From contig JAFTFT010000005.1 in the NCBI GenBank assembly GCA_017458335.1, forward strand, positions 124,001-188,000: 64,000 nucleotides of DNA, given 5' to 3'. Made by a program: the position numbers and the translations under genes. This DNA is from Oscillospiraceae bacterium (GTDB lineage: Bacteria > Bacillota > Clostridia > Oscillospirales > Oscillospiraceae). The notes beneath the pieces are model-generated. The model was not told where the DNA came from, did no database searches, and was given only the letters and a program-made list of their open reading frames with translations. Position 1 is the stretch's first letter; each line of letters starts with the position of its first letter. Shown here one piece after another: positions 1 to 64,000 of this stretch.

Positions 1-58
1 CGGTAACACCTGATGCATTGCTTTTGAAACAAGGCATTTTTGCGCCGAATTCAGCCAT
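1..58 (-). CDS. Phage major tail protein, N-terminus only
   Basis: An ATG at 56-58 is preceded by GAAAGGAAG and opens a frame that runs off the left edge of the window. It begins MAEFGAKMPCFKSNASGVT. The position directly after the HK97-gp10-like and tail-terminator-like genes is where siphophages of this layout place the major tail (tube) protein. Nineteen residues are too few to identify the family from sequence, so the name rests on gene order. Confidence 0.55.
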   Translation of the reverse strand, partial: MAEFGAKMPCFKSNASGVT

Positions 59-76
59 AGTAATATCTTCCTTTCG

Positions 77-514
77 TTAGAGATTGAGAGTCTTCAGCCA
101 TCTGTCATAGACATCGGCTTCGGCTCTTGTAGTTTCTTCTGCGCTCTTCTCATTCGCATTCATCATCCAGCCAAGGTGCTTGGTGTTCCCGTGACCGCCA
201 AACTCCTGGACAAAACCGACGTCAGCGTTTCGCGCAGTCGCAGTGCCGCCCTTTCTGGCGTGATATGTGTGATGCGTTCCGTCCGGATAGATGAGCGCAT
301 ATCTGCTCCGGCCTCTCTTGCACATCTTGATTTTGGGGCTTCCGAGCAATCGCCCGGTATGCTGGCCAAAATGAGAAATGGCTTCCACATGAGCTTTTCG
401 GACAACCTCCGCTCCGGCTTCCAGAATATCGCCGATGGTATCATCCGGAAGCTCGGCGAATTCTTTCATGCTGAGAACAAAACCGTCGATGTCGTTACAT
501 GTAAAGGTCGCCAT
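77..514 (-). CDS. HK97 gp10-like phage neck/minor head protein
   Basis: This 145-residue protein starts MATFTCNDIDGF. I chose this start because GGAG lies 8-9 bases upstream; the frame stays open upstream without a good ribosome site. The body has the pattern of the HK97 gp10 family (neck or tail-completion proteins): an N-terminal helix with a run of acidic residues, then a basic stretch RGRSRYALIYPDGTHHTYHARKG and the RNADVGFVQEFGGHG segment close to the family signature in which the neck protein must pack against the head. The start overlaps the end of the preceding gene by 20 bases. Gene order supports the call; the usual order of gp10 and tail terminator looks swapped here. Confidence 0.7.
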   Translation of the reverse strand: MATFTCNDIDGFVLSMKEFAELPDDTIGDILEAGAEVVRKAHVEAISHFGQHTGRLLGSPKIKMCKRGRSRYALIYPDGTHHTYHARKGGTATARNADVGFVQEFGGHGNTKHLGWMMNANEKSAEETTRAEADVYDRWLKTLNL

Positions 515-986
515 CAAAATCAACTCCGTCCACAAACTGGAATTCAAATACAATGTGACGCCCGTTGCTGTCACTGGCATTGACTGTCTCCGGCCAGGTA
601 AACCCGGCTTTATGGAGAGCGGCCTTTGTCTTTCGGACAAGCCGAGTGAGATTTGAAGCCAGTGGAGCGAACAGGTGTACCTGAATCAGATAAACTTCAC
701 CTGTCGGTTCATCGTCAGCATATCCGACACCGTAACTGGAATAGTTGAACACATAGTAAACCGGCTGTACTTCGCCGCCGTACTTTGTGTTTTCCTCTTC
801 CTTAACGGAATTCCAAACAGGCAGCCCGATAACCGACAATGCGGTTTTAATCATGGAATCTACAGAAAAGCTGTTCAGGATGTTCGGATAGTCGAAACTG
901 AAAACGGCTTCTCCTTCGGATACCGCATTCTCGATCGAGTTCTCCAGGCCGAAGAAGATCTTGTTATATTTTCCCTGAGTGAGCAT
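495..986 (-). CDS. Putative phage tail terminator/completion protein
   Basis: This 163-residue protein has a strong site (AAGGAGG, 8 bases before ATG). The middle and C-terminal part (EVYLIQVHLFAPLASNLTRLVRKTKAALHKAGF, then GRHIVFEFQFVDGVDFDGD) resembles the tail-terminator-like proteins that siphophages encode between the head-closure gene and the major tail gene. They cap the tail tube and join it to the head. I recognise the fold pattern and position rather than a firm family motif. An alternative is another neck protein. It lies 12 bases downstream of the head-tail adaptor gene in the same morphogenesis operon. Confidence 0.55.
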   Translation of the reverse strand: MLTQGKYNKIFFGLENSIENAVSEGEAVFSFDYPNILNSFSVDSMIKTALSVIGLPVWNSVKEEENTKYGGEVQPVYYVFNYSSYGVGYADDEPTGEVYLIQVHLFAPLASNLTRLVRKTKAALHKAGFTWPETVNASDSNGRHIVFEFQFVDGVDFDGDLYM

Positions 987-998
987 AACCAGACCTCC

Positions 999-1358
999 TT
1001 ATCTTGCTCCAGCTTTTCTCTGCACCTTGATTTCCAGCCAGTTGTGCCGTTCCTCAACGTCATCGATGCTGATGATCTCATAGGGCATCGAATCGTCTTC
1101 CTTGTAGACAATAAGCGTCTGATCCAAGAGACTGTTGGAAAAACGTGTCGTTATTGTTGCCGGTTCGCGGATCTGCAGCTGCATAGTTTGAAACACTTCA
1201 TACCCATGAGCATTAACCCACTTGCACATGCAAGGAACGCCATCACCGAAAATGTTGATCTCCTCATCTTGCCAGAAGCCTTCGCCGTCAAGCGTGCGCT
1301 GATTCCTTTTGAAATATACTCGCGTTCTGAGTTCTCCCGGGTTTGCGGATTTGCTCAA
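999..1358 (-). CDS. Phage head closure (head-tail adaptor) protein
   Basis: This 119-residue protein (MSKSANPGELRTRVYFKR...) has the N-terminal pattern G-[ED]-L-R-x-R-[VI] shared by SPP1 gp16/HK97-type head-tail joining proteins, followed by the usual small beta barrel. The start appears to be TTG, overlapping the stop of the connector gene (TTGA), so translation is probably coupled. It sits between the gp6-like connector and the tail-completion genes, exactly where head-closure proteins are found. Confidence 0.75.
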   Translation of the reverse strand: MSKSANPGELRTRVYFKRNQRTLDGEGFWQDEEINIFGDGVPCMCKWVNAHGYEVFQTMQLQIREPATITTRFSNSLLDQTLIVYKEDDSMPYEIISIDDVEERHNWLEIKVQRKAGAR

Positions 1359-1684
1359 CTTCCATCACCGCCCTCTTCATCCTTCTCTGGATCCTCCGTC
1401 GCATAGCGGAGTTGAAGGACAAAGGCATCCTTGATCTTCTGCATTGTTTCCCTTGCTGTTGCCTGATACGAACCGGAGACTTGAAGTCCCCGGTTGTCAT
1501 AGTACCAGGCCGCAAGAGCGTAAATGAAAAGGTCATACTGGGCGTTGCGCTGGAATTCCGGGATACCGGCTGTCCGGGCTTCGGACTTCGCAGCGTCAAG
1601 CCACATGGAGAGCTGAGCGGCTGTAGTATCGGGAGAACAATTCAAATACTGACGAAGACTGTCTACCGTTACCACCGCCGTCAC
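1355..1684 (-). CDS. Phage head-tail connector (gp6-like)
   Basis: This 109-residue protein contains the helical pattern of the HK97 gp6/DNA-packaging connector family: VTVDSLRQYLNCSPDTTAAQLSMWLDAAKSEARTAGIPEF, then ALAAWYYDNRG near residue 60. Such proteins form the ring beneath the portal after DNA packaging. The assumed start is GTG directly after GAGGAGAG; a GTG four codons further in is also possible. The C-terminus is acidic (EDPEKDEEGGDGS) and overlaps the next gene by 4 bases. Confidence 0.72.
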   Translation of the reverse strand: MTAVVTVDSLRQYLNCSPDTTAAQLSMWLDAAKSEARTAGIPEFQRNAQYDLFIYALAAWYYDNRGLQVSGSYQATARETMQKIKDAFVLQLRYATEDPEKDEEGGDGS

Positions 1685-1693
1685 CTCTCCTCA

Positions 1694-1972
1694 TCAGGAT
1701 TTGGTGACGGTCACAGTATAGGTCTTCGATACGGTGCCATCAGTGACAATGACGGTCACAACATTCTCTCCGGCTTCCCACGTCGGGGAGCTGCCGTTTT
1801 CAATAACAGTGTCACCGACCTTCACTACGACGGTCGCGGTTTCATCCGCAGCTGTCGCAGTCACCTTGTTGGTGGCATTGGTTGTTGCGGCTGAATACTC
1901 AGTCACGTCCTTATCAAAGGCCGGACTGAGCGTGAGCGAACCAATCGTCAGCCCCGACAGGTCCGCGTTTAA
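1694..1972 (-). CDS. Ig-like/cadherin-like domain, likely -1 frameshift extension of the capsid
   Basis: The frame encodes one 92-residue domain with the pattern of phage Ig-like/cadherin-like beta-sandwich domains: LSGLTIGSLTLSPAF, then TEYSAATTNATNKVTATA, and a final VTVIVTDGTVSKTYTVTVT strand. Its first strand lies upstream of any possible start codon (first GTG at 1906, no ribosome site), so the domain cannot be made whole by independent initiation. The frame is -1 relative to the capsid gene and open from the slippery heptamer at the capsid stop. Ig-like domains added to phage virion proteins by frameshifting are known. I infer that a minority of capsid subunits carry this decoration domain, which may bind carbohydrates or mucus. 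Confidence 0.75.
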   Translation of the reverse strand, partial: LNADLSGLTIGSLTLSPAFDKDVTEYSAATTNATNKVTATAADETATVVVKVGDTVIENGSSPTWEAGENVVTVIVTDGTVSKTYTVTVTKS

Positions 1973-3171
1973 GGGTTTACGATCGCGAGACGGAAGGCGC
2001 TCTTCAGGCGGATCTGCTGATCGCCCCAGGCAGTGAGCACCCAGTAGTACTCGCCCTTCTTCGCGTCCTTATCGGTCTCGAAGATGGTTCCGATGTCGTA
2101 GTTGATGCCGTAGTAGGTGAAGTCGCCGACCACAGGGATGGCAGCTTTGTCGCAGAAGTGTACCGGATAGCCGAGAATTGAGGGCTCCTTCTTGCCAAAC
2201 AGGGACTCTGCGTTGTTTGCCAGGGCTTCGACCATATCGTAATAGTCAGCCTTCTTCATCACGACAGAGGCGTTGACCGAGAACTCGTCGGCGAGATCTC
2301 CGAGGGCTGCTACGATCGCCTTATACATGGTCGCACCTTCCTTGGCCGTGATGGCATAGGTCAGGTTGGATGCCGAAGTATAGGACGTGTAGTTGTAGAA
2401 GCTCATGTGGCGGTGGGCAGAATCCGGGGTACCGCTGTTGTAGATGTCAGTCGCGCTCTTGAAGGCAAAAAACTTCTCACGCTTTGCCAGGGCTGAGCGG
2501 AGAGCGCCTTCGACTGCGGCAACAACATCGGTATCGGTGCCGTGCAGGACAGTGTCCTTGATGGTGGCAGAAACCTTCGCCTTCAAGCGGCCGTATACAA
2601 CGGTGTCGCCTTCCAGGGCAATCTCGTTTGCAGTCTGCTTATCAGTGACGTCGGCAATATCGGCGTCCTCGATGGTATAGCCGAGCTTCGGCTCCTCAAA
2701 GCCGGTGATGTTGGTGATGCGAGCAATGGTGCGCAGCGGGTTGATCTCGAAGGGCTCGATCAGGAGCTCGCGAGCAAGGTTGGTCGGCAGCAGCTTTTCG
2801 CCGGTACCGAGGTCACTGTCGCTGGTCGGGATTGCGCCAAGGCCTTCATAAGACTTGCGATCGATGGGCTGGCCCAGAATCATGGCGCGGTAGTAGGCCG
2901 CCTTCATAGCGATCAGGTTCTGCTCCGCGGTCACATTGCCATCAGCAACAGCCTTGGCGGCGATAGCCTGACGCTGCTCAGCCTCCATGCGGTCATGCTC
3001 GGCCTTCACGGTGTCATACCGCATCTGAAGATCGTCACGGTGGGCTTTCTTGGCCTCGATATCCTCTTTCGAGGTGGCGGGATCGGCGGCTTTTTCAGCC
3101 AGCCAGTTGGCATCGGCGAGGATTGCGGCCTTCAGAGTGGCCATTTTCTCTTTGAGTTCGAACAGATTCAT
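1969..3171 (-). CDS. HK97-type phage major capsid protein
   Basis: This 400-residue protein starts 10 bases after AAAGGAG. Residues 1-75 form a charged coiled coil (MNLFELKEKMATLKAA..., DDLQMRYDTVKAEHDRMEAEQRQA), the delta or scaffolding domain usual for HK97 capsids. This is followed by the mature capsid fold, including LLIEPFEINPLRTIARITN and the C-terminal ALGDLADEFSVNASVVMKKADYYDMVEAL and LGYPVHFCDKAAIPVVGDFTYYGINYDIGTIFETDKDAKKGEY segments typical of the family. The neighbouring protease would remove the delta domain near residues 80-110. The gene ends in a slippery heptamer that can add an Ig-like domain. Confidence 0.92.
   Translation of the reverse strand: MNLFELKEKMATLKAAILADANWLAEKAADPATSKEDIEAKKAHRDDLQMRYDTVKAEHDRMEAEQRQAIAAKAVADGNVTAEQNLIAMKAAYYRAMILGQPIDRKSYEGLGAIPTSDSDLGTGEKLLPTNLARELLIEPFEINPLRTIARITNITGFEEPKLGYTIEDADIADVTDKQTANEIALEGDTVVYGRLKAKVSATIKDTVLHGTDTDVVAAVEGALRSALAKREKFFAFKSATDIYNSGTPDSAHRHMSFYNYTSYTSASNLTYAITAKEGATMYKAIVAALGDLADEFSVNASVVMKKADYYDMVEALANNAESLFGKKEPSILGYPVHFCDKAAIPVVGDFTYYGINYDIGTIFETDKDAKKGEYYWVLTAWGDQQIRLKSAFRLAIVNP
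1972..1978 (-). promoter_or_regulatory. Programmed -1 ribosomal frameshift heptamer A AAC CCT
   Basis: The last two sense codons of the capsid gene are AAC CCT, preceded by A, giving the canonical X XXY YYZ form with X=A, Y=C and Z=T. The next codon is TAA. A one-base slip re-pairs both tRNAs at AAA CCC and continues in the frame of the Ig-like domain. I see no convincing long stimulatory hairpin just downstream, so the frameshift rate is unknown. Confidence 0.7.
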
Positions 3172-3173
3172 TT

Positions 3174-3995
3174 TCAGTTCTCCTTTTCAAATATTTTAAT
3201 GATCTTATCGTTTTCCTCGAGGATTTTCTTCCGCTCCTCTCGGTCAACGGCCTGCATGGAGGACTGCTGCATATGCTTCAGCAGTTCGCCAAACTTCTGG
3301 TTTTCGCTCAAGTCCGGACAGGACAGCAGCGTGTCAAAGGCCTCGTCTACATCCGGGTCTCCTGCGGCTTTGGTAACTCCTGCATTCCGCTGTGCAGGCA
3401 CCGCCACAAAGCTCAGCTCGTAAGCGTCACGCGGTTCTTCCAGGTTGATAAAGCACAGACCTTTCTCCGGATAGGTTTCTCCGAGAATGTGCTTGTTATC
3501 GCACTGCATTGCCCATGAAGACCAGTTGAATTTCATGTCCTCTCCGCAAAGAGAGCATTTCCGGCCCTTGATGGATACACCGACTGAGACTTCCTTGAGG
3601 ATTCCGGCCTCAATCGCATCGATGACGGCCTTATTGTCCTCGGAATTCAGCATGTAAACCTTGCCGATCAGCTGTCTAAGCGGTTCCCCCGCCTGATTCT
3701 GCTCTGTCGATCTCTGTACATACGTATCATAGATCCTGCCTATCTGATTTCCGGATCTCCAACTATGGTCGCTGATTACCGTCTTGCCCATAAAGAGCGG
3801 GGCGAGACCGTCGAGCGTCCTGTTGGTAAATCTCTCCAGATCGCGGTCGATGTCGTTGTCACACATCGCGACAGAGAAACAGTAGACTTCCTCAGGGCTC
3901 AGTTCCTTCACGCTGAACTGATTGATCTTGGCGATGTCCGTAGCGGCATCGGCCTTTTTCGTCTTCAGACTCAGTGATTTCAGTACTTTCGCCAT
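3174..3995 (-). CDS. Phage prohead protease with a Cys-rich insertion
   Basis: I chose the internal ATG at 3995 because GGAAAGGAGGGG lies just upstream; an in-frame ATG at 4025 lacks a site. The 273-residue product has prohead-protease features: DHSW (candidate catalytic His), KEVSVGVS (candidate catalytic Ser), and the C-terminal signature YELSFVAVPAQRNAGV that closely matches ELSxVPxPA. Between them sits a short insertion, CSLCGEDM and then MQCDNKH, which looks like a zinc finger, unusual for this family. The C-terminus (residues 225-273) is a charged helix that could act as internal scaffold. It lies directly upstream of the capsid gene. Confidence 0.8.
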   Translation of the reverse strand: MAKVLKSLSLKTKKADAATDIAKINQFSVKELSPEEVYCFSVAMCDNDIDRDLERFTNRTLDGLAPLFMGKTVISDHSWRSGNQIGRIYDTYVQRSTEQNQAGEPLRQLIGKVYMLNSEDNKAVIDAIEAGILKEVSVGVSIKGRKCSLCGEDMKFNWSSWAMQCDNKHILGETYPEKGLCFINLEEPRDAYELSFVAVPAQRNAGVTKAAGDPDVDEAFDTLLSCPDLSENQKFGELLKHMQQSSMQAVDREERKKILEENDKIIKIFEKEN

Positions 3996-4030
3996 ATAGC
4001 CCCTCCTTTCCTGAGAATTCGCCATTGGGT

Positions 4031-4057
4031 ATATAAAAACCGCCGATCACTCGGCGG
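4031..4057 (-). terminator. Rho-independent terminator between portal and protease genes
   Basis: On the minus strand a perfect 7-bp stem CCGCCGA/TCGGCGG with a 4-base loop is followed by TTTTTATAT. It overlaps the stop codon of the 48-residue gene upstream, so a translating ribosome would compete with hairpin formation. It may tune protease and capsid expression against terminase and portal. Confidence 0.75.
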
Positions 4058-4193
4058 GTGCGGACTCTTTTGCTTTTCTGATATCCTTCTGCAGAGACTC
4101 AATCTGTTTCTCCTTCGGAAGCAGTCGGTACATTGTCGGATTCGGGATTCCCAGTTCCTTCGCCTCCTGAATCAGCTCTTCCATTTCCTCCAT
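4047..4193 (-). CDS. Small phage protein overlapping the portal 3' end
   Basis: A 48-codon frame begins at an ATG preceded by GAAAGGAG with 6-base spacing and overlaps the last 95 bases of the portal gene in another frame. The product (MEEMEELIQEAKELGIP... KEKQIESLQKDIRKAK) is a charged helix, likely a coiled coil. Function unknown. A small coiled-coil gene between portal and protease could be an assembly or scaffolding helper, but that is a guess. It ends inside the downstream terminator. Confidence 0.65.
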   Translation of the reverse strand: MEEMEELIQEAKELGIPNPTMYRLLPKEKQIESLQKDIRKAKESAPAE

Positions 4194-5439
4194 CAGAGTT
4201 CTCCTTTCTGTCGATTGAACTCATGAGCACCTTCGGCTTGTCGTTGACGGTGTAGTCCAGCGTGGCCAAATCCTGAGACACCAGAGCGTATTTGCCGACA
4301 CCATTTGGCAACGCAGGCAGATTTCTTGAGAATCGGATCTCATCCGGAGTTTTCCAGCCTGAGCGGACCGCCTTGTAATCCACTTCTGCCTGCGTGGCTG
4401 CATCAGCTCTTAGAATGCTTTCCATATCAAACTTGAAATGATAGCCGTTCTTCCGCTGGTTCCGAGTCAGGAGCTTCCTGTTCAGCTCGTGTTCATACGC
4501 TGTGACGATAGGGAGCATTGTCAGCATCAAGAATTCCAACATCTGCTGCTCCTGTGAGCTGAATGAGGTATCTGAATAGTCTCCAAGCAGATGGGGTGGC
4601 AGATTGTAGACCATTGCAACCTTGCTCCTGGTGATTTTTTCCACTTCAAAAAGCTTTGAATCAACAGGAGACAGGTTCAGGTTGTTTGCTTTGACGCCGG
4701 ATTCAAGAAGGAGAATGTTTCCGGAAGTCTCACGATAGGTCTTCATGAAGTCTTCCACCATTTCCTTTTTCTGATCGTCCCCGAGGTTCGCCGGCGCCTC
4801 CAGGACGATAGCGGAATTGACACCCTGTTCCAACTGTTTCTGATTAAACTCCTGGATATTCTCAGAATACTTCAGGGTGTCGAACAGAACAGATACCGGG
4901 GAAATGCCGCCTATCCCGTTGGTGGAAATGAATGGCACATGAATCATGTAGAAGTCATGCACTAACAACTCAGGCCCTTCATCAGGCTGAATCCTCCACC
5001 AGAGCTCACCCGAGGTCTTCTCGATGATCGGCCTGACTTTTGTCGGATCCAAAATATCAAGATGGGGGAGCGCATCACCCGGCCCGTAGACTTTCAGAGC
5101 ATAGCAGTCGCCGGCCGTTCCTCTACATGCCTCAAGGGTTTTGAAGAACTGGCAGGAGGTCATATACTGATTTGGATTTGAAACGATCAGATCATTCAGA
5201 TCGTTGTAGATTGGCTTAGAGCCTTTATAAAGCTGAACCGGCATAGCTGAAAAGGCGTTGGAGATCCTTGATACCGCCGCAAAGACCAGTTCGCTGTTCT
5301 TCAGAGTATAATCGCCATGAAGCCAGTGCGGAATCCAGATGCGTTGCGGTCTCTGGGCTATAGCCATACCGTTGGTATTGAGATACTTTGCAATGATGCG
5401 CTGCCGCCGCCTATTGCGGAGAGTTGTCAGGATGCTCAT
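4099..5439 (-). CDS. Phage portal protein, HK97 family
   Basis: This 446-residue protein (start after AGAGGTGATAAC) has the order of motifs seen in HK97-type portals: WIPHWLHGDYTLKNSELVFAAVSRISNAFSAMPVQLY, then LLVHDFYMIHVPFISTNGIGGISPVSVL, then NLPPHLLGDYSDTSFSSQEQQMLEFLMLTMLPIVTAYEHELNRKLL. Portals form the twelve-subunit ring at the packaging vertex through which DNA enters and leaves. The Ser/Gly/Asp-rich tail after residue 410 looks disordered. It follows the large terminase by 4 bases. Confidence 0.9.
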   Translation of the reverse strand: MSILTTLRNRRRQRIIAKYLNTNGMAIAQRPQRIWIPHWLHGDYTLKNSELVFAAVSRISNAFSAMPVQLYKGSKPIYNDLNDLIVSNPNQYMTSCQFFKTLEACRGTAGDCYALKVYGPGDALPHLDILDPTKVRPIIEKTSGELWWRIQPDEGPELLVHDFYMIHVPFISTNGIGGISPVSVLFDTLKYSENIQEFNQKQLEQGVNSAIVLEAPANLGDDQKKEMVEDFMKTYRETSGNILLLESGVKANNLNLSPVDSKLFEVEKITRSKVAMVYNLPPHLLGDYSDTSFSSQEQQMLEFLMLTMLPIVTAYEHELNRKLLTRNQRKNGYHFKFDMESILRADAATQAEVDYKAVRSGWKTPDEIRFSRNLPALPNGVGKYALVSQDLATLDYTVNDKPKVLMSSIDRKENSDGGNGRADSGGEGTGNPESDNVPTASEGETD

Positions 5440-5443
5440 GTTA

Positions 5444-7159
5444 TCACCTCTGCAGACTGATGACGGTGGTCAGCTTTTTATCCTCTGGGATATAAAGCGG
5501 ATGCTTTCTCAGGTACTCGGTGTGAGCATCCAAAAAAGCGGCGAAACCGTCTATTTTCCTGTAAATTGACTGCCTTGTTGGCAGATACGTACCGTTTGCC
5601 GACCGTTTTGTAAGCTTGACGTTCCCCAAATACCAATTGAACATGGGGTTGTTGTTGTGGACGATCTTCCCATCAAGAAAGCGTTCCTTCAAATCATCCA
5701 GTGGACCGGTGAGGGTGATCTCACCTTGCCGAACATCATTCAAAATAAAACCCATCTGCTGCATGGTCTGGATCATCATAAACGCCTTTGCTGGGTCATA
5801 CCCGATTGTCTCTATCCTGTACTTCTCCCTCTGCTCCAAAAACCATTTCACAACAAGGTTATAGTCCACGTATTCACCGTCGCAGACGGTCAGCCAGCCA
5901 TTTTCAATCAGATAATCCCAAGCCAGCTTCTCGGCATCGGCATTTTTCTTTTTCTGAGTGGTCCACGAATGTTCCAAAAGGAAGAAGTTGTTATCCGGGA
6001 GAGGAAACTCAAGACAGGCGGCAGTGAAGTCTTCTGTGGACGAAAGGTCAAATCCACCGTAGCAGAGCCGCCCCCGAAGCTGTTCTTCAGGGAAGGTTTT
6101 GTTGTTCTTCCGAATGGTTTTGACGTCCAAAAATGACAGTTCATCGACCATTGTGAACACATTTAACTGCTTGTTTATGAAGTTTGACCGCTCTGCAGGG
6201 ATGGTTTTCACACGTTCCCACTCATCTTTTAGGTCTTCGATGTCGAGGAGCTTTCCAAGAGAAGGGTTCGCTTTTGGCCAGCATGCCGGATCGGTAGGGT
6301 CATCGTCTTCGTCGATCTCGTCTATATAGACAAACATGCGGTCTGCCGCACGTTTGGAAATAGCAGCGTCCCCGGCGAGAATTTGACCGCCGAGGACGTA
6401 GAAATCCATCAATGGGCCGTCTATGACCGTGCCCAGAGTGGTTATATAAATGATCATGGGCTGTTTCCGCTTCTTTGTCTTGCCCTTAATGACGTTGATC
6501 AGCTTGTAGTCTCGGAACTCGTGGATCTCGTCGAAGACCGCCATGTGAACATTGCGACCGTCCAGGTTTCGGCTGTCTGATGCAAGCGGTTCAAATTTGC
6601 TGTTGAGAAAATACACGCCGCCCTGTGTCACCTGGACATGCTTCAGGAGGGCAGGAGAACCGGAAATCTGTGCTGCGCACTCTCCAAAAACGATTCTTGC
6701 CTGCTCTCTGGCGTTAGACAGAGCGTAGATCTCTGCGCCACGCTCTTTGTCAGCTATCAAACCAAAGGCGGCATTGCCGGCAATCATCGTGGATTTTCCA
6801 TTGCCCTGGCCGACAATGATCAGGGCCTCTCTGAATCTTCTGTATCCTGTCTTTCGGGATATCCAGCCATACATGTTCGATTCCACAAAATGCTGCCAGG
6901 GTAGGAGCTCTGTCTTTGAGTACGCGCCCTTGGTCGGGATCAGGAACCGCTCAATGAATTCTATGGGCTGATTGGCTTTCTGAATGTCAAATGCCCATGG
7001 GTAGTGCGGATCTGAGTATGACTGCTCCAGCTCGTCAAGAAATCGTTGGCAGGCCTGTATGCGTTTCTTCCCGGAGACGATCTTTCCAGAAGTGACATCT
7101 ACCGCATACCGATATGCCAATGTAGCCTTCACGGTACTTGGTATCACAGTGAAGGTCAC
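5444..7159 (-). CDS. Phage terminase large subunit
   Basis: This 571-residue packaging motor has an ATPase domain with a Walker A-type loop GQGNGKST (residues 117-124) and Walker B MAVFDE (about 206-211). The C-terminal RNase-H-like nuclease domain begins near GGFDLSSTEDFTAACLEF. The arrangement fits the Terminase_1 family of HK97-like phages. The start codon appears to be GTG overlapping the stop of the small-subunit gene (GTGA). It would cut concatemeric DNA at cos or pac and pump it through the portal encoded immediately downstream. Confidence 0.92.
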   Translation of the reverse strand: MTFTVIPSTVKATLAYRYAVDVTSGKIVSGKKRIQACQRFLDELEQSYSDPHYPWAFDIQKANQPIEFIERFLIPTKGAYSKTELLPWQHFVESNMYGWISRKTGYRRFREALIIVGQGNGKSTMIAGNAAFGLIADKERGAEIYALSNAREQARIVFGECAAQISGSPALLKHVQVTQGGVYFLNSKFEPLASDSRNLDGRNVHMAVFDEIHEFRDYKLINVIKGKTKKRKQPMIIYITTLGTVIDGPLMDFYVLGGQILAGDAAISKRAADRMFVYIDEIDEDDDPTDPACWPKANPSLGKLLDIEDLKDEWERVKTIPAERSNFINKQLNVFTMVDELSFLDVKTIRKNNKTFPEEQLRGRLCYGGFDLSSTEDFTAACLEFPLPDNNFFLLEHSWTTQKKKNADAEKLAWDYLIENGWLTVCDGEYVDYNLVVKWFLEQREKYRIETIGYDPAKAFMMIQTMQQMGFILNDVRQGEITLTGPLDDLKERFLDGKIVHNNNPMFNWYLGNVKLTKRSANGTYLPTRQSIYRKIDGFAAFLDAHTEYLRKHPLYIPEDKKLTTVISLQR

Positions 7160-7803
7160 CTCCCGGCGAGAAACAGTTCAAGCTCGTCTTTATCGGAATC
7201 GCCCTCCAGCGGATCCTGTACAAAGCGGATCAGCAGCTTCCCGGTATCATTTGCCTGGGCACTGACAGAGACATAGTCTTTCAGTGCCGGGTTTGAAATT
7301 TGGTTTTCGTCTCCCTTGACGTTTACCTTAGCGATTAGAACTCCGTTGTCATCAATAGCCTTTTTCAGCTTTTTCAGCAGGGAAATCTGTTCAATATACC
7401 GAGTAAACGTGGTCTCGAAGAACAAAGCCTGTTCGTCGCTCTTGTCACGGACCCGCTCAAGAATTGCCTTTGCCCTGTCGTTGATAGTGAGGCTCTGGGA
7501 TGAACCGTCGCTATCCGTCAGGCCGAGAAGATAGTCAGTTGGAACGTCAAGCTTCTCGGCAATATCAGCAACCATTTTCAGACCCGGCTCACGAGTCCCG
7601 GATTCCCAACGGGACACGGTGCTAATATCGACAGAGAGCTTTTCAGCAAGCGCCTGAACCGTCAATCCGGCCTTCTCTCTCGCAGAGCGGAGTCTTTCCG
7701 TGAATATTTGCCACTCCGTCAAGCTATTTGCCGCTTCGACAACAAGCTCTTCACTGGGCATTTTTTCTTCTGGATGGGCATTTTCTTCAATATCCACGAC
7801 CAT
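7156..7803 (-). CDS. Small terminase subunit fused to an XRE helix-turn-helix
   Basis: The N-terminal half (about residues 35-90) is a clear XRE/Cro-CI helix-turn-helix: RLRSAREKAGLTVQALAEKLSVDISTVSRWESGTREPGLKMVADIAEKLDV. The C-terminal half (about 130-190) has the P27-type small-terminase pattern: YIEQISLLKKLKKAIDDNGVLIAKVNVKGDENQISNPALKDYV. The gene directly precedes and overlaps the large terminase, which fixes the role. The start is uncertain: ATG 7803 and GTG 7797 share an AAAGGAG site, and a GTG at 7830 is also open. Small terminases recognise the packaging site; here a regulator-type domain seems to replace or add to the usual DNA-binding part. Confidence 0.75.
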   Translation of the reverse strand: MVVDIEENAHPEEKMPSEELVVEAANSLTEWQIFTERLRSAREKAGLTVQALAEKLSVDISTVSRWESGTREPGLKMVADIAEKLDVPTDYLLGLTDSDGSSQSLTINDRAKAILERVRDKSDEQALFFETTFTRYIEQISLLKKLKKAIDDNGVLIAKVNVKGDENQISNPALKDYVSVSAQANDTGKLLIRFVQDPLEGDSDKDELELFLAGR

Positions 7804-7830
7804 TTCTCCTTTCTGTGAGCATTTTTTCAC

Positions 7831-7987
7831 TTTTCCGAGCGTTCCAGCCCGTGAAAAAAACGTTTTGAAAATGTTGTCTCGGTCTAAGCTGGGAAGGCCG
7901 CGCGGTTATATTGGGGGGAGCTTTCAACTTCGAGGGGAGGGGGGTGCTGCGGGATCGAACCGAAAGAGGCAGGCACCAGAGCAAAAG
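7831..7987 (-). other. Non-coding gap upstream of terminase, candidate cos region
   Basis: This 157-base gap between the HNH gene and the small terminase holds no credible gene. It contains two runs of C on the minus strand, CCCCCCTCCCC and CTCCCCCC, about 11 bases apart, near a GC-rich CGCGCGGCC stretch. In many HK97-like phages with HNH plus terminase the cohesive end site lies beside these genes, so this is a candidate. No cleavage site can be assigned from sequence alone. Confidence 0.3.
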
Positions 7988-8341
7988 TCAGCGCTTCGGC
8001 CAGTCATCCATTTCAGACCCGTCCTTGATTTTTAGGACGTTTACGCCAGGTATGTATCTATCAGGCTTATTATGCTTCGTCTCTTCGTGACAATACCAGC
8101 ACAGAGACTGGAGGTTGGAAAGCTCAAGGCCGAGAGAAGGATCATCCTCAAGCGGGATGATATGGTGTACCTCGGTTGCAGGTGTTATCTTTTTTTTGGC
8201 CAGACATTTCTGACAGAGATAATGATCACGCTGCAGCGCCTGCACTCTGATGCGCCGCCATGCCGTTCTATGATAGAAGCCTTGCTCTTTCAGCGTGCTT
8301 TTCTCTGGCTCTTTTATGGCGGGATGAAATCCGGCTCTCAT
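7988..8341 (-). CDS. Phage HNH endonuclease
   Basis: This 117-residue nuclease has Zn ligands CQKC and CWYC, and the core EVHHIIPLEDDPSLGLELSNLQSLCWYCHEETKH with the HH, Asn and His of the HNH (beta-beta-alpha-metal) site. I chose the ATG at 8341, which overlaps the stop of the upstream gene (ATGA); an in-frame ATG at 8377 would lie inside that gene without a ribosome site. HNH proteins beside terminase genes help the large subunit cut at cos in related phages. Confidence 0.85.
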   Translation of the reverse strand: MRAGFHPAIKEPEKSTLKEQGFYHRTAWRRIRVQALQRDHYLCQKCLAKKKITPATEVHHIIPLEDDPSLGLELSNLQSLCWYCHEETKHNKPDRYIPGVNVLKIKDGSEMDDWPKR

Positions 8342-8511
8342 TGTCCGAACCTGTTGCGGCGCATGGTTGCCTGCCATCCGCGGAACTTATCACGTGTCAC
8401 CATGTCACGGTCACACCGTCGATTACATCCTTTTTCAGAAGCATGGCAGATGCAGATTGTCTTGCCGTCCTTTATTCGGATGTAAACAGGGATCTTCTCT
8501 GCATCTGTCAT
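8338..8511 (-). CDS. Small Cys-rich phage protein
   Basis: A 57-residue frame, MTDAEKIPVYIRIKDGKTIC and on to CHASEKGCNRRCDRDMVTRDKFRGWQATMRR. Four cysteines and a histidine (TICICH, GCNRRC) suggest a small metal-binding finger followed by a basic helix. It is positioned between the ParB-like gene and the HNH gene with a 4-base overlap to the latter. I recognise no named family. The basic tail and finger suggest nucleic acid binding. Confidence 0.7.
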   Translation of the reverse strand: MTDAEKIPVYIRIKDGKTICICHASEKGCNRRCDRDMVTRDKFRGWQATMRRNRFGQ

Positions 8512-8520
8512 GACGGTACC

Positions 8521-9045
8521 TCACACGTTCTTGTATATGGCTGCTTTGGAATAGCCCTTGACTCCGTCTGTCATCATGGCAAGGAACTCATCGCGGGAGA
8601 AATCAGAAAGCCGGAAGATTTCTTCCGGTCTCATGCCGAGCTGTTTTGAAATCTCCTGTACGGTTTTCCCTTCATTGATCAGACGCTTTACAATTGCCTT
8701 CATCGGTTCCAGCAGATGTGTGCCTCTGGCCCTATTGTGCGTGATTGTGCCGAAGATATCGTCTGCCTCATTGTCATGAGGAACAATCACGACAGGAACT
8801 TTCCCGCCGAGCTTCGACAGCAGCGGTTCACGGCCAGCAACCGTCCACCGATGAAAGCCATCGATAATCGTATAATCAGGACGCACGACGATTGGAAGCG
8901 TCCACCCGTTCGTAAGAATGCTCTGGATCAGAAGTTCAAGATTCTCCTCACTGACCTTGTTCGGGTTATAATCATTCGCATGCAGCCGATCACGTTCTAC
9001 CCATTGCAGGGAAGAAAGCGGTCCGAATACGTCAACCTCAGTCAT
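8521..9045 (-). CDS. ParB-fold protein of the IbrB type (second copy)
   Basis: This 174-residue protein opens with a ParB/Srx-fold domain: WVERDRLHANDYNPNKVSEENLELLIQSILTNGWTLPIVVR, then TIIDGFHRWTVAG (the GFHR corresponds to the ParB GERR/GEHR motif). A helix-turn-helix-like region follows (GKTVQEISKQLGMRPEEIFRL). The gene is translationally coupled (ATGA) to the PAPS-reductase-like gene upstream. This pairing is known from ibrB-ibrA of E. coli and from many phages. ParB-fold enzymes can bind CTP or act as nucleases or kinases; which applies here cannot be told from sequence. Confidence 0.8.
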   Translation of the reverse strand: MTEVDVFGPLSSLQWVERDRLHANDYNPNKVSEENLELLIQSILTNGWTLPIVVRPDYTIIDGFHRWTVAGREPLLSKLGGKVPVVIVPHDNEADDIFGTITHNRARGTHLLEPMKAIVKRLINEGKTVQEISKQLGMRPEEIFRLSDFSRDEFLAMMTDGVKGYSKAAIYKNV

Positions 9046-10205
9046 TTTGCCTCACCACCTTTCCGTGATGAGTTCTGGCGGCTGACGTCCGCATAATCCT
9101 TGTAGACTGTGGTATACAGTGCACGAAGAGATCGGAGCTTCGGATCGCCGGCAAGCATGGCATCATGCATAATCCGGAAATGCTCATTTGTCATGACGGC
9201 GCTGTTCCGGATGTAGAAGGTCCGATATGCGTTCCAGGTTTTCCGAGTGCTCGGAATGGAGAAGTATTTCTGATTTTCCTCGAAAAGCATCTTCCGGCAT
9301 TCGGCTTTATAATCCTTTGCCGGCTCGTTACCTTCCAGTTCCCGGCGCTTCCTGGTACGGCGTTTGAACATCTCCGAATCCCAGTAGAGCAGAGTCAGAT
9401 ATGCATTCGGCTCTCGCTTTTCCACCTGACGCCAGAGATCCGGATCCGTTTCCGCGATATACCGCAATCCCGCGATTCCTTCCGAGCCAAAGAAATTACA
9501 AAGCCGGAGCTGTCGTTTTGACACTCCGACCTCATACAGATGAATATAGGCGTCCGGAAAATCAAGATTATGCTCTTTGATGAACAGCCAGATATCAGAA
9601 TCACGCCAATCATAGATCGGATACTGGCAGTTGGAACTTGTGATGCTGCCTTTTCCTAATCCAATGTTGGCCAGCAGCTTTGCTCTTTGGAGAGATTCGG
9701 ATCCACGCAGGCCGACAATCTGAATGCCGTCCCTTGTGATCGTCATGCAGAACTCCTGATAGTTCATCTCTCCCGGATATGTGAGATATGGACTCCGCAT
9801 GATTGCAAAAGGAGGCGGTTGCCGCACCCAGCAGTCTTCTTTTCCCGGTTCCCACGTTATCCATGATTCCGTGCTCTGGAGATAGTGAAGAATGCTGGAT
9901 TGCCGGACTGGCAGGCAGTACCATCGGAATTCTGCACCGACAGACAGAAACCGCTTCCTCCATCTGACGGCCATCTGATACATGCTGTCATAGATCGCTT
10001 CTTCGTCAATGAAGATCACAACCAACTGCTTCGCGCTGATCTCTCCGGAGAGAATCAGAGAATAGACCAGATAGGCGAGACACAGGCTGTCTTTTCCGGC
10101 TGAAAAGCTCAGATAGACCGGAACGCCGTTGGCGAACGTGTTGAGGATGCGCTGCCGCGCGGCGGTCACAACATCTATCGTCCCCTCGATGCGTTTCACA
10201 GCCAT
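9042..10205 (-). CDS. PAPS-reductase-like PP-loop enzyme of the IbrA type
   Basis: This 387-residue protein has the PP-loop SFSAGKDS (residues 33-40) of adenylyl-binding ATP pyrophosphatases, the GLRGSESLQRA segment and the YPIYDWRDSDIWLFI motif of the PAPS reductase superfamily. The C-terminal 150 residues (charged RRTRKRRELEG and the YRTFYIRNSAVMTNEHFRIMHDAM region) match the IbrA-like subgroup rather than the classical CysH: the CysH catalytic Cys motif near the C-terminus is absent. It overlaps both ParB-fold neighbours. Likely substrate: unknown, possibly a nucleotide or DNA base to be activated with ATP. Confidence 0.82.
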   Translation of the reverse strand: MAVKRIEGTIDVVTAARQRILNTFANGVPVYLSFSAGKDSLCLAYLVYSLILSGEISAKQLVVIFIDEEAIYDSMYQMAVRWRKRFLSVGAEFRWYCLPVRQSSILHYLQSTESWITWEPGKEDCWVRQPPPFAIMRSPYLTYPGEMNYQEFCMTITRDGIQIVGLRGSESLQRAKLLANIGLGKGSITSSNCQYPIYDWRDSDIWLFIKEHNLDFPDAYIHLYEVGVSKRQLRLCNFFGSEGIAGLRYIAETDPDLWRQVEKREPNAYLTLLYWDSEMFKRRTRKRRELEGNEPAKDYKAECRKMLFEENQKYFSIPSTRKTWNAYRTFYIRNSAVMTNEHFRIMHDAMLAGDPKLRSLRALYTTVYKDYADVSRQNSSRKGGEAK

Positions 10206-10885
10206 ATCTTCTCACCGCACTTCGGGCAGACAATATATCGCCGTTGCAACGCAATTCCAGCCGTTTCCACGGGGTTTTCGGTGTCCACCCCTATTCCAGC
10301 ATCACCTGTACCGTTTGCGGCCGTTTCTGGGGCTTCCAGCGGCCGATTTTGGCCTATTGGGGTTATTTCTTCTGCTTCGGATGCGAATTCGGCGTCTTCC
10401 TGCTCATATCTGACGGCTGCTTTCTCCATTCCGGCCTTTGTGTCAGTGTCCAGGATACCATAGCCGCTCATAAAGTCATCTGCTTCAATTGGCTCGAAGG
10501 TGAGAGTTTCCAGAAGATCGGCGTCATAGCCGGGAATATCAAAATCTTTTACCCCGCCCAACTCTGCGATGATATCCTCAATGGCTTCGAGGTTATCCAC
10601 GCCCAGGGAATAGATTTTGTTGTCGGCCATCATCATCTTGTACTTGTCGTGTTCCGACATGCCCTCTTTGATGATGCAAGTGGCTTCCGTCAGCCCTGCT
10701 GCCTTCATAGCCTCATATAGGCCGTTGCCGATCAGAATGACATTGTTTTCATCACAGACAATGAGTTTGATCTGCCCAAACTTCCTTACGGACCGTTCAT
10801 ACTCGCTGATCTGCTTCGCGGAATGCAGCCTGACATTTTTCGGGTTTGGCGTCAGCTCTGACAGAGGTATTGTCTTGATATTCAT
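10196..10885 (-). CDS. ParB-fold protein with C-terminal zinc-ribbon remnant
   Basis: This 229-residue protein (MNIKTIPLSELTPNPKNVRLHSAKQISEYERSVRKFGQIKLIVCD) has a ParB/Srx N-terminal domain; the usual GERR box reads GNGLYEA, so the canonical Arg pair is missing. Residues 155-215 are an acidic, low-complexity linker and the protein ends RYIVCPKCGEKIWL, half of a zinc ribbon. The start is set by the ATGA overlap with the upstream PP-loop gene. Similar ParB N-terminal proteins occur in phage DNA-modification and methyltransferase gene sets. The altered motif suggests binding rather than catalysis. Confidence 0.78.
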   Translation of the reverse strand: MNIKTIPLSELTPNPKNVRLHSAKQISEYERSVRKFGQIKLIVCDENNVILIGNGLYEAMKAAGLTEATCIIKEGMSEHDKYKMMMADNKIYSLGVDNLEAIEDIIAELGGVKDFDIPGYDADLLETLTFEPIEADDFMSGYGILDTDTKAGMEKAAVRYEQEDAEFASEAEEITPIGQNRPLEAPETAANGTGDAGIGVDTENPVETAGIALQRRYIVCPKCGEKIWL

Positions 10886-11667
10886 GCGCCCACCTCCTCC
10901 AGGAAGTGGCATGCGCTCGACAGCTTCTTTGAAGCTTTTATCACAATTTCCGGATCGATATCATAGACTTCCTGATATCCGCGCATGATATCGTCACTGC
11001 AGAACTCGCGCTCTGGCCAAGCATGAGTACCTTGTACCCATCCGTCTTTCCATCCATAGATTGGAGGCAAAGGTAGGTTGTTATAATGGATATATCCGAG
11101 CAAAGCTTCGTGCGGCCAGTCCCGGATAGGAGCATAGCGGGTCTCGCCGGATCTTTTCTTGATGTAGCCGTTGGGACCGCAGAAGTTTCCGTCAATCCGT
11201 CTGTGTCCAACCAGAAGCAGGTCAAGGCGATTCTCAAAGAACATCCGAGTGAACGGCCCTCGCTGGCTGATCTGATGCCAGCGCTGCCCGAGCTGACCTT
11301 CAGCAAAGATCAAATCCTGATGTCGAGCAAGCCAATTCAGGCCAATACCGGTGTGCATCATCTGGACACCCTGCGGCTTGTTTTCACGCACCCATGCAAT
11401 GAACGCAGGGTAGTCCAGATCACAATAGGCGAAAAAGCCGGTCGTGAGTGCGACTTTTTCGCACAGATGTGCGAGAACGATACTGTCTTTGCCAGCGCTG
11501 TAGGCGTAAGCGACACGCTTTCCGGCTGTAGCTTGTCTCATTTCAGCAAGGGAGGCCTTAGCGTAGGTTTCGACCTCTTCCCTGGTGATCAGCTCCTCAA
11601 TGTGTTTGAAAGCCCATATCCAGTCTTCGTTTTTGCTGGTCTGCTTTCTGCCGAGTACCTGTTTCAT
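10882..11667 (-). CDS. PAPS-reductase-like PP-loop enzyme (first copy)
   Basis: This 261-residue protein has the PP-loop YSAGKDS (residues 56-62), then LLLVGHRRIDGN in place of the GxRxxES box, and RYAPIRDWPHEALLGYIHYNNLPLPPIYG, the PAPS-reductase-family substrate segment. It is only about 20-25 percent alike to the second copy by eye, so the two are separate subfamilies, not a recent duplication. It overlaps the membrane-protein gene upstream (ATGA) and the ParB-fold gene downstream (ATGA). Enzymes of this superfamily activate a substrate with ATP; DndC, which inserts sulfur into DNA, is one relative, but no DndC-type iron-sulfur Cys cluster is seen here. Confidence 0.8.
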   Translation of the reverse strand: MKQVLGRKQTSKNEDWIWAFKHIEELITREEVETYAKASLAEMRQATAGKRVAYAYSAGKDSIVLAHLCEKVALTTGFFAYCDLDYPAFIAWVRENKPQGVQMMHTGIGLNWLARHQDLIFAEGQLGQRWHQISQRGPFTRMFFENRLDLLLVGHRRIDGNFCGPNGYIKKRSGETRYAPIRDWPHEALLGYIHYNNLPLPPIYGWKDGWVQGTHAWPEREFCSDDIMRGYQEVYDIDPEIVIKASKKLSSACHFLEEVGA

Positions 11668-12659
11668 GCCGGCACCGCCTTCCGCTTTTCATAAGCATTC
11701 CAGCAGATGGCAAAAAGAATACCTGCGCCGACAAAGTAGATCCTGACAGATGCCATGAGCGTCCACATGCCCATGACACCCAGCGGGATCAGGATGCTCC
11801 AACCAGCGATCAGAGCTGCGTTGACCGCAAGTCCCACTTTCTTTCCAAAGGCAATATAGATGCTGTACATGGATGAAGACAGCGTGGAAGTTCCGATCAG
11901 CGTGATCAGAATTGCCTTGACAATATTCAGTGCCGGAGTAAATTGCGTCCAGGCCAGCGGGAAGACGATTGCCATGTAAATCCCGAAGAAAATGCCTCCC
12001 ATGGTAAAAGCTCTCCGGACATTTACTTTCACGGTGCCGTCCTCGTTCTGATCGTTGTAATCCAGAATCTTGAAGAAATATGGATAAGTGAAGGGACCGG
12101 GCAGGAGAAGAATTGCTTTCCAGATGCCTGTTTTCATCGGCTCCGACTCAAGACCGAGCGTGATCTCATTGACTGCCCCTCTGGTGTGGACCAGAGCGGC
12201 AATTGTAACCGCTGCAGCCATCAGGTAAACTACGATCCAGCCGAATCCGTCCGTCAGGACGTTACGAATCATGCCGAAGCGTAGCAGGATAATCAGGAAA
12301 AATATAGAGATTGCGTAAGCTATGCACTTTCCGAAATCTGGGCCGAGCACGGTATCAGAGAAAACCGTCTGCATTCCATTCATGGATAGCCATGCCTGGA
12401 AGACGCACATGATAGCACAGATGTATTCCATCACGCGGGATCGGAAAACCTCACGCACCTTCGGAATCTTGCAGGCAACAGTTCCGAACAGAATGCAGGC
12501 GAGGATATTGCCAATCACCCAGATCAGGGACGGAATCACACCATATGTCTGTGTCATTGTGACGCCGTTCATCAATGATCCGATTCCCGCCCATGTGGCG
12601 GCGATGCTCAGCGCATAGTAGGTCTGCGGCTTGTGGGTAAACCTTTCTCTCAGTGTCAT
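11664..12659 (-). CDS. Polytopic membrane protein, symporter-like, in the prophage
   Basis: This 331-residue protein starts at an ATG behind AAAGGAGGG. It has about nine or ten hydrophobic segments (roughly residues 14-33, 38-62, 73-97, 105-125, 130-155, 215-238, 243-265, 270-295 and 298-320). The start (ALSIAATWAGIGSLMNGVTMTQTYGVIPSLIWVIG) is reminiscent of sodium:solute symporters, with low certainty; it is much shorter than those (usually about 480-550). It overlaps the PAPS-reductase-like gene by ATGA, so the phage makes both from one message. A transporter in a morphogenesis-side operon is unusual. Confidence 0.72.
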   Translation of the reverse strand: MTLRERFTHKPQTYYALSIAATWAGIGSLMNGVTMTQTYGVIPSLIWVIGNILACILFGTVACKIPKVREVFRSRVMEYICAIMCVFQAWLSMNGMQTVFSDTVLGPDFGKCIAYAISIFFLIILLRFGMIRNVLTDGFGWIVVYLMAAAVTIAALVHTRGAVNEITLGLESEPMKTGIWKAILLLPGPFTYPYFFKILDYNDQNEDGTVKVNVRRAFTMGGIFFGIYMAIVFPLAWTQFTPALNIVKAILITLIGTSTLSSSMYSIYIAFGKKVGLAVNAALIAGWSILIPLGVMGMWTLMASVRIYFVGAGILFAICWNAYEKRKAVPA

Positions 12660-12667
12660 TGGACACC

Positions 12668-12711
12668 CTCCTTTGATTCTGCCGCCCATGTGGCGGCGCT
12701 ATTCAAAGGAG
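12668..12711 (-). promoter_or_regulatory. Hairpin masking the ribosome binding site of the membrane-protein gene
   Basis: On the minus strand CTCCTTTGA pairs perfectly with TCAAAGGAG, which contains the ribosome binding site. Inside, GCCGCC pairs with GGCGGC around a 5-base loop. The two stems (9 and 6 bp) are separated by a small internal loop. The structure would block translation of the first cassette gene, and through overlaps the whole cassette, until it is opened by a ligand, protein, temperature or an upstream ribosome. Confidence 0.7.
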
Positions 12712-12740
12712 CTGCCTGTTCTGAATTGTCCCTCCTTCCG

Positions 12741-12775
12741 AAAATAAATGACGCTGCGGGGGCGAACCGCAGCGC
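12741..12775 (-). terminator. Terminator or attenuator in the cassette leader
   Basis: The minus strand has CGCTGCGG pairing with CCGCAGCG (8 bp, 7-base loop), followed by TCATTTATTTT. It lies downstream of the promoter at 12797-12826 and before the masked ribosome site, so it could act as an attenuator of the cassette as well as ending the early transcript. Confidence 0.6.
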
Positions 12776-12796
12776 CTTGATTCGAATTCGAGTGTA

Positions 12797-12826
12797 CTTA
12801 TATCATATCAGGGGGTGCTCTTTCAA
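12797..12826 (-). promoter_or_regulatory. Promoter for the membrane protein/PP-loop/ParB cassette
   Basis: Minus-strand TTGAAA, an 18-base spacer and TATAAG. The expected start is near 12790, giving an untranslated leader of about 130 bases that contains the terminator-like and ribosome-site hairpins. Confidence 0.55.
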
Positions 12827-12862
12827 GTATTCTGGCGTGACATAGCGTTACAAGTTTTCTCT

Positions 12863-13117
12863 TCATGGTTCCTGATGGTTATCTCTCCACATCTGACAAG
12901 CGAGAGCATCCCGGACCGCTTTGTAATACTGCTGATCAGAAAACAGCCGGTACAGGCCGACGCCGACCAGGAACGTATGCTGATCTTCCGAAGATAGAGC
13001 TGAGAGAATTGTCTGCCGAATCATATCATTTCCGGCAATGTACCGCTCACACATGATCTCAAACCGGCCCATTGCCGATTGCTCCCGGAGACGGTCATCG
13101 GGTTTCGTCCAGCTCAT
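12863..13117 (-). CDS. Hypothetical phage protein
   Basis: This 84-residue protein (MSWTKPDDRLREQSAMGRFEIMCERYIAGNDMIRQTILSAL...) starts at the ATGA overlap with the previous gene. It is predicted to be all-helical and soluble. I do not recognise the family. It is the last gene of the early cluster before the terminator at 12741-12775. Confidence 0.65.
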   Translation of the reverse strand: MSWTKPDDRLREQSAMGRFEIMCERYIAGNDMIRQTILSALSSEDQHTFLVGVGLYRLFSDQQYYKAVRDALACQMWRDNHQEP

Positions 13118-13341
13118 TCTTGAATTCTCCTGCAGTGGTCCTGTCCATAGGCAACGCCTAAACCGCTGCCGTTGTCCCATCTAACGAAGATTGTTCCAAC
13201 ATCGTCTACCCACTCGACAGCTCCTTTGGTTCCGATCGGCGGCGCCTGGACATCGTCCATCTGCGTCAGCTCTACCCGGCACCCCTTAGGGTATCTGCTC
13301 CGGATGCTCTCAACCAGCTCTCTTGACGGGAACCCTTTCAT
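13114..13341 (-). CDS. DUF4314-like phage protein
   Basis: This 75-residue protein (FPSRELVESIRSRYPKGCRVELTQMDDVQAPPIGTKGAVEWVDDVGTIFVRWDNGSGLGVAYGQDHCRRI) matches the DUF4314 pattern: an N-terminal helix, then an SH3-like barrel with PxGTKGxVxxVDDxGxxxVxWDNGSxL. It is common in Firmicute mobile elements; function unknown. It overlaps both neighbours by 4 bases. Confidence 0.8.
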   Translation of the reverse strand: MKGFPSRELVESIRSRYPKGCRVELTQMDDVQAPPIGTKGAVEWVDDVGTIFVRWDNGSGLGVAYGQDHCRRIQE

Positions 13342-13709
13342 TCTCCCACCTCCTCACTGTAAAGTTCAATTGTCAGATCATCGAACGCCTGGATAAGAGC
13401 CAGAATGAGATCCTTTGTGTACCGGTACTTTTCCTTGTTGATCCTGACACTCACAAGCTTGCAGTCAGGTGAACCGAACATGTTATCTCCGTAACCTTCC
13501 TTCTTGTTCAGGCCGAGACAGTTCTTCATGTGCTGCTTATCGAGCCAGAAGTTGTACATTTGGTACATCTTTTCTCCGGCCTCATCGGTGTACTCATAGA
13601 GGAAGATCAAAAAAGCATTTCCCTGATACAGGCTGATCGTCCAGTCTTTGCCTTGCTGACGGATGATCGCTTCTCCGCATTTCTCGTCCCACTTCCAATT
13701 CAGCGCCAT
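13338..13709 (-). CDS. Conserved phage hypothetical protein
   Basis: This 123-residue protein starts at MALNWKWDEKCGEAIIRQ, 8 bases after AAAGGAG. It is rich in Trp and Tyr (WTISLYQGNAFLIFLYEY, YQMYNFWLDKQHMKNCLGLNKKEGYGDNMFG) and looks like a beta-rich soluble fold. I recognise it only as a type of small protein seen in Clostridia phages. Function unknown. Confidence 0.7.
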   Translation of the reverse strand: MALNWKWDEKCGEAIIRQQGKDWTISLYQGNAFLIFLYEYTDEAGEKMYQMYNFWLDKQHMKNCLGLNKKEGYGDNMFGSPDCKLVSVRINKEKYRYTKDLILALIQAFDDLTIELYSEEVGE

Positions 13710-13729
13710 TGTGATTTCTCCTTTCAAAT

Positions 13730-14104
13730 TCATTCTTCAGTAGTGCATCGGATCAAGGAACTCGCGTAATCGCAGATCGCTGTCGGGTGTATGCCGTCAT
13801 CAATATGGCCTCGCTCCCGGTTTCCCGGTGTCCATCCGGGCAGGAGGCTCAAGACCTCCTGCGCCCATCCGATCTGCCAGTAGTCCAGCCGTTCCTTTCT
13901 TGCGTCCAGCGTGGCCGCTACGCAGATTACCACTGGAACTCTGCCGTGCTTTCTCAGCACATCCTGGAACGTTGCCCGGATATCTGCTCTGCTCAGATCA
14001 ACGCAGGCATCCGACACACGACTCAGGAGTCTAAACTTCGCTGTTCTGCTGCCATCCCCGACAGCCTCCCGTATTTCCTTCACCAGTGTTCTGTCAAGCT
14101 TCAC
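13730..14104 (-). CDS. Hypothetical phage protein
   Basis: This 124-residue protein appears to start at GTG overlapping the previous stop (GTGA) with GGAGG 8 bases before. The sequence VLRKHGRVPVVICVAATLDARKERLDYWQIGWAQEVLSLLPGW and DDGIHPTAICDYASSLIRC looks like an alpha/beta fold. No family recognised. Its neighbours are small early genes. Confidence 0.65.
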   Translation of the reverse strand: MKLDRTLVKEIREAVGDGSRTAKFRLLSRVSDACVDLSRADIRATFQDVLRKHGRVPVVICVAATLDARKERLDYWQIGWAQEVLSLLPGWTPGNRERGHIDDGIHPTAICDYASSLIRCTTEE

Positions 14105-14367
14105 GTTACATCCCTCCATCCTTTACAGAAATCCTGCAGTCTCCTGTTAAACCGTTCCATGTTCTCAGCGTCGGTATCGTCCTTGTCGAGGAAGAAACTG
14201 AAACTGTCTACCGAGCCCTTCATGCTGTCCTCGATTGTCCGGACGCAGAAGATCGGGATCCGGAATCCGGTGTCGCACCAGCTTACATCGTCCATTTCAT
14301 AGTCTTCCGGGAGATACTGACGGATTCTTTCTTCGGCAATCTCCATCAGGTCCATGATTTCGTCCAT
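14101..14367 (-). CDS. Hypothetical phage protein
   Basis: This 88-residue protein starts MDEIMDLMEIAEERIRQYLPEDYEMDDVSW, after GAAAGGAG. It is acidic with a helical start and a short beta segment (CDTGFRIPIFCVRTIEDSMKGSVDSFSFFLDKDDTD). Function unknown. Confidence 0.65.
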   Translation of the reverse strand: MDEIMDLMEIAEERIRQYLPEDYEMDDVSWCDTGFRIPIFCVRTIEDSMKGSVDSFSFFLDKDDTDAENMERFNRRLQDFCKGWRDVT

Positions 14368-14414
14368 GCTACGCTCCTTTCTCCCCGTATCGCCGATAGG
14401 GCAGCAAACTGTGA

Positions 14415-14801
14415 TTACCAGTATTCTTCCTCTGACGGGTCTGTCTCCCACTGCTCTGGCGGGAGCAGGCTCTGCCCGAACAGGTTGTACCACTGTCCGC
14501 ATTTCGGGCACTGGCAGGCGCCGTAGTACTGGTCGTAAAGCTCTACCTCAGTGCCACAGCTGCAGGTTCCGTGTGCCGGCTCTCTGTACCTGATCCTCCG
14601 GACAAGGAACTCGTTGAAGCGCTTGAACTCTTCCTGATGGGCAAGGCAGGTCTCGTAGTTCTGTTTCGCGCACTCTGTCATCGGCAGCACGTTCCCGGAT
14701 GCATCACAGGGAAAGCTGAATCCTCCGTTATCGTCATAAGTAAACTCAAGGCTGTATTCGACCGATTCCTTCCACTCTGCCGGAACGTAGTTCTTAATCA
14801 T
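14415..14801 (-). CDS. Zinc-ribbon phage protein
   Basis: This 128-residue protein starts MIKNYVPAEWKESVEYSLEF after AGGAGG. Near the C-terminus are two CxC/CxxC knuckles (GTCSCGTEV ... GACQCPKCGQWYNLFGQ), a classical zinc ribbon. It may bind nucleic acid or mediate protein contacts; no closer assignment is possible. Confidence 0.7.
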   Translation of the reverse strand: MIKNYVPAEWKESVEYSLEFTYDDNGGFSFPCDASGNVLPMTECAKQNYETCLAHQEEFKRFNEFLVRRIRYREPAHGTCSCGTEVELYDQYYGACQCPKCGQWYNLFGQSLLPPEQWETDPSEEEYW

Positions 14802-14812
14802 GGCTTTCCTCC

Positions 14813-15010
14813 TCAATAATCAAATTCGCGCACTTCCCACGCTGCGCCTGTATCGATCCAGACCTGTTCGATACGGAGGCCTTCAAGATCGTTGTAGTAG
14901 CGCCTGACTTCTTCGGCGGCATCCGCCGCTCTGCTTGCCGTAATCTCGTCGTACTCATACACGCGCTTTCCGGAGCGGATGTATGAAAACTGCACTTTGT
15001 AGTAGTTCAT
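14813..15010 (-). CDS. Small phage protein
   Basis: This 65-residue protein (MNYYKVQFSYIRSGKRVYEYDEITASRAADAAEEVRRYYNDLEG) starts after GAAAGGAG. The strand-helix pattern with ITASRAADAAEEVRRYY resembles small ferredoxin-fold domains common in phages. Function unknown. Confidence 0.65.
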   Translation of the reverse strand: MNYYKVQFSYIRSGKRVYEYDEITASRAADAAEEVRRYYNDLEGLRIEQVWIDTGAAWEVREFDY

Positions 15011-15079
15011 ATTGATCTCCTTTCTGGTTTCCCATGACCCGCCCCGACTGGCTGTCGGGTGGTTTCGGCTGAGTACCGT

Positions 15080-15337
15080 TCAGCCCTCATCAGATGGGAA
15101 GTATTTCTCCGCAAGCCTGCGGTGGTAGTCCGCTCTGGCCTGTTCTTCTCTGTCGAAGTAGTGGCCCCAGAAGTAATCGATCTTTCCGGCCGGAGCGGTG
15201 GCACTCTCCCAGGTCACGAACTGTGGGCCGTATCTGGTTTCGTGTCTGCCGAGCACAACCCGGTTCGCTTTGCTCCACGGCCCTGTGCTGTAGGTTTCCG
15301 CTGCTATGATCTCAAACCCCTCATTGATTTCCGGCAT
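15080..15337 (-). CDS. Hypothetical phage protein
   Basis: This 85-residue protein (MPEINEGFEIIAAETYSTGPWSKANRVVLGRHETRYGPQFVTWES) starts 8 bases after AAGGAGG. The pattern VVLGRHETRYGPQFVTWE...YFWGHYFDREEQARADYHRR is that of small phage proteins seen in gut Firmicutes. Function unknown. Confidence 0.65.
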   Translation of the reverse strand: MPEINEGFEIIAAETYSTGPWSKANRVVLGRHETRYGPQFVTWESATAPAGKIDYFWGHYFDREEQARADYHRRLAEKYFPSDEG

Positions 15338-15352
15338 CTCAGTAATCCTCCT

Positions 15353-15808
15353 TCAGTTGACTTTGAAAATATAGGCCGGGATCCGTTCGTACTCTTCGGT
15401 GAAGATTTTCCTGTGCTGGCTGTTAATCTCGGTCATTCCCTCAAGGGTGCATCCGTTCTGGAGGAAGAGCCATGCGGTTTCAACTGAGCTACTCCAGGTC
15501 GATGAAAACGTGAATCGCTCAACCCCATACTCACGCAGGCTGTCGATCTTGGCCGGTACATCTTTGTCCCAGATCACATCACTGAAGTCGACGTACTCAT
15601 TACCGACGTTTTTGGCTCTGTCGTAAAGCTCATACAGCTTCCAGTAACCTTCGCCCTTTTCGGTCATGTACGGGGTGAACTGCTCTTTGTACTCAGCTCT
15701 AGCCTTGGCCATACCCTCCTGATCACCGGCTTCTTCTGCCATATCATAGGCATCGTGAATCCGCTTACTCCATGCATAGTCTTCAGCAAAGTTGTTTTTC
15801 ATGATCAT
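15353..15808 (-). CDS. Hypothetical phage protein
   Basis: This 151-residue protein overlaps the previous gene by ATGA. It is helical in the first half (DAYDMAEEAGDQEGMAKARAEYKEQF) and mixed later (VERFTFSSTWSSSVETAWLFLQNGCTLEGMTEINS), the latter like a short alpha/beta module. No family recognised. Confidence 0.65.
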   Translation of the reverse strand: MIMKNNFAEDYAWSKRIHDAYDMAEEAGDQEGMAKARAEYKEQFTPYMTEKGEGYWKLYELYDRAKNVGNEYVDFSDVIWDKDVPAKIDSLREYGVERFTFSSTWSSSVETAWLFLQNGCTLEGMTEINSQHRKIFTEEYERIPAYIFKVN

Positions 15809-16011
15809 TCATCCTCCTCTTCGTTTTCTTCCTCCCGGAAGTTGTCATATCCAATGCCGCCGTAGGTGTAGCCGTTGTCCTGACTGGTGTAGATCGGCAT
15901 GTCTTCGTCAAAGTCGCTCAGGAAGGCGATCAGTTCGCCGACCGTCATGGTCTGCCGGATCTGGTCAACTGCGTATCCGGTTCTCTCTGCTTCCATAATC
16001 AGTGCTCTCAT
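15805..16011 (-). CDS. Small acidic phage protein
   Basis: This 68-residue protein (MRALIMEAERTGYAVDQIRQTMTVGELIAFLSDFDEDMPIYTSQDNGYTYGGI) contains the segment TMTVGELIAFLSDFDEDMPIY, a widespread motif of small phage and plasmid proteins of unknown function. It ends in an acidic EEENEEEDE tail. Confidence 0.7.
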   Translation of the reverse strand: MRALIMEAERTGYAVDQIRQTMTVGELIAFLSDFDEDMPIYTSQDNGYTYGGIGYDNFREEENEEEDE

Positions 16012-16059
16012 TGTTGTGTCCTTTCTCCCGGTCTTTGGCCCGGCCGGGAGGGCCGTATG

Positions 16060-16302
16060 TTATCTTCCAAAAATATCGTGGGCTTTCTTGAAGCCGCCGT
16101 TCAGAAAACGCAGGCCGTCAAAATCCTGGTCGTTGCCTTTCACAGGGATTTCGCTAAACTTCATGCCGGTTCTCTTCTCGACCTTCTCGATGATCGTTTC
16201 CATGTACATCATGTCGTTATCGAGACAGAAGATGAAATTTCCGTTCCATTCGAGGGTGACGTAGGTGTGGCAGTTGCAACGGATTGTGTAGTTATCTTTC
16301 AT
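16060..16302 (-). CDS. Hypothetical phage protein
   Basis: This 80-residue protein (MKDNYTIRCNCHTYVTLEWNGNFIFCLDNDMMYMETIIEKVEKRTGMKFSEIPV) has a CNCH cluster and a short helix. It is followed downstream by a GC-rich gap of about 50 bases. Function unknown. Confidence 0.6.
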   Translation of the reverse strand: MKDNYTIRCNCHTYVTLEWNGNFIFCLDNDMMYMETIIEKVEKRTGMKFSEIPVKGNDQDFDGLRFLNGGFKKAHDIFGR

Positions 16303-16319
16303 GGTGCCCTCACTTTCTG

Positions 16320-16517
16320 TTATGCTTCCAGCAATTCCCGAAGAACTCTCTGGACTTCTCTGTTTCCCTTGGCGATGTCTTCCATATAGCGTTTGGAAAG
16401 AACCACCTGATCTAATCCGTTCACCCCGAGGGTGTATGTGTGTGGGCCGTACTTTTCTACTACCCGGTTCCAGAGCTTCTCTGTTCTGGCGCTGATTGCA
16501 TCAAGTCCTTTTTTCAT
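16320..16517 (-). CDS. Hypothetical phage protein
   Basis: This 65-residue protein starts MKKGLDAISARTEKLWNRVVEKYGPHTYTLGVNGLDQVVLSKRYMEDIAKG. The ATG at 16517 is chosen over an in-frame ATG further upstream because AGTGAGG lies before it. A small helical protein of unknown function. Confidence 0.55.
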   Translation of the reverse strand: MKKGLDAISARTEKLWNRVVEKYGPHTYTLGVNGLDQVVLSKRYMEDIAKGNREVQRVLRELLEA

Positions 16518-16527
16518 CCGTGGGTCC

Positions 16528-16608
16528 TCACTTTCTGATCCAGCGAATGATCGCACTGATTATGACGAACACGATCACATAGATGATAACGAATGCCAGA
16601 TACTTCAT
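16528..16608 (-). CDS. 26-residue membrane peptide of the prophage
   Basis: An ATG with AAGGAGG at ideal spacing opens a short frame, MKYLAFVIIYVIVFVIISAI followed by IRWIRK. One hydrophobic segment with a basic C-terminus is typical of single-span phage membrane microproteins. Function unknown; the strong ribosome site makes translation likely. Confidence 0.6.
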   Translation of the reverse strand: MKYLAFVIIYVIVFVIISAIIRWIRK

Positions 16609-16656
16609 GTTTTCCTCCTTGACTTCTATCTTCGTTTATTTTATACTCACAAGGCA

Positions 16657-16672
16657 GGGGGCCGAAGCCCCC
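16657..16672 (-). other. Strong UUCG-loop hairpin between early genes
   Basis: Minus-strand GGGGGC-TTCG-GCCCCC, a very stable 6-bp stem with a UUCG tetraloop. There is no following run of T, so it is more likely a transcript-stabilising or processing element than a terminator. Confidence 0.5.
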
Positions 16673-16684
16673 GCCTCGTGGGTC

Positions 16685-16825
16685 TTACCAGTTCAGCAAT
16701 TTGAGGATTGCCGCTGTTATCAACCCTGAGATGATTCCCTTCAAGATGTCCTCGGCCAGGAGTTCCATCTTGTCGGGCCACGCCGTGGGTTTCTCGTGAG
16801 CCCCGCGGCGTTTTTTGTATCTCAT
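16685..16825 (-). CDS. Small first gene of the early operon
   Basis: A 46-codon frame with a very strong AAAGGGGGTGATC site: a basic start MRYKKRRGAHEKPTAWPDKM, then a hydrophobic helix LLAEDILKGIISGLITAAILKLLNW. It may associate with membrane. It is the first gene behind the leftward early promoter. Function unknown. Confidence 0.6.
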   Translation of the reverse strand: MRYKKRRGAHEKPTAWPDKMELLAEDILKGIISGLITAAILKLLNW

Positions 16826-16858
16826 TTTGATCACCCCCTTTCCTTAATTTCTGTCTGT

Positions 16859-16887
16859 ATTGTACACCAAAATTATTGACTTGTCAA
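16859..16887 (-). promoter_or_regulatory. Leftward early promoter of the prophage
   Basis: Minus-strand TTGACA, a 17-base spacer and TACAAT, almost consensus. A perfect palindrome ATTGAC-TT-GTCAAT (16875-16888) covers the -35 box and is a good operator for one of the two helix-turn-helix proteins beside it. Confidence 0.75.
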
Positions 16888-16914
16888 TACAAAAATCAAT
16901 ATTTTTTGTGGAAA

Positions 16915-16958
16915 TGTCAAAAAATTTTATTGACTATTCTTCAAAGATGGTGTAATAT
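16915..16958 (+). promoter_or_regulatory. Rightward promoter and second operator
   Basis: Plus-strand TTGACT (16930-16935), a 17-base spacer and TAATAT (16953-16958) drive the gene starting at 16979. The -35 box is one half of an inverted repeat TGTCAA-N9-TTGACT, the same TTGAC half-site as in the leftward operator, so one repressor could act on both promoters. Confidence 0.65.
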
Positions 16959-16978
16959 GCTTCGCAGGAGGTGGTATT

Positions 16979-17218
16979 ATGTCCAACTCTGCGAAGCTTC
17001 GCTATCTGATCGATGCCAGCGGAATGAAGCAGGCTGATTTTATGGATATTCTTCAGATGGGGAGCAAGCAAAGTCTGAGTAACAAGTTCGTCAATGAACG
17101 CTGGTCGCTGGATGACGTGATCCGGATCGCCGAAGCGACAGGAAGCAAGCTTGCTATTATTCGACCGAATGGAGAGCAGATTGTCTTCACAAATGAAAAA
17201 AGCGCAGACAGCCAGTAA
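16979..17218 (+). CDS. Small Cro-like helix-turn-helix protein
   Basis: This 79-residue protein follows AGGAGG. Residues 5-55 (KLRYLIDASGMKQADFMDILQMGSKQSLSNKFVNERWSLDDVIRIAEATG) have the five-helix pattern of XRE/Cro domains. It is transcribed away from the early operon, facing a second XRE gene, and lies beside the operators, so it is a candidate repressor of the lytic switch. Confidence 0.7.
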   Translation: MSNSAKLRYLIDASGMKQADFMDILQMGSKQSLSNKFVNERWSLDDVIRIAEATGSKLAIIRPNGEQIVFTNEKSADSQ

Positions 17219-17237
17219 TTGGTTGCCTGCGCTTTTT
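17196..17237. terminator. Bidirectional terminator between the two XRE genes
   Basis: AAAAAGCGCAG pairs perfectly with CTGCGCTTTTT (11 bp, 19-base loop), ending transcripts in both directions. It overlaps the 3' end of the gene at 16979-17218. Confidence 0.8.
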
Positions 17238-17244
17238 CAGATCG

Positions 17245-17463
17245 TTACTGTTTATCTTTTTCGTCCGGTACGTATTCCAGCAGATCTCCTGCTTCGCAGT
17301 CAAGAGCCTTGCACAGCTTGTTCAGAACATCAAGGCTCACTTGTTTGACACATTCATTGTAGTAGAGATTCACCGTCGCCGATCGGACGCCTGCTCTCTC
17401 AGCAAGCTTTTTCTGTGGCCATCTTTTTTCGCCCAAGATGGTCGACAATCGAATTCGAATCAT
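17245..17463 (-). CDS. XRE-family transcriptional regulator
   Basis: This 72-residue Cro/CI-type helix-turn-helix protein (MIRIRLSTILGEKRWPQKKLAERAGVRSATVNLYYNECVKQVSLDVLNKLCKALDCEAGDLLEYVPDE) matches the short regulators found in many Clostridia mobile elements. The ribosome site AAAGGAG is 10 bases from the ATG. It is convergent with the other helix-turn-helix gene, and is the last phage-like gene before the tRNA. Confidence 0.8.
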   Translation of the reverse strand: MIRIRLSTILGEKRWPQKKLAERAGVRSATVNLYYNECVKQVSLDVLNKLCKALDCEAGDLLEYVPDEKDKQ

Positions 17464-17704
17464 AGGTAAACAGCTCCTTTGTCGTAACGACTATACAGAT
17501 TTCCCGCAACTGATTCAAGATGCCTTACGGGATACCGGAACATTACTACGGTTTAATGCAGTGGAGCTATTTACACAAGGCGGGGGACGGGCCAGAAGGC
17601 AAGAAAAGGGAGCCAACCGCATTACACGATTGACTCCTTTTTCTGGATTGGAACATCCACTTCAAAGTAGGTTGCATAGAAGCGGTGTTCGCGATGGTAC
17701 ACTT
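17464..17704. other. Prophage end without a gene
   Basis: This stretch between the XRE gene and the tRNA 3' end contains no credible gene and no integrase. It has an imperfect hairpin near 17606-17644 (AAAAGG... / ...CCTTTT). It probably holds the right attachment arm. Confidence 0.45.
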
Positions 17705-17781
17705 TGGTGGAGAGTGGCGGACTCGAACCGTCGACCTTCCGCGTGTGAGGCGGACGCTCTAACCAGCTGAGCTAACCCTCC
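17705..17781 (-). tRNA. tRNA-Val (anticodon CAC)
   Basis: On the minus strand: acceptor GGAGGGT/ACTCTCC, D stem GCTC/GAGC, anticodon stem TCCGC/GCGGA with loop CTCACAC (anticodon CAC), a TTCGAGT T loop and an encoded 3' ACCA. The T stem has one mismatch. The 3' end faces the prophage, as expected where phage integrases use tRNA 3' ends. Confidence 0.93.
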
Positions 17782-17893
17782 AGAGCTCAATTACTATACC
17801 ATATCTTTCCGGCGAATTCAAGAACTTTTTTCAGAACCCTTCTGTTTTCGGACCGGTATTTTCCGAAAAGTTCCGAAAAAAAGCAGCTCTTCG

Positions 17894-17922
17894 TTGAAAA
17901 GAAGCGTGGAATCTGTTACAAT
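17894..17922 (+). promoter_or_regulatory. Promoter of the FUSC/HAD gene
   Basis: TTGAAA, a 17-base spacer and TACAAT, about 40 bases before the start codon. Confidence 0.6.
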
Positions 17923-17960
17923 AGCCTCCACATCGTGGAAGGAGCTTCGGAACACAGGCT

Positions 17961-19277
17961 ATGAATCATGATCTCAACACCAGGAAGCCAATCCCTCTGC
18001 CTGGACAGCGGATTTTCCGCTCGCTGGCAGCGGTGCTGCTGTGCTTTGCGGTCTATGAGCTGCGCGGGAAACACGGGATGCCCTTCTACTCGGCAATCGC
18101 GGCTCTTCAGTGTGTTCAGCAGTATAACCGCAGCATGCATACGGTCGCCAGACGGCGTGTGATCGGCACTTTTGTCGGAGCGGCCTGGGGCCTGCTGACG
18201 CTGCTGATCGCGCTGCGCATCCGGGAAAACACCGTCCCGGACGAGATGGTGCATTATCTGATCGTCAGTCTGATCACCGCGGTGGTGATCTATTCCACCG
18301 TCCTGCTCAAGATCCAGGACATGGCCTATTTTTCCACGGTTGTCTTCCTCTCCATCACCATCAACCATATCGGGGACGCGAATCCCTATATCTTTGTGTT
18401 TCACCGGACCATGGACACCATCATCGGCGTTGCTGCGGCGGAGCTCGTGAACCGGACCCATCTGCCGAGACTGAGAAACACGGACATACTCTTTGTCTCC
18501 GGAATCCAGGATACGATTTTCGGCGTGGGGGAGAAGATCTCCGGCTACTCGAAGGTCGAACTGAACCGCCTGATTGAGGACGGATGCCAGTTTACGGTAT
18601 CGACGATCCAGACCCCGGCCACGGTGCGGGAGCTGCTGCCCGATGTGGATTTGAAGCTGCCTGTGATCGCGGCGGACGGGACGATCCTCTTCGACATGAA
18701 GAAGCGGGAGATCCTCCGGGCCGCCTATCTTGAACCGGAGACGGTCCGGCAGCTGACGGCTTTTCTGGATGAGCGGGAAGTGGAGTATTTCGTCAATCAG
18801 ACGGAGCACAACATCCTGATTGTGCGGTACGGAGACATGAAAAACGAGGCGATTCGTGCCCTCTATGAGCAGAAACGGCCGTCGCTCTATCGGAACTTTG
18901 CCCCGCGCTCCGGCGTCATGGATCAGAACATCCTGTATTTTCTCCTTGCGGACGAGGACGAAAAACTGCGCCGGGTGATGGAAGAACTCGAGCGCCAGCC
19001 CTGGGCCTCCAGGGTCCGGGTGACCTATGACCGGGCACAGTCGCATGACAACTGGCTCTGTATCAAGATTCTGCCCGTGGAATCGAGCCAGGAGAAGATG
19101 CAGCAGTTCCTGATGGAGCAGCGAGGCCTGAACAGAAAGATCACCTTCGGAAGCCAGTCCGGCGCCTGTGACGTGTATATTCAAAACACCGACAAGGACC
19201 GCATGGTGAAGGAACTGAAAAAGCGCTTCGAACCGGTGAATCTCCGCGGATGGAGAAACATTTTCCGCCTCCACTGA
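17961..19277 (+). CDS. FUSC-type membrane domain fused to a degenerate HAD domain
   Basis: This 438-residue protein has four or five membrane segments in residues 20-165 (LAAVLLCFAVYEL, RVIGTFVGAAWGLLTLLIAL, MVHYLIVSLITAVVIYSTVLL, FSTVVFLSITIN, DTIIGVAAAEL) in the pattern of aromatic-acid-exporter-like FUSC proteins (RRRVIGTFVGAAWG, HRTMDTIIGVAAA). Residues 170-438 follow the HAD-IIB (Cof-like) fold, but the catalytic DxDGT motif reads SGIQDTI and the TGR box reads STIQ, so the phosphatase site is lost. I infer a sensing or scaffold role for the HAD part. It lies upstream of an aminotransferase. Confidence 0.75.
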   Translation: MNHDLNTRKPIPLPGQRIFRSLAAVLLCFAVYELRGKHGMPFYSAIAALQCVQQYNRSMHTVARRRVIGTFVGAAWGLLTLLIALRIRENTVPDEMVHYLIVSLITAVVIYSTVLLKIQDMAYFSTVVFLSITINHIGDANPYIFVFHRTMDTIIGVAAAELVNRTHLPRLRNTDILFVSGIQDTIFGVGEKISGYSKVELNRLIEDGCQFTVSTIQTPATVRELLPDVDLKLPVIAADGTILFDMKKREILRAAYLEPETVRQLTAFLDEREVEYFVNQTEHNILIVRYGDMKNEAIRALYEQKRPSLYRNFAPRSGVMDQNILYFLLADEDEKLRRVMEELERQPWASRVRVTYDRAQSHDNWLCIKILPVESSQEKMQQFLMEQRGLNRKITFGSQSGACDVYIQNTDKDRMVKELKKRFEPVNLRGWRNIFRLH

Positions 19278-19324
19278 GATTGATTCCGGCGGCCATAGAT
19301 ACTGCACAGAAAGAAGGAAGCATC

Positions 19325-20509
19325 ATGTTCAACAGACAGGCATACGAGATGGGAGCGGCGCCCAACCAGATTCGGCAGATCTTTGAATACGGACGGCAGC
19401 AGGCCAAACTGCTCGGCCCGGACAAGGTCTATGACTTCAGCCTCGGTAATCCGTCGATTCCGGCACCGGACAAGGTCAATCGGAGCATTCATCAGCTGCT
19501 GGACACCGAGAGCAGCATCCGCATCCACGGCTACACCAGCGGCGTGGGCGGAGATCCGCTGCGGGAAGCGGTGGCGGCGAACCTCTTCGAACGATTCGGC
19601 GTGAAGGCAAGGATGGAGAACGTCTTCATCAGCTGCGGCGCTGCCCCTGCCCTGCAGGCGGTGCTGGTGGCGCTTCGGACGGAGAAAAGCGAGATCATCG
19701 GCATCGCACCCTACTTCATGGAATATAAGGCCTTTACGGAGGCAAACGGCAGCCGCTTCGTCCTGGTTCCGGCGGATCCGGAGAAATTCCAGGTGAATAT
19801 CCCGGCCCTTGCGGCTGCGGTGAACGAAAACACCCAGGCCGTGATCCTGAATTCGCCGAACAACCCCAGCGGAGCGATCCTGACCGAAGAGACCATCCGT
19901 GCGGTGGCGGCGCTGCTGACCGAACGCGCCTCGCAGTACGGACACCCCATCTACATCATCGCCGACGAGCCCTATCGGGAACTGGCATACGACGGAGCGA
20001 AGGTGACCTTCATCCCAACGATTTACCGGGATACCATCGTGTGCTATTCCTGGTCGAAATCACTGAGCATGCCGGGAGAGCGCATCGGATACGTCTATGT
20101 GCCGGAGGAGGCGGCGGACTCACACGAACTTTTCCTCGCGGTGGCGGGCGCGGCGCGGGCCAGCGGTCACATCTGTGCGCCGTCCCTGATCCAAAGGGCG
20201 GTCGCGGAATGCATCGACTGCATGCCGGATCTGAAGGCCTATGACGTCAACCGGAAACTGCTCTATCATGGCCTGACCGAGATCGGCTACGAGTGCGTAA
20301 AACCGGACGGCGCGTTCTATCTCTTTGTGAAAACGCCCGGCGGCGACAACAGCGTCTTCTGCGAAAAGGCGAAGGCCAGGAATCTTCTGGTGGTGCCGTC
20401 GGAACCCTTCGGGGTGGAAGGGTACTTCCGCCTGGGCTACTGTGTCTCGAAAGAGATGATCGAACGGGCGCTGCCCGTCTTCCGGGAAGTCTTTGAAGAG
20501 ATGCGGTAA
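19325..20509 (+). CDS. PLP-dependent class I/II aminotransferase
   Basis: This 394-residue protein (ATG after AGAAGGAAG) is a fold-type I aminotransferase: substrate/cofactor segment SLGNPSIPAP, NSPNNPSGAILTEE with the conserved Asn, ADEPYRELAYDG with the PLP-binding Asp, the PLP-lysine at residue 245 in SWSKSLSMPGERIGY, and the C-terminal FRLGYCVSKEMIERA with the carboxylate-binding Arg. Substrate not determinable from sequence; it resembles the aspartate/aromatic group. It follows the FUSC/HAD gene by 47 bases and may share its transcript. Confidence 0.88.
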   Translation: MFNRQAYEMGAAPNQIRQIFEYGRQQAKLLGPDKVYDFSLGNPSIPAPDKVNRSIHQLLDTESSIRIHGYTSGVGGDPLREAVAANLFERFGVKARMENVFISCGAAPALQAVLVALRTEKSEIIGIAPYFMEYKAFTEANGSRFVLVPADPEKFQVNIPALAAAVNENTQAVILNSPNNPSGAILTEETIRAVAALLTERASQYGHPIYIIADEPYRELAYDGAKVTFIPTIYRDTIVCYSWSKSLSMPGERIGYVYVPEEAADSHELFLAVAGAARASGHICAPSLIQRAVAECIDCMPDLKAYDVNRKLLYHGLTEIGYECVKPDGAFYLFVKTPGGDNSVFCEKAKARNLLVVPSEPFGVEGYFRLGYCVSKEMIERALPVFREVFEEMR

Positions 20510-20531
20510 CCGGCACGCAGCGGAAGACAGA

Positions 20532-20593
20532 ATATACTCTTTAACGAAATGCATTGCCTGTATATCTCCCCGCCGCAGGCGGGAAGATATACC
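20532..20593 (+). repeat. Intergenic repeat element, copy 1
   Basis: A segment of about 62 bases with the parts ATACTCTTTAAC, AATGCATTGCC and GTATATCTCCCCGCC, ending in an imperfect hairpin of the GTATATCTCCCCGCC/GGCGGGAAGATATAC type. An inverted second copy lies at 22800-22861. Confidence 0.7.
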
Positions 20594-20630
20594 TCACACG
20601 GCAAACAATACGGTTAAACGGCATAACATG

Positions 20631-20674
20631 AAAATCGCTCCTTCCCGTCGAAAGCGGCGGGGAGGAGCGATTTT
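20631..20674. terminator. Bidirectional terminator between aminotransferase and MATE gene
   Basis: AAAATCGCTCCT pairs perfectly with AGGAGCGATTTT (12 bp), serving the convergent genes on both sides. Confidence 0.85.
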
Positions 20675-20701
20675 GATTGATAACGGGAGCGGAAGACGGG
20701 C

Positions 20702-22066
20702 TTACTTGTCCAGAATCCGCCGCGTTCGGTCGCGCCAGTCCGAGCGGACAAAGTAGAGCAGGATCATGACGCTGGTCAGGGTCCAGGAGGCCACATAGGT
20801 CAGGCAGAGAACGGGCATGGTGTGAACCATACGGAAGACCGTGCAGATCCAAAGAATGCGGAACAGGCAGATGCCGAGGCCGATGATGACAACCGGCCGG
20901 ACCGCGTCGCCGGAGCCGCGCAGGACCGCGGAGAGCACCTCGATGAGCGTCCAGGTGAAATAGAACGGGACAAAGTAGAGGATCATCTCCCATGTGGTGG
21001 AGATCACCGCGGGGTCTTTGGTCAGGAGGCGCAGAAGTGGTTTCGCGGCAAGCATGATCAGGCCGCTGAGGCTGAGGGTGATGCCGAAAGCAAGAATCAG
21101 GCCCTGCCGGACGCAGAGCTGTACCCGGTCCATGCGACGGGCGCCGAGGTTCTGCCCGACGAAGCTGGTGATGGCGGCGCCGAGGGCATTGCTGACCGCC
21201 CAGAAGACGCCGTCGATCTTGGAGGTCATGGCCCAGGAGGCGACAACGACGGTGCCGAGAGAATTGACGCCGATCTGGACGATCATATTGGAAACGCCGT
21301 ACATGGCGTTCTGAAGTCCGGAGGGAATCCCGAGACGGAACATGTTGCTCAGGTATACTCCCTTCAGCTTCAGCTCGCGAAAGCTCAGCCGATAGGGTTC
21401 GTCCGTACGGATCAGAAGACGGGTCAGAAGCAGCATGTTGATGATCTGGGCCACAACGGTCGCGATTGCCACACCGGCAACGCCCCAGCCGAAGCACACG
21501 ACAAATATCACGTCCAGAACGATGTTGGAAACACAGCCGACAACCATGAAGAGGAAGGGACTGAACGAATCCCCGACGGAGCGAAGCATGTTGGACTCCA
21601 TGTTCAGCACCAGGATAAAGGGGACGCCGAGAAAATAGATCCGCAGATACAGAACCGAAGCGGACATGGTGTCTTCCGGCGTCTGGAGCATGCGGAGCAT
21701 TGCGGGGGAGGCCAGCAGGCCAAGCACCATCAGAAACAGGCCCAGCAGGGCAAAGACCGCGATGGCGTTGCCGGCGGCGATCCGGACATCTTCCGAGCGG
21801 CCTGCGCCGTAGATCTGGGCGATGACAACCGAGGCACCGGCGGTCACCGCGACAAAGAAGCCGATCAGGACGTTGATGACTTGGGCGGAGCTCCCGCCGA
21901 CGGCGGCCAAAGCCACCGTTCCGACAAAGCGTCCGACGATGAGCCCGTCCACCGCGTTGTAGAGCTGCTGGATGCAGGTGCCCGCCGCGATCGGAAGAAA
22001 GAATACAAGCAGGCGTTTCCAGACGGTTCCGGAAGTGAGATCCTTATTCGAGAGCTGTCTTTTCAT
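20702..22066 (-). CDS. MATE-family efflux transporter
   Basis: This 454-residue protein has twelve hydrophobic segments in two halves and typical MATE motifs: LPIAAGTCIQQLYNAVDGLIVGRFVGTVALAAVGGSSA at the start, GAGRSEDVRIAAGNA, and in the second half SFVGQNLGARRMDRVQLCVRQGL. It is a cation/drug antiporter of the inner membrane by family. The start overlaps the kinase-like gene upstream by 4 bases (ATGA), so the two are co-translated. Substrate unknown. Confidence 0.9.
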   Translation of the reverse strand: MKRQLSNKDLTSGTVWKRLLVFFLPIAAGTCIQQLYNAVDGLIVGRFVGTVALAAVGGSSAQVINVLIGFFVAVTAGASVVIAQIYGAGRSEDVRIAAGNAIAVFALLGLFLMVLGLLASPAMLRMLQTPEDTMSASVLYLRIYFLGVPFILVLNMESNMLRSVGDSFSPFLFMVVGCVSNIVLDVIFVVCFGWGVAGVAIATVVAQIINMLLLTRLLIRTDEPYRLSFRELKLKGVYLSNMFRLGIPSGLQNAMYGVSNMIVQIGVNSLGTVVVASWAMTSKIDGVFWAVSNALGAAITSFVGQNLGARRMDRVQLCVRQGLILAFGITLSLSGLIMLAAKPLLRLLTKDPAVISTTWEMILYFVPFYFTWTLIEVLSAVLRGSGDAVRPVVIIGLGICLFRILWICTVFRMVHTMPVLCLTYVASWTLTSVMILLYFVRSDWRDRTRRILDK

Positions 22067-22710
22067 TCTTCTGCCGCCGCACCTTTCTGTTCTTCAAACC
22101 AGCGCGCCGCAAACTCCGCCACAACAGGGGCCAGGTGCTTGATCTCCCAGTGGGCGGCATTCACGGTGAGGTCGAAGGTGCTGGCATCGCCGTGGCGCTT
22201 GCCGGTCAGAACCTCACGGATCCTGGCGCGGCTCTTGTCGATGCTGCGGATGTTGCGCAGAACCTCCTTCTCCGTGAGACGCAGGGCGCGGGGCTGCTTC
22301 TTTTCATGTTCCATACAGCGGTCCAGCCTGGACTGCAGATCCGCACAGATATACACGCGGAACGGGTGATAGTCCTGCAGAATGACATCCGCGTCACGGC
22401 CGACGATGATACAGTCGTTTCCGGTTTCGGCGATCTCCTGAATGATCTCACGCTGGCGGACAAGAAGCTGGGTCCGAAGGCCGTGATCAAAGCCCAGGTG
22501 CGCAAAGCTGTTGCGGTAGGTCAGCTGTACACTGTGCCAGCCGTGATGGCTCAGCGCTTCCCGGACGTGTTCCGTGTCCATGCCCTGGTCTTCGGCGAGA
22601 GCTTCGATGATTTCCTTGTCGTAATAGTCCCAGCCCAGAAGGTCGGACAGCCTCTTGCCAAGCTCGCGCCCGCCGCTGCCGAACTGCCTGCTGATGGTGA
22701 TGATCCGCAT
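22063..22710 (-). CDS. Cytidylate kinase-like protein
   Basis: This 215-residue P-loop protein (MRIITISRQFGSGGRELGKRLSDLLGWDYYDKEIIEALAEDQGMD) is of the AAA_26/cytidylate-kinase-like family common in Clostridia. The P-loop is GSGGRELGKR; DCIIVGRDADVIL and LTEKEVLRNIRSIDKSRARI (a lid-like arginine region) follow. It is not the housekeeping Cmk by sequence. Paired with a MATE exporter, which is a frequent neighbour of this family, but its substrate is unknown. Confidence 0.8.
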   Translation of the reverse strand: MRIITISRQFGSGGRELGKRLSDLLGWDYYDKEIIEALAEDQGMDTEHVREALSHHGWHSVQLTYRNSFAHLGFDHGLRTQLLVRQREIIQEIAETGNDCIIVGRDADVILQDYHPFRVYICADLQSRLDRCMEHEKKQPRALRLTEKEVLRNIRSIDKSRARIREVLTGKRHGDASTFDLTVNAAHWEIKHLAPVVAEFAARWFEEQKGAAAEE

Positions 22711-22799
22711 GGTGCCGTCTGCGTCCTTTCCGTTCCTGTTCCCTTGTTTTCCCCGCTCAGAGCAGTGCTATACTGCCTGACGGTGTTTTTACCAAGTGC

Positions 22800-22861
22800 G
22801 GTATCTCTCCCCGCTGCCGGCGGGGAGATATACCGGCAATGCATTTTGTTAAGGAGTATAA
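22800..22861 (-). repeat. Intergenic repeat element, copy 2 (inverted)
   Basis: Read on the minus strand this copy has ATACTCCTTAAC, AATGCATTGCC and GTATATCTCCCCGCC, as in copy 1 at 20532-20593, with a CCCCGCC... hairpin loop that differs. The two copies face opposite directions around the MATE/kinase operon. Confidence 0.7.
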
Positions 22862-22890
22862 AAGATATCACGGAGGCTCCGGTTTGTCAA
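22862..22890 (-). promoter_or_regulatory. Promoter of the kinase/MATE operon
   Basis: Minus-strand TTGACA (22885-22890), a 17-base spacer and TATCTT. The repeat copy 2 would lie in the transcribed leader. Confidence 0.5.
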
Positions 22891-22900
22891 TTCTTTTCAG

Positions 22901-22935
22901 AGAGAGACCGGACCGCAGAAACTTCTGCGGTCCGG
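22901..22935 (-). terminator. Terminator of the c-di-GMP protein gene
   Basis: CCGGACCGCAGAA pairs perfectly with TTCTGCGGTCCGG (13 bp). The following bases TCTCTCTC are only moderately T-rich. Confidence 0.6.
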
Positions 22936-22967
22936 TGTAAAAGTTGTGGGATTCGGTCCGAAGCGGT

Positions 22968-25900
22968 TCAGTAGATGGCGCAGCCGCCGCGGCCGTTCTG
23001 CTTCACACGATAGAGCGCGGCGTCGGCATCGGCGAAGATGTCGCCCTGCGGTTTCGGACGATCGGAAAAGGCCACGCCGACACTGAGCGTGACAGGCGGG
23101 AGATCATCTTTCGGATTGGAGAGAATCGCGTTGGCACGGGCAATCTTGTTCGTCACGAGCTGTGCCATGGAACCGTTCACACGGGTCATCACGACCACGA
23201 ACTCGTCGCCGCCGAAGCGGCAGATGATATCCACCGAGCGGAAACTCTCCTGCAAGACCTCCGCCACACGCTTGAGAACCCGGTCGCCGACCGCATGGCC
23301 GTAGTTGTCGTTGATGGACTTGAAGACGTCGATGTCGATCAGGAGCAGCGCAATGTGAGAGGTATCGGCACTCTTCATCAGCATGTCATAGGCGCCGCGG
23401 TTGAAGAGACCGGTCAGCGCATCGTGGGAAGCCTCGTGGCTGAGACGCTCTCTGGCAACCCGGTTTTCTTCGAGAATGGCGTTGTAGGTGCATGTGACAA
23501 AGCGGAGTTCTTCGGCCCCGGTCGGCGGGATGGTCTCCTGGGTGCGCATCAGATCCACCATCCTGGTCAGCGGCCTGCGGATCAGCACGCTGATGATACA
23601 CACAAAGGCGAGCACAATCAGGAAAAAGAGCACCGTGAGCACGGTCTGGATGTTGACCAGAACGGACATCCTGGCGGAGGCGGCATCCAGTTCCTGACTG
23701 GAGTAGCGGATGAGCGCCTGGGTGCAGAGACCGACATTTTCACGGATGCGGTCCTTGAAGTGCATATAATTGCTGTCGAAGAGAAGATTCTGTGCTTTGT
23801 GCAGCAGTTCATCCCCGGAAAGCGCCTGATCCGCCGGGCTGAGCCGGATGGAGGAGATTTCTTCCGGAATATCCGCCATGTCATAGTCTCCGGATTCCAG
23901 CACCATGCGCATGGCGAGATACTCGGTATTAAGCAGTTCGTTGGAAAGCACAAGGGCACTGTTCAGACTCATGAGCGCGGTGTTGTCCTTTCCATCCAGC
24001 AGCTCTTCAAGGTTTTCCACCGCCAGGTCTCTGCGCCTGGTGACCTTGACTTCCTCGAAGAAGTCGTTCAGATATTCGATCTCGCCGGTGATGACGAAGC
24101 AGCGGACACGGTCGGTCAGGTAATCGGAGCCGGATTCCATATCCATGGCGGCTGCCTGGGCGGAGATATACCGGTCACTGGCGGCCTGCATCCGCTGATA
24201 CCCCTTTGCGACAGAGAAGTCAGAGACAAAAAGGGCGATCGCCGCCAGAAAGGCCAGCAAGGCGAAGAAGAGATTGGCAGTGCGCAGCTGTATGCCGCCG
24301 TGGCGCTCGCCGGCGGCGGAAGCGGACGGCTTGTTCTCTTCCGCCTCGGCCCTGGCCTCGGCCTCCCGGGCAGACTGAATAAGGGTTTCCGCGTCCGGCT
24401 CGGCGCTTCCCTTGACAGAACTGACATATTCGGCCTTGTCCGCTTCCTTCTTCTGGAGAATAAAGGCCTCAAAATCGACAGCGGGAACCGGCTTGGAGAA
24501 GAAGTACCCCTGAACGATGTCGCAGCCCATGGCCTTGAGGGTGTCGAGCTGGTCTTCCGTCTCTACCCCTTCGGCGATGACCGGAACATGGAGATAATCA
24601 GCAATATTGATGATGATCTTCAGCATGTTGGTGTTGCCGTCCGGCTTGAACGCATTGCGGATAAACTGCATATCCAGCTTCAGCGCGTCGATGGGGAGCG
24701 ACGAGACCATGTTCAGAGAGGAATAACCGGAGCCAAAATCATCCATCTCGACCTTGAAGCCGAGAGAGCGCATGCGGTCCACGGCGTTGATGATCTGAAC
24801 GGAGTCCTGGGTGTAGGCCGATTCCGTAACCTCCAGGCGCAGGTCTTCGCTGTGGATCCGGTGCACCTGCAGAATATTCGCAAGGATGTCCGGAAGATTC
24901 TGGTCGAACATGTCGATCCGGGACACGTTTACCGAGACAGGAACGGAATACTCAAACCGGTCCTTCCAGTCCCGAATCTGCCGGGCCGTCTCTTTCCAGA
25001 CATAGGTGTCGAGCTGCTGAATCAGACCGTTTTCTTCAAACAACGGGATAAAAATGCCGGGACTGATCATGCCGCGGTCCGGGTGAATCCAGCGCACCAG
25101 CGCTTCCGCCCCGGCCAGAACCGGCGTATTGGGACGAATATCAAACTTCGGCTGGTAGTAGACCTGGAACTGATGCTCCTCGATGGCTCTGGAGAAATCC
25201 TCTATCAGCTGCTCGGCAAAGATGTTCTTTTCATGAAGCTGGCTGTCATACAGGCCGATGGTTTTGGAGAAATTTCCGCGAACCGAGTCGGAAGCCATTT
25301 TGGCGCGGTCAAAACGGCGCTCGATGTCGATGCTCTTGTCGACGTCGGAATAGACGCCGATGCGGAGCCGCACACGGTTTGCCGCCGTGCGGTCTTCCTC
25401 AAAAAGACCGGCGGAAACCTGATCCAGAACGGCCTTATAGTCCTCCCGATGAGGGCAGTAGAGCATGAAAGTATCAGCTTCCCTGCGGCAGGCGATGCCT
25501 CCGGCGTCATGGGCCAGGTGAAAGACCTTCTGACCAATCTTCCGCAGAACCTCGTCCCCGTAAGCTTTGCCGAAGCGCTCGTTGATCATATGGAAGTGGT
25601 TGATATCCAGAATCAGCGCGTCCATTGCGACGTCTTTGTTGCGGAGGTCGAACTGCTCGGCGTGATAGTAGAAAAACTCCCGGTTATACAGACCTGTGAG
25701 CTCATCGCGCTCCGTAGACTGGATGGCGCTGCGGTCCTCCTTGAGCTCGATGATGCGGCGGATGCGGGCCAGAACCACATCGGTCTGATAGGGCTTCGGG
25801 ATAAAATCAATGGCGCCCAGCTGGAGGCTTTGTACTTCCGAGGCCTTATCCGCGGTTTCGACGATGATGGGAATGTGCCGGATGCTGTCGTCGGCCATAA

Positions 25901-26138
25901 CCGCTTCCAGAACGTCGAACCCGGACATCACCGGCATCATCAGATCCAGCAGCACCAGAGAGAGCGTGTCGCAGTGCGCGTGCATGAGCTCCAGCGCTTC
26001 GCGGCCGTCGGATGCGTAAAGGACTTCGTATTCATTCTCCAGATTTGCGCCAAGCATCATGGAGTTGATCTGCTCGTCGTCGACGATCAGAATCTGACGC
26101 TTATTGACAGAAAGAGTCCGCGCCTGTGTAGTTGGCAT
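22968..26138 (-). CDS. REC-GGDEF-EAL protein joined to a membrane sensor-GGDEF module
   Basis: From the ATG after CGGAGGG (26138) the protein has 1056 residues. In order: a receiver domain with phosphoacceptor Asp65 (LVLLDLMMP) and conserved Lys in PKPY; a GGDEF-like domain whose motif is READT, hence inactive; an EAL domain with intact EALVRW, LEVTESAY, DDFGSGYSSL and AEGVET, likely active against c-di-GMP; a long Ala/Glu linker; a membrane segment near 590-610; a helical periplasmic or extracellular sensor; a second membrane segment near 815-835; a HAMP-like piece; and a GGDEF domain with GGDEF and an upstream RxxD inhibitory site, likely an active diguanylate cyclase. An upstream TTG at 26201 is also open but less likely. 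Confidence 0.85.
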   Translation of the reverse strand: MPTTQARTLSVNKRQILIVDDEQINSMMLGANLENEYEVLYASDGREALELMHAHCDTLSLVLLDLMMPVMSGFDVLEAVMADDSIRHIPIIVETADKASEVQSLQLGAIDFIPKPYQTDVVLARIRRIIELKEDRSAIQSTERDELTGLYNREFFYYHAEQFDLRNKDVAMDALILDINHFHMINERFGKAYGDEVLRKIGQKVFHLAHDAGGIACRREADTFMLYCPHREDYKAVLDQVSAGLFEEDRTAANRVRLRIGVYSDVDKSIDIERRFDRAKMASDSVRGNFSKTIGLYDSQLHEKNIFAEQLIEDFSRAIEEHQFQVYYQPKFDIRPNTPVLAGAEALVRWIHPDRGMISPGIFIPLFEENGLIQQLDTYVWKETARQIRDWKDRFEYSVPVSVNVSRIDMFDQNLPDILANILQVHRIHSEDLRLEVTESAYTQDSVQIINAVDRMRSLGFKVEMDDFGSGYSSLNMVSSLPIDALKLDMQFIRNAFKPDGNTNMLKIIINIADYLHVPVIAEGVETEDQLDTLKAMGCDIVQGYFFSKPVPAVDFEAFILQKKEADKAEYVSSVKGSAEPDAETLIQSAREAEARAEAEENKPSASAAGERHGGIQLRTANLFFALLAFLAAIALFVSDFSVAKGYQRMQAASDRYISAQAAAMDMESGSDYLTDRVRCFVITGEIEYLNDFFEEVKVTRRRDLAVENLEELLDGKDNTALMSLNSALVLSNELLNTEYLAMRMVLESGDYDMADIPEEISSIRLSPADQALSGDELLHKAQNLLFDSNYMHFKDRIRENVGLCTQALIRYSSQELDAASARMSVLVNIQTVLTVLFFLIVLAFVCIISVLIRRPLTRMVDLMRTQETIPPTGAEELRFVTCTYNAILEENRVARERLSHEASHDALTGLFNRGAYDMLMKSADTSHIALLLIDIDVFKSINDNYGHAVGDRVLKRVAEVLQESFRSVDIICRFGGDEFVVVMTRVNGSMAQLVTNKIARANAILSNPKDDLPPVTLSVGVAFSDRPKPQGDIFADADAALYRVKQNGRGGCAIY

Positions 26139-26212
26139 ATGAAAAACCCTCCGAGGTTCAGACTGCTGTGACTTCAGGGTGTGATTGTGATAATTATACA
26201 ATTCTTCTTTTT

Positions 26213-26241
26213 ATAATAAAATGTTTTACGCGAAAAAGCAA
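26213..26241 (-). promoter_or_regulatory. Promoter of the REC-GGDEF-EAL gene
   Basis: Minus-strand TTGCTT, a 17-base spacer and TATTAT, about 75 bases before the ATG at 26138. Confidence 0.5.
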
Positions 26242-26307
26242 GAGAAAGAGAAGAAAAACCGAATAACAGACGTTATGCCCCGTATCTCAGTGATTCATGA
26301 TTTGCAT

Positions 26308-26336
26308 TTTACAAAACAGGATACACGATGTACAAT
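26308..26336 (+). promoter_or_regulatory. Promoter of the CoA-transferase gene
   Basis: TTTACA, a 17-base spacer and TACAAT, about 36 bases before the start codon. Confidence 0.55.
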
Positions 26337-26371
26337 AGAGAACAGAAAATGACAACGGGAGGAAGACCCTC

Positions 26372-27706
26372 ATGGATTATCAGACCATGTATGCACAGAA
26401 GCTCCGTACGGCGGAGGACGCGGTAAAGATCGTGAAAGACGGGGACTGGGTGGATTACAGCCAGACCTGTTCCTTCCCACAGGCGCTGGACGCGGCGCTG
26501 GCGAAACGAAGCGGGGAGCTTCATGATGTGAAGATCCGGAATGCCATCTCCATGCTTCCGGTACAGACGGTAGAGAATGACCCGTACGGTTCCTTCACCT
26601 ACAATCTGTGGCACTGCTCCGGCCTCGACCGCAGGTATATCGACCAGGGAAAGGCGTACCATTCGCCGATGCTGTTCCGACACAACGGAAGCTATTACCG
26701 CAAGGGTTATGCCCCGGTGAACGTCGCGATGATTACGGTGGCGCCCATGGACAAAAACGGCAACTTCTCGTTCGGCCTGACCAACTGCGCCATGCAGGAG
26801 ATCCTGGACGCGGCGGAGCATATCGTCCTGGAAGTAAATCCCACCATGCCTGTAATCGCAGGCCTTGCGAATGACCACATCAACATTCAGGACGTGGACT
26901 TCGTGGTGGAGTCGGATCTCCCGGTTCCGACCGTGAAGAGCCCGACGGCGACGGACACCGACCGGAAGATTGCCTCCTATATCTTCCCCTATGTGACGAG
27001 CGGCTGCACCCTGCAGCTCGGCATCGGAGGCATCCCCAACTCCATCGGCAGCATGATCGCCGAGTCGGACGTGAAGGACCTCGGCATGCACACCGAGCTC
27101 ATGAGCGACGGATATCTGGATCTCTATCTCGCGGGGAAAATCACCAACGCAAAGAAAAAACTCAACCGCGGCAAGGGCGTCTTTTCGATCTGCAACGGGT
27201 CCCGGAAGCTGTATGATTTTCTGGATCACAACGACGCGATTCTGTCCGCCCCGATGGCCTATGTGAATAACCCGGCCACGATCAGGGAGCTGGACGACTT
27301 CATCTCCATCAACGGCTGTATCGCGGTGGATCTCTTCGGCCAGGTGAGCTCAGAGTCCGCCGGCCTGCGGCAGATCTCCGGCACCGGCGGCCAGGTGGAC
27401 TTCATCACCGGCGCCATGGAGGCCGAGCACGGCAGAGCCTTCCTCGCCATGCACGCCACCTTCACGGATAAGACGGGGAAGATGCACTCCAACATCATCC
27501 CGCACTTCACCGGCGGCGACATCATCACCACACCGCGCACCCAGGCCCCGAACATCGTGACGGAATACGGCATCGCGAGCCTGCCGGGAAAGACCACCTG
27601 GCAGCGTGCCGAGGCGCTGATCAACATCGCCCATCCGGACTTCCGCGATGAGCTGATCAGAGCGGCCGAGGAACAGAAGATCTGGAGACAGAGCAACAAG
27701 AGATAA
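26372..27706 (+). CDS. Butyryl-CoA:acetate-type CoA-transferase
   Basis: This 444-residue protein belongs to the acetyl-CoA hydrolase/transferase family. The start ([25 protein letters not shown]), the [32 protein letters not shown] stretch, [13 protein letters not shown] and the catalytic-Glu motif MHTELMSDG (Glu242) match the butyryl-CoA:acetate and 4-hydroxybutyrate CoA-transferases of Clostridia. It would exchange CoA between acetyl-CoA and butyrate or a similar short-chain acid at the end of fermentation. The exact acid is not determinable. It is monocistronic, with its own promoter and terminator. Confidence 0.85.
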
Positions 27707-27707
27707 G

Positions 27708-27738
27708 AAAAACGCGGGAAATCCGACTCCCGCGTTTT
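27708..27738. terminator. Terminator after the CoA-transferase
   Basis: AAAACGCGGGA pairs with TCCCGCGTTTT (11 bp, 8-base loop) right after the stop codon. Confidence 0.85.
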
Positions 27739-27744
27739 CTGTCC

Positions 27745-27773
27745 TTGCACTGGAATGGGTATTCTGCTAAAAT
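27745..27773 (+). promoter_or_regulatory. Promoter of the propeller/SpoIIE gene
   Basis: TTGCAC, a 17-base spacer and TAAAAT, 36 bases before the start codon. Confidence 0.5.
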
Positions 27774-27809
27774 GAATTATCAGTCACCCCGGAGAAAAGG
27801 AACGGACAT

Positions 27810-30800
27810 ATGATACAGCACAGAAAGAAAACAGAAGCAGTCTGCACAAGACGGAGCCGGCAGAACAGGCTGACGGCCTGGAAAAGTCTGCCCGCCGCAG
27901 GTTCAGCTGCGCGGTTTTTCTTCTGCTGGGTCCTTCTTCTGGCGTCCCTGCTCTCCTGTGCGGCAGCCGGCTTCTGCGAGGGAGAGACGCAGACCGAAGA
28001 AGAAACCGGACAGTCTGTGGATCCGGTCCGGTATCCCGAGCGCTGCTCCGGAATCCTCTATAACAGCAGCAACGGCATGCCGACATCGGAGGCCAACGCC
28101 ATTGCCGAGACAGACGACGGCTTCATCTGGATCGGCAGCTACAGCGGGCTTGTACGCTATGACGGCTGCAATTTTGTCCGTATAGACTCCGGCACGGGGA
28201 TTACCGGCGTGATCAGCCTTTTTGTTGACAGCCGGCAGCGCCTGTGGATCGGCACCAACGACAACGGCGTTCTGCTGATGGAGCGCGGAAGCCTGAAGCA
28301 CTGGAGCCTGCCGGAAGGTTTGCCGTCCGCAAAGGTCTGTGCCGTTGCCGAAGACGGAGCCGGCTGGATCTATATCGGGACTTCGGAAGGTGTCGTGAGA
28401 GCTGACAGAAGGCTGAATCTCAAAGCTCTTGAAAACCCTGAGATCGAAGGCCTCTATGTGGAAGAACTGGTTAAAGGCAGCGACGGCGTGGTCTATGGGA
28501 TCGGCAATGCGGATGAGGTATTCACACTCAGCGGAGGCGGGCTTACAGGTTTCCTCGGGGATGACGCGAACCCGGTCGAGGATGTCCATGCCATTCTCCC
28601 GGACCCGGATCGTCCCGGATACGTGTACCTTGGGGCTGGAGAATCCTCCCTGTACTACGGAAGCATGACGGAAGGCCTTCGGGACACGGAAAAAACCGAC
28701 GCCGCACCCCTCGACAAAATCGAAGGTCTGCAGAAGATTGATCAAAAGCTCTGGCTCTGCTGCGGAAACGGAATCGGCGTTCTGGACGATGACGGCCTGC
28801 ATGTGCTGGATGACTATCCGATGAACAACAACATCGGCCAGGTTCTGGCGGATTACGAAGGGAATCTCTGGTTCACGTCCACACGCCAGGGCGTGATGAA
28901 GATTGTCCTGAACCGGTTTAACGATCTGTTTGCGCGCTACCATCTCCCGCCGATGGTGGTCAACTCCACCTGCCTGTACGACGGAGATCTGTATCTTGGA
29001 ACGGATTCCGGCCTGATCGTGCTGGGGCAGGACATACCGAAACTGAGCATCCCTCTGTCAGAGGCCAGAACGGCCTCCGGCGCAGACCTGGAAGAGGATG
29101 ATCTGCTGAAGCTGCTGGCGGGAGCCCGAATCCGCTCCATCATCCGGGACAGCCGGAACCGGCTCTGGCTCTCAATCTGGGGAGGCGGCCTGCTGAGGTA
29201 TGACGGAGGAAAGGTCCTCGCGTTCGGCAAAGAGGAAGGCCTGCTCAGCAACTACGTCCGGATGGTCTCAGAGCGGGAAGACGGGGCCATATTGGCTGCC
29301 CACAACGGCGGCGTCGCCGTTATTGAGGGCGACCGGGTGACGGAGCATTATGGAAAAGAGGACGGCATCGTCAATATCGAGTGCCTTTCCGTGGCGGCGG
29401 CGAAAAACGGAGATATCCTCCTCGGTTCCAACGGAGACGGAATCTATGTGATCCATGACGGCGGAATACGCCGGGTCAGTTATGAGGACGGACTGTCATC
29501 CGGCATCGTCATGAAGATCAAACGCGATGAGGCCAGAGACCTCTACTGGCTTGTTACCAGCAATTCCATCGCGTATATGACGCCGGATTACCGGGTGACA
29601 ACGATACAGAACTTCCCTTATACCAACAATTTTGACCTTTATGAAAGCGATGAGGGAGACATGTGGGTCCTCAGCAGCGACGGAATCTATGTGGTGCCGA
29701 CAGAAGAACTGCTCGCAAACGGACCGATTTCTCCAATCCATTACAGCCTGGCCAACGGCCTCTCCAGCGTGGCCACCGGCAATTCTTTCAGCGAGCGAAC
29801 CGCGGAAGGCGATCTGTACATTGCGGGAAACCAGGGCGTGGCAAAGGTGAACATCAATATGCCCATCGAAGAGGTAAGCAGTCTGAAGATCACCATTCCC
29901 TATCTGGAAGCTGACGGAGACCGGATTTACCCCAAAGCAGACGGAGCCTATCATGTTCCCCATCATGTTCACAGGCTGACGGTGTACAGCTACGTATTCA
30001 ACTATTCCCTCTCCGACCCGTCTGTATCCTACCGGTTGGAGGGATTCGACCGGCGGCCCACAACCGTGAGCCGGAAAGATCTGGCGCCTGTGGTTTATAC
30101 GAACCTGCCGGGGGGAACGTATCGCTTCGTCATGAACGTACAGGACTCGCTCAAGCACACCAGCAAACCCTACTCCGTGCAGATTATCAAAGAAAAGGCG
30201 TTCTATGAGCAGACGGCTTTCTACATTGCCAGCGCGCTGGCAACCCTCTTCCTGCTGTTTGCCGGCATCACATGGTACGTCAGAAGAAAAACCCGGATGA
30301 TGGAAATCAGGAACCGGAAAGCCGTGGAAGAGGAGCGGCTGAATACGGAGCTGAAGATGGCCAGTGAGATCCAGGGAAGCATGCTGCCGCACGTGTTCCC
30401 GCCGTTTCCCGACCGTGAGGAGTTTGACATCTACGCTTCGATGGACCCTGCACGTGAGGTGGGCGGCGACTTCTACGACTATTTCCTGATCGATGACGAT
30501 CATCTGGGACTGGTGATCGCCGATGTCAGCGGCAAGGGAATTCCCGCTTCGCTGTTCATGATGATCTCCAAAGTCATCGTGCAAAGCTGCGCCATGCTGG
30601 GACAGGGACCGGCGAATATCCTCTCCAAAACCAATGAAGCCATCTGCAGCAACAATCAGGTGGACATGTTTGTCACGGCCTGGGTCGGAATCCTGGAGAT
30701 CAGCACAGGCAGGCTCACCGCAGCCAACGCAGGACACGAATATCCGGCGCTGATGAAAAACGGCGTTTTCTCCCTGCTGAAGGATAAACACAGCTTTGTC

Positions 30801-31109
30801 ATCGGCGGGATGGAAAATGTTCCCTATCGGGAATATGAGCTTTTCCTGGAGCCGGGGGATAAGATCTTTCTGTATACGGACGGGCTTCCGGAAGCGACAG
30901 ATCCTGCGGGAGCGATGTTCGGCAAGGAGAAGATCCTGGAGGCACTCAATGAAGCTGCCGACGCTTCTCCCCGGGATACGCTGAATCATGTCACGGATGC
31001 CGTGAATGAATTTGTAAGGGACGCGGAGCAGTTTGACGATCTGACCATGCTCTGCCTGGAGTACAGAGGACCTCAAGGATCTGCGCAGAAGAAAAACGAA
31101 CTGCCGTAA
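27810..31109 (+). CDS. Beta-propeller sensor with SpoIIE/PP2C phosphatase output
   Basis: This 1099-residue membrane protein has an N-terminal hydrophobic anchor or signal (about 35-55). About ten two-component-regulator propeller repeats follow (TDDGFIWIGSYSGLVRYDG, DSRQRLWIGTNDNGVLL, DYEGNLWFTSTRQGV, DSRNRLWLSIWGGGLLRYDG), then a Y_Y_Y-type beta domain (about 690-780), a membrane segment (about 795-815), a short coil and a SpoIIE-type PP2C phosphatase with the metal-binding AREVGGDFYDYF and VIADVSGKGIPASLFM. This is the layout of a sugar-sensing hybrid kinase with the kinase replaced by a phosphatase. It probably acts on an anti-anti-sigma factor; no such gene is nearby. Confidence 0.88.
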   Translation: MIQHRKKTEAVCTRRSRQNRLTAWKSLPAAGSAARFFFCWVLLLASLLSCAAAGFCEGETQTEEETGQSVDPVRYPERCSGILYNSSNGMPTSEANAIAETDDGFIWIGSYSGLVRYDGCNFVRIDSGTGITGVISLFVDSRQRLWIGTNDNGVLLMERGSLKHWSLPEGLPSAKVCAVAEDGAGWIYIGTSEGVVRADRRLNLKALENPEIEGLYVEELVKGSDGVVYGIGNADEVFTLSGGGLTGFLGDDANPVEDVHAILPDPDRPGYVYLGAGESSLYYGSMTEGLRDTEKTDAAPLDKIEGLQKIDQKLWLCCGNGIGVLDDDGLHVLDDYPMNNNIGQVLADYEGNLWFTSTRQGVMKIVLNRFNDLFARYHLPPMVVNSTCLYDGDLYLGTDSGLIVLGQDIPKLSIPLSEARTASGADLEEDDLLKLLAGARIRSIIRDSRNRLWLSIWGGGLLRYDGGKVLAFGKEEGLLSNYVRMVSEREDGAILAAHNGGVAVIEGDRVTEHYGKEDGIVNIECLSVAAAKNGDILLGSNGDGIYVIHDGGIRRVSYEDGLSSGIVMKIKRDEARDLYWLVTSNSIAYMTPDYRVTTIQNFPYTNNFDLYESDEGDMWVLSSDGIYVVPTEELLANGPISPIHYSLANGLSSVATGNSFSERTAEGDLYIAGNQGVAKVNINMPIEEVSSLKITIPYLEADGDRIYPKADGAYHVPHHVHRLTVYSYVFNYSLSDPSVSYRLEGFDRRPTTVSRKDLAPVVYTNLPGGTYRFVMNVQDSLKHTSKPYSVQIIKEKAFYEQTAFYIASALATLFLLFAGITWYVRRKTRMMEIRNRKAVEEERLNTELKMASEIQGSMLPHVFPPFPDREEFDIYASMDPAREVGGDFYDYFLIDDDHLGLVIADVSGKGIPASLFMMISKVIVQSCAMLGQGPANILSKTNEAICSNNQVDMFVTAWVGILEISTGRLTAANAGHEYPALMKNGVFSLLKDKHSFVIGGMENVPYREYELFLEPGDKIFLYTDGLPEATDPAGAMFGKEKILEALNEAADASPRDTLNHVTDAVNEFVRDAEQFDDLTMLCLEYRGPQGSAQKKNELP

Positions 31110-31180
31110 AGAACTGTGCATGATCCGGGAAGAGAACAGAGGTAATTACGTCGGATGCGCCATATCAAACAGAATCAGAC

Positions 31181-31225
31181 AACACTGAGCCCCTGCCGCG
31201 ATTGATACGGCAGGGGCTCAGTGTT
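31181..31225. terminator. Bidirectional terminator-like hairpin
   Basis: AACACTGAGCCCCTGCCG pairs perfectly with its complement (18 bp) between two convergent genes. A T run is missing, so stop efficiency is uncertain. Confidence 0.65.
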
Positions 31226-31251
31226 GCCCTGACAATTCACACTGTGCGCTG

Positions 31252-32067
31252 TCAGGTTCTGAGCGGGATGGCATAATAACCGTACTGACAGTTGATGTCC
31301 TGCTGCCAGTCGGCGGGCATCAGGGTGGTGCGGAAATAGGCATCCAGCGGCTCAAGGTTCAGCGCATGCAGGGCCTGAAAGGCGGGATGGGCAGGGGAAT
31401 CGAAGTTCTCGGACGAGGAATGCGTCAGAGGAGCACGGAACTTGTAATAAAAGACCTTGTGCGGCGGATAAAAGTCCACAATGTCGTTGACCGGAAGCTT
31501 CAGCTGCCGGATGATCCGTTCCTCCACCAGCAGCCCCCAGGTAATCCTTCCGTCACGCTCTGCCTTCATGGAGGACTTGACGATGGGGATGTAACTCATC
31601 CAGCTCTTCAGAATCTCATAGATCCTGGGATCCTGCAGGAAGTCGTACTTATCGGTATGCGGCAGGAAAGCCATCGGCCTGCTCCAGCGGATTTCCCAGT
31701 CGAAGTCACGCGCGGCAAGAGGGGCCTGCCAGGCGAGAAACTCCTCATAATCCGCAGCCAGCGCCTCATCCAGAAGAATCTCTTCCCGCATGTGTTCCAC
31801 ATTTTCGGAAAGGCGGCGGTTAACCGAGGTGTTGTCGTGCCGGTGTGCGGTCAGAATCTCCCGAATCTCCCGCAGGGTCATGCCATAGTTGCGCAGACGG
31901 ATGCACTCGATCAGAAGCATGGTCGTGTTGAAGGGATAATAGCGATACCCGCTGTCACTGCGGCTGGGCCGGATGATCCCCTGGTCTTCATAGTGTTTCA
32001 GCAAGTCGGGGGTAACCCCCAGGTATTTGGCGAATTCTCCGATTCTGTATTCCCTGATCTCAATCAC
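31252..32067 (-). CDS. MerR-family transcriptional regulator
   Basis: This 271-residue protein has an N-terminal MerR winged helix-turn-helix: YRIGEFAKYLGVTPDLLKHYEDQGIIRPSRSDSGYRYYPFNTTMLLIECIRLRNYGMTLREIREIL. A long C-terminal effector domain (about residues 110-271) is of unknown ligand. It is divergent from the flavin reductase at 32301, whose promoter has the 19-bp spacer typical of MerR targets, so it is very likely that gene's activator. Confidence 0.88.
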   Translation of the reverse strand: MIEIREYRIGEFAKYLGVTPDLLKHYEDQGIIRPSRSDSGYRYYPFNTTMLLIECIRLRNYGMTLREIREILTAHRHDNTSVNRRLSENVEHMREEILLDEALAADYEEFLAWQAPLAARDFDWEIRWSRPMAFLPHTDKYDFLQDPRIYEILKSWMSYIPIVKSSMKAERDGRITWGLLVEERIIRQLKLPVNDIVDFYPPHKVFYYKFRAPLTHSSSENFDSPAHPAFQALHALNLEPLDAYFRTTLMPADWQQDINCQYGYYAIPLRT

Positions 32068-32199
32068 CTCCGAAAGAATGGGTATGGCGTGAAACGCATC
32101 ATTGCCCCTATTATAACCCGAAACAGAGCATCCTTCAAGGACTCATATTCCGGTTCCGACATTCCCTTTCCGCAGCCCTCCGCTTTCACGGAAAAGAAC

Positions 32200-32230
32200 T
32201 TGACATAAGTGTAACACTCAACATTATAAT
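32200..32230 (+). promoter_or_regulatory. MerR-type promoter with 19-bp spacer
   Basis: TTGACA and TATAAT, both consensus, are separated by 19 bases. Inside the spacer lies a dyad AGTG-TAA-CACT (32208-32218). MerR-family proteins activate such over-long promoters by twisting the DNA. The regulator gene is divergent. Confidence 0.8.
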
Positions 32231-32300
32231 CTGGTTATTCATGAGGAGATTGCATCAAATCAAATGGATAGATATCACGAATTCTGAAAGGAGCAATTGC

Positions 32301-34292
32301 ATGAAAGAACTTTCCCGCCGCGACTTTTTGAAGGGCGCTCTGGCCGGCACGGCTGCCGCCGCGCTCACCACCGTCACCGGTGTATCCGCCTTTGCCGAAG
32401 AGAAGGGCATCTACACCCCGGGCACCTATTCCGCCTCTGCCAAGGGCATCGGCAGTGACGTCACGGTCACCATGACCTTCGACGCCAACAGCATCACGGA
32501 TGTCGCCATCGACGTCTCCGGCGAGACCCCGGGCATCGGCGCCGCCATCGGCGAGCAGATGCAGGAGGCGATCCTGGCCGCCCAGGGCGCGGACATCGAC
32601 GCCGTCACCGGCGCATCCATCACCAGCGACGCCATCCGTCAGGCGGCCGCGGCCTGCATTGAGCAGGCGAGCGGACAGGCCGTCACCCTCACCGAACGGG
32701 AAGAGAGCGTCGGCGACTGGCTGGGCGAGGCGCCCGAAATCGCCGAGAGCGACATCACCGAAGAGCTCGAGACCGAGGTCCTGGTGGTCGGCTGCGGAAC
32801 CGGCGGCTGGATTGCCGGTATGACCGCCGCGGAAGAGGGCGCGAAGGTCCTTATCGTCGAGAAGGCGGACGCCCCCACCAAGATCAAGGAAGACATCGGC
32901 GCCATCAACTCCAAGCTGCAGCTGGAAGCCTTCAAGGAATTCCCCGAGTTTGAGATTGACAAGATTGAAGCCCTGCAGGAGATCGTACGCTATGCCAGCG
33001 GCTACGTCGACAGCGACCTGGTCAAGACCTGGATCAACAACTCCGGCGAGCTGGTCGACTGGCTGACCAACATCCTCGAAGGCACGGGCCACTGGTTCAT
33101 GCAGCTCGAGGGCGGCATCGGCGATCAGGAGCATCCCGAGCGCGACAAGGCCTATGCCACCGGTCACAGCCCGCACCCGGTTGAGGGCAAGCCTGACGAC
33201 GTCACCCTCAACACCGACATGCAGGCCTTCATCGAAGAGCGCGGCGGTGAGATCCGCTGCAACACCTGCCTGGTGAAGCTGGATGTCGATGTTGCCGCCG
33301 GCAGAGTCACCGGCATCATCGCTCAGGATACCACCGATGGGCACTACATCCGCATCAAGGCCTCCAAGGGCACCATCATGGCCACCGGCGGCTATGCCAG
33401 CAACACCGAGATGATGCTGGCGCTGCAGCCCCAGACCATGAAGATGAAGATCAACGTCCCCATGGGTTCCAAGTCTGACGGCGCCGGCATCAAGGCCATG
33501 CTCTGGGCGGGCGGCCAGATGGATCCCTGCCACGCCTCCATGATGTTCAACCGCTGCTCCTGCCTGCCGACCGAGACCGCCGGCTACAAGACCAACGGCA
33601 AGTGGTTCTGGTTTGGCGAGCAGCCGTTCCTGAAGGTGAACCTGAACGGCAAGCGCTTCTGCAACGAGTCCGGCCCCTATGAGTTCATGCTGCACAGCAT
33701 GTACATGCAGCCCTTCCACACCTACTGCGACATCTTCGATGCCAACAACAAGCAGTACTGCGAGCAGTTTGAAGAAGTCGGCTGCTGCCGTCTGTTCCCG
33801 TTTGACAACGGCGCTATTTCCAACCGCGGCTATGACGCTTGCTGGAAGGAAATGACCGAGGGTGAAAATTCTCATCTGGAGCTCGGATACCTGCAGAAGG
33901 CCGACACGCTCGAAGAGCTGGCCGAGAAGCTGAATATCCCTGCCGATGAGTTCGTCAAGACCGTCGAGCGCTACAACGAGCTCTGCGCTAAGGGCGTGGA
34001 CGAGGACTACGGCAAGAGCGTACACCGCATGACCCCGGTCGATACCGCTCCGTTCTACGGCATCCGCACCGGCGCCTGGCACCTGACCACCCTGGATGGC
34101 TGCCGCATCAACACCAACATGCAGGTCATCCGCGAGGACGGCACGCCCATCGAGGGCCTCTGGGCCACGGGCGACTGCACGGGCGGCTTCTTTGCCAACA
34201 ACTATCCCAACCTCTTCACCGGTCTGGCCTGCGGCCGCACCATGACCTTCGGCCGCCGCGCGGCGAAGATGGTCGTCAACGGCGAGGCCTGA
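32301..34292 (+). CDS. Tat-exported FMN/FAD fumarate-reductase-like flavoprotein
   Basis: This 663-residue protein starts at the ATG behind GAAAGGAG. Residues 1-33 are a Tat signal (LSRRDFLKG... ending AFA). Residues 40-125 are an FMN-binding domain with the covalent-flavin motif DAVTGASIT. From about residue 150 is an FAD_binding_2 domain (ETEVLVVGCGTGGWIAGMTAAEEGAKVLIVEKADAP, and C-terminal GLWATGDCTGGFFANNYPNLFTGLACGRTMTFG). It resembles fumarate, urocanate and aromatic-acyl reductases of gut anaerobes that respire small organic acceptors outside the membrane. Its codon use (GCC, ATC, AAG, CTG nearly throughout) indicates very high expression. Substrate unknown. Confidence 0.88.
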   Translation: MKELSRRDFLKGALAGTAAAALTTVTGVSAFAEEKGIYTPGTYSASAKGIGSDVTVTMTFDANSITDVAIDVSGETPGIGAAIGEQMQEAILAAQGADIDAVTGASITSDAIRQAAAACIEQASGQAVTLTEREESVGDWLGEAPEIAESDITEELETEVLVVGCGTGGWIAGMTAAEEGAKVLIVEKADAPTKIKEDIGAINSKLQLEAFKEFPEFEIDKIEALQEIVRYASGYVDSDLVKTWINNSGELVDWLTNILEGTGHWFMQLEGGIGDQEHPERDKAYATGHSPHPVEGKPDDVTLNTDMQAFIEERGGEIRCNTCLVKLDVDVAAGRVTGIIAQDTTDGHYIRIKASKGTIMATGGYASNTEMMLALQPQTMKMKINVPMGSKSDGAGIKAMLWAGGQMDPCHASMMFNRCSCLPTETAGYKTNGKWFWFGEQPFLKVNLNGKRFCNESGPYEFMLHSMYMQPFHTYCDIFDANNKQYCEQFEEVGCCRLFPFDNGAISNRGYDACWKEMTEGENSHLELGYLQKADTLEELAEKLNIPADEFVKTVERYNELCAKGVDEDYGKSVHRMTPVDTAPFYGIRTGAWHLTTLDGCRINTNMQVIREDGTPIEGLWATGDCTGGFFANNYPNLFTGLACGRTMTFGRRAAKMVVNGEA

Positions 34293-34339
34293 GTCTCAGG
34301 CGAAGAACCCCGGTTATACAAAGCGCCATAAAACAGAGA

Positions 34340-34371
34340 ATCCCCCGGGATCCGTCAGGATCCCGGGGGAT
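34340..34371. terminator. Hairpin between the flavoprotein and ferredoxin genes
   Basis: TCCCCCGGGATCC pairs perfectly with GGATCCCGGGGGA (13 bp, GTCA loop) between convergent genes. The minus strand is followed by CTCTGTTTTATGG. Confidence 0.7.
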
Positions 34372-34427
34372 CGTCATACAGAAATGGAAACGGAAGCGCG
34401 GCCGAACGGCCGGCAGAGCTGTGGCCG

Positions 34428-35537
34428 CTAACGGCGCAGCCGCTTCTGTTTCGCACGGCAGGAGGGACAGAGCGCCGGAGAAGTCCCCAGCCGGATGGCA
34501 ACGCCGCACCGCTCACAGGATTCCGTCTGAACCCGCGCGAGGGGAAGCTGCTCCAGAAAGGGGACGGCGATCTTCTCAAGCCCCTGCAGCCCGCCGTAGG
34601 GACAGATCTCCGCACAGAGGCCGCAGGCGGTACACTTCCAGGGCGTAATGCTGATCAGGCGGGTTCCGCCTTCTTCGGCCCGGATCTCAAGCGCCTGCTG
34701 CGGGCAGATGCGTTCACAGATGCCGCAGCCGAAGCAGGCGGTGGTGTAGGCCGGAAGGGACAGGGGATAGGAGGGAAGCTCCTCCGCCGTGCCGGCGGCC
34801 TGCTGCGCCTCCCGGAGCCGGTCCCGCTCCTTCCGCACCGCCCGGGACAGGAGGCGGCGATAGCGCAGCCCGTCCCGCTCCGCGTCCTCCAGCTGCGGGA
34901 CGCGGCTGACTGCGGCGCGGTAGACGTTTTTCTTCAGGTTTTTCTTCAGACCGGAGAAGATCGCCCGGCGGGACATCTCTTTTTCCGATGGGGAAGTCTC
35001 GGGTTCCCAGGTGCCGGATTCCATCAGCCGGATCCGCTCGTGGAAACGCTCCTCACCGAGAAAGACCTTCGCCTCGGCAAGGTTTTCCAGCAGGAGAGCG
35101 TGCGGCCCGGCTTTGCCGCAGGAGGCACAGTGGTTCATGAGCAGCACCACCTCGCCGTAGAAGGCCATCAGGGCCATCAGCTCCCAGGGGATCGCGGCGA
35201 GACAGGGAATCTTCCGGTCCATCAGCTCGGACTCCTGCTCACAGGCAAACACGAGGGGTTCGTCGGGATGGGTGCCCTCGGTCAGCGTCCGCTGCATCCC
35301 GGATGACGGTGTGAAACAGCGCGAGGGACACGCGGAGACGCAGAGCCCGCAGTCCCGGCAGCGGTTCCACTTCAGTTCTTCCTTTGCGTTGAGAGAAATC
35401 ACATGCTCCGGACAGATTTCCGCGCAGGCCGTACAGGTGAACTTATTCTGTTTTCGATTCAGACAGCGGTCAGACTGCAGCGCCGGGCGGCTCGCGGCCG
35501 AGGCGCTGCCGATGACCGCGCTCGTCAGAAGTCCCAT
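34428..35537 (-). CDS. Multi-cluster 4Fe-4S ferredoxin-like protein
   Basis: This 369-residue protein has an N-terminal pair of clusters (CTACAEICPEHV and CRDCGLCVSACPSRC), a central non-cluster part (about 80-270, with cysteines in MNHCASCGKAG), another pair (CFGCGICERICPQQ and CTACGLCAEICPYGG), and a C-terminal zinc-ribbon-like motif (CERCGVAIRL... CPSCRAK). The layout suggests an electron-transfer or redox-maturation subunit. It is convergent with the flavoprotein, so it may be unrelated to it despite the tempting redox link. The start follows GAGGTGAGAGTCT. Confidence 0.75.
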   Translation of the reverse strand: MGLLTSAVIGSASAASRPALQSDRCLNRKQNKFTCTACAEICPEHVISLNAKEELKWNRCRDCGLCVSACPSRCFTPSSGMQRTLTEGTHPDEPLVFACEQESELMDRKIPCLAAIPWELMALMAFYGEVVLLMNHCASCGKAGPHALLLENLAEAKVFLGEERFHERIRLMESGTWEPETSPSEKEMSRRAIFSGLKKNLKKNVYRAAVSRVPQLEDAERDGLRYRRLLSRAVRKERDRLREAQQAAGTAEELPSYPLSLPAYTTACFGCGICERICPQQALEIRAEEGGTRLISITPWKCTACGLCAEICPYGGLQGLEKIAVPFLEQLPLARVQTESCERCGVAIRLGTSPALCPSCRAKQKRLRR

Positions 35538-35618
35538 AGACTCTCACCTCTCACGGAGAGCATATCACATCTTCCCTGCAGGGTAAACAGTTTCCCGCTG
35601 TGCTGTTTTCGGAGCGGA

Positions 35619-36422
35619 TCAGCGGCTTGACTGCTCGACGAGACGGAAGAAATCCGAAACCGCGGCGGGGGAGCCTGCCAGGAGGGAGGTCTTGCTTCCG
35701 TCGGAGGGGAAGCAGCCGCCGTCAATCGTGCAGCACTGACCGCCGGCTTCTTCCACGATCAGCACGCCGGCGGCATAGTCCCAGAGACTGAGCTGCAGCT
35801 CAAAGTACAGCCCGGCTCTGCCGGCAGCGACGCTGCAGAGATCCAGCGCCGCCGAGGCCTCACGACGGACATCAAGGCCCGCGGTAAAGAGCGCTTTTGT
35901 CAGGGCAAAGGTCCTGTCCGCCAGCTCCGGGGCATAGGGAGAACTGCCGAAGCAGACGAGGCTTTCGCTCAGCCCGGCGCCTGTCACGTGAATCGGGCGT
36001 CCGTTCAGCCAGGCCCCCTGGCCGGCGATGGCCGTGAACATCTCATCAACATAAGGATTGTAAATTGCTCCGGCGCGGACCACGCCGCGTTCGGCATAGG
36101 CGACAGAGATACAGCTGTGGTGGAAGCCGTGAACAAAATTCATTGTTCCGTCGATGGGATCGATAATAAAAAGCTGTCCGGCATCCAGATGATCCTGCGC
36201 ATTCATCTCCTCGCAGAAAAAACGGGCATCCGGCAGCGCCTCGCGCAGGCGCGTGATCAGAAGCTCCTGTACGCGGCGGTCGTATTCCGTAACGACGTTG
36301 CGGTGGTCGGTCTTGGCTTCCGCCAGAATCTCATGGGCTTCCAGAATGAGCCCGGCAGCTTCCCGCTCGGCACTGATGATAAGGTCGAGAACGGCCTGAC
36401 AGTGGCTGACGCTGTATGACAT
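35619..36422 (-). CDS. Inositol monophosphatase-family protein
   Basis: This 267-residue protein (ATG after GGAGGAG) has the three family motifs: EEMNAQDHLDAGQLFIIDPIDGTMNFVHG (metal-binding DPIDGT), WLNGRPIHV and a C-terminal WDYAAGVLIVEEAGG. It is a Mg-dependent sugar or nucleotide phosphatase; inositol, fructose bisphosphate or PAP are all possible. It is monocistronic. Confidence 0.88.
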   Translation of the reverse strand: MSYSVSHCQAVLDLIISAEREAAGLILEAHEILAEAKTDHRNVVTEYDRRVQELLITRLREALPDARFFCEEMNAQDHLDAGQLFIIDPIDGTMNFVHGFHHSCISVAYAERGVVRAGAIYNPYVDEMFTAIAGQGAWLNGRPIHVTGAGLSESLVCFGSSPYAPELADRTFALTKALFTAGLDVRREASAALDLCSVAAGRAGLYFELQLSLWDYAAGVLIVEEAGGQCCTIDGGCFPSDGSKTSLLAGSPAAVSDFFRLVEQSSR

Positions 36423-36564
36423 GGGGTGATCTCCTCCTGTGGGTTTCAATACCCGCGCAGTATATCACCATCCGGCTCGAATGTCACGGAAAACTTGTAC
36501 CGGGTCAGCCGAATGGGGAGAAGCCTGCAGAGAAGTTCCGGCCATGCAAGAGAAGCGTTCTTCC

Positions 36565-36593
36565 TTGACGCTTATTGGATTCTATGGTATGCT
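36565..36593 (+). promoter_or_regulatory. Promoter of the diguanylate cyclase gene
   Basis: TTGACG, a 17-base spacer and TATGCT, 40 bases before the ATG. Confidence 0.6.
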
Positions 36594-36632
36594 CACAATG
36601 CGGAGTCATGATATAAGAGGAGGAGTGCACCC

Positions 36633-38303
36633 ATGCATTCCATTCGCTATCGAATCGCGATACCGACAGTGCTCGCGATCATTGTCAGCGTGCTGATCAT
36701 CGGGCTGGTCGGCATCATTTCCATCAAAGACATCGGGGACCGAAGCTCCGGGGAGATTCTGACGCTGCAGTGCGAGCGTGCGGCACAGGAGCTGGATGCC
36801 TATATGAACAGCGTCGTCCAGGCTGTGGAGACGGTTTCCCGCTATACGGAGAAGGACCTGAACGATGTGAGCGATACGGCCGAGCTGACCGACCGGCAGA
36901 TGCATTATCATCTGATCCGTGTCAGGGACATTTTTGATACGGTTGCGCGCAATACCCGCGGCGCGATGACGTATTACTATCGGGTCGCACCCGAAGTTTC
37001 CGGACAGGAGCAGGGCTTCTGGTATTCCAAATTTGAACAGGAGAGCTTTGAGGCAAAAACCCTGACCGATCTGGAGGCCTATGACCCGGACAATGTTTCC
37101 CGGGTCGGCTGGTATACGATCCCGAAGGAGCGGGGAAAGGCAAGCTGGCTGTCTCCGTATTTTAACGAAAACCTGGAAGCGTGGATGATCTCCTATGTGG
37201 TACCGATTTATCATGAGGGAGAATTCATCGGGGTTGTCGGGATCGACATCGACTATGAGACGCTTGCATCCCAGCTCCGGACCATGGTGGTGCTGCAGAA
37301 CGGTTATGCCTTCCTGACCGATGAAAACGGAAAGATTGTCTATCACCCGCAGAAGGAGATCGGAAGCGATTCCGTCGCCTTTCATAAACAGGAGGTACAG
37401 AATGCCCTCTCCGAGAGAGTCGCGCTGGTGGATTATCAGTACGAAGGAGAAGAGAAACTGGCGGCCGCCTGTGCTCTCTCCAACGAAATGCGGCTTTACG
37501 TGACGGCGCCGCTCTCCGAGATCAATGCCGACTGGATCCGGATGGTCAAAATCGTCCTGATTTCCGCGGTGCTGATTCTGCTGATCTTTGTCACGTTCAG
37601 TTTCCTGGTTACGAGCCGCGTGACGATCCCGCTTCGGAAGCTGACGGAGGCGGCCAGACAGCTGGACAAGGGCAATTATGAGGTGAAGCTGGATTACGCG
37701 GGGGATGACGAGGTAGGCATTCTGACCGGAACATTCAATCAGCTGACCGGCCATCTGAAGGAGAATTTCAATGATCTGAGCAGCCGTGCCTATAAAGACG
37801 CCCTGACCAACATCCGGAACAAAGGCGCGTATGACCGCTTCCTTCTCGAACTTCGGGAGGAAATTGATCAGGCGGCCCGGGATGGGATGCCCGCGCCGGA
37901 GTTTGCGATCTGCGTTTTTGACTGCAACGATCTGAAGCGGATCAACGACCGTTATGGCCACGAGAAGGGCGATCTTTATCTGAAAGCGTCTTGTGATCTG
38001 ATCTGCAGGACCTATCGGCACAGCCCTGTCTTCCGCATCGGGGGAGATGAGTTCGTCGCGATCCTGCAGGGGCCGGATCTGGAAGAGAGAGAAAAGCAGC
38101 AGAATAGCTTTCAGCAGCAGATGGCGGCTGCCGGGAATGCGCCGGATCCGTGGAGGCGCGTCAGCATGGCGGCCGGACTCGCGGTGTATGATCCGGAGAG
38201 CGACACGTCGCCCGAAGACACGTTCAAAAGAGCAGATATCCTGATGTATGAGAACAAGAGAAAGATGAAAAACCGGAAAGAACAGAGTGACGGAATCGGA
38301 TGA
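36633..38303 (+). CDS. Membrane dCache-HAMP-GGDEF diguanylate cyclase
   Basis: This 556-residue protein has a membrane segment at 10-30, an extracellular dCache domain about 35-295 (YYRVAPEVSGQEQGFWYSKF, VVPIYHEGEFIGVVGIDIDYETL), a second membrane segment at 300-322, HAMP (RVTIPLRKLTEAARQLDKGNYEVKL) and a C-terminal GGDEF domain with intact GGDEF and the YKDALTNIRNKGAYD start. The usual RxxD inhibitory site five residues upstream is absent, so feedback control by product may be missing. The EAL gene 49 bases downstream would break the same messenger. Confidence 0.9.
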   Translation: MHSIRYRIAIPTVLAIIVSVLIIGLVGIISIKDIGDRSSGEILTLQCERAAQELDAYMNSVVQAVETVSRYTEKDLNDVSDTAELTDRQMHYHLIRVRDIFDTVARNTRGAMTYYYRVAPEVSGQEQGFWYSKFEQESFEAKTLTDLEAYDPDNVSRVGWYTIPKERGKASWLSPYFNENLEAWMISYVVPIYHEGEFIGVVGIDIDYETLASQLRTMVVLQNGYAFLTDENGKIVYHPQKEIGSDSVAFHKQEVQNALSERVALVDYQYEGEEKLAAACALSNEMRLYVTAPLSEINADWIRMVKIVLISAVLILLIFVTFSFLVTSRVTIPLRKLTEAARQLDKGNYEVKLDYAGDDEVGILTGTFNQLTGHLKENFNDLSSRAYKDALTNIRNKGAYDRFLLELREEIDQAARDGMPAPEFAICVFDCNDLKRINDRYGHEKGDLYLKASCDLICRTYRHSPVFRIGGDEFVAILQGPDLEEREKQQNSFQQQMAAAGNAPDPWRRVSMAAGLAVYDPESDTSPEDTFKRADILMYENKRKMKNRKEQSDGIG

Positions 38304-38352
38304 AAGCAGGATAAAAATGCGGATTGGGTAATCAGAACAGGAGCGTGTACCC

Positions 38353-40836
38353 ATGACAGAAAAAGATTTCGGACAGCTTTTTACCGGGGAAGAGATTACG
38401 GGTCTCCCGGCGGGGGCGGACTTCTTCCGCCCGATTCAGGAGCGCCTTCCCGGGCTCGGGAGTGACTGGTGCATCATCAGCATTCTGATCGAACACTTCC
38501 GGTACTATACAGACTGGTTCGGACTGGAGGCATCCGGTTACCTCCTCTCTCGCATCGGGGAAATCATTCGCAGTTCCGCCGCGCAGGCAGGCGGTATGCC
38601 GGGGTATCTGGGCCAGGAGGAGTTCTGCCTCGTCGTCCCCTATGATGAGGCATGGATCCATGACCTGTACGGACAGCTGCAGAGCCTGATTGCCTCTGTC
38701 AGCCGGCTTGACGGCTTCTCACCGGTTTTCGGAATCGCGCGTTTTGACGGTTCCGGTACCCGGATTATGGAGTATTACAACCATGCGGCGCTCGCGGCGG
38801 AAAGCCTGCGCGGCAATGTTCACACCCGCGTGATTCTGTACGATTCTGAGCTCCATCGGAGAAGCGCGGAAGAGTACAGGATCCTGTGTGATTTTCAGAA
38901 CAGCCTGAACAGCGGGGAGATCACATTTTTCCTCCAGCCGCAGGTTCGCGCTTCCAACGGCAAAATCATCGGGGCGGAATCGCTGGCCCGCTGGCACCGC
39001 CGGGACGGAAGCTTCCTCTCACCGGCTGTCTTTGTTCCGGTCCTGGAAAAATACGGACTGGTTACCCAGCTGGACCTCTATATCTGGGACGCGGTCTGCC
39101 GGTGGCAACGTCACATGAAACAGAACGGAAAACCGCTGATTCCCGTTTCGGTCAACGTATCTCAGCTGGACATTGCGGCACTGGATGTACCGGTGCAGCT
39201 GTCCTCGCTGCTGAAGAAATATGACCTGCCGGCGGACTGCATGAAGGTGGAGATCACCGAATCGGCTTACGCCGACGACATCGGGCTGGTACGCGATACC
39301 ATCACCCGGCTGCAGGAATACGGATTCAAGGTGCTGATGGATGATTTCGGGAGCGGCTACTCCTCGCTGAACATGCTGCGGAATGTGAACGTGGATGTCA
39401 TCAAGCTGGACGCCCAGTTCCTGCGGATCTCAGACAGCAGCACGAAAAAAGGCGTCAACATCCTCGAATCCGTCATCAACATGACCAAGAACCTCTATAT
39501 CCCGATCATTGTCGAAGGCGTTGAGACCGAAGCACAGCTGGAGTTCCTGGAGGGACTGGGCTGCCGCTATATGCAGGGATACTACTTTTATCGGCCGATG
39601 TCGCCGCAGGATTTTGAGAATCTGATCGGCGACGGGGCCATTGTGGATCCCATAGGGATCCGCTTCAAAGCCAATCAGCAGCTCACCGTCCGTGAATTCA
39701 TGGACGACAACATCTTCACCGACACCATGCTCAACAACGTCCTCGGACCGGTGGTCTTCTACCGCTGGGACAGCGAAGAGAATGTCGATATCATCCGTTT
39801 CAATGAGCAGTTCTATGAGCTGGTGGGGATTGATCCGGAGGCCTTTGAAAAGCGGAGAAATCACATCCTGGACAGCATGTATCCCGGGGACCGGAACGTG
39901 TTTCTGAGACTTCTGACCGAGGCGGAAGAGCACTGGGCCATCGGGTCGCGCGGCGTTGTACGGTCCTACCGGCCGAACGGGGCGCTGGTCTGGATGTCGC
40001 TGCGGCTTTTCTACATGTATGACGATTCCAGAGGAAAAGTCTTCTACGGTTCGGCCCAGGATGTGACCGAGACGCAGGTCATCAACATGGAGATGCCGGG
40101 CGCCTATTATCGCTGCGCGGTGTCGGACAAGTTCGAATTCTTCTACATCAGCAGAAATTTCCAGAAGATGACGGGCTACAGCGAACGTGAAATCAGGATC
40201 CTCTTTGATAACTCCCTGGTTCAGATGGTTCACCCGGCCGATGTCGCATCCCTGAGGCAGCAGACTCTTCAGCTTGCGGACGGAGAGATCGAGAGCATTC
40301 AGCCGTACCGCATCCGCCGGAAACAGGGGGATTACATCTATGTCGCGGAACACAGTCAGATTTCCGACCGCTTCGGAGCGCTCTGCTGGCAGTGTATGGC
40401 GATCGACGTCAGCGAGGTCATGCGGCTGCGCAATCAGATGCGCATTCTCTCTGATTATCTCTCCAGCACGGTGCTTTTTCTGCACCGCCGGAGTGAAGGC
40501 CTGATCTATGAGGTCGCGGTCCACGGGCTGGACGAACGGCTCGGCATGGACGCAAATGAACTGGAGAGCGCCCTGAACACCGGAGCGTTCTGCCGGATGA
40601 TTGAAGGCAGCAGAGAAATCCCGCACCGGGAATACACGGATCTCTTTATCAGCGAATACGCAGGAAAGAGAAAATGGCTCAGCTTCCTCCGCAGCGACGG
40701 AAAGATCATCCGGATCTCCGCCGCGGTGGACCGGGTGGAGGACACGCAGACACGGATCGAGTACATTGTCGTACTGCGCGCGCTGGACGACACGGACAGC
40801 GAAGTGCCGGCAGGGGAGGAACGGGATCCTTCCTGA
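38353..40836 (+). CDS. EAL phosphodiesterase with degenerate GGDEF and PAS domains
   Basis: This 827-residue soluble protein has a degenerate GGDEF domain (motif GQEEF) at about 10-170. An EAL domain follows at about 185-430 with ESLARW (Glu kept), VNVSQLD, VEITESAY, DDFGSGYSSL and VEGVETE intact, so probably an active c-di-GMP phosphodiesterase. Two PAS-like domains lie at about 450-560 and 570-690 (RFNEQFYELVGIDPEAFEKR; ISRNFQKMTGYSEREIRILF). The C-terminal 120 residues are unassigned. PAS after EAL is an uncommon order. It lies downstream of a diguanylate cyclase, suggesting a paired module. Confidence 0.88.
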   Translation: MTEKDFGQLFTGEEITGLPAGADFFRPIQERLPGLGSDWCIISILIEHFRYYTDWFGLEASGYLLSRIGEIIRSSAAQAGGMPGYLGQEEFCLVVPYDEAWIHDLYGQLQSLIASVSRLDGFSPVFGIARFDGSGTRIMEYYNHAALAAESLRGNVHTRVILYDSELHRRSAEEYRILCDFQNSLNSGEITFFLQPQVRASNGKIIGAESLARWHRRDGSFLSPAVFVPVLEKYGLVTQLDLYIWDAVCRWQRHMKQNGKPLIPVSVNVSQLDIAALDVPVQLSSLLKKYDLPADCMKVEITESAYADDIGLVRDTITRLQEYGFKVLMDDFGSGYSSLNMLRNVNVDVIKLDAQFLRISDSSTKKGVNILESVINMTKNLYIPIIVEGVETEAQLEFLEGLGCRYMQGYYFYRPMSPQDFENLIGDGAIVDPIGIRFKANQQLTVREFMDDNIFTDTMLNNVLGPVVFYRWDSEENVDIIRFNEQFYELVGIDPEAFEKRRNHILDSMYPGDRNVFLRLLTEAEEHWAIGSRGVVRSYRPNGALVWMSLRLFYMYDDSRGKVFYGSAQDVTETQVINMEMPGAYYRCAVSDKFEFFYISRNFQKMTGYSEREIRILFDNSLVQMVHPADVASLRQQTLQLADGEIESIQPYRIRRKQGDYIYVAEHSQISDRFGALCWQCMAIDVSEVMRLRNQMRILSDYLSSTVLFLHRRSEGLIYEVAVHGLDERLGMDANELESALNTGAFCRMIEGSREIPHREYTDLFISEYAGKRKWLSFLRSDGKIIRISAAVDRVEDTQTRIEYIVVLRALDDTDSEVPAGEERDPS

Positions 40837-40900
40837 GCCCCGGCTGAGGAGCATGATTCCGTTTCAGAACAGAGAAAAGCGAAAACAAGACAGAAAGGAC

Positions 40901-40920
40901 GGGCAGGCGTCAGCCTGCCC
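40901..40920 (+). other. Hairpin between ribosome site and start of the GH13 gene
   Basis: GGGCAGGC-GTCA-GCCTGCCC, a perfect 8-bp stem. The only ribosome-site-like sequence (GAAAGGA, 40893-40899) lies before it, and the start codon 12 bases after it, so ribosome binding would span a folded hairpin. Confidence 0.5.
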
Positions 40921-40932
40921 GAATGCAGCAAA

Positions 40933-42573
40933 ATGGCCTGGTATGACGAAGCATTCTTTTATCACATCTATCCACTGGGGCTCTGCGAAGCGCCGAAGAC
41001 CAATTCCTACGGAAAAGAGGAGCACCGGCTCCGGGAACTTTGGCCCTGGGTGGAGCACCTGGAACGGCTCGGCGTGACGGGGCTGTACATCGGACCGCTC
41101 TTTGAGTCCGGCAGCCACGGCTATGATACCACGGACTACCGCCGGCTGGACCGGCGCCTCGGCAGCAACGAGGATCTGAAGGACTTCGTGCGGTACTGCC
41201 ATGAACACGGCATCCGGGTGGTGCTGGACGCGGTGTTCAACCACAGCGGCCGTGATTTCTTCGCTTTCCGCGACCTGAAGGAGAAAAGAGAGCGGTCGGA
41301 GTATCAGGACTGGTACTGTAATGTCAACTTTTGGAACAACAACGAGTATGGCGACGGCTTCTCCTACGACAACTGGGGCGGCTACAACCTGCTGGCAAAG
41401 TTCAACCTCCGCAATCCCCAGGTGGTGAACTACCACCAGGAGACCGTACGGTACTGGGTGTCGGAGTTTGACATCGACGGACTGCGCCTGGATACAGCGG
41501 ACGTGCTGGACTTTGACTTCATGCGGGCCCTGCGAAATCTCGCGAACACCGTGAAACCGGAATTCTGGCTGATGGGCGAGGTGATCCATGGCGAGTACCA
41601 GCGCTGGGTGAACCCCAGGATGCTGCATGCCGTGACGGACTACGCCCTGCACAAGGCGCTCTACAGCGGCCACAACGACCACAACTATTTCGAAATCGCG
41701 CATACGCTGAACCGCTTTATGCAGAACGGCGTCGACTGCCGCACGCTCTACAGTTTCGTGGACAACCACGACGTGGAGCGCATCCACACAAAGCTGAATG
41801 ACAAACGGCACTGGCTTCCGGTACATATCCTGCTCTTCTGCCTGCCGGGGATCCCCTCGGTGTATTACGGCTCGGAATTCGGGATCGACGGGCGGAAGGC
41901 CCGGGGCGGCTCCGACGATGAAATCCGGCCGCAGCTGAACCTGGACGAACTGCTCACCGGAGAGAATTCCTGTCTGGAAGCCGTCCGGGCACTGGGACAG
42001 ATCTACCGGCAGGAAAAAGCACTGGCCTGGGGAGATTATCATCAGCTGGTTCTGACCACAAAGCAGTATGCTTTTCGCAGAGGGGATGTCCTCGTTGCGG
42101 TGAACAACGACGGCGGTGAATGTGAACTCTCAATTCCCTGTGCCGACGGATCATACCGTGGGGCGCTGCACGGCGGCGCGTTCACGGCCGGGAACGGCAG
42201 GCTGAGCCTCCATCTCGGCCCCTGTGACGGCGAGATTCTGATCCCGGAGAGCCGGAGCACAGCGCGGTTTGAGCCGATCCGGACCGCGGTCCCGGAGCCG
42301 GAAGCGAAGGCGGGAGCGGAAAAAGCTCCCGTTGTGACAGCTACAGGAAAGGAAACGACAGCAACGGCAACCGAAAGCCCACTTACACAGGCACAGGCGG
42401 ATCATCCGCTCGACCTCTCCAAACCCTATGAACAGATGAACGTGGAGGAGCTGCAGGCGGCGATTCTGCAGAAGCTTGCCCATAACGGCCCGGTGACCGA
42501 CCAGATGCGCCGCGACGTGGCGGCCAATATCTGGAGAGATTCTTTGCTCAACTGGGTGAAGAGCTTCCGGTAA
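40933..42573 (+). CDS. GH13 alpha-amylase-family enzyme
   Basis: This 546-residue TIM-barrel glycoside hydrolase has the GH13 regions: DAVFNH, GLRLDTAD with nucleophile Asp187, WLMGEVIHG with acid/base Glu216, and FVDNHD with Asp280. No signal peptide, so it acts inside the cell, probably on maltodextrins or glycogen. Residues 460-546 are extra: a Thr/Ala/Glu linker followed by a helical module (PYEQMNVEELQAAILQKLA... RDVAANIWRDSLLNWVKSF) not part of the catalytic fold. No close neighbours in glycogen metabolism are seen. Confidence 0.88.
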   Translation: MAWYDEAFFYHIYPLGLCEAPKTNSYGKEEHRLRELWPWVEHLERLGVTGLYIGPLFESGSHGYDTTDYRRLDRRLGSNEDLKDFVRYCHEHGIRVVLDAVFNHSGRDFFAFRDLKEKRERSEYQDWYCNVNFWNNNEYGDGFSYDNWGGYNLLAKFNLRNPQVVNYHQETVRYWVSEFDIDGLRLDTADVLDFDFMRALRNLANTVKPEFWLMGEVIHGEYQRWVNPRMLHAVTDYALHKALYSGHNDHNYFEIAHTLNRFMQNGVDCRTLYSFVDNHDVERIHTKLNDKRHWLPVHILLFCLPGIPSVYYGSEFGIDGRKARGGSDDEIRPQLNLDELLTGENSCLEAVRALGQIYRQEKALAWGDYHQLVLTTKQYAFRRGDVLVAVNNDGGECELSIPCADGSYRGALHGGAFTAGNGRLSLHLGPCDGEILIPESRSTARFEPIRTAVPEPEAKAGAEKAPVVTATGKETTATATESPLTQAQADHPLDLSKPYEQMNVEELQAAILQKLAHNGPVTDQMRRDVAANIWRDSLLNWVKSFR

Positions 42574-42640
42574 TTCGTTGATTACCCTGTAAAAGGCCCC
42601 GTTGTACGGGATTGCTTCCAAATCTGACAGAATTGCAGAA

Positions 42641-42684
42641 TACTCCCCGACGGACATGATAGACCGTACGGGGAGTAATTTTTG
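42641..42684 (+). terminator. Terminator after the GH13 gene
   Basis: TACTCCCCG pairs with CGGGGAGTA (9 bp) with a 4-bp inner stem (ACGG/CCGT, one bulge), followed by ATTTTT. Confidence 0.8.
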
Positions 42685-42703
42685 GCGGCTCGAAAAAAAG
42701 TTC

Positions 42704-42731
42704 TTGCTTTATTTCGCTAATGTGGTATTAT
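42704..42731 (+). promoter_or_regulatory. Promoter of the amino-acid ABC transporter operon
   Basis: TTGCTT, a 16-base spacer and TATTAT, 35 bases before the start codon. Confidence 0.5.
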
Positions 42732-42765
42732 AGCAAAGTAAAAAATCACCTGAAGGAGAACAATC

Positions 42766-43611
42766 ATGAAAAAGATCCTCTCTATTGCACTTGCCCTGAC
42801 GATGCTCCTTGCCCTGGGCGTCACTGCTTTTGCCGCGGACGATCCTGTGGCGGACAGAACCTCTTTCGTGATGGGCATTGATCCGGAGTATCCTCCGTTC
42901 AGCTACCTCGGCGACGACGGCAACTACACCGGCTTTGACGTGGAAGTCTGCCAGGCGGTCTGCGACCTGCTGGGCTGGAAACTGGAAGTCTTCGGCGTGA
43001 ACTGGGACGAAAAACTGGTTCAGCTTGACTCCATGGAGTGCGACTGTGTCTGGTCCGGCATGACCATCCTCGACAGCATGAAGGAAGCCGGCTATGTAAT
43101 TTCCGAGCCCTATTATGACAACACCCAGGTCCTGGTCGTGAAGGCGGACAGCGGCTTTGCTTCTTCCGAAGATCTGGCCGGCAAGGTTGTGGCGGTTCAG
43201 CTCGGCACCTCCGGCGAAGCGCTGCTGAACGGCGATCTCAGTGATCTGGCGGCGACCTTCGAGAACGTCATCACCTGCGACAGCTTCCTGAAGTGCTTCA
43301 CCGAGCTCGAAGGCAACGCGGTTGACGCGGTATTTGTCGACCTGCCGGTTGCGGCCAGCTATGTGGCCAAACATGACGGCCTGAATGTCATCGACGAGAA
43401 CCTCGGCGCCGAGCAGTACGGCATTGCCTTCCGTTCCGGTGACGAGGCCCTCTGCGAAGCGGTCGATGCGGCGGTTCAGGAGCTGGTCGAGAACGGCACC
43501 TATGCCGAGATCGCGGCGAAGGAAGAGTATGCCGACATCGTCAACAATCTTCTGTTCCTGAGCGAGACGGAAGAAGCCGCCCCGGAGGCGGAAGCCGAAG
43601 CGGCAGCCTGA
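42766..43611 (+). CDS. Amino-acid ABC transporter substrate-binding protein
   Basis: This 281-residue protein has a signal peptide (MKKILSIALALTMLLALGVT then AFA) with a signal-peptidase-I type end and no lipobox Cys. The mature part is of the SBP_bac_3 family: FVMGIDPEYPPFSYLGDDGNYTGFDVEVCQAVCDLLGWKLE, SGMTILDSMKEAGYVISEPYYDNTQVLVVK, GTSGEALL. It binds a polar amino acid, identity unknown. The C-terminus is Glu/Ala-rich. It is followed by a stem-loop and the permease and ATPase genes. Confidence 0.9.
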   Translation: MKKILSIALALTMLLALGVTAFAADDPVADRTSFVMGIDPEYPPFSYLGDDGNYTGFDVEVCQAVCDLLGWKLEVFGVNWDEKLVQLDSMECDCVWSGMTILDSMKEAGYVISEPYYDNTQVLVVKADSGFASSEDLAGKVVAVQLGTSGEALLNGDLSDLAATFENVITCDSFLKCFTELEGNAVDAVFVDLPVAASYVAKHDGLNVIDENLGAEQYGIAFRSGDEALCEAVDAAVQELVENGTYAEIAAKEEYADIVNNLLFLSETEEAAPEAEAEAAA

Positions 43612-43642
43612 TGACGCAGGTACATCTGAAGACACAAGAAAG

Positions 43643-43672
43643 CCCGAAAGCGCACATTCGTGCGCTTTCGGG
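43643..43672 (+). other. Stem-loop between binding protein and permease genes
   Basis: CCCGAAAGCGCAC pairs perfectly with GTGCGCTTTCGGG (13 bp, 4-base loop), with no T run. It would protect the 3' end of the binding-protein message and give more binding protein than permease. Confidence 0.7.
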
Positions 43673-43724
43673 AAATTCTGTCTATAGAAGAGAATTCACG
43701 AAATAAAAGAACGAGGTTTTCCCT

Positions 43725-44372
43725 ATGTCCTTAATGACAATGATCATCAAGATGAGCGAAGGTCTGTCCAAGACCTGCGCGATCTTCTTCCTGACCCTGC
43801 TGTTCTCCCTCCCGCTGGGCATGATTGTGGCGCTGCTGCGCATGAGCAAGATCAAGATCGTCTCGGCGGTCACACGCTTCATCATCACGATCCTGCGCGG
43901 CACGCCGCTGATGCTGCAGCTGCTGGCGGTGACCTACGGGCCGTACTACCTCTTCGGGGCGAACGTGGCCCGGAACAAGCTGATCCCGGTTGTGATCGCG
44001 TTTTCCATCAACTACGCGGCCTACTTTGCGGAGATCTACCGCGGGGGAATCGAGTCGATCCCGGTGGGGCAGTATGAAGCCGCCGAGGTTCTGGGATATA
44101 CAAAGTTCCAGACCTTTATGCGGATCATTCTCCCCCAGGTGATCAAGCGCATCATGCCCAGCGTGACCAATGAGGTTGTAACCCTGGTGAAGGACACCTC
44201 GATGGCCTTCACGGTCTCTTATCAGGAGATGTTCACCATCGGCAAGCAGATCGCAAACTCCCAGACCAGTTTCATGCCGTTCCTGGTGGCGGGCGCCTTC
44301 TACTACATCTTCAACGTGATCGTCGACTGGGTCATGGGGCGGATCGAGAAGCGGCTGGACTACTATCGTTGA
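43725..44372 (+). CDS. Amino-acid ABC transporter permease
   Basis: This 215-residue integral membrane protein has the His/Glu/Gln-type permease pattern: FFLTLLFSLPLGMIVALLRMS, LRGTPLMLQLLAV, FSINYAAYFAEIYRGGIESIPVGQYEAAEVLGYTKFQTFMRIILPQVIK (the EAA loop that contacts the ATPase), and KDTSMAF. It forms a homodimer in the membrane with the binding protein and ATPase encoded on either side. Confidence 0.92.
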   Translation: MSLMTMIIKMSEGLSKTCAIFFLTLLFSLPLGMIVALLRMSKIKIVSAVTRFIITILRGTPLMLQLLAVTYGPYYLFGANVARNKLIPVVIAFSINYAAYFAEIYRGGIESIPVGQYEAAEVLGYTKFQTFMRIILPQVIKRIMPSVTNEVVTLVKDTSMAFTVSYQEMFTIGKQIANSQTSFMPFLVAGAFYYIFNVIVDWVMGRIEKRLDYYR

Positions 44373-44387
44373 GAGGAAAGGGAAGAT

Positions 44388-45173
44388 ATGGCAGAGAACA
44401 AGAACAACAGTGCGGAAAAGGCGAAGGCCTCCAGCATCCTCGAAATCCGCAGTCTTCAGAAGGCCTTCGGCGGGCACGTCGTGCTGAAGGACATCTCCCT
44501 CTCGGTGGAGCGCGGCAACGTCATCTCCATCATCGGCCCCTCCGGTTCCGGAAAGTCGACCCTGCTGCGCTGTGCGTCCTTCCTTGAAACGGCCGACGGC
44601 GGCGACATTCTCTATGACGGCAAGTACGCCATGCATGACGGAGTCTATGCCTCGAAGGCGGAACTGAACCGCTGCAGAACGCGCTTCGGTCTGGTGTTCC
44701 AGAACTTTAACCTGTTTCCGCATTACTCCGTTCTGCGCAACGTCTCCGAGCCGCCCATCATCCACGGGGTGGATAAGGAAACGGCGCGGGAGCGTGCCAT
44801 GGAGCTGCTGAAGAAGATGGGACTTGACGGGAAAGAAAACGCCTATCCCTTCCAGCTCTCCGGCGGCCAGCAGCAGCGTGTCGCCATTGCCCGTGCCCTG
44901 GCGCTGAACCCCGAGGTGCTCTACTTTGACGAGCCCACCAGTGCCCTGGACCCGGAACTCACCGGCGAAGTGCTGAAGGTGATCAAGCAGCTCGCGGAGG
45001 ACAAGATGACCATGGTGGTCGTCACGCATGAGATGCCCTTTGCACGCGCGGTCAGCAACCACGTCATCTTCATGGACGGCGGCGTGATCGTCGAGGAGGG
45101 ACACCCGGAGGCCGTTTTCGGCAATCCGACCCAGGAGAGAACCAGGCAATTCCTGAGGAACTATCAAAGATGA
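44388..45173 (+). CDS. Amino-acid ABC transporter ATP-binding protein
   Basis: This 261-residue ATPase has Walker [11 protein letters not shown]-loop [13 protein letters not shown], signature [15 protein letters not shown], Walker [15 protein letters not shown] and the H-loop VVTHEM. It belongs to the polar amino-acid group (GlnQ/HisP-like). The stop overlaps the start of the racemase gene (ATGA), tying uptake to racemisation. Confidence 0.94.
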
Positions 45174-45955
45174 CGGGACCTCTTTCCTATGCACTTCTGG
45201 ATCCCACAGGAAATATGACCCTCCTGGCTGAGACGCCCGTACCCGAGGCAGCTCAGCCCCTGACTGCGAAGCGGCTGATGGCGCTGGAACCGGCCACGGA
45301 ACAGGTGGGCTTTGTCTCTGAGACGGAGGACGGCATCGGCCTGCGGATGGCGGGAGGGGAGTTCTGCGGCAACGCCTCGATGAGCGCCGCGGTGCTGTAC
45401 CTGCTGCGCAAGGGCATGGATGGCGGAGAAGTGACCGTCCGTGTGAGCGGGACGCCTGATCCTGTGTCCGTTACCGCGGAGAGACTGCCGGACGGCTCCT
45501 GGCAGGGCTGTGTCGAAATGCCTCGCCCGTTGTCTGTGAGAAAAGAATGCTTCCCGGACGGAAGCGAACGACCGGTGATTCGCTTCCCGGGGATCACCCA
45601 TGTGGTGCTGGAAACCGAGATGGACCGGACAGAGGCCGAGCGGCTGGCGCCGGTCTGGTGCAGGGAACTGGAGAGCGAAGCGCTGGGCCTCATGTTTCTG
45701 GATCGGGAGCGGGGCGTTCTGAAGCCCCTGGTCTATGTCCCCTCTGCGGACACCCTGTTCTGGGAGTCCTCCTGTGCCAGCGGGACCACTGCGGTGGGGG
45801 CTTATCTCGCGGCGGAGTCCGGTACGGCGGTCCGCATGCCGCTGAAACAGCCGGGCGGCACCCTGGAAATCGAAGCGGATCCGGACGGAAAGCTCCTCCT
45901 GAAGGGCAGCGTAAGACTGGTCCGTCAGATGAGCGGCGTGCGGCCGGAAGGATAA
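45170..45955 (+). CDS. CntK-like amino-acid racemase of the DapF fold
   Basis: This 261-residue protein shows two pseudo-symmetric halves, each with one catalytic Cys: [11 protein letters not shown] (Cys66) and WESSCASGT (Cys202). The DPTGNMTLL start, EQVGF, KPLVYVP and [10 protein letters not shown] segments resemble the histidine racemase CntK more than diaminopimelate epimerase: the second Cys of the DapF CGNGxRC motif is Ser here, as in CntK. It would interconvert L- and D-forms of an amino acid, possibly histidine. It is coupled to an amino-acid transporter. No metallophore synthase (CntL/CntM) is in the window. Confidence 0.78.
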
Positions 45956-45986
45956 TCAAGCCGACGGAGTCGGCTCCATACAGAAT

Positions 45987-46034
45987 ATCGCCCCTCTGCG
46001 CCAAAGAAAGATGACGCAGAGGGGCGATGGTTTT
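45987..46034 (+). terminator. Terminator of the transporter/racemase operon
   Basis: ATCGCCCCTCTGCG pairs perfectly with CGCAGAGGGGCGAT (14 bp, 14-base loop), followed by GGTTTT. It may also serve the convergent Hsp33 gene. Confidence 0.8.
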
Positions 46035-46065
46035 ACAGATCTGCTGGTTCTCGGCAGCTTCCGGG

Positions 46066-46950
46066 TCAGCTCTCTGACCCGGCTCCGGTCCGGAGGGCGA
46101 GGAGCTCTTCCGGTGTGAAGACATACTGCTTGCCGCAGAACTGGCAGGAGACCTCGGTGGGGGCCTTTTCGGCGGCCAGCTCCTCCAGCGTCTCATCGCC
46201 GGAGCTCTTCAGGGCGGCCTCAATGCGCTCCCGGCTGCAGTAACAGCGGTAGTTCACCTTATCCGTTGCCAGAATTTCCGGCTCCAGACCGCGGAGCACC
46301 TGATGCAGAACCTCTTCCGCACCGTCCTCATGCAGGATGGTGGTGAGCTGGTCCATCATGAAGATGTTGTCCTCAATCTTCTGGATCAGCTCTTCCGGCG
46401 CGCCGGGAAGCAACTGCACCAGAAAGCCTCCCGCGGCGAGAATATGCTTGTCCGTTCCGACCAGAACGCCGAGACCGCAGGCCGAAGGGACCTGCTCGCT
46501 CTCCACCAGATAGGCGGTCAGGTCCTCCGCGACCTCGCCGGAGATGAGCTCGACGCTGCCGATATACGGCTCGCGCAGACCGAGATCCCGGCTGACGGTC
46601 AGGGTTCCGTCCCGGCCGATCAGACCTCCGACATCCAGCTTCCCGTCGGCTCTTGACGGGAGATCCGCCGCCGGCTCGTCCACATAGCCGCGGACATTTC
46701 CGGCGCTGTCGGAGACGGCCACGACATTTCCCACCGGGCCGCCGCCGCTGAGGCGCAGCGTGAGGGTATCCTTTTCGCCCTTCATGGCGTTGCCGAGCAG
46801 GGAGGCCCCGAGAAGCGCCCTGCCGAGAGCCGCAGAGGCTGTCGGGCTGAGCCCGTGGACGGTTCTGGCCTCTTCTACCATTTCAGGTGCGGAGATCACC
46901 GCGATCTTGATCATGTCGTCTGCGGCGACCGCACGTATAATCTGTCCCAT
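46066..46950 (-). CDS. hslO: Redox-regulated chaperone Hsp33
   Basis: This 294-residue protein starts MGQIIRAVAADDMIKIAVISAPEMVEEARTVHGLSPTASAALGRALLGASLLG. It ends with the zinc/redox switch CxC...CxxC (RCYCSRERI and VSCQFCGKQY) of Hsp33. On oxidative stress zinc is lost, disulfides form and the chaperone is activated in the cytoplasm. The start at MGQII has a distant AAAGGA site; the frame is open further upstream but without homology. Confidence 0.93.
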   Translation of the reverse strand: MGQIIRAVAADDMIKIAVISAPEMVEEARTVHGLSPTASAALGRALLGASLLGNAMKGEKDTLTLRLSGGGPVGNVVAVSDSAGNVRGYVDEPAADLPSRADGKLDVGGLIGRDGTLTVSRDLGLREPYIGSVELISGEVAEDLTAYLVESEQVPSACGLGVLVGTDKHILAAGGFLVQLLPGAPEELIQKIEDNIFMMDQLTTILHEDGAEEVLHQVLRGLEPEILATDKVNYRCYCSRERIEAALKSSGDETLEELAAEKAPTEVSCQFCGKQYVFTPEELLALRTGAGSES

Positions 46951-47064
46951 TTTCAGATACGATCCTTTCCGCTCCGGGCTGCCCCGGAGATTCTGTCCGC
47001 TATCATACTCCCTCATCGGGCCGCACGTCAAGAGCGTGGGAAACAAGGTTCTGGACGATTCCGC

Positions 47065-47733
47065 TCAGGAGGGGTCAGCGCGCCCGCGCCGGGGGAGAAG
47101 CACAACGGCGGCCACACCCAGACCGATCACAAGAGAAACACAAAGCACGATGACCACGTGGATATGGGATGCGGTTTTCGCACTCTGGATCTGCGCGTTC
47201 ATCCTTGAAAAGGTCCCGGAGGCGGCGTCGTAATAAAGTCCGCCGGACAGATCCGCTTTTCCGCGGGAGACAATGCCGTCCGCTTTGGCTGTGGGGATCA
47301 TTCTGGCCAGGGATCCGCGGCTCTGAATGGAAAGCTGGGGGAGGGCTTTGTTGATCACCACAAGCGAGGCGCTCTCCTTGCCAAAAAGCGCATCCAGCTT
47401 TTCATCGGCCTTTGTCCGTACCTCGGAAGCTTCTCCCCTCGTGGACCAGAAGGCAATGCTGCCGTATTCCGTCATGGGGCTCATGTCTTCCAGGAGCTTG
47501 CGTTCTTCTGACGAGGTCAGCAGATCGATATCGTCCTCAATCACAACGCGAAAGCCGGTTTTGGAGTTCTTCCAGGTCAGGCCGTTTTCGGTGATGCTGC
47601 CGAAGTTCGGCATGTTGAGATAGGGGTCAAAGCTGTCCTTCGGCGCGGCATAACAGAAGCACTTCAGCTGCGGCAGAACCAGAAGAACAAGCAGAAACAG
47701 GGCCAGAACACGACGCAGGGGTCGTTCCGACAT
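47065..47733 (-). CDS. Secreted or anchored TPM-domain protein
   Basis: This 222-residue protein has a signal peptide (RRVLALFLLVLLVLPQLKCFC). A TPM domain follows (about 60-160; FRVVIEDDIDLLTSSEERKLLEDMSPMTEYGSIAFWS), then a C-terminal membrane segment (HVVIVLCVSLVIGLGVAAVVLL) with a basic tail. TPM proteins (YgcG-like) are envelope proteins of little-known function. The start follows AAAGGAG. It lies 115 bases downstream of Hsp33's start in the same direction but is transcribed first. Confidence 0.8.
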   Translation of the reverse strand: MSERPLRRVLALFLLVLLVLPQLKCFCYAAPKDSFDPYLNMPNFGSITENGLTWKNSKTGFRVVIEDDIDLLTSSEERKLLEDMSPMTEYGSIAFWSTRGEASEVRTKADEKLDALFGKESASLVVINKALPQLSIQSRGSLARMIPTAKADGIVSRGKADLSGGLYYDAASGTFSRMNAQIQSAKTASHIHVVIVLCVSLVIGLGVAAVVLLPRRGRADPS

Positions 47734-47892
47734 TGTTATCGTCTCCTTTCCGCTCAGATGCGGGCCCGCTCCGAAAGGGAGAGAGGACCGCTTTCGCCGT
47801 TATTCTACCCTCCGGCGAGGGAAAAAGCAATCGAAGGAATCTGAATAATTCTGAAGAGAAATACAGCCCGGACGAAATATTAAAAATAAAGC

Positions 47893-47932
47893 TTTACTTT
47901 TCAGAGACATGCGCGTATAATTGCATACAATT
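47893..47932 (+). promoter_or_regulatory. Promoter and GntR-type operator of the citrate synthase operon
   Basis: TTTACT (47893-47898), a 17-base spacer and TATAAT (47916-47921). An inverted repeat AATTG-CATA-CAATT (47919-47932) covers the end of the -10 box and start site, a shape bound by FadR/VanR-type GntR proteins; such a gene lies in the operon. Confidence 0.55.
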
Positions 47933-47984
47933 ACACAATCATAGCAAAACACGCGTGCGCGTAAGCACAGCGAGGAGGAACCCC

Positions 47985-49364
47985 ATGCTGGAACTGTCTA
48001 CCAAAACCAATCTGCTCGAAGAGAACGATTACCGCTATTCTCTGCAGGATGTCAAAGACCCGGTCCTGTACCGGGATGTCTATAATTACGAAGAGATCCC
48101 CAAGGTCGCCTTCAACCACCGGCGCGTGCCCATCTCGATGCCGGAGGATATCTGGATCACGGACACGTCCTTCCGCGACGGGCAGCAGGCCTTTCATCCG
48201 TATACGCCGGAGCAGATCGAGACGCTCTACAAGCTGATGTCCAAGCTCGGCGGCCCCTACGGAATCATCCGTCAGACGGAATTCTTCATCTACTCGAAAA
48301 AAGACCGCGAGGCCATCGAGCGCTGCCGCAGCCTGGGACTGAAGTTCCCGGAGATCACCACCTGGATCCGCGCCAGCCGGGAAGATTTCAAGGCGGTCAA
48401 GGACCTGGGCATCCGGGAAACCGGGATTCTGGTTTCCTGCAGCGACTACCACATCTTCAAGAAGCTGAAAAAGACCCGCCGGGAAGCCATGGAGATGTAC
48501 CTTGCGACCGTGAAGGACGCATTTGATGCCGGCGTCATGCCGCGCTGCCACCTGGAGGATGTCACGAGGGCGGACTTCTACGGCTTTGTGGTGCCGTTTG
48601 TCAATGAGCTGATGAAGCTTTCGGATGAGGCGGGGATCCCGGTGCGCATCCGGGCCTGCGACACGATGGGCTACGGCGTGCCGTACACTGAGGTCGCGCT
48701 GCCGCGCAGCGTCCCCGGCATTGTCTACGGCCTGCAGCACTACTCCGGCGTTCAGAGCGAGTATCTCGAGTGGCACGGCCACAACGACTTCTACAAAGCC
48801 GTCTCAAACGCCGCGACGGCCTGGCTCTACGGCGCCAGCGGCGTCAACTGCACCCTGCTCGGCATCGGCGAGCGTACCGGAAATGTTCCCCTGGAGGCGA
48901 TGGTGATGGAATACGCCTCTCTGCGCGGCTCCCTGGACGGCATGGATCCGACGGTAATTACCGAGATCGCCGACTATTACAAAAATGAGATCGGCTACAG
49001 CATTCCACCCATGACCCCCTTCGTGGGACGTAACTTCAATGTCACCCGCGCCGGCATCCACGCAGACGGGCTTTTGAAGGATGAGGAGATCTACAATATC
49101 TTCGACACGGATAAGATCCTGAAGCGTCCTGCGTCCGTCGCGGTCGGCAAGAACTCGGGACTTGCGGGCATCGCCTACTGGGTGAACCAGAACTACGGTC
49201 TGACCGGCGCGATGGAACTGAATAAGCAGAGTCCGCTGGTGGTCAGGCTGAAGGAATGGGTCGACAGCCAGTATGAGGATGGGCGCACGGCGTCCCTGTC
49301 CAACGAAGAGCTGGAAGGAAAGATCAGCGAGCTCTCCGGCGGCGTCCTGAAGTGCATTCATTAA
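47985..49364 (+). CDS. Re-citrate synthase (isopropylmalate/homocitrate synthase family)
   Basis: This 459-residue TIM-barrel acyltransferase (ATG after GAGGAGG) begins the catalytic domain with WITDTSFRDGQQA and has LGGPYGIIRQTEFFIYSKKDREAIERC, ACDTMGYGV and EWHGHNDFYKAVSNAATAWLYGASGVNCTLLGIGERTGN, the metal-binding HxH region. The pattern matches the Clostridium kluyveri Re-citrate synthase group, not leucine-pathway isopropylmalate synthases: there is no regulatory LeuA dimer domain. It would make citrate from oxaloacetate and acetyl-CoA for glutamate synthesis. The isocitrate dehydrogenase in the same operon supports this; aconitase is not in the window. Confidence 0.88.
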   Translation: MLELSTKTNLLEENDYRYSLQDVKDPVLYRDVYNYEEIPKVAFNHRRVPISMPEDIWITDTSFRDGQQAFHPYTPEQIETLYKLMSKLGGPYGIIRQTEFFIYSKKDREAIERCRSLGLKFPEITTWIRASREDFKAVKDLGIRETGILVSCSDYHIFKKLKKTRREAMEMYLATVKDAFDAGVMPRCHLEDVTRADFYGFVVPFVNELMKLSDEAGIPVRIRACDTMGYGVPYTEVALPRSVPGIVYGLQHYSGVQSEYLEWHGHNDFYKAVSNAATAWLYGASGVNCTLLGIGERTGNVPLEAMVMEYASLRGSLDGMDPTVITEIADYYKNEIGYSIPPMTPFVGRNFNVTRAGIHADGLLKDEEIYNIFDTDKILKRPASVAVGKNSGLAGIAYWVNQNYGLTGAMELNKQSPLVVRLKEWVDSQYEDGRTASLSNEELEGKISELSGGVLKCIH

Positions 49365-49369
49365 TTTTT

Positions 49370-49387
49370 GAGACGATACGGAGATTG
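49370..49387 (+). repeat. 18-bp direct repeat, copy 1
   Basis: GAGACGATACGGAGATTG lies 5 bases after the stop of the citrate synthase gene, repeated exactly at 49496-49513, just before the GntR ribosome site. Confidence 0.85.
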
Positions 49388-49411
49388 AAAAAATCGTATC
49401 TCTCGTTTCCT

Positions 49412-49444
49412 CGATTCGAAACCCAACGGAGTGGTTTTGAATCG
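49412..49444 (+). other. Stable hairpin in the leader of the GntR gene
   Basis: CGATTCGAAACC pairs with GGTTTTGAATCG (12 bp, one G-U) around a 9-base loop, between the two 18-bp direct repeats. It could slow transcription or control translation of the regulator. Confidence 0.65.
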
Positions 49445-49495
49445 AAACGCGACGAGCATCGGAGTGAGCGAGCTTTCGTCACGCTTGACGGAAGC

Positions 49496-49513
49496 GAGAC
49501 GATACGGAGATTG
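49496..49513 (+). repeat. 18-bp direct repeat, copy 2
   Basis: Exact copy of the sequence at 49370-49387, 126 bases downstream. Two copies bracketing the intergenic region could be sites for the autoregulating GntR protein or for RNA pairing. Confidence 0.85.
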
Positions 49514-49523
49514 TGAGGAGCTA

Positions 49524-50177
49524 ATGGAACACAGAAGTATTTCGATTGCGGATCAGATTTTTGACCAGCTGGAGCGAGACATTCTCGCCGGGAAGTATGC
49601 CCGGGGCGAGGTGATCAGCGAGCTCGGCCTGTCCAAGCAGCTGGGAGTCAGCCGCACACCCATCCGCGAGGCGATCCGGCGGCTGGAGCAGGAGGACTTC
49701 CTGGAAGAGAGCGGCCGCGGCGCGGTGGTTGTCGGCATCAGCCGGGAAGACATGGAAGACATGTACGAGATCCGGGAGCAGATCGAAGGCCTGGCCGCGC
49801 GCCGGGCGGCGCTGAACGTCACGGACGAGGAACTTCGCGCCATGCGGGATGCGCTGGATCTGCAGCGCTTTTACGTGGAGAAAAACGGAGAGAACAGCTC
49901 CGATCAGATCAAGAACCAGGACTCGGAATTCCACCGGCTCTTTTACCGCAGCTCGGGGAGCAAGTCCTACTACAATACCCTCTTTTCGCTTCACAAGCGG
50001 ATGACCAAATTCCGCAAGGCCTCCGTCTCCAAACAGAGCCGCGCGCTGCAGTCACATCAGGAACACGAGGCGATCTTTGCGGCACTCGAAGCCCACGACC
50101 CGGACGCGGCGGAGAAGGCGGCGCTTGCGCATGTACACAACGCAAGAGCGCGGATGCAGAGCATGATGGAGGACTGA
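49524..50177 (+). CDS. GntR-family regulator (FadR subfamily)
   Basis: This 217-residue protein has an N-terminal winged helix (ISIADQIFDQLERDILAGKYARGEVISELGLSKQLGVSRTPIREAIRRLEQEDFL) and an all-helical FCD effector domain (about 75-210) with the metal-binding Asp and His pattern (DSEFHRLFYRSSG, HQEHEAIFAAL, HVHNAR). Ligands of this group are often organic acids such as citrate or 2-oxoglutarate. Its place inside the citrate synthase/isocitrate dehydrogenase operon suggests it controls that operon. Confidence 0.9.
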   Translation: MEHRSISIADQIFDQLERDILAGKYARGEVISELGLSKQLGVSRTPIREAIRRLEQEDFLEESGRGAVVVGISREDMEDMYEIREQIEGLAARRAALNVTDEELRAMRDALDLQRFYVEKNGENSSDQIKNQDSEFHRLFYRSSGSKSYYNTLFSLHKRMTKFRKASVSKQSRALQSHQEHEAIFAALEAHDPDAAEKAALAHVHNARARMQSMMED

Positions 50178-50180
50178 AGC

Positions 50181-51320
50181 ATGGAGAATGAGATCAGAGA
50201 AGCGGTCGTAAAGTTTGAATCGCTGCTGCGCCAGCAGCTGGAGCGTCAGAACCGGATGGAGCAGGCGGCGCCGGAAAAGGACTTCGCCGGAATGAAGACC
50301 ATCACCGTCGGGCTCATCGACGGCGACGGCATCGGCCCCATCATCATGAAGCAGGCGGAGCGTGTGCTTGAGAAGCTTCTCGCCGACGACATCGCCTCCG
50401 GCCGCGTGGTGCTGAAGAAGATTGAGGGACTCACCATTGAGAATCGGCTCGCCCTGGGCAAGGCGGTGCCGGAAGATGTGCTGGCGGCGATCAAGACCTG
50501 TGATGTTCTGCTCAAGGGGCCCACCACCACGCCGAAGGGCGGTACGCTGGAGAGCGCCAATGTGACCCTGCGGCGAGAACTGGATCTCTATGCCAATGTG
50601 CGCCCTGTTTCCGTTCCGGAGGAAGGAATCGACTGGATCTTCTTCCGGGAGAACACCGAGGGAGAATATGCCCTCGGCAGCCGGGGCATTGAGCTGCCCG
50701 GAAAGTTCAGCATGGACTTCAAGGTGACCACCGACGCGGGAACCCGCCGGATCGCAAAGGCGGCCTTCGACTATGCCCGGGCCAACGGAAAGACAAACGT
50801 CGCCATTGTGACCAAGGCGAACATCATGAAGAAAACCGATGGCATGTTCTCCCGCATCGCCCATGAGGTGGCGGCGGAGTATCCGGAGATCGAGGCAGAT
50901 GACTGGTATATCGACATCATGACCGCAAACCTGGTGAACCCCGCCGTGCGGAGCAAGTTCCAGGTCTTCCTGCTGCCGAATCTCTACGGCGACATCATCA
51001 CCGACGAGGCGGCCCAGATCCAGGGCGGCGTCGGCACCGCAGGCAGCGCCAACATCGGCGGCCAGTACGCCATGTTCGAGGCCATTCACGGCTCGGCGCC
51101 GCGGAAGATCGAGGCGGGGGAGGGCGATTATGCCAACCCGTCCAGCATTCTGAAGGCGGCAGAACTGATGCTGCGGCATATCGCCATGACGGACAGGGCC
51201 GACCGGCTGAATGCAGCTCTGGCGCTGTGCCTGGAGCAGGAGAAGCGCGTTGTGGTGACCGGCCACCGGGACGGGGCGACCTGCGCAGCCTTCACAGACT
51301 ATCTGCTGGAAAAGCTCTGA
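50181..51320 (+). CDS. Isocitrate/isopropylmalate dehydrogenase-family enzyme
   Basis: This 379-residue protein starts 3 bases after the GntR stop (GGAGG within the GntR end). It has the beta-decarboxylating dehydrogenase pattern: LIDGDGIGPIIMKQAERVL, LLKGPTTTPKGGTLESANVTLRRELDLYANVRPV, FRENTEGEYALG, NLYGDIITDEAAQIQGGVGTAGSANIG and HGSAPRKI. The ANVTLRRELDLYANVRP region with Ser in the substrate loop is of isocitrate dehydrogenase type, probably NAD-dependent. Residues 1-38 are an extra helical extension. Linked to the Re-citrate synthase, it would yield 2-oxoglutarate. Confidence 0.86.
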   Translation: MENEIREAVVKFESLLRQQLERQNRMEQAAPEKDFAGMKTITVGLIDGDGIGPIIMKQAERVLEKLLADDIASGRVVLKKIEGLTIENRLALGKAVPEDVLAAIKTCDVLLKGPTTTPKGGTLESANVTLRRELDLYANVRPVSVPEEGIDWIFFRENTEGEYALGSRGIELPGKFSMDFKVTTDAGTRRIAKAAFDYARANGKTNVAIVTKANIMKKTDGMFSRIAHEVAAEYPEIEADDWYIDIMTANLVNPAVRSKFQVFLLPNLYGDIITDEAAQIQGGVGTAGSANIGGQYAMFEAIHGSAPRKIEAGEGDYANPSSILKAAELMLRHIAMTDRADRLNAALALCLEQEKRVVVTGHRDGATCAAFTDYLLEKL

Positions 51321-51344
51321 GCGGATGCGGAGGAGGGGACAGCG

Positions 51345-52316
51345 ATGACGGAACTACCGGTCAGTGAAATCCGGGGAATCAGAATCGGACAGACGGAAAA
51401 CGTGAAAGCCGGAACCGGCTGTACCGTGCTGGTCTGTGAAGAAGGAATGCGGGCCGGTGTCGATATCCGCGGCGGCGGACCCGCCTCCCGGGAGACGCCG
51501 CTGCTGAATCCCCTGATGGCGGCACAGACCATACACGCCATTGTCCTCGGCGGCGGCAGCGCCTTCGGCCTCGGCGCCGCAAACGGCGTGATGAAGTATC
51601 TGGAAGAGAAACAGATCGGCTTCGACGTCGGCGTGACCAAGGTGCCGCTGGTGGTACAGTCGGATATCTTCGATCTGACCGTCGGAGATCCATTTACCCG
51701 CCCGGATGCGGCGATGGGATACGAAGCGGCGAAGGCCGCCATGGAAGCGCCGAACTACCGGGACGGAAACTACGGCGTCGGCTGCGGCGCTACGGTGGGC
51801 AAGATCGGCGGAATGGAGACCTGTATGAAAACCGGGATCGGGAGCTTTGCCGTACAGCTGGGCGCGCTGCAGATCGGGGCGATCGTGGTGGTGAACGCGC
51901 TGGGCGATGTCTACGACTGGAAGACGGGCAAACAGGTCGCAGGGCTGCTGACGGAAGACAGAACCGCACTTCGCAGCACGTCGGAGTACATGAAAGGCTC
52001 ACTGGAGGTCGTGAAGAACCGATTCGTCGGGAACACGACCCTGGCCGTCGTGATCACAAACGCAGCCTTCCAGAAGGCACAGCTGTGCAAGATTGCCGGC
52101 ATGGCCCAGGACGGCTACGCCCGCTCCATCCGCCCGGTCCACACCTCCGCCGACGGCGACAGCATCTATGCCGTCTCGGTCGGGAACGTCGCGGCGGACC
52201 AGGACGTGATCGGAATACTGGCTGCCGAGGTGGTGAGCGAAGCGATCCTCCGCGCGGTGGAAAAAGCGGAAAGCGCCTACGGCTATCCCTCTGCGGCAGA
52301 ACTCAGGCAGAAATAA
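51345..52316 (+). CDS. P1-family (DmpA-like) N-terminal nucleophile peptidase
   Basis: This 323-residue protein (ATG after GGAGGAGGGG) follows the DmpA/BapA pattern: GVDIRGGGPASRETPLLNP, VLGGGSAFGLGAANGVMKYLEE, YGVGCGATVGK and the self-cleaving nucleophile segment FVGNTTLAVVITNAAF (Thr after the Asn). These enzymes are aminopeptidases or beta-peptidases made as self-splitting precursors. It sits 24 bases after the dehydrogenase gene, so probably in the same transcript, with no obvious metabolic link. Confidence 0.85.
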   Translation: MTELPVSEIRGIRIGQTENVKAGTGCTVLVCEEGMRAGVDIRGGGPASRETPLLNPLMAAQTIHAIVLGGGSAFGLGAANGVMKYLEEKQIGFDVGVTKVPLVVQSDIFDLTVGDPFTRPDAAMGYEAAKAAMEAPNYRDGNYGVGCGATVGKIGGMETCMKTGIGSFAVQLGALQIGAIVVVNALGDVYDWKTGKQVAGLLTEDRTALRSTSEYMKGSLEVVKNRFVGNTTLAVVITNAAFQKAQLCKIAGMAQDGYARSIRPVHTSADGDSIYAVSVGNVAADQDVIGILAAEVVSEAILRAVEKAESAYGYPSAAELRQK

Positions 52317-52498
52317 AAAAAGAACTCTGCCCAGAGTGGACGTGGATCGGATATAGTATAATAGCTATGGATCATAAGCCAAAGCGGAGGCAGAAAGCAA
52401 ACTGGACTGTATGAGAAATACGGCTGTTCTTTCTGGAAGACAATGAAAGATTTGAATGGAAATGACAGTCGGATATATCGAAAAGAGGTGCTCTTATC
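52317..52498 (+). other. Intergenic region with weak promoter-like sequence
   Basis: Apart from a possible -10 box in AGTATAATAGC (52355-52365) without a good -35 box, I see nothing. It probably holds the promoter of the secreted protein gene. Confidence 0.3.
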
Positions 52499-53113
52499 AT
52501 GAAACATTCCATGAAACTCCTCACGCTGTTGCTGACGGGGGTGCTGATCCTTTCGGTTGTGCCGTGTGATGGCGTACAGGCGGCTGCAGAAGAAAGAAGC
52601 GTGACGGTGATCGACGGGACCGGAGCGGCGGATTCTCTTCAGATTTGCAGAGTGGGAGATCGGCTGTATTATCTTGACGCAGAAGGCCTCGTGAGCTGTG
52701 CACCGGACGGCTCGGACCGGCAGGTGATCTCGAACCAGACCGGGACACTCTTCACGGACGGGGAGACCCTGTTCCGCGGAACCCAGAGCAAAATCACCAG
52801 ACTGTACCCGGACGGGACGGAAGAGACCATTTTGAAGGTTTCTCCGCTGGTCAATGAAGGGGCCTTCGCCATCATGAACACCATGGATCACTTTGCTGCG
52901 CGGGACGGACAGATCTACTACGTGCTGACCATGGCGCAGGACTACGAACTGTGGACCGTCGGCACAAATGGGAGCGACGACAGACGGATCTGCTCGATCT
53001 GCCCGCCGGAGCGAGAGATCCTGGGCCTATACCTCTTCGAGGATCTGGAAGGCGTCTATGTGCAGTTCAGCAATGAAGACGGAACGGGCTGGTCCCTGAT
53101 CCGGGTGGAATGA
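52499..53113 (+). CDS. Secreted protein with DUF5050-like repeats
   Basis: This 204-residue protein has an N-terminal signal peptide (SMKLLTLLLTGVLILSVVPCDGVQA). Short beta-strand repeats follow: ICRVGDRLYYLDAEGLVSCAPDGSDRQVI, LFTDGETLFRGTQSKITRLYPDGTEETI, ARDGQIYYVLTMAQDYELWTVGTNGSDDR, in the DUF5050 pattern seen in extracellular proteins of Clostridia. Likely a beta-propeller fragment facing outside; function unknown. The Cys in VVPCDG might be a lipobox-like anchor but fits poorly. Confidence 0.7.
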   Translation: MKHSMKLLTLLLTGVLILSVVPCDGVQAAAEERSVTVIDGTGAADSLQICRVGDRLYYLDAEGLVSCAPDGSDRQVISNQTGTLFTDGETLFRGTQSKITRLYPDGTEETILKVSPLVNEGAFAIMNTMDHFAARDGQIYYVLTMAQDYELWTVGTNGSDDRRICSICPPEREILGLYLFEDLEGVYVQFSNEDGTGWSLIRVE

Positions 53114-53202
53114 TTGCGTCGGAAGCCACACGAACATACCGATGCTTTCGCCTGGTCCGAACAGCGACAGCATCGACGTCAAGCAGCCACAAAACAGACA
53201 AT

Positions 53203-53242
53203 CGCCCGAAGCAGGGGAATGAGATCAATCCCGCTTCGGGCG
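53203..53242. terminator. Bidirectional hairpin terminator
   Basis: CGCCCGAAGC pairs with GCTTCGGGCG (10 bp, with a few more pairs inside) between two convergent genes; the flanks are only weakly T-rich. Confidence 0.7.
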
Positions 53243-53263
53243 GTTCCTTAATCGCTGCACAGG

Positions 53264-53962
53264 TCATTTCAGGAACTTCTTCAGCTGTTTTTCTGTCGCA
53301 CGGGGGAAGAGCGCGGCCAGACGCTCCAGCAGGCGGGCATAGGACTCCTCCGGGCTGCGCTGATAGACCGCATCGGTGAATGTGCTGCCCATAAACTTTT
53401 CGGGCGTGCTGTACTGGGCAACACCCCAGCCGCGGCGGTTGCCGTGACTGTCGAGGGTATAGACAAAGTCGCTGATGATCACATAGCATTGCTCCTGCAG
53501 GCGGGTGATGGTGGTGTCGAAGCCCTTTTTGCCCTCGGTTTTCTGCCATCGGCCGTTGTAGGCGTACCCGCCGGTCACGCGAAGCTCTTTGGAAAGCACG
53601 GGCGCATGGGCGTCGATCAGATCATAGAGCTGCTTGTCCTGAAACTTCGCCAGTCCGTCGTCATACCTGGCGTCGAAGTCATAGCCGTCGCGGCGGTAGT
53701 TGGCGAGGTCGAGAAACACCTCCCGGCTGACATAGGTGGACTTCTTCTCAAAGAACTTTCCGTAGGCGCAGCCGGTGGCCTGAATCACGGGACCTTTCCA
53801 GGCCCAGGAGTCGTCTTCAAAATCAGAGAAGAGCACGGCGGGAGAACAGTGTTCCTCCAGAGAGAAGCCGGGGATGGACGTGGAGAAATACGGAACGATG
53901 CCGTACTCTTCCACGGCGTCGATCAGGTCCTGTTTGCTGCGGACATAAAAATCGTATGCCAT
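53264..53962 (-). CDS. AlkZ-related DNA glycosylase-like protein
   Basis: This 232-residue protein (MAYDFYVRSKQDLIDAVEEYGIVPYFSTSIPGFSLEEHCSPAVLFSDFEDDSWAWKGPVIQATGCAYGKFF) matches the group of AlkZ-related proteins of Firmicutes, with WAWKGP, CAYGKFF, NYRRDGYDFDARYDDG and GWGVAQYSTPEK as landmarks. Whether it acts as a glycosylase is not known; the family was named by fold relation. It is monocistronic. Confidence 0.75.
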   Translation of the reverse strand: MAYDFYVRSKQDLIDAVEEYGIVPYFSTSIPGFSLEEHCSPAVLFSDFEDDSWAWKGPVIQATGCAYGKFFEKKSTYVSREVFLDLANYRRDGYDFDARYDDGLAKFQDKQLYDLIDAHAPVLSKELRVTGGYAYNGRWQKTEGKKGFDTTITRLQEQCYVIISDFVYTLDSHGNRRGWGVAQYSTPEKFMGSTFTDAVYQRSPEESYARLLERLAALFPRATEKQLKKFLK

Positions 53963-54243
53963 TTCTTACCTCACTGACGGAAATGCAGAGTGTGGATGCA
54001 CAATAAAAATCGGGAATCGGGACAGAAGGCCTGGTTCGCCGCGGAGATTATAGTACACGGCGCAGCAACCCGTCAAGAAGAAACAACACGCGAAAGCGAC
54101 GGAGAAAGGGAGCGAGAGAGGGACGGTGCGAGAGAGGGCGGGAGAACAGGAGCGAAAAAAACACAGGCTGAAAAAGCGCTTCTCTTCCGGCCGGAATTGT
54201 GCTATACTGCCATGAAAGATAAAACGGGACTGCAAGAGGGCGT

Positions 54244-55023
54244 ATGAGCAGAAAAAGATACTTGTTTTTTGATATCGACGGAACACTGCTGGCAGGAGGG
54301 CCGCTGGGCTATGTGCCGGAATCAACCAGGAAGGCGATCCGGAAACTGGAAGAGGAAGGGCACTTTGTCTCCATCGCGACGGGCAGGGCGCAGTTTATGG
54401 CGGAGCCATACATGCGCATGCTGGAGATGGAGAACATGGTCAGCGACGGCGGCAACGGCATCACCATCGGCGGAAAACTGATCGGGATCGAGCCGCTGAA
54501 CAAGGCGGATGTGGTTGCGTTGATTCGGGAATGTGAGGCACGGGGCTTCACCTGGGGCCTCGCCGTCGACAACAGCGATGTGCGCCTGGTGCCGGATGAG
54601 CGCTTCTATGAGCTGACACACGACAACTATATCAGGTGCAAAGTGGTTCCCGAACTGGATCCGGAGGACCAGGAGATCATTTACAAAGCCTATGTGGTCT
54701 GCAAAGAACCCGAGGAGTTCACCCTGGAATCTCTGAAAAAGCTTCCCTGGTGCAGATACATGCCGGAATATTTTTTTGTGGAGCCCACGGACAAGGCGGC
54801 GGGAATCCGGCGCATGATGGACTATTACCACGCGGATTACCGGGATGCCATCGTTTTCGGCGACGGACTGAACGACATGTCCATGTTCATCGACGACTGG
54901 ACCACGGTGGCCATGGGAAACGCCGTCCCCGAGCTGAAGGCAAAAGCCGATCTGATCACGACGGATGTGGACAAGGACGGCATCTGGAACGCCTGCATCC
55001 GGCTGGGGCTGTTTGATGCCTGA
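54244..55023 (+). CDS. Cof-type HAD-IIB phosphatase
   Basis: This 259-residue protein has all HAD motifs intact: FFDIDGTLL (catalytic Asp pair), SIATGR, the conserved Lys in PTDKAAGIRRM, and FGDGLNDMSMF. HAD-IIB phosphatases act on sugar or cofactor phosphates such as FMN or PLP. Start ATG after GAGGGC. Compare the degenerate HAD domain at 17961-19277. Confidence 0.9.
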   Translation: MSRKRYLFFDIDGTLLAGGPLGYVPESTRKAIRKLEEEGHFVSIATGRAQFMAEPYMRMLEMENMVSDGGNGITIGGKLIGIEPLNKADVVALIRECEARGFTWGLAVDNSDVRLVPDERFYELTHDNYIRCKVVPELDPEDQEIIYKAYVVCKEPEEFTLESLKKLPWCRYMPEYFFVEPTDKAAGIRRMMDYYHADYRDAIVFGDGLNDMSMFIDDWTTVAMGNAVPELKAKADLITTDVDKDGIWNACIRLGLFDA

Positions 55024-55111
55024 AGCTGACATTAACCGAACACGAGGGACGGTAGGGCAGAACGGCAGACCGCACGGCAGGGTGAGAGACGGGCTTCCCG
55101 GACAGACAAGA

Positions 55112-55160
55112 AAAAACCACCGCTTCAGGCTGAGGGGTTCAGCTTGGAGCGGTGGTTTTT
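55112..55160. terminator. Bidirectional terminator
   Basis: AAAAACCACCGCT pairs perfectly with AGCGGTGGTTTTT (13 bp), between the HAD gene and the convergent ABC ATPase gene. Confidence 0.88.
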
Positions 55161-55177
55161 CGGGATCAGAAGACTTC

Positions 55178-55972
55178 TCAAGAGAGCAGAACCGAATCGG
55201 TCTCCATCGGTGTGCCGGCGAGTGCGGCAAACTTCTCAAGCAGTTCCTGGCGCGTGAGGTGTTTCTTTTCCTCCCCGCGGATATCCAAGATAATCTGACC
55301 CTCGTTCATCATGATCAGGCGGTTGCCGTGCTGGATCGCATCGGTCATGTTATGGGTGATCATGAGGGTGGTCAGGTTATGCTCCGCGACGATCCGGTCG
55401 GAGAGATCGAGAACCTTCGCGGCAGTGGCCGGATCCAGGGCCGCGGTATGCTCATCGAGCAGCAGCAGCTTTGGTTCCTGCAGAGAAGCCATCAGCAGCG
55501 TGACAGCCTGGCGCTGGCCGCCGGATAGCAGGCCGACTCTCGCGGTCATCCGGTCTTCCAGACCGAGGCCGAGGGTCTTCAGCCGCTCGCGGTATTCCGC
55601 GCGCTCTTCCTTGGTCACGCCCCAGCCGAGACCGCGTTTCTGCCCGCGGCGCTTCGCGAGGGCGAGGTTCTCCTCCAGCTGCATGTTGGGAGCGGTGCCC
55701 ATCATCGGGTCCTGAAACACACGTCCGATCAGGAAGGCTCGCTTATGCTCGGGCAGAGCGGTGACATCATTCCCGTCCAGCACGATGCGCCCCTCGTCAA
55801 TCGGCCAGACGCCGGCGATGGCGTTGAGCATGGTGGATTTTCCCGCGCCGTTTCCGCCGATGACGGTGACAAAGTCACCGGGATCCAAGTGGAGAGAGAG
55901 CTTGTGCAGGGCACGCTTTTCATTGATGGTGCCGGGGTTGAAGGTCTTGCTGATCTCGAACAGGTCAAGCAT
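55178..55972 (-). CDS. ABC transporter ATP-binding protein (TrpZ-like)
   Basis: This 264-residue ATPase (ATG after AAAGGGGG) has Walker A GGNGAGKST, Q-loop VFQDPMMGTAPNMQLEENLALA, signature LLSGGQRQAVTLLMA, Walker B LLLLDEHTAALDP and H-loop MITHNM. It is of the group that works with ABC_sub_bind binding proteins and livH-like permeases (TrpXYZ, aromatic amino-acid or nucleoside-like uptake). It overlaps the permease gene by 8 bases. Confidence 0.92.
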   Translation of the reverse strand: MLDLFEISKTFNPGTINEKRALHKLSLHLDPGDFVTVIGGNGAGKSTMLNAIAGVWPIDEGRIVLDGNDVTALPEHKRAFLIGRVFQDPMMGTAPNMQLEENLALAKRRGQKRGLGWGVTKEERAEYRERLKTLGLGLEDRMTARVGLLSGGQRQAVTLLMASLQEPKLLLLDEHTAALDPATAAKVLDLSDRIVAEHNLTTLMITHNMTDAIQHGNRLIMMNEGQIILDIRGEEKKHLTRQELLEKFAALAGTPMETDSVLLS

Positions 55973-56915
55973 GGGTCTTCGCCCCCTTTTGTTTGAATTT
56001 AGCAAAGGAGCTGATCCGCTGGCCGCGAAGATAGGGGACCGCGAGGAACAGCGCAACCACGATGGCGGTGAAGAGTTTGAGGTCGTTGGAATTCAGGCGC
56101 AGCCAGAGCACAATGACGACGACCAGGTAGTAGATGATACCGCCAATGACGGTGAAGCTCAGCGTGAAGTAGAAGTTGATATACTTCTTCAACAGAGCGT
56201 TGCCCAGCACTTCGCCAATGATGACCGCAGCCAGGCCGATGACGATGGCGCCGCGGCCCATGTTGATATCTGCAAAGCCCTGATACTGGCTCATCAGACC
56301 GCCGGCGAGCGCGACGATGCCGTTGGAGATGGAGAGGCCCAGGACCTTCATGTTGTCGATGTTAATACCGAGCGCACGGCTCATGGCGGGGTTGCTGCCG
56401 GTGGCACGGAGGGCGGAACCCTGCTCGGTGCCGAAGTACCAGTAGAACAGCGAGACCAGCGCGATGGCGATGAGCGCCGAAGTCAAGATGGCAAGGGGAA
56501 TGTTGCGCGAGGAGATCAGAAGATGATACTTGTCGACGCTGACGGCCTTGTTTGCCGCCATCCCCATGATGTGAAGGTTGATGGAGTAGAGCGCAAACTG
56601 GGTCAGGATCCCGGCGAGAATCGCGGGAATTCCGAACTTGGTGTGAAGCATGCCGGTGCAGAAACCCGCCAGCATCCCGGCGAGAATCGCGACCAGCAAT
56701 GCCGCCCAGGCGGGCCAGCCGGCCAGAATCAGCATGACCGTAACCGCGCCGCCCGTCGTGAAGGAACCGTCGACCGTCAGGTCGGCCACGTCCAGCAGAC
56801 GGAAGGTGACATAGATGCCAAGCGCCATAATCCCCCAGATCAGGCCCTGAGAGATGCCGCCCGGCATATTGCGAAGAAGTTTCAGAACATTCAGAGAAGC
56901 GAAATATTCACTCAC
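55965..56915 (-). CDS. ABC transporter permease (TrpY-like)
   Basis: This 316-residue protein has about nine hydrophobic segments and the branched-chain-permease-like pattern: LIWGIMALGIYVTFRLLDVADLTVDGSFTTGGAV, LHTKFGIPAILAGILTQFALYSINL, TGSNPAMSRALGINIDNMKVLGLSISNGIVALAGGLMSQYQGFADINMGRGAIVIGLAAVIIGE. This is the permease type paired with the ABC_sub_bind proteins. It is in one operon with the binding protein upstream and ATPase downstream. Confidence 0.92.
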   Translation of the reverse strand: MSEYFASLNVLKLLRNMPGGISQGLIWGIMALGIYVTFRLLDVADLTVDGSFTTGGAVTVMLILAGWPAWAALLVAILAGMLAGFCTGMLHTKFGIPAILAGILTQFALYSINLHIMGMAANKAVSVDKYHLLISSRNIPLAILTSALIAIALVSLFYWYFGTEQGSALRATGSNPAMSRALGINIDNMKVLGLSISNGIVALAGGLMSQYQGFADINMGRGAIVIGLAAVIIGEVLGNALLKKYINFYFTLSFTVIGGIIYYLVVVIVLWLRLNSNDLKLFTAIVVALFLAVPYLRGQRISSFAKFKQKGAKTHA

Positions 56916-56942
56916 GGGAAAAAGCTCCTTCTTATCAGAAAT

Positions 56943-56966
56943 GCCCGCTCCCCGCAGGGAGCGGGC
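56943..56966 (-). other. Stem-loop between binding protein and permease genes
   Basis: GCCCGCTCCC pairs with GGGAGCGGGC (10 bp, CGCA-type loop), with no T run. Like the hairpin at 43643-43672, it lies right after a binding-protein gene and probably stabilises its message. Confidence 0.7.
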
Positions 56967-56980
56967 GACAGATGCGTGGA

Positions 56981-57937
56981 TTACTCAGCAGTCTCGATGG
57001 CTTCGAAGCCTTCGGGAATCTCAACGCCGAGCAGCTCGCAGTTGACGGCATTGTACTTGCCGGTGAAGGGGGCGTACTCAATCTCCATGGTGGAGATGTC
57101 GGCGCCGTTGGCCAGAATTTCAGCGGCCATCTTGCCGGTGACAACACCGAGATCATAGTAGGAGATGGAGAGCGTGACGCAGCCGCAGCCGGCGCAGAGG
57201 CCTTCCTCACCCGCAACAACGGGAACCTTCTTCTCCAGGCAGATGTTGTTGATCAGCTCGGCATTGGAGGCAGCGGTGTTGTCGGTCGGAATGTAGAGCA
57301 CGTCGCTGTCGTCGCAGGCGTTGGCAGCAACCTGGGCAACGTCATTGGAATCGGCAAAGGTGTAGTCCTTGACCTTGTAGCCCATCTCTTCAAGGATCGG
57401 GCGGATCTCGTCGGCCTGGAACTTGGAGTTGGGCTCGCCGGAGCAGTAGAGAAGGCCGACGTTCTTTGCATCGGCAAAGACCTGCTGCAGCAGCTCAGCC
57501 TGAGCCTGAGCCGGGACACCGTCGGAGGTGCCGGAGATGTTGGTGCCGGTGGCGCCGTTCCAGTCGTCGATGTCAAGGGCACTGGCGTAGTCGGTGACCG
57601 AGGTGCCGAGGATGGGAATCTGGTTGGTGGCGGACTGGGCGGCCAGCAGAGCCGGGGTGGCATTGGCGAGGATCAGGTCGACCTCGTCGCTGACAAACTG
57701 ATTGCAGATGACCGCGCAGGTGGCGGAGTCACCGGAAGCGTTCTGGACAGAGAACTTGACGGCGTCTTCACCGAGTTCCTCTTTCAGAGCATCCTGGAAG
57801 CCCTGGGTTGCGGCATCAAGCGCGGGATGCTGAACCAGCTGGCAGATACCGACGTTATAGGCGGGAGCGGCGAAAGCGGCGGCGCTCAGACTGAGAACCA
57901 GGACAGCCATCAGAACAAATGCAAAGATCTTTTTCAT
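56981..57937 (-). CDS. ABC transporter substrate-binding protein (TrpX-like)
   Basis: This 318-residue protein has a signal peptide (MKKIFAFVLMAVLVLSLSAA followed by AFA), again a signal-peptidase-I type with no lipobox Cys. The mature part is ABC_sub_bind: YNVGICQLVQHPALDAATQGFQDALKEELGEDAVKF, ILANATPALLAAQSATNQIPILGTSVTDY, YIPTDNTAASNAELINNICLEKKVPVVAGEEGLCAGCG. Relatives bind tryptophan or other aromatic or hydrophobic ligands. A Tyr/Phe-rich attenuator leader upstream points to an aromatic amino acid here. Confidence 0.9.
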   Translation of the reverse strand: MKKIFAFVLMAVLVLSLSAAAFAAPAYNVGICQLVQHPALDAATQGFQDALKEELGEDAVKFSVQNASGDSATCAVICNQFVSDEVDLILANATPALLAAQSATNQIPILGTSVTDYASALDIDDWNGATGTNISGTSDGVPAQAQAELLQQVFADAKNVGLLYCSGEPNSKFQADEIRPILEEMGYKVKDYTFADSNDVAQVAANACDDSDVLYIPTDNTAASNAELINNICLEKKVPVVAGEEGLCAGCGCVTLSISYYDLGVVTGKMAAEILANGADISTMEIEYAPFTGKYNAVNCELLGVEIPEGFEAIETAE

Positions 57938-57984
57938 TTGGGGTTCCTCCTGTATATAGGTTTTTTGAATCAGCGTGAGGTATG

Positions 57985-58012
57985 AAAAAACCGCCCGGAG
58001 AAGTCCGTGCGG
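57985..58012 (-). terminator. Attenuator terminator of the TrpX-like operon
   Basis: The minus strand has CCGC-A-CGGA pairing with TCCG-G-GCGG (8 bp, one mismatch), followed by TTTTTT, 50 bases before the binding-protein start. The segment GCCGCAC (58007-58013) can instead pair with GTGCTGC (58048-58054), giving an antiterminator. Confidence 0.75.
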
Positions 58013-58063
58013 CTTAAATCATTCGGTTTATAAAAATGACAATCATTGCAGCACAAACTTCTA

Positions 58064-58120
58064 TTACCTTTTCGTAAAGTAATAGCGGTAGTAGTATGCA
58101 GCAAAGAAATCGGCTTTCAT
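58064..58120 (-). CDS. Tyr/Phe-rich attenuation leader peptide
   Basis: An 18-codon frame with a strong GGGAGG site 6 bases before the ATG encodes MKADFFAAYYYRYYFTKR: five Tyr and three Phe in 18 residues. The Tyr codons TAT-TAC form the 5' arm of a stem CTATTAC/GTAATAG (58061-58086) whose 3' arm reaches the stop codon. Stalling at the Tyr run when tyrosyl- or phenylalanyl-tRNA is scarce would free the region downstream to form the antiterminator. This is the arrangement of trp/phe-type attenuators, here in front of an ABC transporter. Confidence 0.8.
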   Translation of the reverse strand: MKADFFAAYYYRYYFTKR

Positions 58121-58148
58121 AAAGCGCCTCCCGTTGAAACTGAGGCTC

Positions 58149-58177
58149 ACTTTAGCACTTTTTGGTGCTAAAGTCAA
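58149..58177 (-). promoter_or_regulatory. Promoter of the TrpX-like operon with internal operator
   Basis: Minus-strand TTGACT, a 17-base spacer and TAAAGT. A perfect inverted repeat TTTAGCAC-N6-GTGCTAAA (58151-58172) fills the spacer, a good repressor site. Start expected near 58142, before the leader peptide. Confidence 0.65.
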
Positions 58178-58185
58178 GAGCACTC

Positions 58186-58214
58186 TTGTATTTCCGGGGA
58201 AAGAATGTTATCAT
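58186..58214 (+). promoter_or_regulatory. Promoter of the small membrane protein/TSUP operon
   Basis: Plus-strand TTGTAT, a 17-base spacer and TATCAT, 33 bases before the start codon; divergent from the TrpX-type promoter. Confidence 0.5.
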
Positions 58215-58247
58215 GTACAAAAATTTGAAGGAAAAGAGAAAAAGATT

Positions 58248-58592
58248 ATGAAATATGTCATCGGCGCTTTTCTCGGCCTCCTCTGGGGCGCCCTGGTCGC
58301 ATGGCTGAACTCCCGGATCAACAAAGCTGCGATTGAGAAAAACAGCACCAAGGCCATGATGGGGGCCAGCATGGGCCGGACGGCCATCGACATTGCCGCG
58401 CTGGGACTGGTCTTCCTGCTGCGCAACGTCCTGCCGGGTAATTTTGAGGCGAAAATCGTCGGGACGGCGGCATCCCTGGGGCTGCTGACGGTGTTCTTTG
58501 CCTTCCAGCTCTCCAGGCCGGAGCCGAAAGAGAAAACCGGGACAGGCGCACAGACGGAGAAAACAGAAAACCCGGGAGAAGAGACAAAGTGA
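58248..58592 (+). CDS. Small membrane protein
   Basis: This 114-residue protein (MKYVIGAFLGLLWGALVAWLNSRINKAAIEKNSTKAMMGASMGRTAIDIAALGLVFLLRNVLP) has three or four hydrophobic segments and a charged, Glu/Lys-rich tail. The pattern is like ATP-synthase-I/AtpR-type small membrane proteins, but no ATP synthase genes are nearby, so I leave it unnamed. It overlaps the TSUP gene by 4 bases (GTGA). Confidence 0.65.
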   Translation: MKYVIGAFLGLLWGALVAWLNSRINKAAIEKNSTKAMMGASMGRTAIDIAALGLVFLLRNVLPGNFEAKIVGTAASLGLLTVFFAFQLSRPEPKEKTGTGAQTEKTENPGEETK

Positions 58593-59371
58593 TGCACGCG
58601 ATCTTCTTCCCGATGGAACTTACCTGGAAAATGGTCCTCATCGTACCGGTCGGCGTGTTTCTTGCCTCGGTTGTGGACGGAATCGCGGGCGGAGGCGGGA
58701 TGATCTCGCTTCCGGCCTATTTTCTTGCCGGGCTTCCGGCGCATCTGGCCCTGGGGACGAACAAGCTCTCTTCCTGCATCGGAACCTCGGTTTCCGCGGG
58801 GCGCTTTATCCGCGGCGGTTTCGTGGACTGGAAACTGGCGGCGCCGTCGGCGGTACTGGCGATCATCGGATCCTATTTCGGGACCAAACTGCAGCTGGCG
58901 GTGGATGAGCGCTATCTCAAGTGGCTGCTTGTGGTGATTCTGCCGCTGGTGGCGGTGGTGGTCCTGCGGCAGCACAGCTTCCCCGAGGAGCGGGGAGACA
59001 TTGCGCCCGGAAAACAGATGGCGATCGTACTGCTCGCCTCGCTGGTCATTGGAACCTATGACGGATTCTACGGACCGGGGACAGGGACGTTTCTGATCCT
59101 GATCTTCTGCAATCTGGCGAAACTGGACCTGCGCACCGCTTCGGGCAACGTCAAGGTGGTGAACCTCTCCAGCAACATCGGCGGCGTCACGACGGCCCTG
59201 CTGAACGGAAAGGTGTTTGTGGCGCTGGGCCTGATCGGAGCGGTGGCCTCCGTCGCGGGACATTACATCGGCTCTGGCCTTGCCATCAAGGACGGCTCGA
59301 GAATTGTGAGACCCGTGATCATCGTGGTGCTGAGCCTGCTGCTCATCAAGGTGGTCACGGAGCTGATCTGA
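58589..59371 (+). CDS. TSUP-family (TauE/SafE) transporter
   Basis: This 260-residue protein has about eight hydrophobic segments in two repeated halves, each beginning with a family signature: GIAGGGGMISLPAYFLAGLPAHLALGTNKLSS and GTYDGFYGPGTGTFLILIFCNLAKLDLRTASGNVKVVNLSSNIGG. TSUP proteins move sulfite, sulfoacetate, taurine-like or other organic anions. Start is GTG at 58589 or ATG at 58592. It is divergent from the TrpX-like operon. Confidence 0.88.
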   Translation: MMHAIFFPMELTWKMVLIVPVGVFLASVVDGIAGGGGMISLPAYFLAGLPAHLALGTNKLSSCIGTSVSAGRFIRGGFVDWKLAAPSAVLAIIGSYFGTKLQLAVDERYLKWLLVVILPLVAVVVLRQHSFPEERGDIAPGKQMAIVLLASLVIGTYDGFYGPGTGTFLILIFCNLAKLDLRTASGNVKVVNLSSNIGGVTTALLNGKVFVALGLIGAVASVAGHYIGSGLAIKDGSRIVRPVIIVVLSLLLIKVVTELI

Positions 59372-59403
59372 GAAAATCATCCGAAAAACCATACAGATAT
59401 GAG

Positions 59404-59445
59404 AAAAGCGCCGGATGCTTTGGTGAAAAGCAAAACGGCGCTTTT
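59404..59445. terminator. Bidirectional terminator
   Basis: AAAAGCGCCG pairs perfectly with CGGCGCTTTT (10 bp), between the TSUP gene and the convergent LysR gene. Confidence 0.85.
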
Positions 59446-59489
59446 GCGGTTTTGTGTTATTACGGATTCGACGATCCGGCTGCGGCTTC

Positions 59490-60440
59490 TCACAGAAGAA
59501 GTGTCCCTTCGGGAGGAAGGTATTCCTTGTCCGGAATGATATAGGAGACATTGCCCTTCTGCTCTTCCTCCAGACAGTCCTGTACGAAGTTGACAAACTC
59601 CTGGGCCAGCTCCTTCTGCTGCTGGTTCCGGTTCCAGACCAGGACATATTCAATCTGCCGCTCGCTTTCGACAATCACTTTTTTCACCACGAGATCGCTG
59701 TCATTATAGGTCGTCATGGGATAGATGCAGATGCCGACATTCTGTTCCGCCAAGGCGACGGCATCGATGTGGCTGGAAAGTTCCCCGGCAATCAGAGGCT
59801 CTGTTCCGACCTCACGGAACCACGCCCGGACGCTTTCGATGCGGGAGCGGCGGCTCGGAATGAAGAGCGGCTGCCCGGCCAGTTCCTTCAGGGGAAGAAA
59901 GTCCCCGGCCTTCTGTGCCAGCGGATGGCGGATCGACATAAACGCGGTCCAGGGTTCGTGGGCAACAGGAAAGCCCTCAAGCAGCTCCGTGTTATAGGGT
60001 GCGGCAATCAGGGCAAGATCTGCCAGACCGTGATGAAGACGGTCCAGAACATCGTCTCCGCTGCCGTTCCAGAGACTGAAGGAAACCTGGGGAAACTCCA
60101 GCCGGAAGCCGGAGATCCATCGGGACAGCAGATAGGGGGCGCGGCCTTCGACCAGGCCGATGTTCAGTTTGCCGGCGAGGCCTTCGAGAGAACGGACCTC
60201 CTCCTGGGTCTGCTCAGAGAGCTCCAGAAGCTGCTGTGCCCGGCGGTAGAGTACGGTTCCGGCGTCGGTCAGGGTCAGGTGGCGCTTGCCCCGAATAAAG
60301 AGCAGCGTGCCGAGTTCTTCCTCCAGCGCTTTCATCTGATTGGAGAGGGGAGGCTGACTCATGTTGAGTTTTTCCGCCGCACGGGTGATGTTCAGTTCTT
60401 CCGCAACGGCGACGAAGTATCTGAGCGCACGCAGATCCAT
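59490..60440 (-). CDS. LysR-family transcriptional regulator
   Basis: This 316-residue protein has an N-terminal helix-turn-helix (MDLRALRYFVAVAEELNITRAAEKLNMSQPPLSNQMKALEEELGTLLFIRGKRHLTLTDAG) and a C-terminal effector-binding domain (about 90-300). It is of the CynR/CbbR-like group with 'QPPLSNQMKALEEELG'. It is not divergent from a target gene, but it lies downstream of asparagine synthetase and faces the TSUP gene, so its target is unknown. Start after AAGGAGG. Confidence 0.9.
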   Translation of the reverse strand: MDLRALRYFVAVAEELNITRAAEKLNMSQPPLSNQMKALEEELGTLLFIRGKRHLTLTDAGTVLYRRAQQLLELSEQTQEEVRSLEGLAGKLNIGLVEGRAPYLLSRWISGFRLEFPQVSFSLWNGSGDDVLDRLHHGLADLALIAAPYNTELLEGFPVAHEPWTAFMSIRHPLAQKAGDFLPLKELAGQPLFIPSRRSRIESVRAWFREVGTEPLIAGELSSHIDAVALAEQNVGICIYPMTTYNDSDLVVKKVIVESERQIEYVLVWNRNQQQKELAQEFVNFVQDCLEEEQKGNVSYIIPDKEYLPPEGTLLL

Positions 60441-60476
60441 CCGAAAAACCTCCTTATCCGATACTGTTCATGGGAA

Positions 60477-60505
60477 AGTATACTCGAGAAATGAATAAAA
60501 ATCAA
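60477..60505 (-). promoter_or_regulatory. Promoter of the LysR gene
   Basis: Minus-strand TTGATT, a 17-base spacer and TATACT, 36 bases before the start codon. Confidence 0.6.
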
Positions 60506-60536
60506 GAAAAAGCAGAGAAAACTTCCGCGGTCGCGA

Positions 60537-62120
60537 TCACTCGCCGCTGGCGCCGTAGTTGGACAGAACGCGGGCGGACGGGTCATCCACCCGGCAGCCC
60601 TCCCAGTCGGGGTTGGGCATCCAGAAGTCCGCGATCATGGGAGCCTGGCCCGGGTAGTACTTCTCGAAAATGTCCCGATAGAGAAGGCTCTCTTTCGTAA
60701 ACGGGGGCCGGTATGCGTACTTTTTACATCCGCTGTGAAATGCTTCATCGCTGTAGATGCCTTCCGCATACGCCTTCAGATCGTCCACCATGGAGTGACC
60801 GACCGCGTCCGAGAAAGCCGCCTTCTGCCGCCAGAGGATCTCCGGCGGGAGAATGTCGTCCTTTTCGAAGGCGTGGCGAAGAAGATACTTTCCCATCCGG
60901 TAGCGGTTGAGCTTCAGTTCCGGATTAATATGCATGACGTAGCGGACAAAGTCAAGATCGCCGAAGGGTACGCGGGCTTCCAGAGAGTTCACCGAGATGC
61001 AGCGGTCGGCCCGCAGTACGTCGTACATGTGCAGTTCATCGATCCGCTTTTTGCTCTCCAGCTGGAAGGCTTCCGCGGACGGGGCGAAATCCGTATACTT
61101 GTATCCGAAGAGCTCGTCGGAAATCTCGCCGGTCATCAGAACCCGGACATCGGTGTGCTCATGGATGGCCTTGCAGCAGAGGTACATGCCGAGACTGGCG
61201 CGGATGGTGGTGATGTCCCAGGTGCCGAGCAGCCGGATGACCTCCTCCAGTGCAGAGAGAACCTCTTCCCGGGTCATATGAAACGCGGTATGCTCCGCCC
61301 CGATATAGTCCGCGGCGATCCGGGCATACTTGAGGTCGATGGGGTCGAGATCCATGCCGATGGCGAAGGTACGGATCTTTCGGCCGAGAAGCTTGGAGGA
61401 GATGGCGCAGACCAGGCTGGAATCCAAGCCGCCCGAGAGCAGAAAGCCCAGCGGAGCATCGGCGTCCAGACGCTTTTCGACTCCGGCGATGAGACGCTCC
61501 CGGATGCCGCGGCAGGCGGTTTCCAGATCATCCGGAAGGTATTCTTCCACCGTCGTGAGATCGGCATAGCGGACGAATTCTCCGTCGGCATAGTAGTGGC
61601 CGGGCGGGAAGGGAAAAATCCGCTCACAGAGGCCGAGAAGGTTCTGCGCTTCACTGGCGAAGGCGATGCTGCCGTCGGCAAGATAACCGTAATAGAGCGG
61701 GCGGATCCCGATGGGGTCCCGGGCGGCGATGAGCCGGTCGTGTTCCCCGTCGTAGAGAATCAGGGCAAACTCGGCGTCCAGAAGATGGAACATGTCCAGA
61801 CCGTGCTCACGATAGAGGGGCAGGAGCAGCTCACAGTCGGATCCGCTTTGAAAACGGTAGCCCAGCGCTTCAAGCTCCCATCTCTGTTCCCGCCAGCCGT
61901 AGAGCTCGCCGTTGCAGACGACCTTGTTCTTCCCCAGAGAAAAAGGCTGCATCCCTTCATCGTGCAGGCCCATGATGGCCAGCCGGTGGAAACAGAGAAG
62001 TCCTCTGCCGGCGGGTTCGATGCGGGTGTCATCCGGACCGCGGCTTTTGGTTCGGTCAAAGTACGGCCGGATCTGCCCGGCGGAATAGAGATCAGACAGA
62101 AAACCCATCACACAACACAT
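60537..62120 (-). CDS. asnB: Asparagine synthetase (glutamine-hydrolysing)
   Basis: This 527-residue protein starts MCCVMGF, placing the catalytic Cys2 of the class II amidotransferase right after Met, behind GGAGG. The glutaminase domain (RGPDDTRIEPAGRGLLCFHRLAIMGLHDEGMQPF, NGELYGWREQR) is followed by the synthetase PP-loop LLSGGLDSSLVCAISSKLLG and ISDELFGYKYTDFAP with the conserved EARVPFGDLDFVRYVMHI. It makes Asn from Asp, Gln and ATP. The T-box leader upstream ties its expression to uncharged tRNA-Asn. Confidence 0.93.
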   Translation of the reverse strand: MCCVMGFLSDLYSAGQIRPYFDRTKSRGPDDTRIEPAGRGLLCFHRLAIMGLHDEGMQPFSLGKNKVVCNGELYGWREQRWELEALGYRFQSGSDCELLLPLYREHGLDMFHLLDAEFALILYDGEHDRLIAARDPIGIRPLYYGYLADGSIAFASEAQNLLGLCERIFPFPPGHYYADGEFVRYADLTTVEEYLPDDLETACRGIRERLIAGVEKRLDADAPLGFLLSGGLDSSLVCAISSKLLGRKIRTFAIGMDLDPIDLKYARIAADYIGAEHTAFHMTREEVLSALEEVIRLLGTWDITTIRASLGMYLCCKAIHEHTDVRVLMTGEISDELFGYKYTDFAPSAEAFQLESKKRIDELHMYDVLRADRCISVNSLEARVPFGDLDFVRYVMHINPELKLNRYRMGKYLLRHAFEKDDILPPEILWRQKAAFSDAVGHSMVDDLKAYAEGIYSDEAFHSGCKKYAYRPPFTKESLLYRDIFEKYYPGQAPMIADFWMPNPDWEGCRVDDPSARVLSNYGASGE

Positions 62121-62465
62121 AAAAAAGCACCTCCAGAAAAATCGCAGCTTCCCGTCCGATTCAAAAGGACGGACAGCTGCGTATCCGTGGTGCCACCTTT
62201 TTTGCCGCAGAACGCGGCCGCTCAACAGGAGTCCAACAACCCCCTGCGCCTTAACGCAGCGCCTACGGCTTACCTACTTGCTCTCGCTTTGGGCTCGCGG
62301 CTCGGGAGGGTTACCTGCAGAGAGGCATGTACCGGGCTCTCACCGGGCCCCGGCTCGCTGTGACCGTATCTCTCTGAGACATGTCTCCGTCTCAGCCATG
62401 TCCGGCGAAACCCGCGTCCTCGCCTCGCGGACTTCAACCGTTTGCTTATCTAAGGATGAGCGAAT
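62121..62465 (-). promoter_or_regulatory. T-box leader of the asparagine synthetase gene
   Basis: On the minus strand the T-box proper AAGGTGGCACCACGG (62185-62199) is followed by a terminator GCAGCTgTCCGTCC/GGACGGgAAGCTGC (62144-62180) and ATTTTT. The acceptor-pairing bases UGGC match a tRNA ending GCCA, that is discriminator G, as expected for tRNA-Asn. The leader is about 340 bases with several hairpins (for example CTGAGAC/GTCTCAG near 62380). I could not fix the specifier codon by eye; AAC triplets occur near 62435. A -10-like TATGAT lies near 62465-62470. Confidence 0.88.
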
Positions 62466-62496
62466 CATAGCACAGATGGAGAAAAAGATAAAATAC

Positions 62497-62549
62497 AAAT
62501 CACGTGGGAACTATCATATGATAAAAATATGGTAGTTCTCACGTGATTT
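62497..62549 (-). terminator. Terminator of the PhzF-family gene
   Basis: AAATCACGTGAGAACTA pairs with TAGTTCCCACGTGATTT (17 bp, one mismatch), followed by a T-rich stretch TGTATTTTATCTTTTT. Confidence 0.85.
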
Positions 62550-62576
62550 GCCGGTAGGTATTCCTTGAGCACTCCT

Positions 62577-63350
62577 TCAGATGAACAACTCGTCAATCGA
62601 ATACAGGGCGGCTTTTCCGGCCATGAAAATTCTGTTGCCCTCCCGACGGCAGTACAGCGTGCCGCCGCGCCTGGAAGCCTGATACGCAACGAGCTCGTTC
62701 TTCCCAAGCGAATCCGCCCAGTACGGGATAATATGGCAGTGACCGGAGCCGCATACCGGATCTTCCGCCACAGAGAGTTTGGGCGCGAAGCTGCGGGAGA
62801 CGCAGTCTTCATCCTTGCCTCTGGCCGTGACATGCACCAGAAGGCCGTCGATCTGTTTGATTTTCTCCAGATCCGGATTCAGATTGCGCACAGTCTCTTC
62901 ATCGTCCAGAACGCAGAGCAGGTCGCGGGCCAGAAACGCCTCTTTGACGGAGGCACCCAGCGCGTCCTCCATGGCGGCGGTCACATCCACCTTCTTCAGA
63001 TCGTAGGCAGGGAACTCCATCTCGTACAGATCCCCTTTGCGTGTGACAATCAGGTCCCCGCTCAAGGTGGTGAAAACGACCCGCTGTGCGTCCTTCTCAT
63101 AGAAGTTCAGCAGAACAAATGCGGTTCCCAGTGTGGCATGACCGCAGAGATCGATCTCACCGCCGGGCGTGAACCAGCGCAGGTGCCACTTTTCACCCTC
63201 CCTGACGGTAAAGGCGGTCTCTGAGAAATTATTCTCTCGGGCGATGTTGATCATCAGTTCTTCGGGGAGCCACTCGTCCAGAACGCAGACCGCAGCCTGA
63301 TTTCCATGGAAAACCTGATCGGTAAAGGCGTCGACGACATACTGTTTCAT
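62577..63350 (-). CDS. PhzF-family isomerase
   Basis: This 257-residue protein starts MKQYVVDAFTDQVFHGNQAAVC after AAGGAGG. It has the DapF-like fold of the PhzF family: DAFTDQVFHGNQAAV, ENNFSETAFTV (with the catalytic Glu), LRWFTPGGEIDLCGHATLGTAFVL and the C-terminal EDPVCGSGHCHIIPYWA. PhzF-type enzymes isomerise small metabolites; no phenazine genes are nearby, so the substrate is unknown. It is divergent from a LysR gene that probably controls it. Confidence 0.9.
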   Translation of the reverse strand: MKQYVVDAFTDQVFHGNQAAVCVLDEWLPEELMINIARENNFSETAFTVREGEKWHLRWFTPGGEIDLCGHATLGTAFVLLNFYEKDAQRVVFTTLSGDLIVTRKGDLYEMEFPAYDLKKVDVTAAMEDALGASVKEAFLARDLLCVLDDEETVRNLNPDLEKIKQIDGLLVHVTARGKDEDCVSRSFAPKLSVAEDPVCGSGHCHIIPYWADSLGKNELVAYQASRRGGTLYCRREGNRIFMAGKAALYSIDELFI

Positions 63351-63382
63351 CTTGTATTCCTCCTTGTGTTTTCTTTGACCAC

Positions 63383-63411
63383 AGTATATACTACAGAAAA
63401 GCATAAGTAAA
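63383..63411 (-). promoter_or_regulatory. Promoter of the PhzF-family gene
   Basis: Minus-strand TTTACT, a 17-base spacer and TATACT, about 30 bases before the start codon. Confidence 0.55.
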
Positions 63412-63420
63412 ACAAAAAAA

Positions 63421-63438
63421 TTGCATCTTCACATGCAA
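63421..63438. promoter_or_regulatory. LysR-type operator between the divergent genes
   Basis: Perfect inverted repeat TTGCAT-N6-ATGCAA just before the LysR ribosome site, of the T-N11-A type bound by LysR regulators. Confidence 0.55.
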
Positions 63439-63454
63439 GGAGCTTATTTGAGCT

Positions 63455-64000
63455 ATGAACCGTTATATCGCTTTTCTGAAAGTCGTCGAGGTCGGCAGCT
63501 TTACGAAAGCTGCTGAAATTCTGGGCTATACGCAGCCGGCCATGAGCCAGATGATTACCGCGCTGGAGAATGAGCTGTCGATCAAGCTGCTGTTCCGCTC
63601 CCGTTACGGCGTGAAGCTGACACCGGAGGGGGAGCGCCTGCTGCCGTCGATCCAGAGCAGCGTCGCGCAGTATCAGTCCATGCAGAACATCGCCGGCGAG
63701 ATCCGAGGGCTGGAGTCCGGCGTAGTCCGGATTGGAACGATTTCCAGCATCTCCTGTCACTGGCTGCCGCAGGTGATCCGACAGTTCTGGGGGAAGTACC
63801 CGAATGTGAAGCTGATCGTCCATCAGGGAGATTACACGACCATTCCCGAATGGGTACGTACCGGTGAACTGGACTTCGGCTTTGTGACCCCGGACGCCGT
63901 CGAGGGAACGGACCCGCGCTTTCTCAAATACGGGGAGCACAGAGCCTGCCTGCCCAAGAACCACCCGCTGGCGGCCGGAACAAGCGTAAAACTGGAAGAT
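63455..64000 (+). CDS. LysR-family regulator, C-terminus cut by window end
   Basis: Beginning at an ATG preceded by AAGGAGC, 182 codons remain open to the last base. The start MNRYIAFLKVVEVGSFTKAAEILGYTQPAMSQMITALENELSIKLLFRSRYGVKLTPEGERLLPSIQ is a LysR helix-turn-helix, followed by the first part of the effector domain (GVVRIGTISSISCHWLPQVIRQFWGKYPNVKL). It is divergent from the PhzF-family gene. Confidence 0.92.
   Translation, partial: MNRYIAFLKVVEVGSFTKAAEILGYTQPAMSQMITALENELSIKLLFRSRYGVKLTPEGERLLPSIQSSVAQYQSMQNIAGEIRGLESGVVRIGTISSISCHWLPQVIRQFWGKYPNVKLIVHQGDYTTIPEWVRTGELDFGFVTPDAVEGTDPRFLKYGEHRACLPKNHPLAAGTSVKLED

Follow-up and report, generated by a model that had tools for sequence, protein, structure and literature searches.

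Transcription attenuation through a leader peptide is textbook knowledge for Trp, His, Phe, Leu and Thr, with the enterobacterial trp, his, phe, leu and thr operons as the standard cases, and the known attenuators work kinetically. T-box leaders bind tRNA directly and have no leader peptide. In the accessible part of one report, tyrosine operons are described as T-box regulated and phenylalanine as controlled by attenuators in other species (PMC1262725). His leader-peptide attenuators have been described for biosynthesis and transporter genes in Firmicutes; as far as the accessible part of that report extends, they differ from the element presented here in reading His codons and in belonging to Peptostreptococcaceae, Erysipelotrichales and the Bacillus cereus group (PMC9413887). 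The uORFC-13-1 motif, which precedes aroF, resembles the present element in combining a candidate Phe-containing upstream ORF with a terminator, and ribosome-mediated control has been proposed for it (Brewer et al. 2021, PMC8632094). It differs, by description in the available part of that paper, in being restricted to Acholeplasma and environmental sequences and in containing at least one Phe, with no Tyr readout or transporter target described there. The TrpX transporters of Strep. suis are likewise ABC_sub_bind aromatic amino-acid importers under a cis-acting RNA; in the accessible part of the source, this RNA is a T-box and the substrate is tryptophan (PMC9382623). Finally, C. difficile CD0873 has the same tyrosine-contacting Glu and Tyr as the binding protein studied here, and the term “T-box” has 0 occurrences in the available text of the CD0873 paper (PMC6816091). 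Searches of open-licence full texts brought up no tyrosine-reading leader peptide.

The window analyzed here, a 64,000-nucleotide stretch of an Oscillospiraceae genome, contains an element which shares with the enterobacterial attenuators a short residue-rich ORF, a pause hairpin, an antiterminator, a terminator with a T run and, in a second copy elsewhere in the genome, the predicted control of synthesis genes. Unlike these, it combines Tyr with Phe, is found in Oscillospiraceae-like Clostridia, is associated with an importer as well as an aro-tyr-phe operon and has no match in Rfam 15. Mechanisms of this kind are known; what looks new is the specificity, the lineage in which it occurs and the association of one element with both an importer and a pathway. 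The features of the locus, all on the minus strand and in window coordinates, are as follows.

58172..58177, minus strand: promoter-like -35 element TTGACT, 17-base spacing to the -10 element
58149..58154, minus strand: -10 element TAAAGT, with TG just before it
58149..58174, minus strand: perfect palindrome with two 10-bp arms, ACTTTAGCAC-N6-GTGCTAAAGT, covering the promoter and conserved in the genus
58127..58132, minus strand: Shine-Dalgarno sequence GGGAGG of the leader peptide
58064..58120, minus strand: leader peptide ORF MKADFFAAYYYRYYFTKR, 18 codons with 5 Tyr and 3 Phe, conserved in the genus
58076..58085, minus strand: pause hairpin arm 1b CTATTACTTT, containing Tyr and Phe codons
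58061..58070, minus strand: pause hairpin arm 2a AAGGTAATAG, containing the stop codon
58048..58060, minus strand: arm 2b AAGTTTGTGCTGC, 5' strand of the antiterminator
58001..58013, minus strand: arm 3 GCCGCACGGACTT, common to antiterminator and terminator
57988..58015, minus strand: terminator hairpin, arms 3 and 4, -14.8 kcal/mol
57985..57990, minus strand: T run of the terminator
57946..57951, minus strand: Shine-Dalgarno sequence AGGAGG of the binding-protein gene
56981..57937, minus strand: ABC_sub_bind (PF04392) solute-binding protein with a tyrosine-type pocket (E244/Y260)
55965..56915, minus strand: ABC permease (BPD_transp_2)
55178..56056, minus strand: ATPase component of the transporter operon; the listed start is an early TTG, and translation probably begins at an inner ATG

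A sequence-only reading of this DNA had proposed an 18-residue peptide with five Tyr and three Phe between the promoter and the binding-protein gene, a pause hairpin (CTATTAC/GTAATAG) formed by its Tyr codons, a GTGCTGC/GCCGCAC antiterminator and a terminator followed by TTTTTT, and all of these parts were recovered. The leader ORF runs from an ATG at 58120 to a TAA stop ending at 58064 and is preceded by its own Shine-Dalgarno sequence, downstream of one of 2 promoter-like sites in the scanned stretch (0.5 expected). The proposed pause pairing extends to a hairpin of 10 bp between 58076-58085 and 58061-58070, and the proposed antiterminator, which has one mismatch, lies within the longer pairing of arms 2b and 3, where 12/13 positions are paired. 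The terminator reads AAGCCGCACGGA-CTTC-TCCGGGCGGTTT and continues into six consecutive T; a generic terminator scan of 57800-58400 found none, presumably because the stem is mismatched and part of the T run lies inside it. At the sequence level, the locus therefore presents a predicted Shine-Dalgarno-preceded ORF, conserved aromatic codons, a 1:2 hairpin overlapping these codons and mutually exclusive 2:3 and 3:4 helices with a T run, the features by which an attenuator is recognized. The transporter operon adjoins a divergent gene for a TauE/SafE family membrane protein (window 58589-59371, plus strand).

The comparison of homologous operons for Tyr runs, suggested in the sequence-only reading, was carried out in the genus, where a protein search matched the binding protein in 48/61 genomes. 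Fifty loci were taken, comprising 46 matches with at least 53% identity and four distant paralogues (L048-L051), with two further contig-end fragments left out. The upstream region was readable in 48 of the 50, L009 and L014 being dropped as having no start in the contig, and 44 of the readable loci were of the closer kind. A leader with the 2b motif and a matching terminator arm was found in 34/44 of these homologues. Outside the 34, L041 and L045 have Tyr-rich leaders of different sequence, the leader of L046 is rich in Phe but lacks Tyr, and no recognizable leader was seen in 7/44 (L024, L025, L037, L039, L040, L043 and L044). The 34 leaders together comprise 694 residues, including 145 Tyr, 98 Phe and 1 Trp, with both Tyr synonyms in use (TAT 77, TAC 68) and Phe outnumbering Tyr in 5/34. 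An ATG ORF 12-40 codons long that follows a Shine-Dalgarno sequence and encodes five or more aromatic residues was present in 32/34 leader regions compared with 9/680 dinucleotide shuffles; as the sequences are related, these and the other counts are not independent. Related operons without Tyr-rich leaders had been named as the observation that would speak against a Tyr readout, and here the outcome was divided: the leader is kept in most homologues, while the seven leaderless operons, the Phe-only leader and the five leaders richer in Phe go the other way.

Support for the alternative helices was sought in their covariation across the 34 leaders. RNAalifold alone gave only the 1b:2a and 3:4 helices of the genus leaders and no 2:3 helix, so the latter was examined separately, both with anchored positions and as a structure specified in advance. 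When the two strands of the antiterminator are lined up by their conserved cores, helix position 12 is paired in 33/34 leaders, with six standard pair types, and 41% pair when partners are swapped between species. Over helix positions 11-13, 90/102 cells pair, compared with a permuted mean of 61.2 (sd 4.2, maximum 77 in 5000 permutations). This was further seen on a MAFFT alignment, where 97.9% of 387 cells of the 2:3 helix are paired vs 24.5 to 50.0% when the helix is slid by 1-3 columns, and the covariation score was 0.235 vs 0.151, the former being reached by 0/500 shuffles. Two of five measures for this helix, namely pairs with two-sided changes and further pair types, were not above shuffles, and one core mismatch (T vs C or T) is retained in 34/34 leaders. 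In the pause hairpin and terminator predicted by RNAalifold, two-sided changes occur at 13/19 pairs; in the pause hairpin, Tyr-to-Phe changes are matched by changes in the opposite arm, for example in L003 and L017. Arm 2b hardly varies, and the covariation of the pause hairpin covers 1b:2a, not 1a:2b.

The 34 genus leaders were used to build a covariance model (R1), from which the 2:3 pairing was omitted. R1 matched 45/61 genus genomes, 113/300 family genomes (in 50/106 genera) and 32/295 genomes drawn from the order, 23 of these being outside the family. The genus and family matches correspond to 191 distinct places, 170 of which were examined for the downstream gene; the others were 4 genus places before transporters already within the 34, 2 family places before transporters already covered and 15 family places with weak matches (E 7e-5 to 1e-3). 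DAHP synthase (aroF) was found downstream of 123/170 places (33 in the genus, 90 beyond), and the tyrosine-type binding protein downstream of 38/170 (30 in the genus, 8 beyond). A single place of the 170 precedes aroB, and 8/170 precede none of the reference proteins. The genome of the window itself has a second copy of the element at G000:C25:29748-29873 (L138, L447), MKAFRFASYYYYFTDKLR, followed on one strand by genes for DAHP synthase, prephenate dehydrogenase, 3-dehydroquinate synthase, EPSP synthase, chorismate synthase and chorismate mutase-prephenate dehydratase, that is, aroF-tyrA-aroB-aroA-aroC-pheA. In the aroF leaders, 86/123 of which could be anchored for the 2:3 test and 37/123 could not, native partners gave 11.88 pairs vs 11.29 for swapped partners (maximum 11.57 of 200), a consistent effect, though smaller than that in the genus leaders. 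Two of the eight places without a reference protein downstream (L279, L334) are at contig ends.

Among the 80 best-scoring named loci for the transporter, 10 have this leader, all from uncultured or metagenome-assembled Oscillospiraceae, Clostridia, Clostridiales or Bacillota bacteria, several with isolate names that point to a ruminant source; Gemmiger, Roseburia, Blautia and others in the same set gave no R1 match at E 0.01. In five loci from other genera (L062, L066, L067, L071 and L079), inspection by eye showed aromatic-rich ORFs and terminator-like hairpins of a different architecture before the same transporter, which are possibly other attenuators.

The codon content of the leader tends to vary with the gene downstream. 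Specifically, the Tyr/(Tyr+Phe) share is 0.59 in the 38 transporter leaders and 0.47 in the 123 aroF leaders, a difference with a per-leader Mann-Whitney p of 2.8e-5 that is computed on sequences which are not independent. The share is 0.82 in the leaders before two symporter genes, 0.29 before aroB (a single case), 0.19 before two ligase genes and 0.17 before pheA (a single case, L293, where the element precedes the chorismate mutase-prephenate dehydratase gene). The symporter genes (L284, a PF00474 match, and L332, assigned by eye) encode sodium:solute symporters and are candidate tyrosine symporters. The Phe-rich leaders of L309 (by match) and L311 (by eye) stand before AMP-binding genes that we named phenylacetate-CoA-ligase-like and that perhaps serve phenylalanine synthesis from phenylacetate. 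Another leader (L303) has two Trp codons before a PALP enzyme gene, the name trpB-like being our assignment; this is a single case, and the 123 aroF leaders together hold 13 Trp codons. We consider it reasonably probable that these RNAs form a widespread, retunable aromatic leader of Oscillospiraceae-like Clostridia, in which one scaffold with codons exchanged per gene would take the role that the T-box has in other Firmicutes and which, within the literature searched, would be without precedent as a leader peptide that reads tyrosine. Under this reading, the assignments would be Tyr plus Phe for aroF-tyrA-pheA and a Tyr bias for the tyrosine importer and the sodium symporter. Phe would be read for pheA and the phenylacetate-CoA-ligase-like gene, and Trp would be added for the trpB-like gene.

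Folding was modeled on RNA that ends with arm 3, with a ribosome covering 13 bases counted from the first base of the A-site codon. At this stage, with arm 4 still to be transcribed, the 2:3 helix of the 34 leaders forms with the ribosome at 137/145 Tyr and 90/98 Phe codons, compared with 3/34 stop codons and 6/34 free leaders. The untranslated leader of the window is one of these six, so that its “off” state by default depends on later displacement of the 2:3 pairing by the terminator. This test does not single out aromatic codons, as the antiterminator is also freed at 350/451 non-aromatic sense codons (227/243 aromatic); since a stall at most sense codons releases 2:3, aromatic specificity would come from the codons at which the ribosome waits and not from the structure. 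This outcome, together with the fact that several Tyr codons make up arm 1b of the conserved hairpin, is what could be expected if Tyr and Phe codons were kept for RNA base pairing only and the leader sensed translation in general. Such an explanation is very unlikely, as aromatic codons are also common outside the hairpin, TAT and TAC are both used for Tyr, the residue content shifts with the downstream gene and the same RNA stands before Tyr/Phe synthesis genes. In equilibrium folds with the full terminator, the leader of the window behaves as in the textbook case: the antiterminator forms with the ribosome at all eight aromatic codons, and the terminator when the ribosome is at the stop codon or absent. 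Across the 34 leaders, the terminator wins at 113/145 Tyr and 84/98 Phe positions; termination is thus predicted at most aromatic stalls, and the switch, if it works, must be kinetic.

The sequence-only reading had called the transporter TrpX-type, a label that did not hold: the binding protein scores 219.2 bits against the TrpX model (NF041285), below its cut-off of 390, and its pocket is of the tyrosine type rather than the tryptophan type, with Glu and Tyr at the two sites in place of the Ala/Gln of the tryptophan receptor SP1069. The best solved relative is C. difficile CD0873 (PDB 6HNI; 169.8 bits, 232.6 with a profile), which, according to the accessible part of its description, binds tyrosine via Glu-263 and has Tyr-279 where the tryptophan receptor has Gln (PMC6816091). 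E244 and Y260 align without gaps to these two residues, the published numbering having been assigned to the chain from the 16-residue distance between the two positions. The Glu and Tyr pair is present in 42/42 genus homologues long enough (L029 and L047 stop short of the pocket) and in 80/80 of the best-scoring named loci, though only 10/80 have the leader. From these residues we infer that the protein is probably a tyrosine receptor of the CD0873 type and not a TrpX, in keeping with the tyrosine or phenylalanine part of the earlier prediction that the transporter takes up tyrosine, phenylalanine or a precursor.

The paralogues differ at the Glu site and share a Tyr at the second site in all four cases. 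In L048 and L049, Tyr stands in place of the Glu, and the gene lies behind an Rfam T-box whose specifier position, read by eye, is UUC (Phe); they are possible phenylalanine receptors. L050 and L051 have Ala at this site and a T-box-like leader reading UGG (by eye), in both cases below the Rfam gathering score. L051, the second ABC_sub_bind gene of the genome of the window (G000:C35:315600-318300; leader 65.8 bits vs the Rfam threshold of 93), is a possible tryptophan receptor. These paralogues bear on two alternatives. As related ABC_sub_bind genes in the same genomes are under T-box control, the leader described here could itself belong to the T-boxes or to some other known class of leader that senses tRNA or a metabolite. 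We give this hardly any credence, as an Rfam 15 covariance search of the leader returned neither RF00230 (T-box) nor any other family at the gathering score or up to E=1. For 11 of the 80 named loci, T-boxes before the transporter were looked for with Rfam (E up to 0.01), and there was no match. The second alternative is that the attenuator is real and the signal is chiefly phenylalanine or common to the aromatic residues, the transporter carrying phenylalanine or an aromatic precursor and not tyrosine. Phe codons are indeed conserved alongside Tyr, the two interchange at the same positions with compensation in the stop-codon arm, Phe exceeds Tyr in five leaders and one homologue has a Phe-only leader. 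The pocket, however, holds a Glu, the residue that binds the tyrosine hydroxyl, where the Phe and Trp receptors have Ala, the Tyr share is higher in transporter than in aroF leaders, and the paralogues in which Tyr replaces Glu sit behind T-boxes reading Phe, so that we regard this alternative as unlikely and a tyrosine importer as the preferred reading.

The palindrome over the promoter, which is not mentioned in the sequence-only reading, is a presumed repressor operator. A genus pattern, ACTTTAGC-N10-GCTAAAGT, searched with at most 1 mismatch and with R/Y allowed at the inner base, occurred at 42 places in 36/61 genomes, compared with 13 places for a backwards control pattern. By coordinates, 34/42 places lie before this transporter gene and 2/42 (G046, G054) just upstream of an aroF leader. 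The arms are the same TTTA/TAAA as in the operator motif of HisR, a member of the TrpR family, given as cacTTTA-N6-TAAAgtg in the accessible part of the source (PMC9413887), but with 14 instead of 6 bases between them. An N6-type HisR site with one mismatch lies inside the palindrome, a pattern for which the backwards control gave 8 matches per strand vs 3. Genes of the TrpR/HisR family are present in 56/61 genomes, with one in the genome of the window. The palindrome is also conserved in leaderless transporter operons of the genus, for example L037, L040, L043 and L044, as would be anticipated if control were exerted by a repressor at the palindrome only, next to a constitutive terminator and an unrelated small ORF. 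Against this stand the covariation of the antiterminator, which involves arm 3 of the terminator, and the association of the leader with aroF, where palindromes are found at so few places; control by the repressor only is therefore highly improbable.

Taken together, the conservation, the covariation and the second copy before the aro operon support the peptide attenuator with a Tyr/Phe readout proposed in the sequence-only reading. The locus is very probably a ribosome-mediated leader-peptide attenuator in front of a tyrosine ABC importer, which it controls in response to the charging of tRNA-Tyr and tRNA-Phe. Stalling and antitermination, which we infer from the parts of the leader, their conservation and covariation and the genes downstream, would proceed as follows. 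With ample Tyr and Phe, the ribosome would reach the stop codon in the pause hairpin and cover arm 2b, allowing the terminator to form. When Tyr (or Phe) is scarce, it would stall in YYYRYYF and leave arm 2b free to pair with arm 3, giving read-through into the genes for the binding protein, the permease and the ATPase. Leader RNA left untranslated would also terminate, and the palindromic operator over the promoter may provide a second, DNA-level control. As the aroF-tyrA-aroB-aroA-aroC-pheA operon of the same genome would be under the same element, uptake and synthesis would share one signal.

The element may thus offer a sequence-level handle on the balance between tyrosine uptake and synthesis in rumen and gut Clostridia. 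Transporters for which TrpX is the nearest curated model would be re-labelled as probable tyrosine importers, and the codon content of the leader is a possible predictor of the substrate or product of neighboring genes of no known function.
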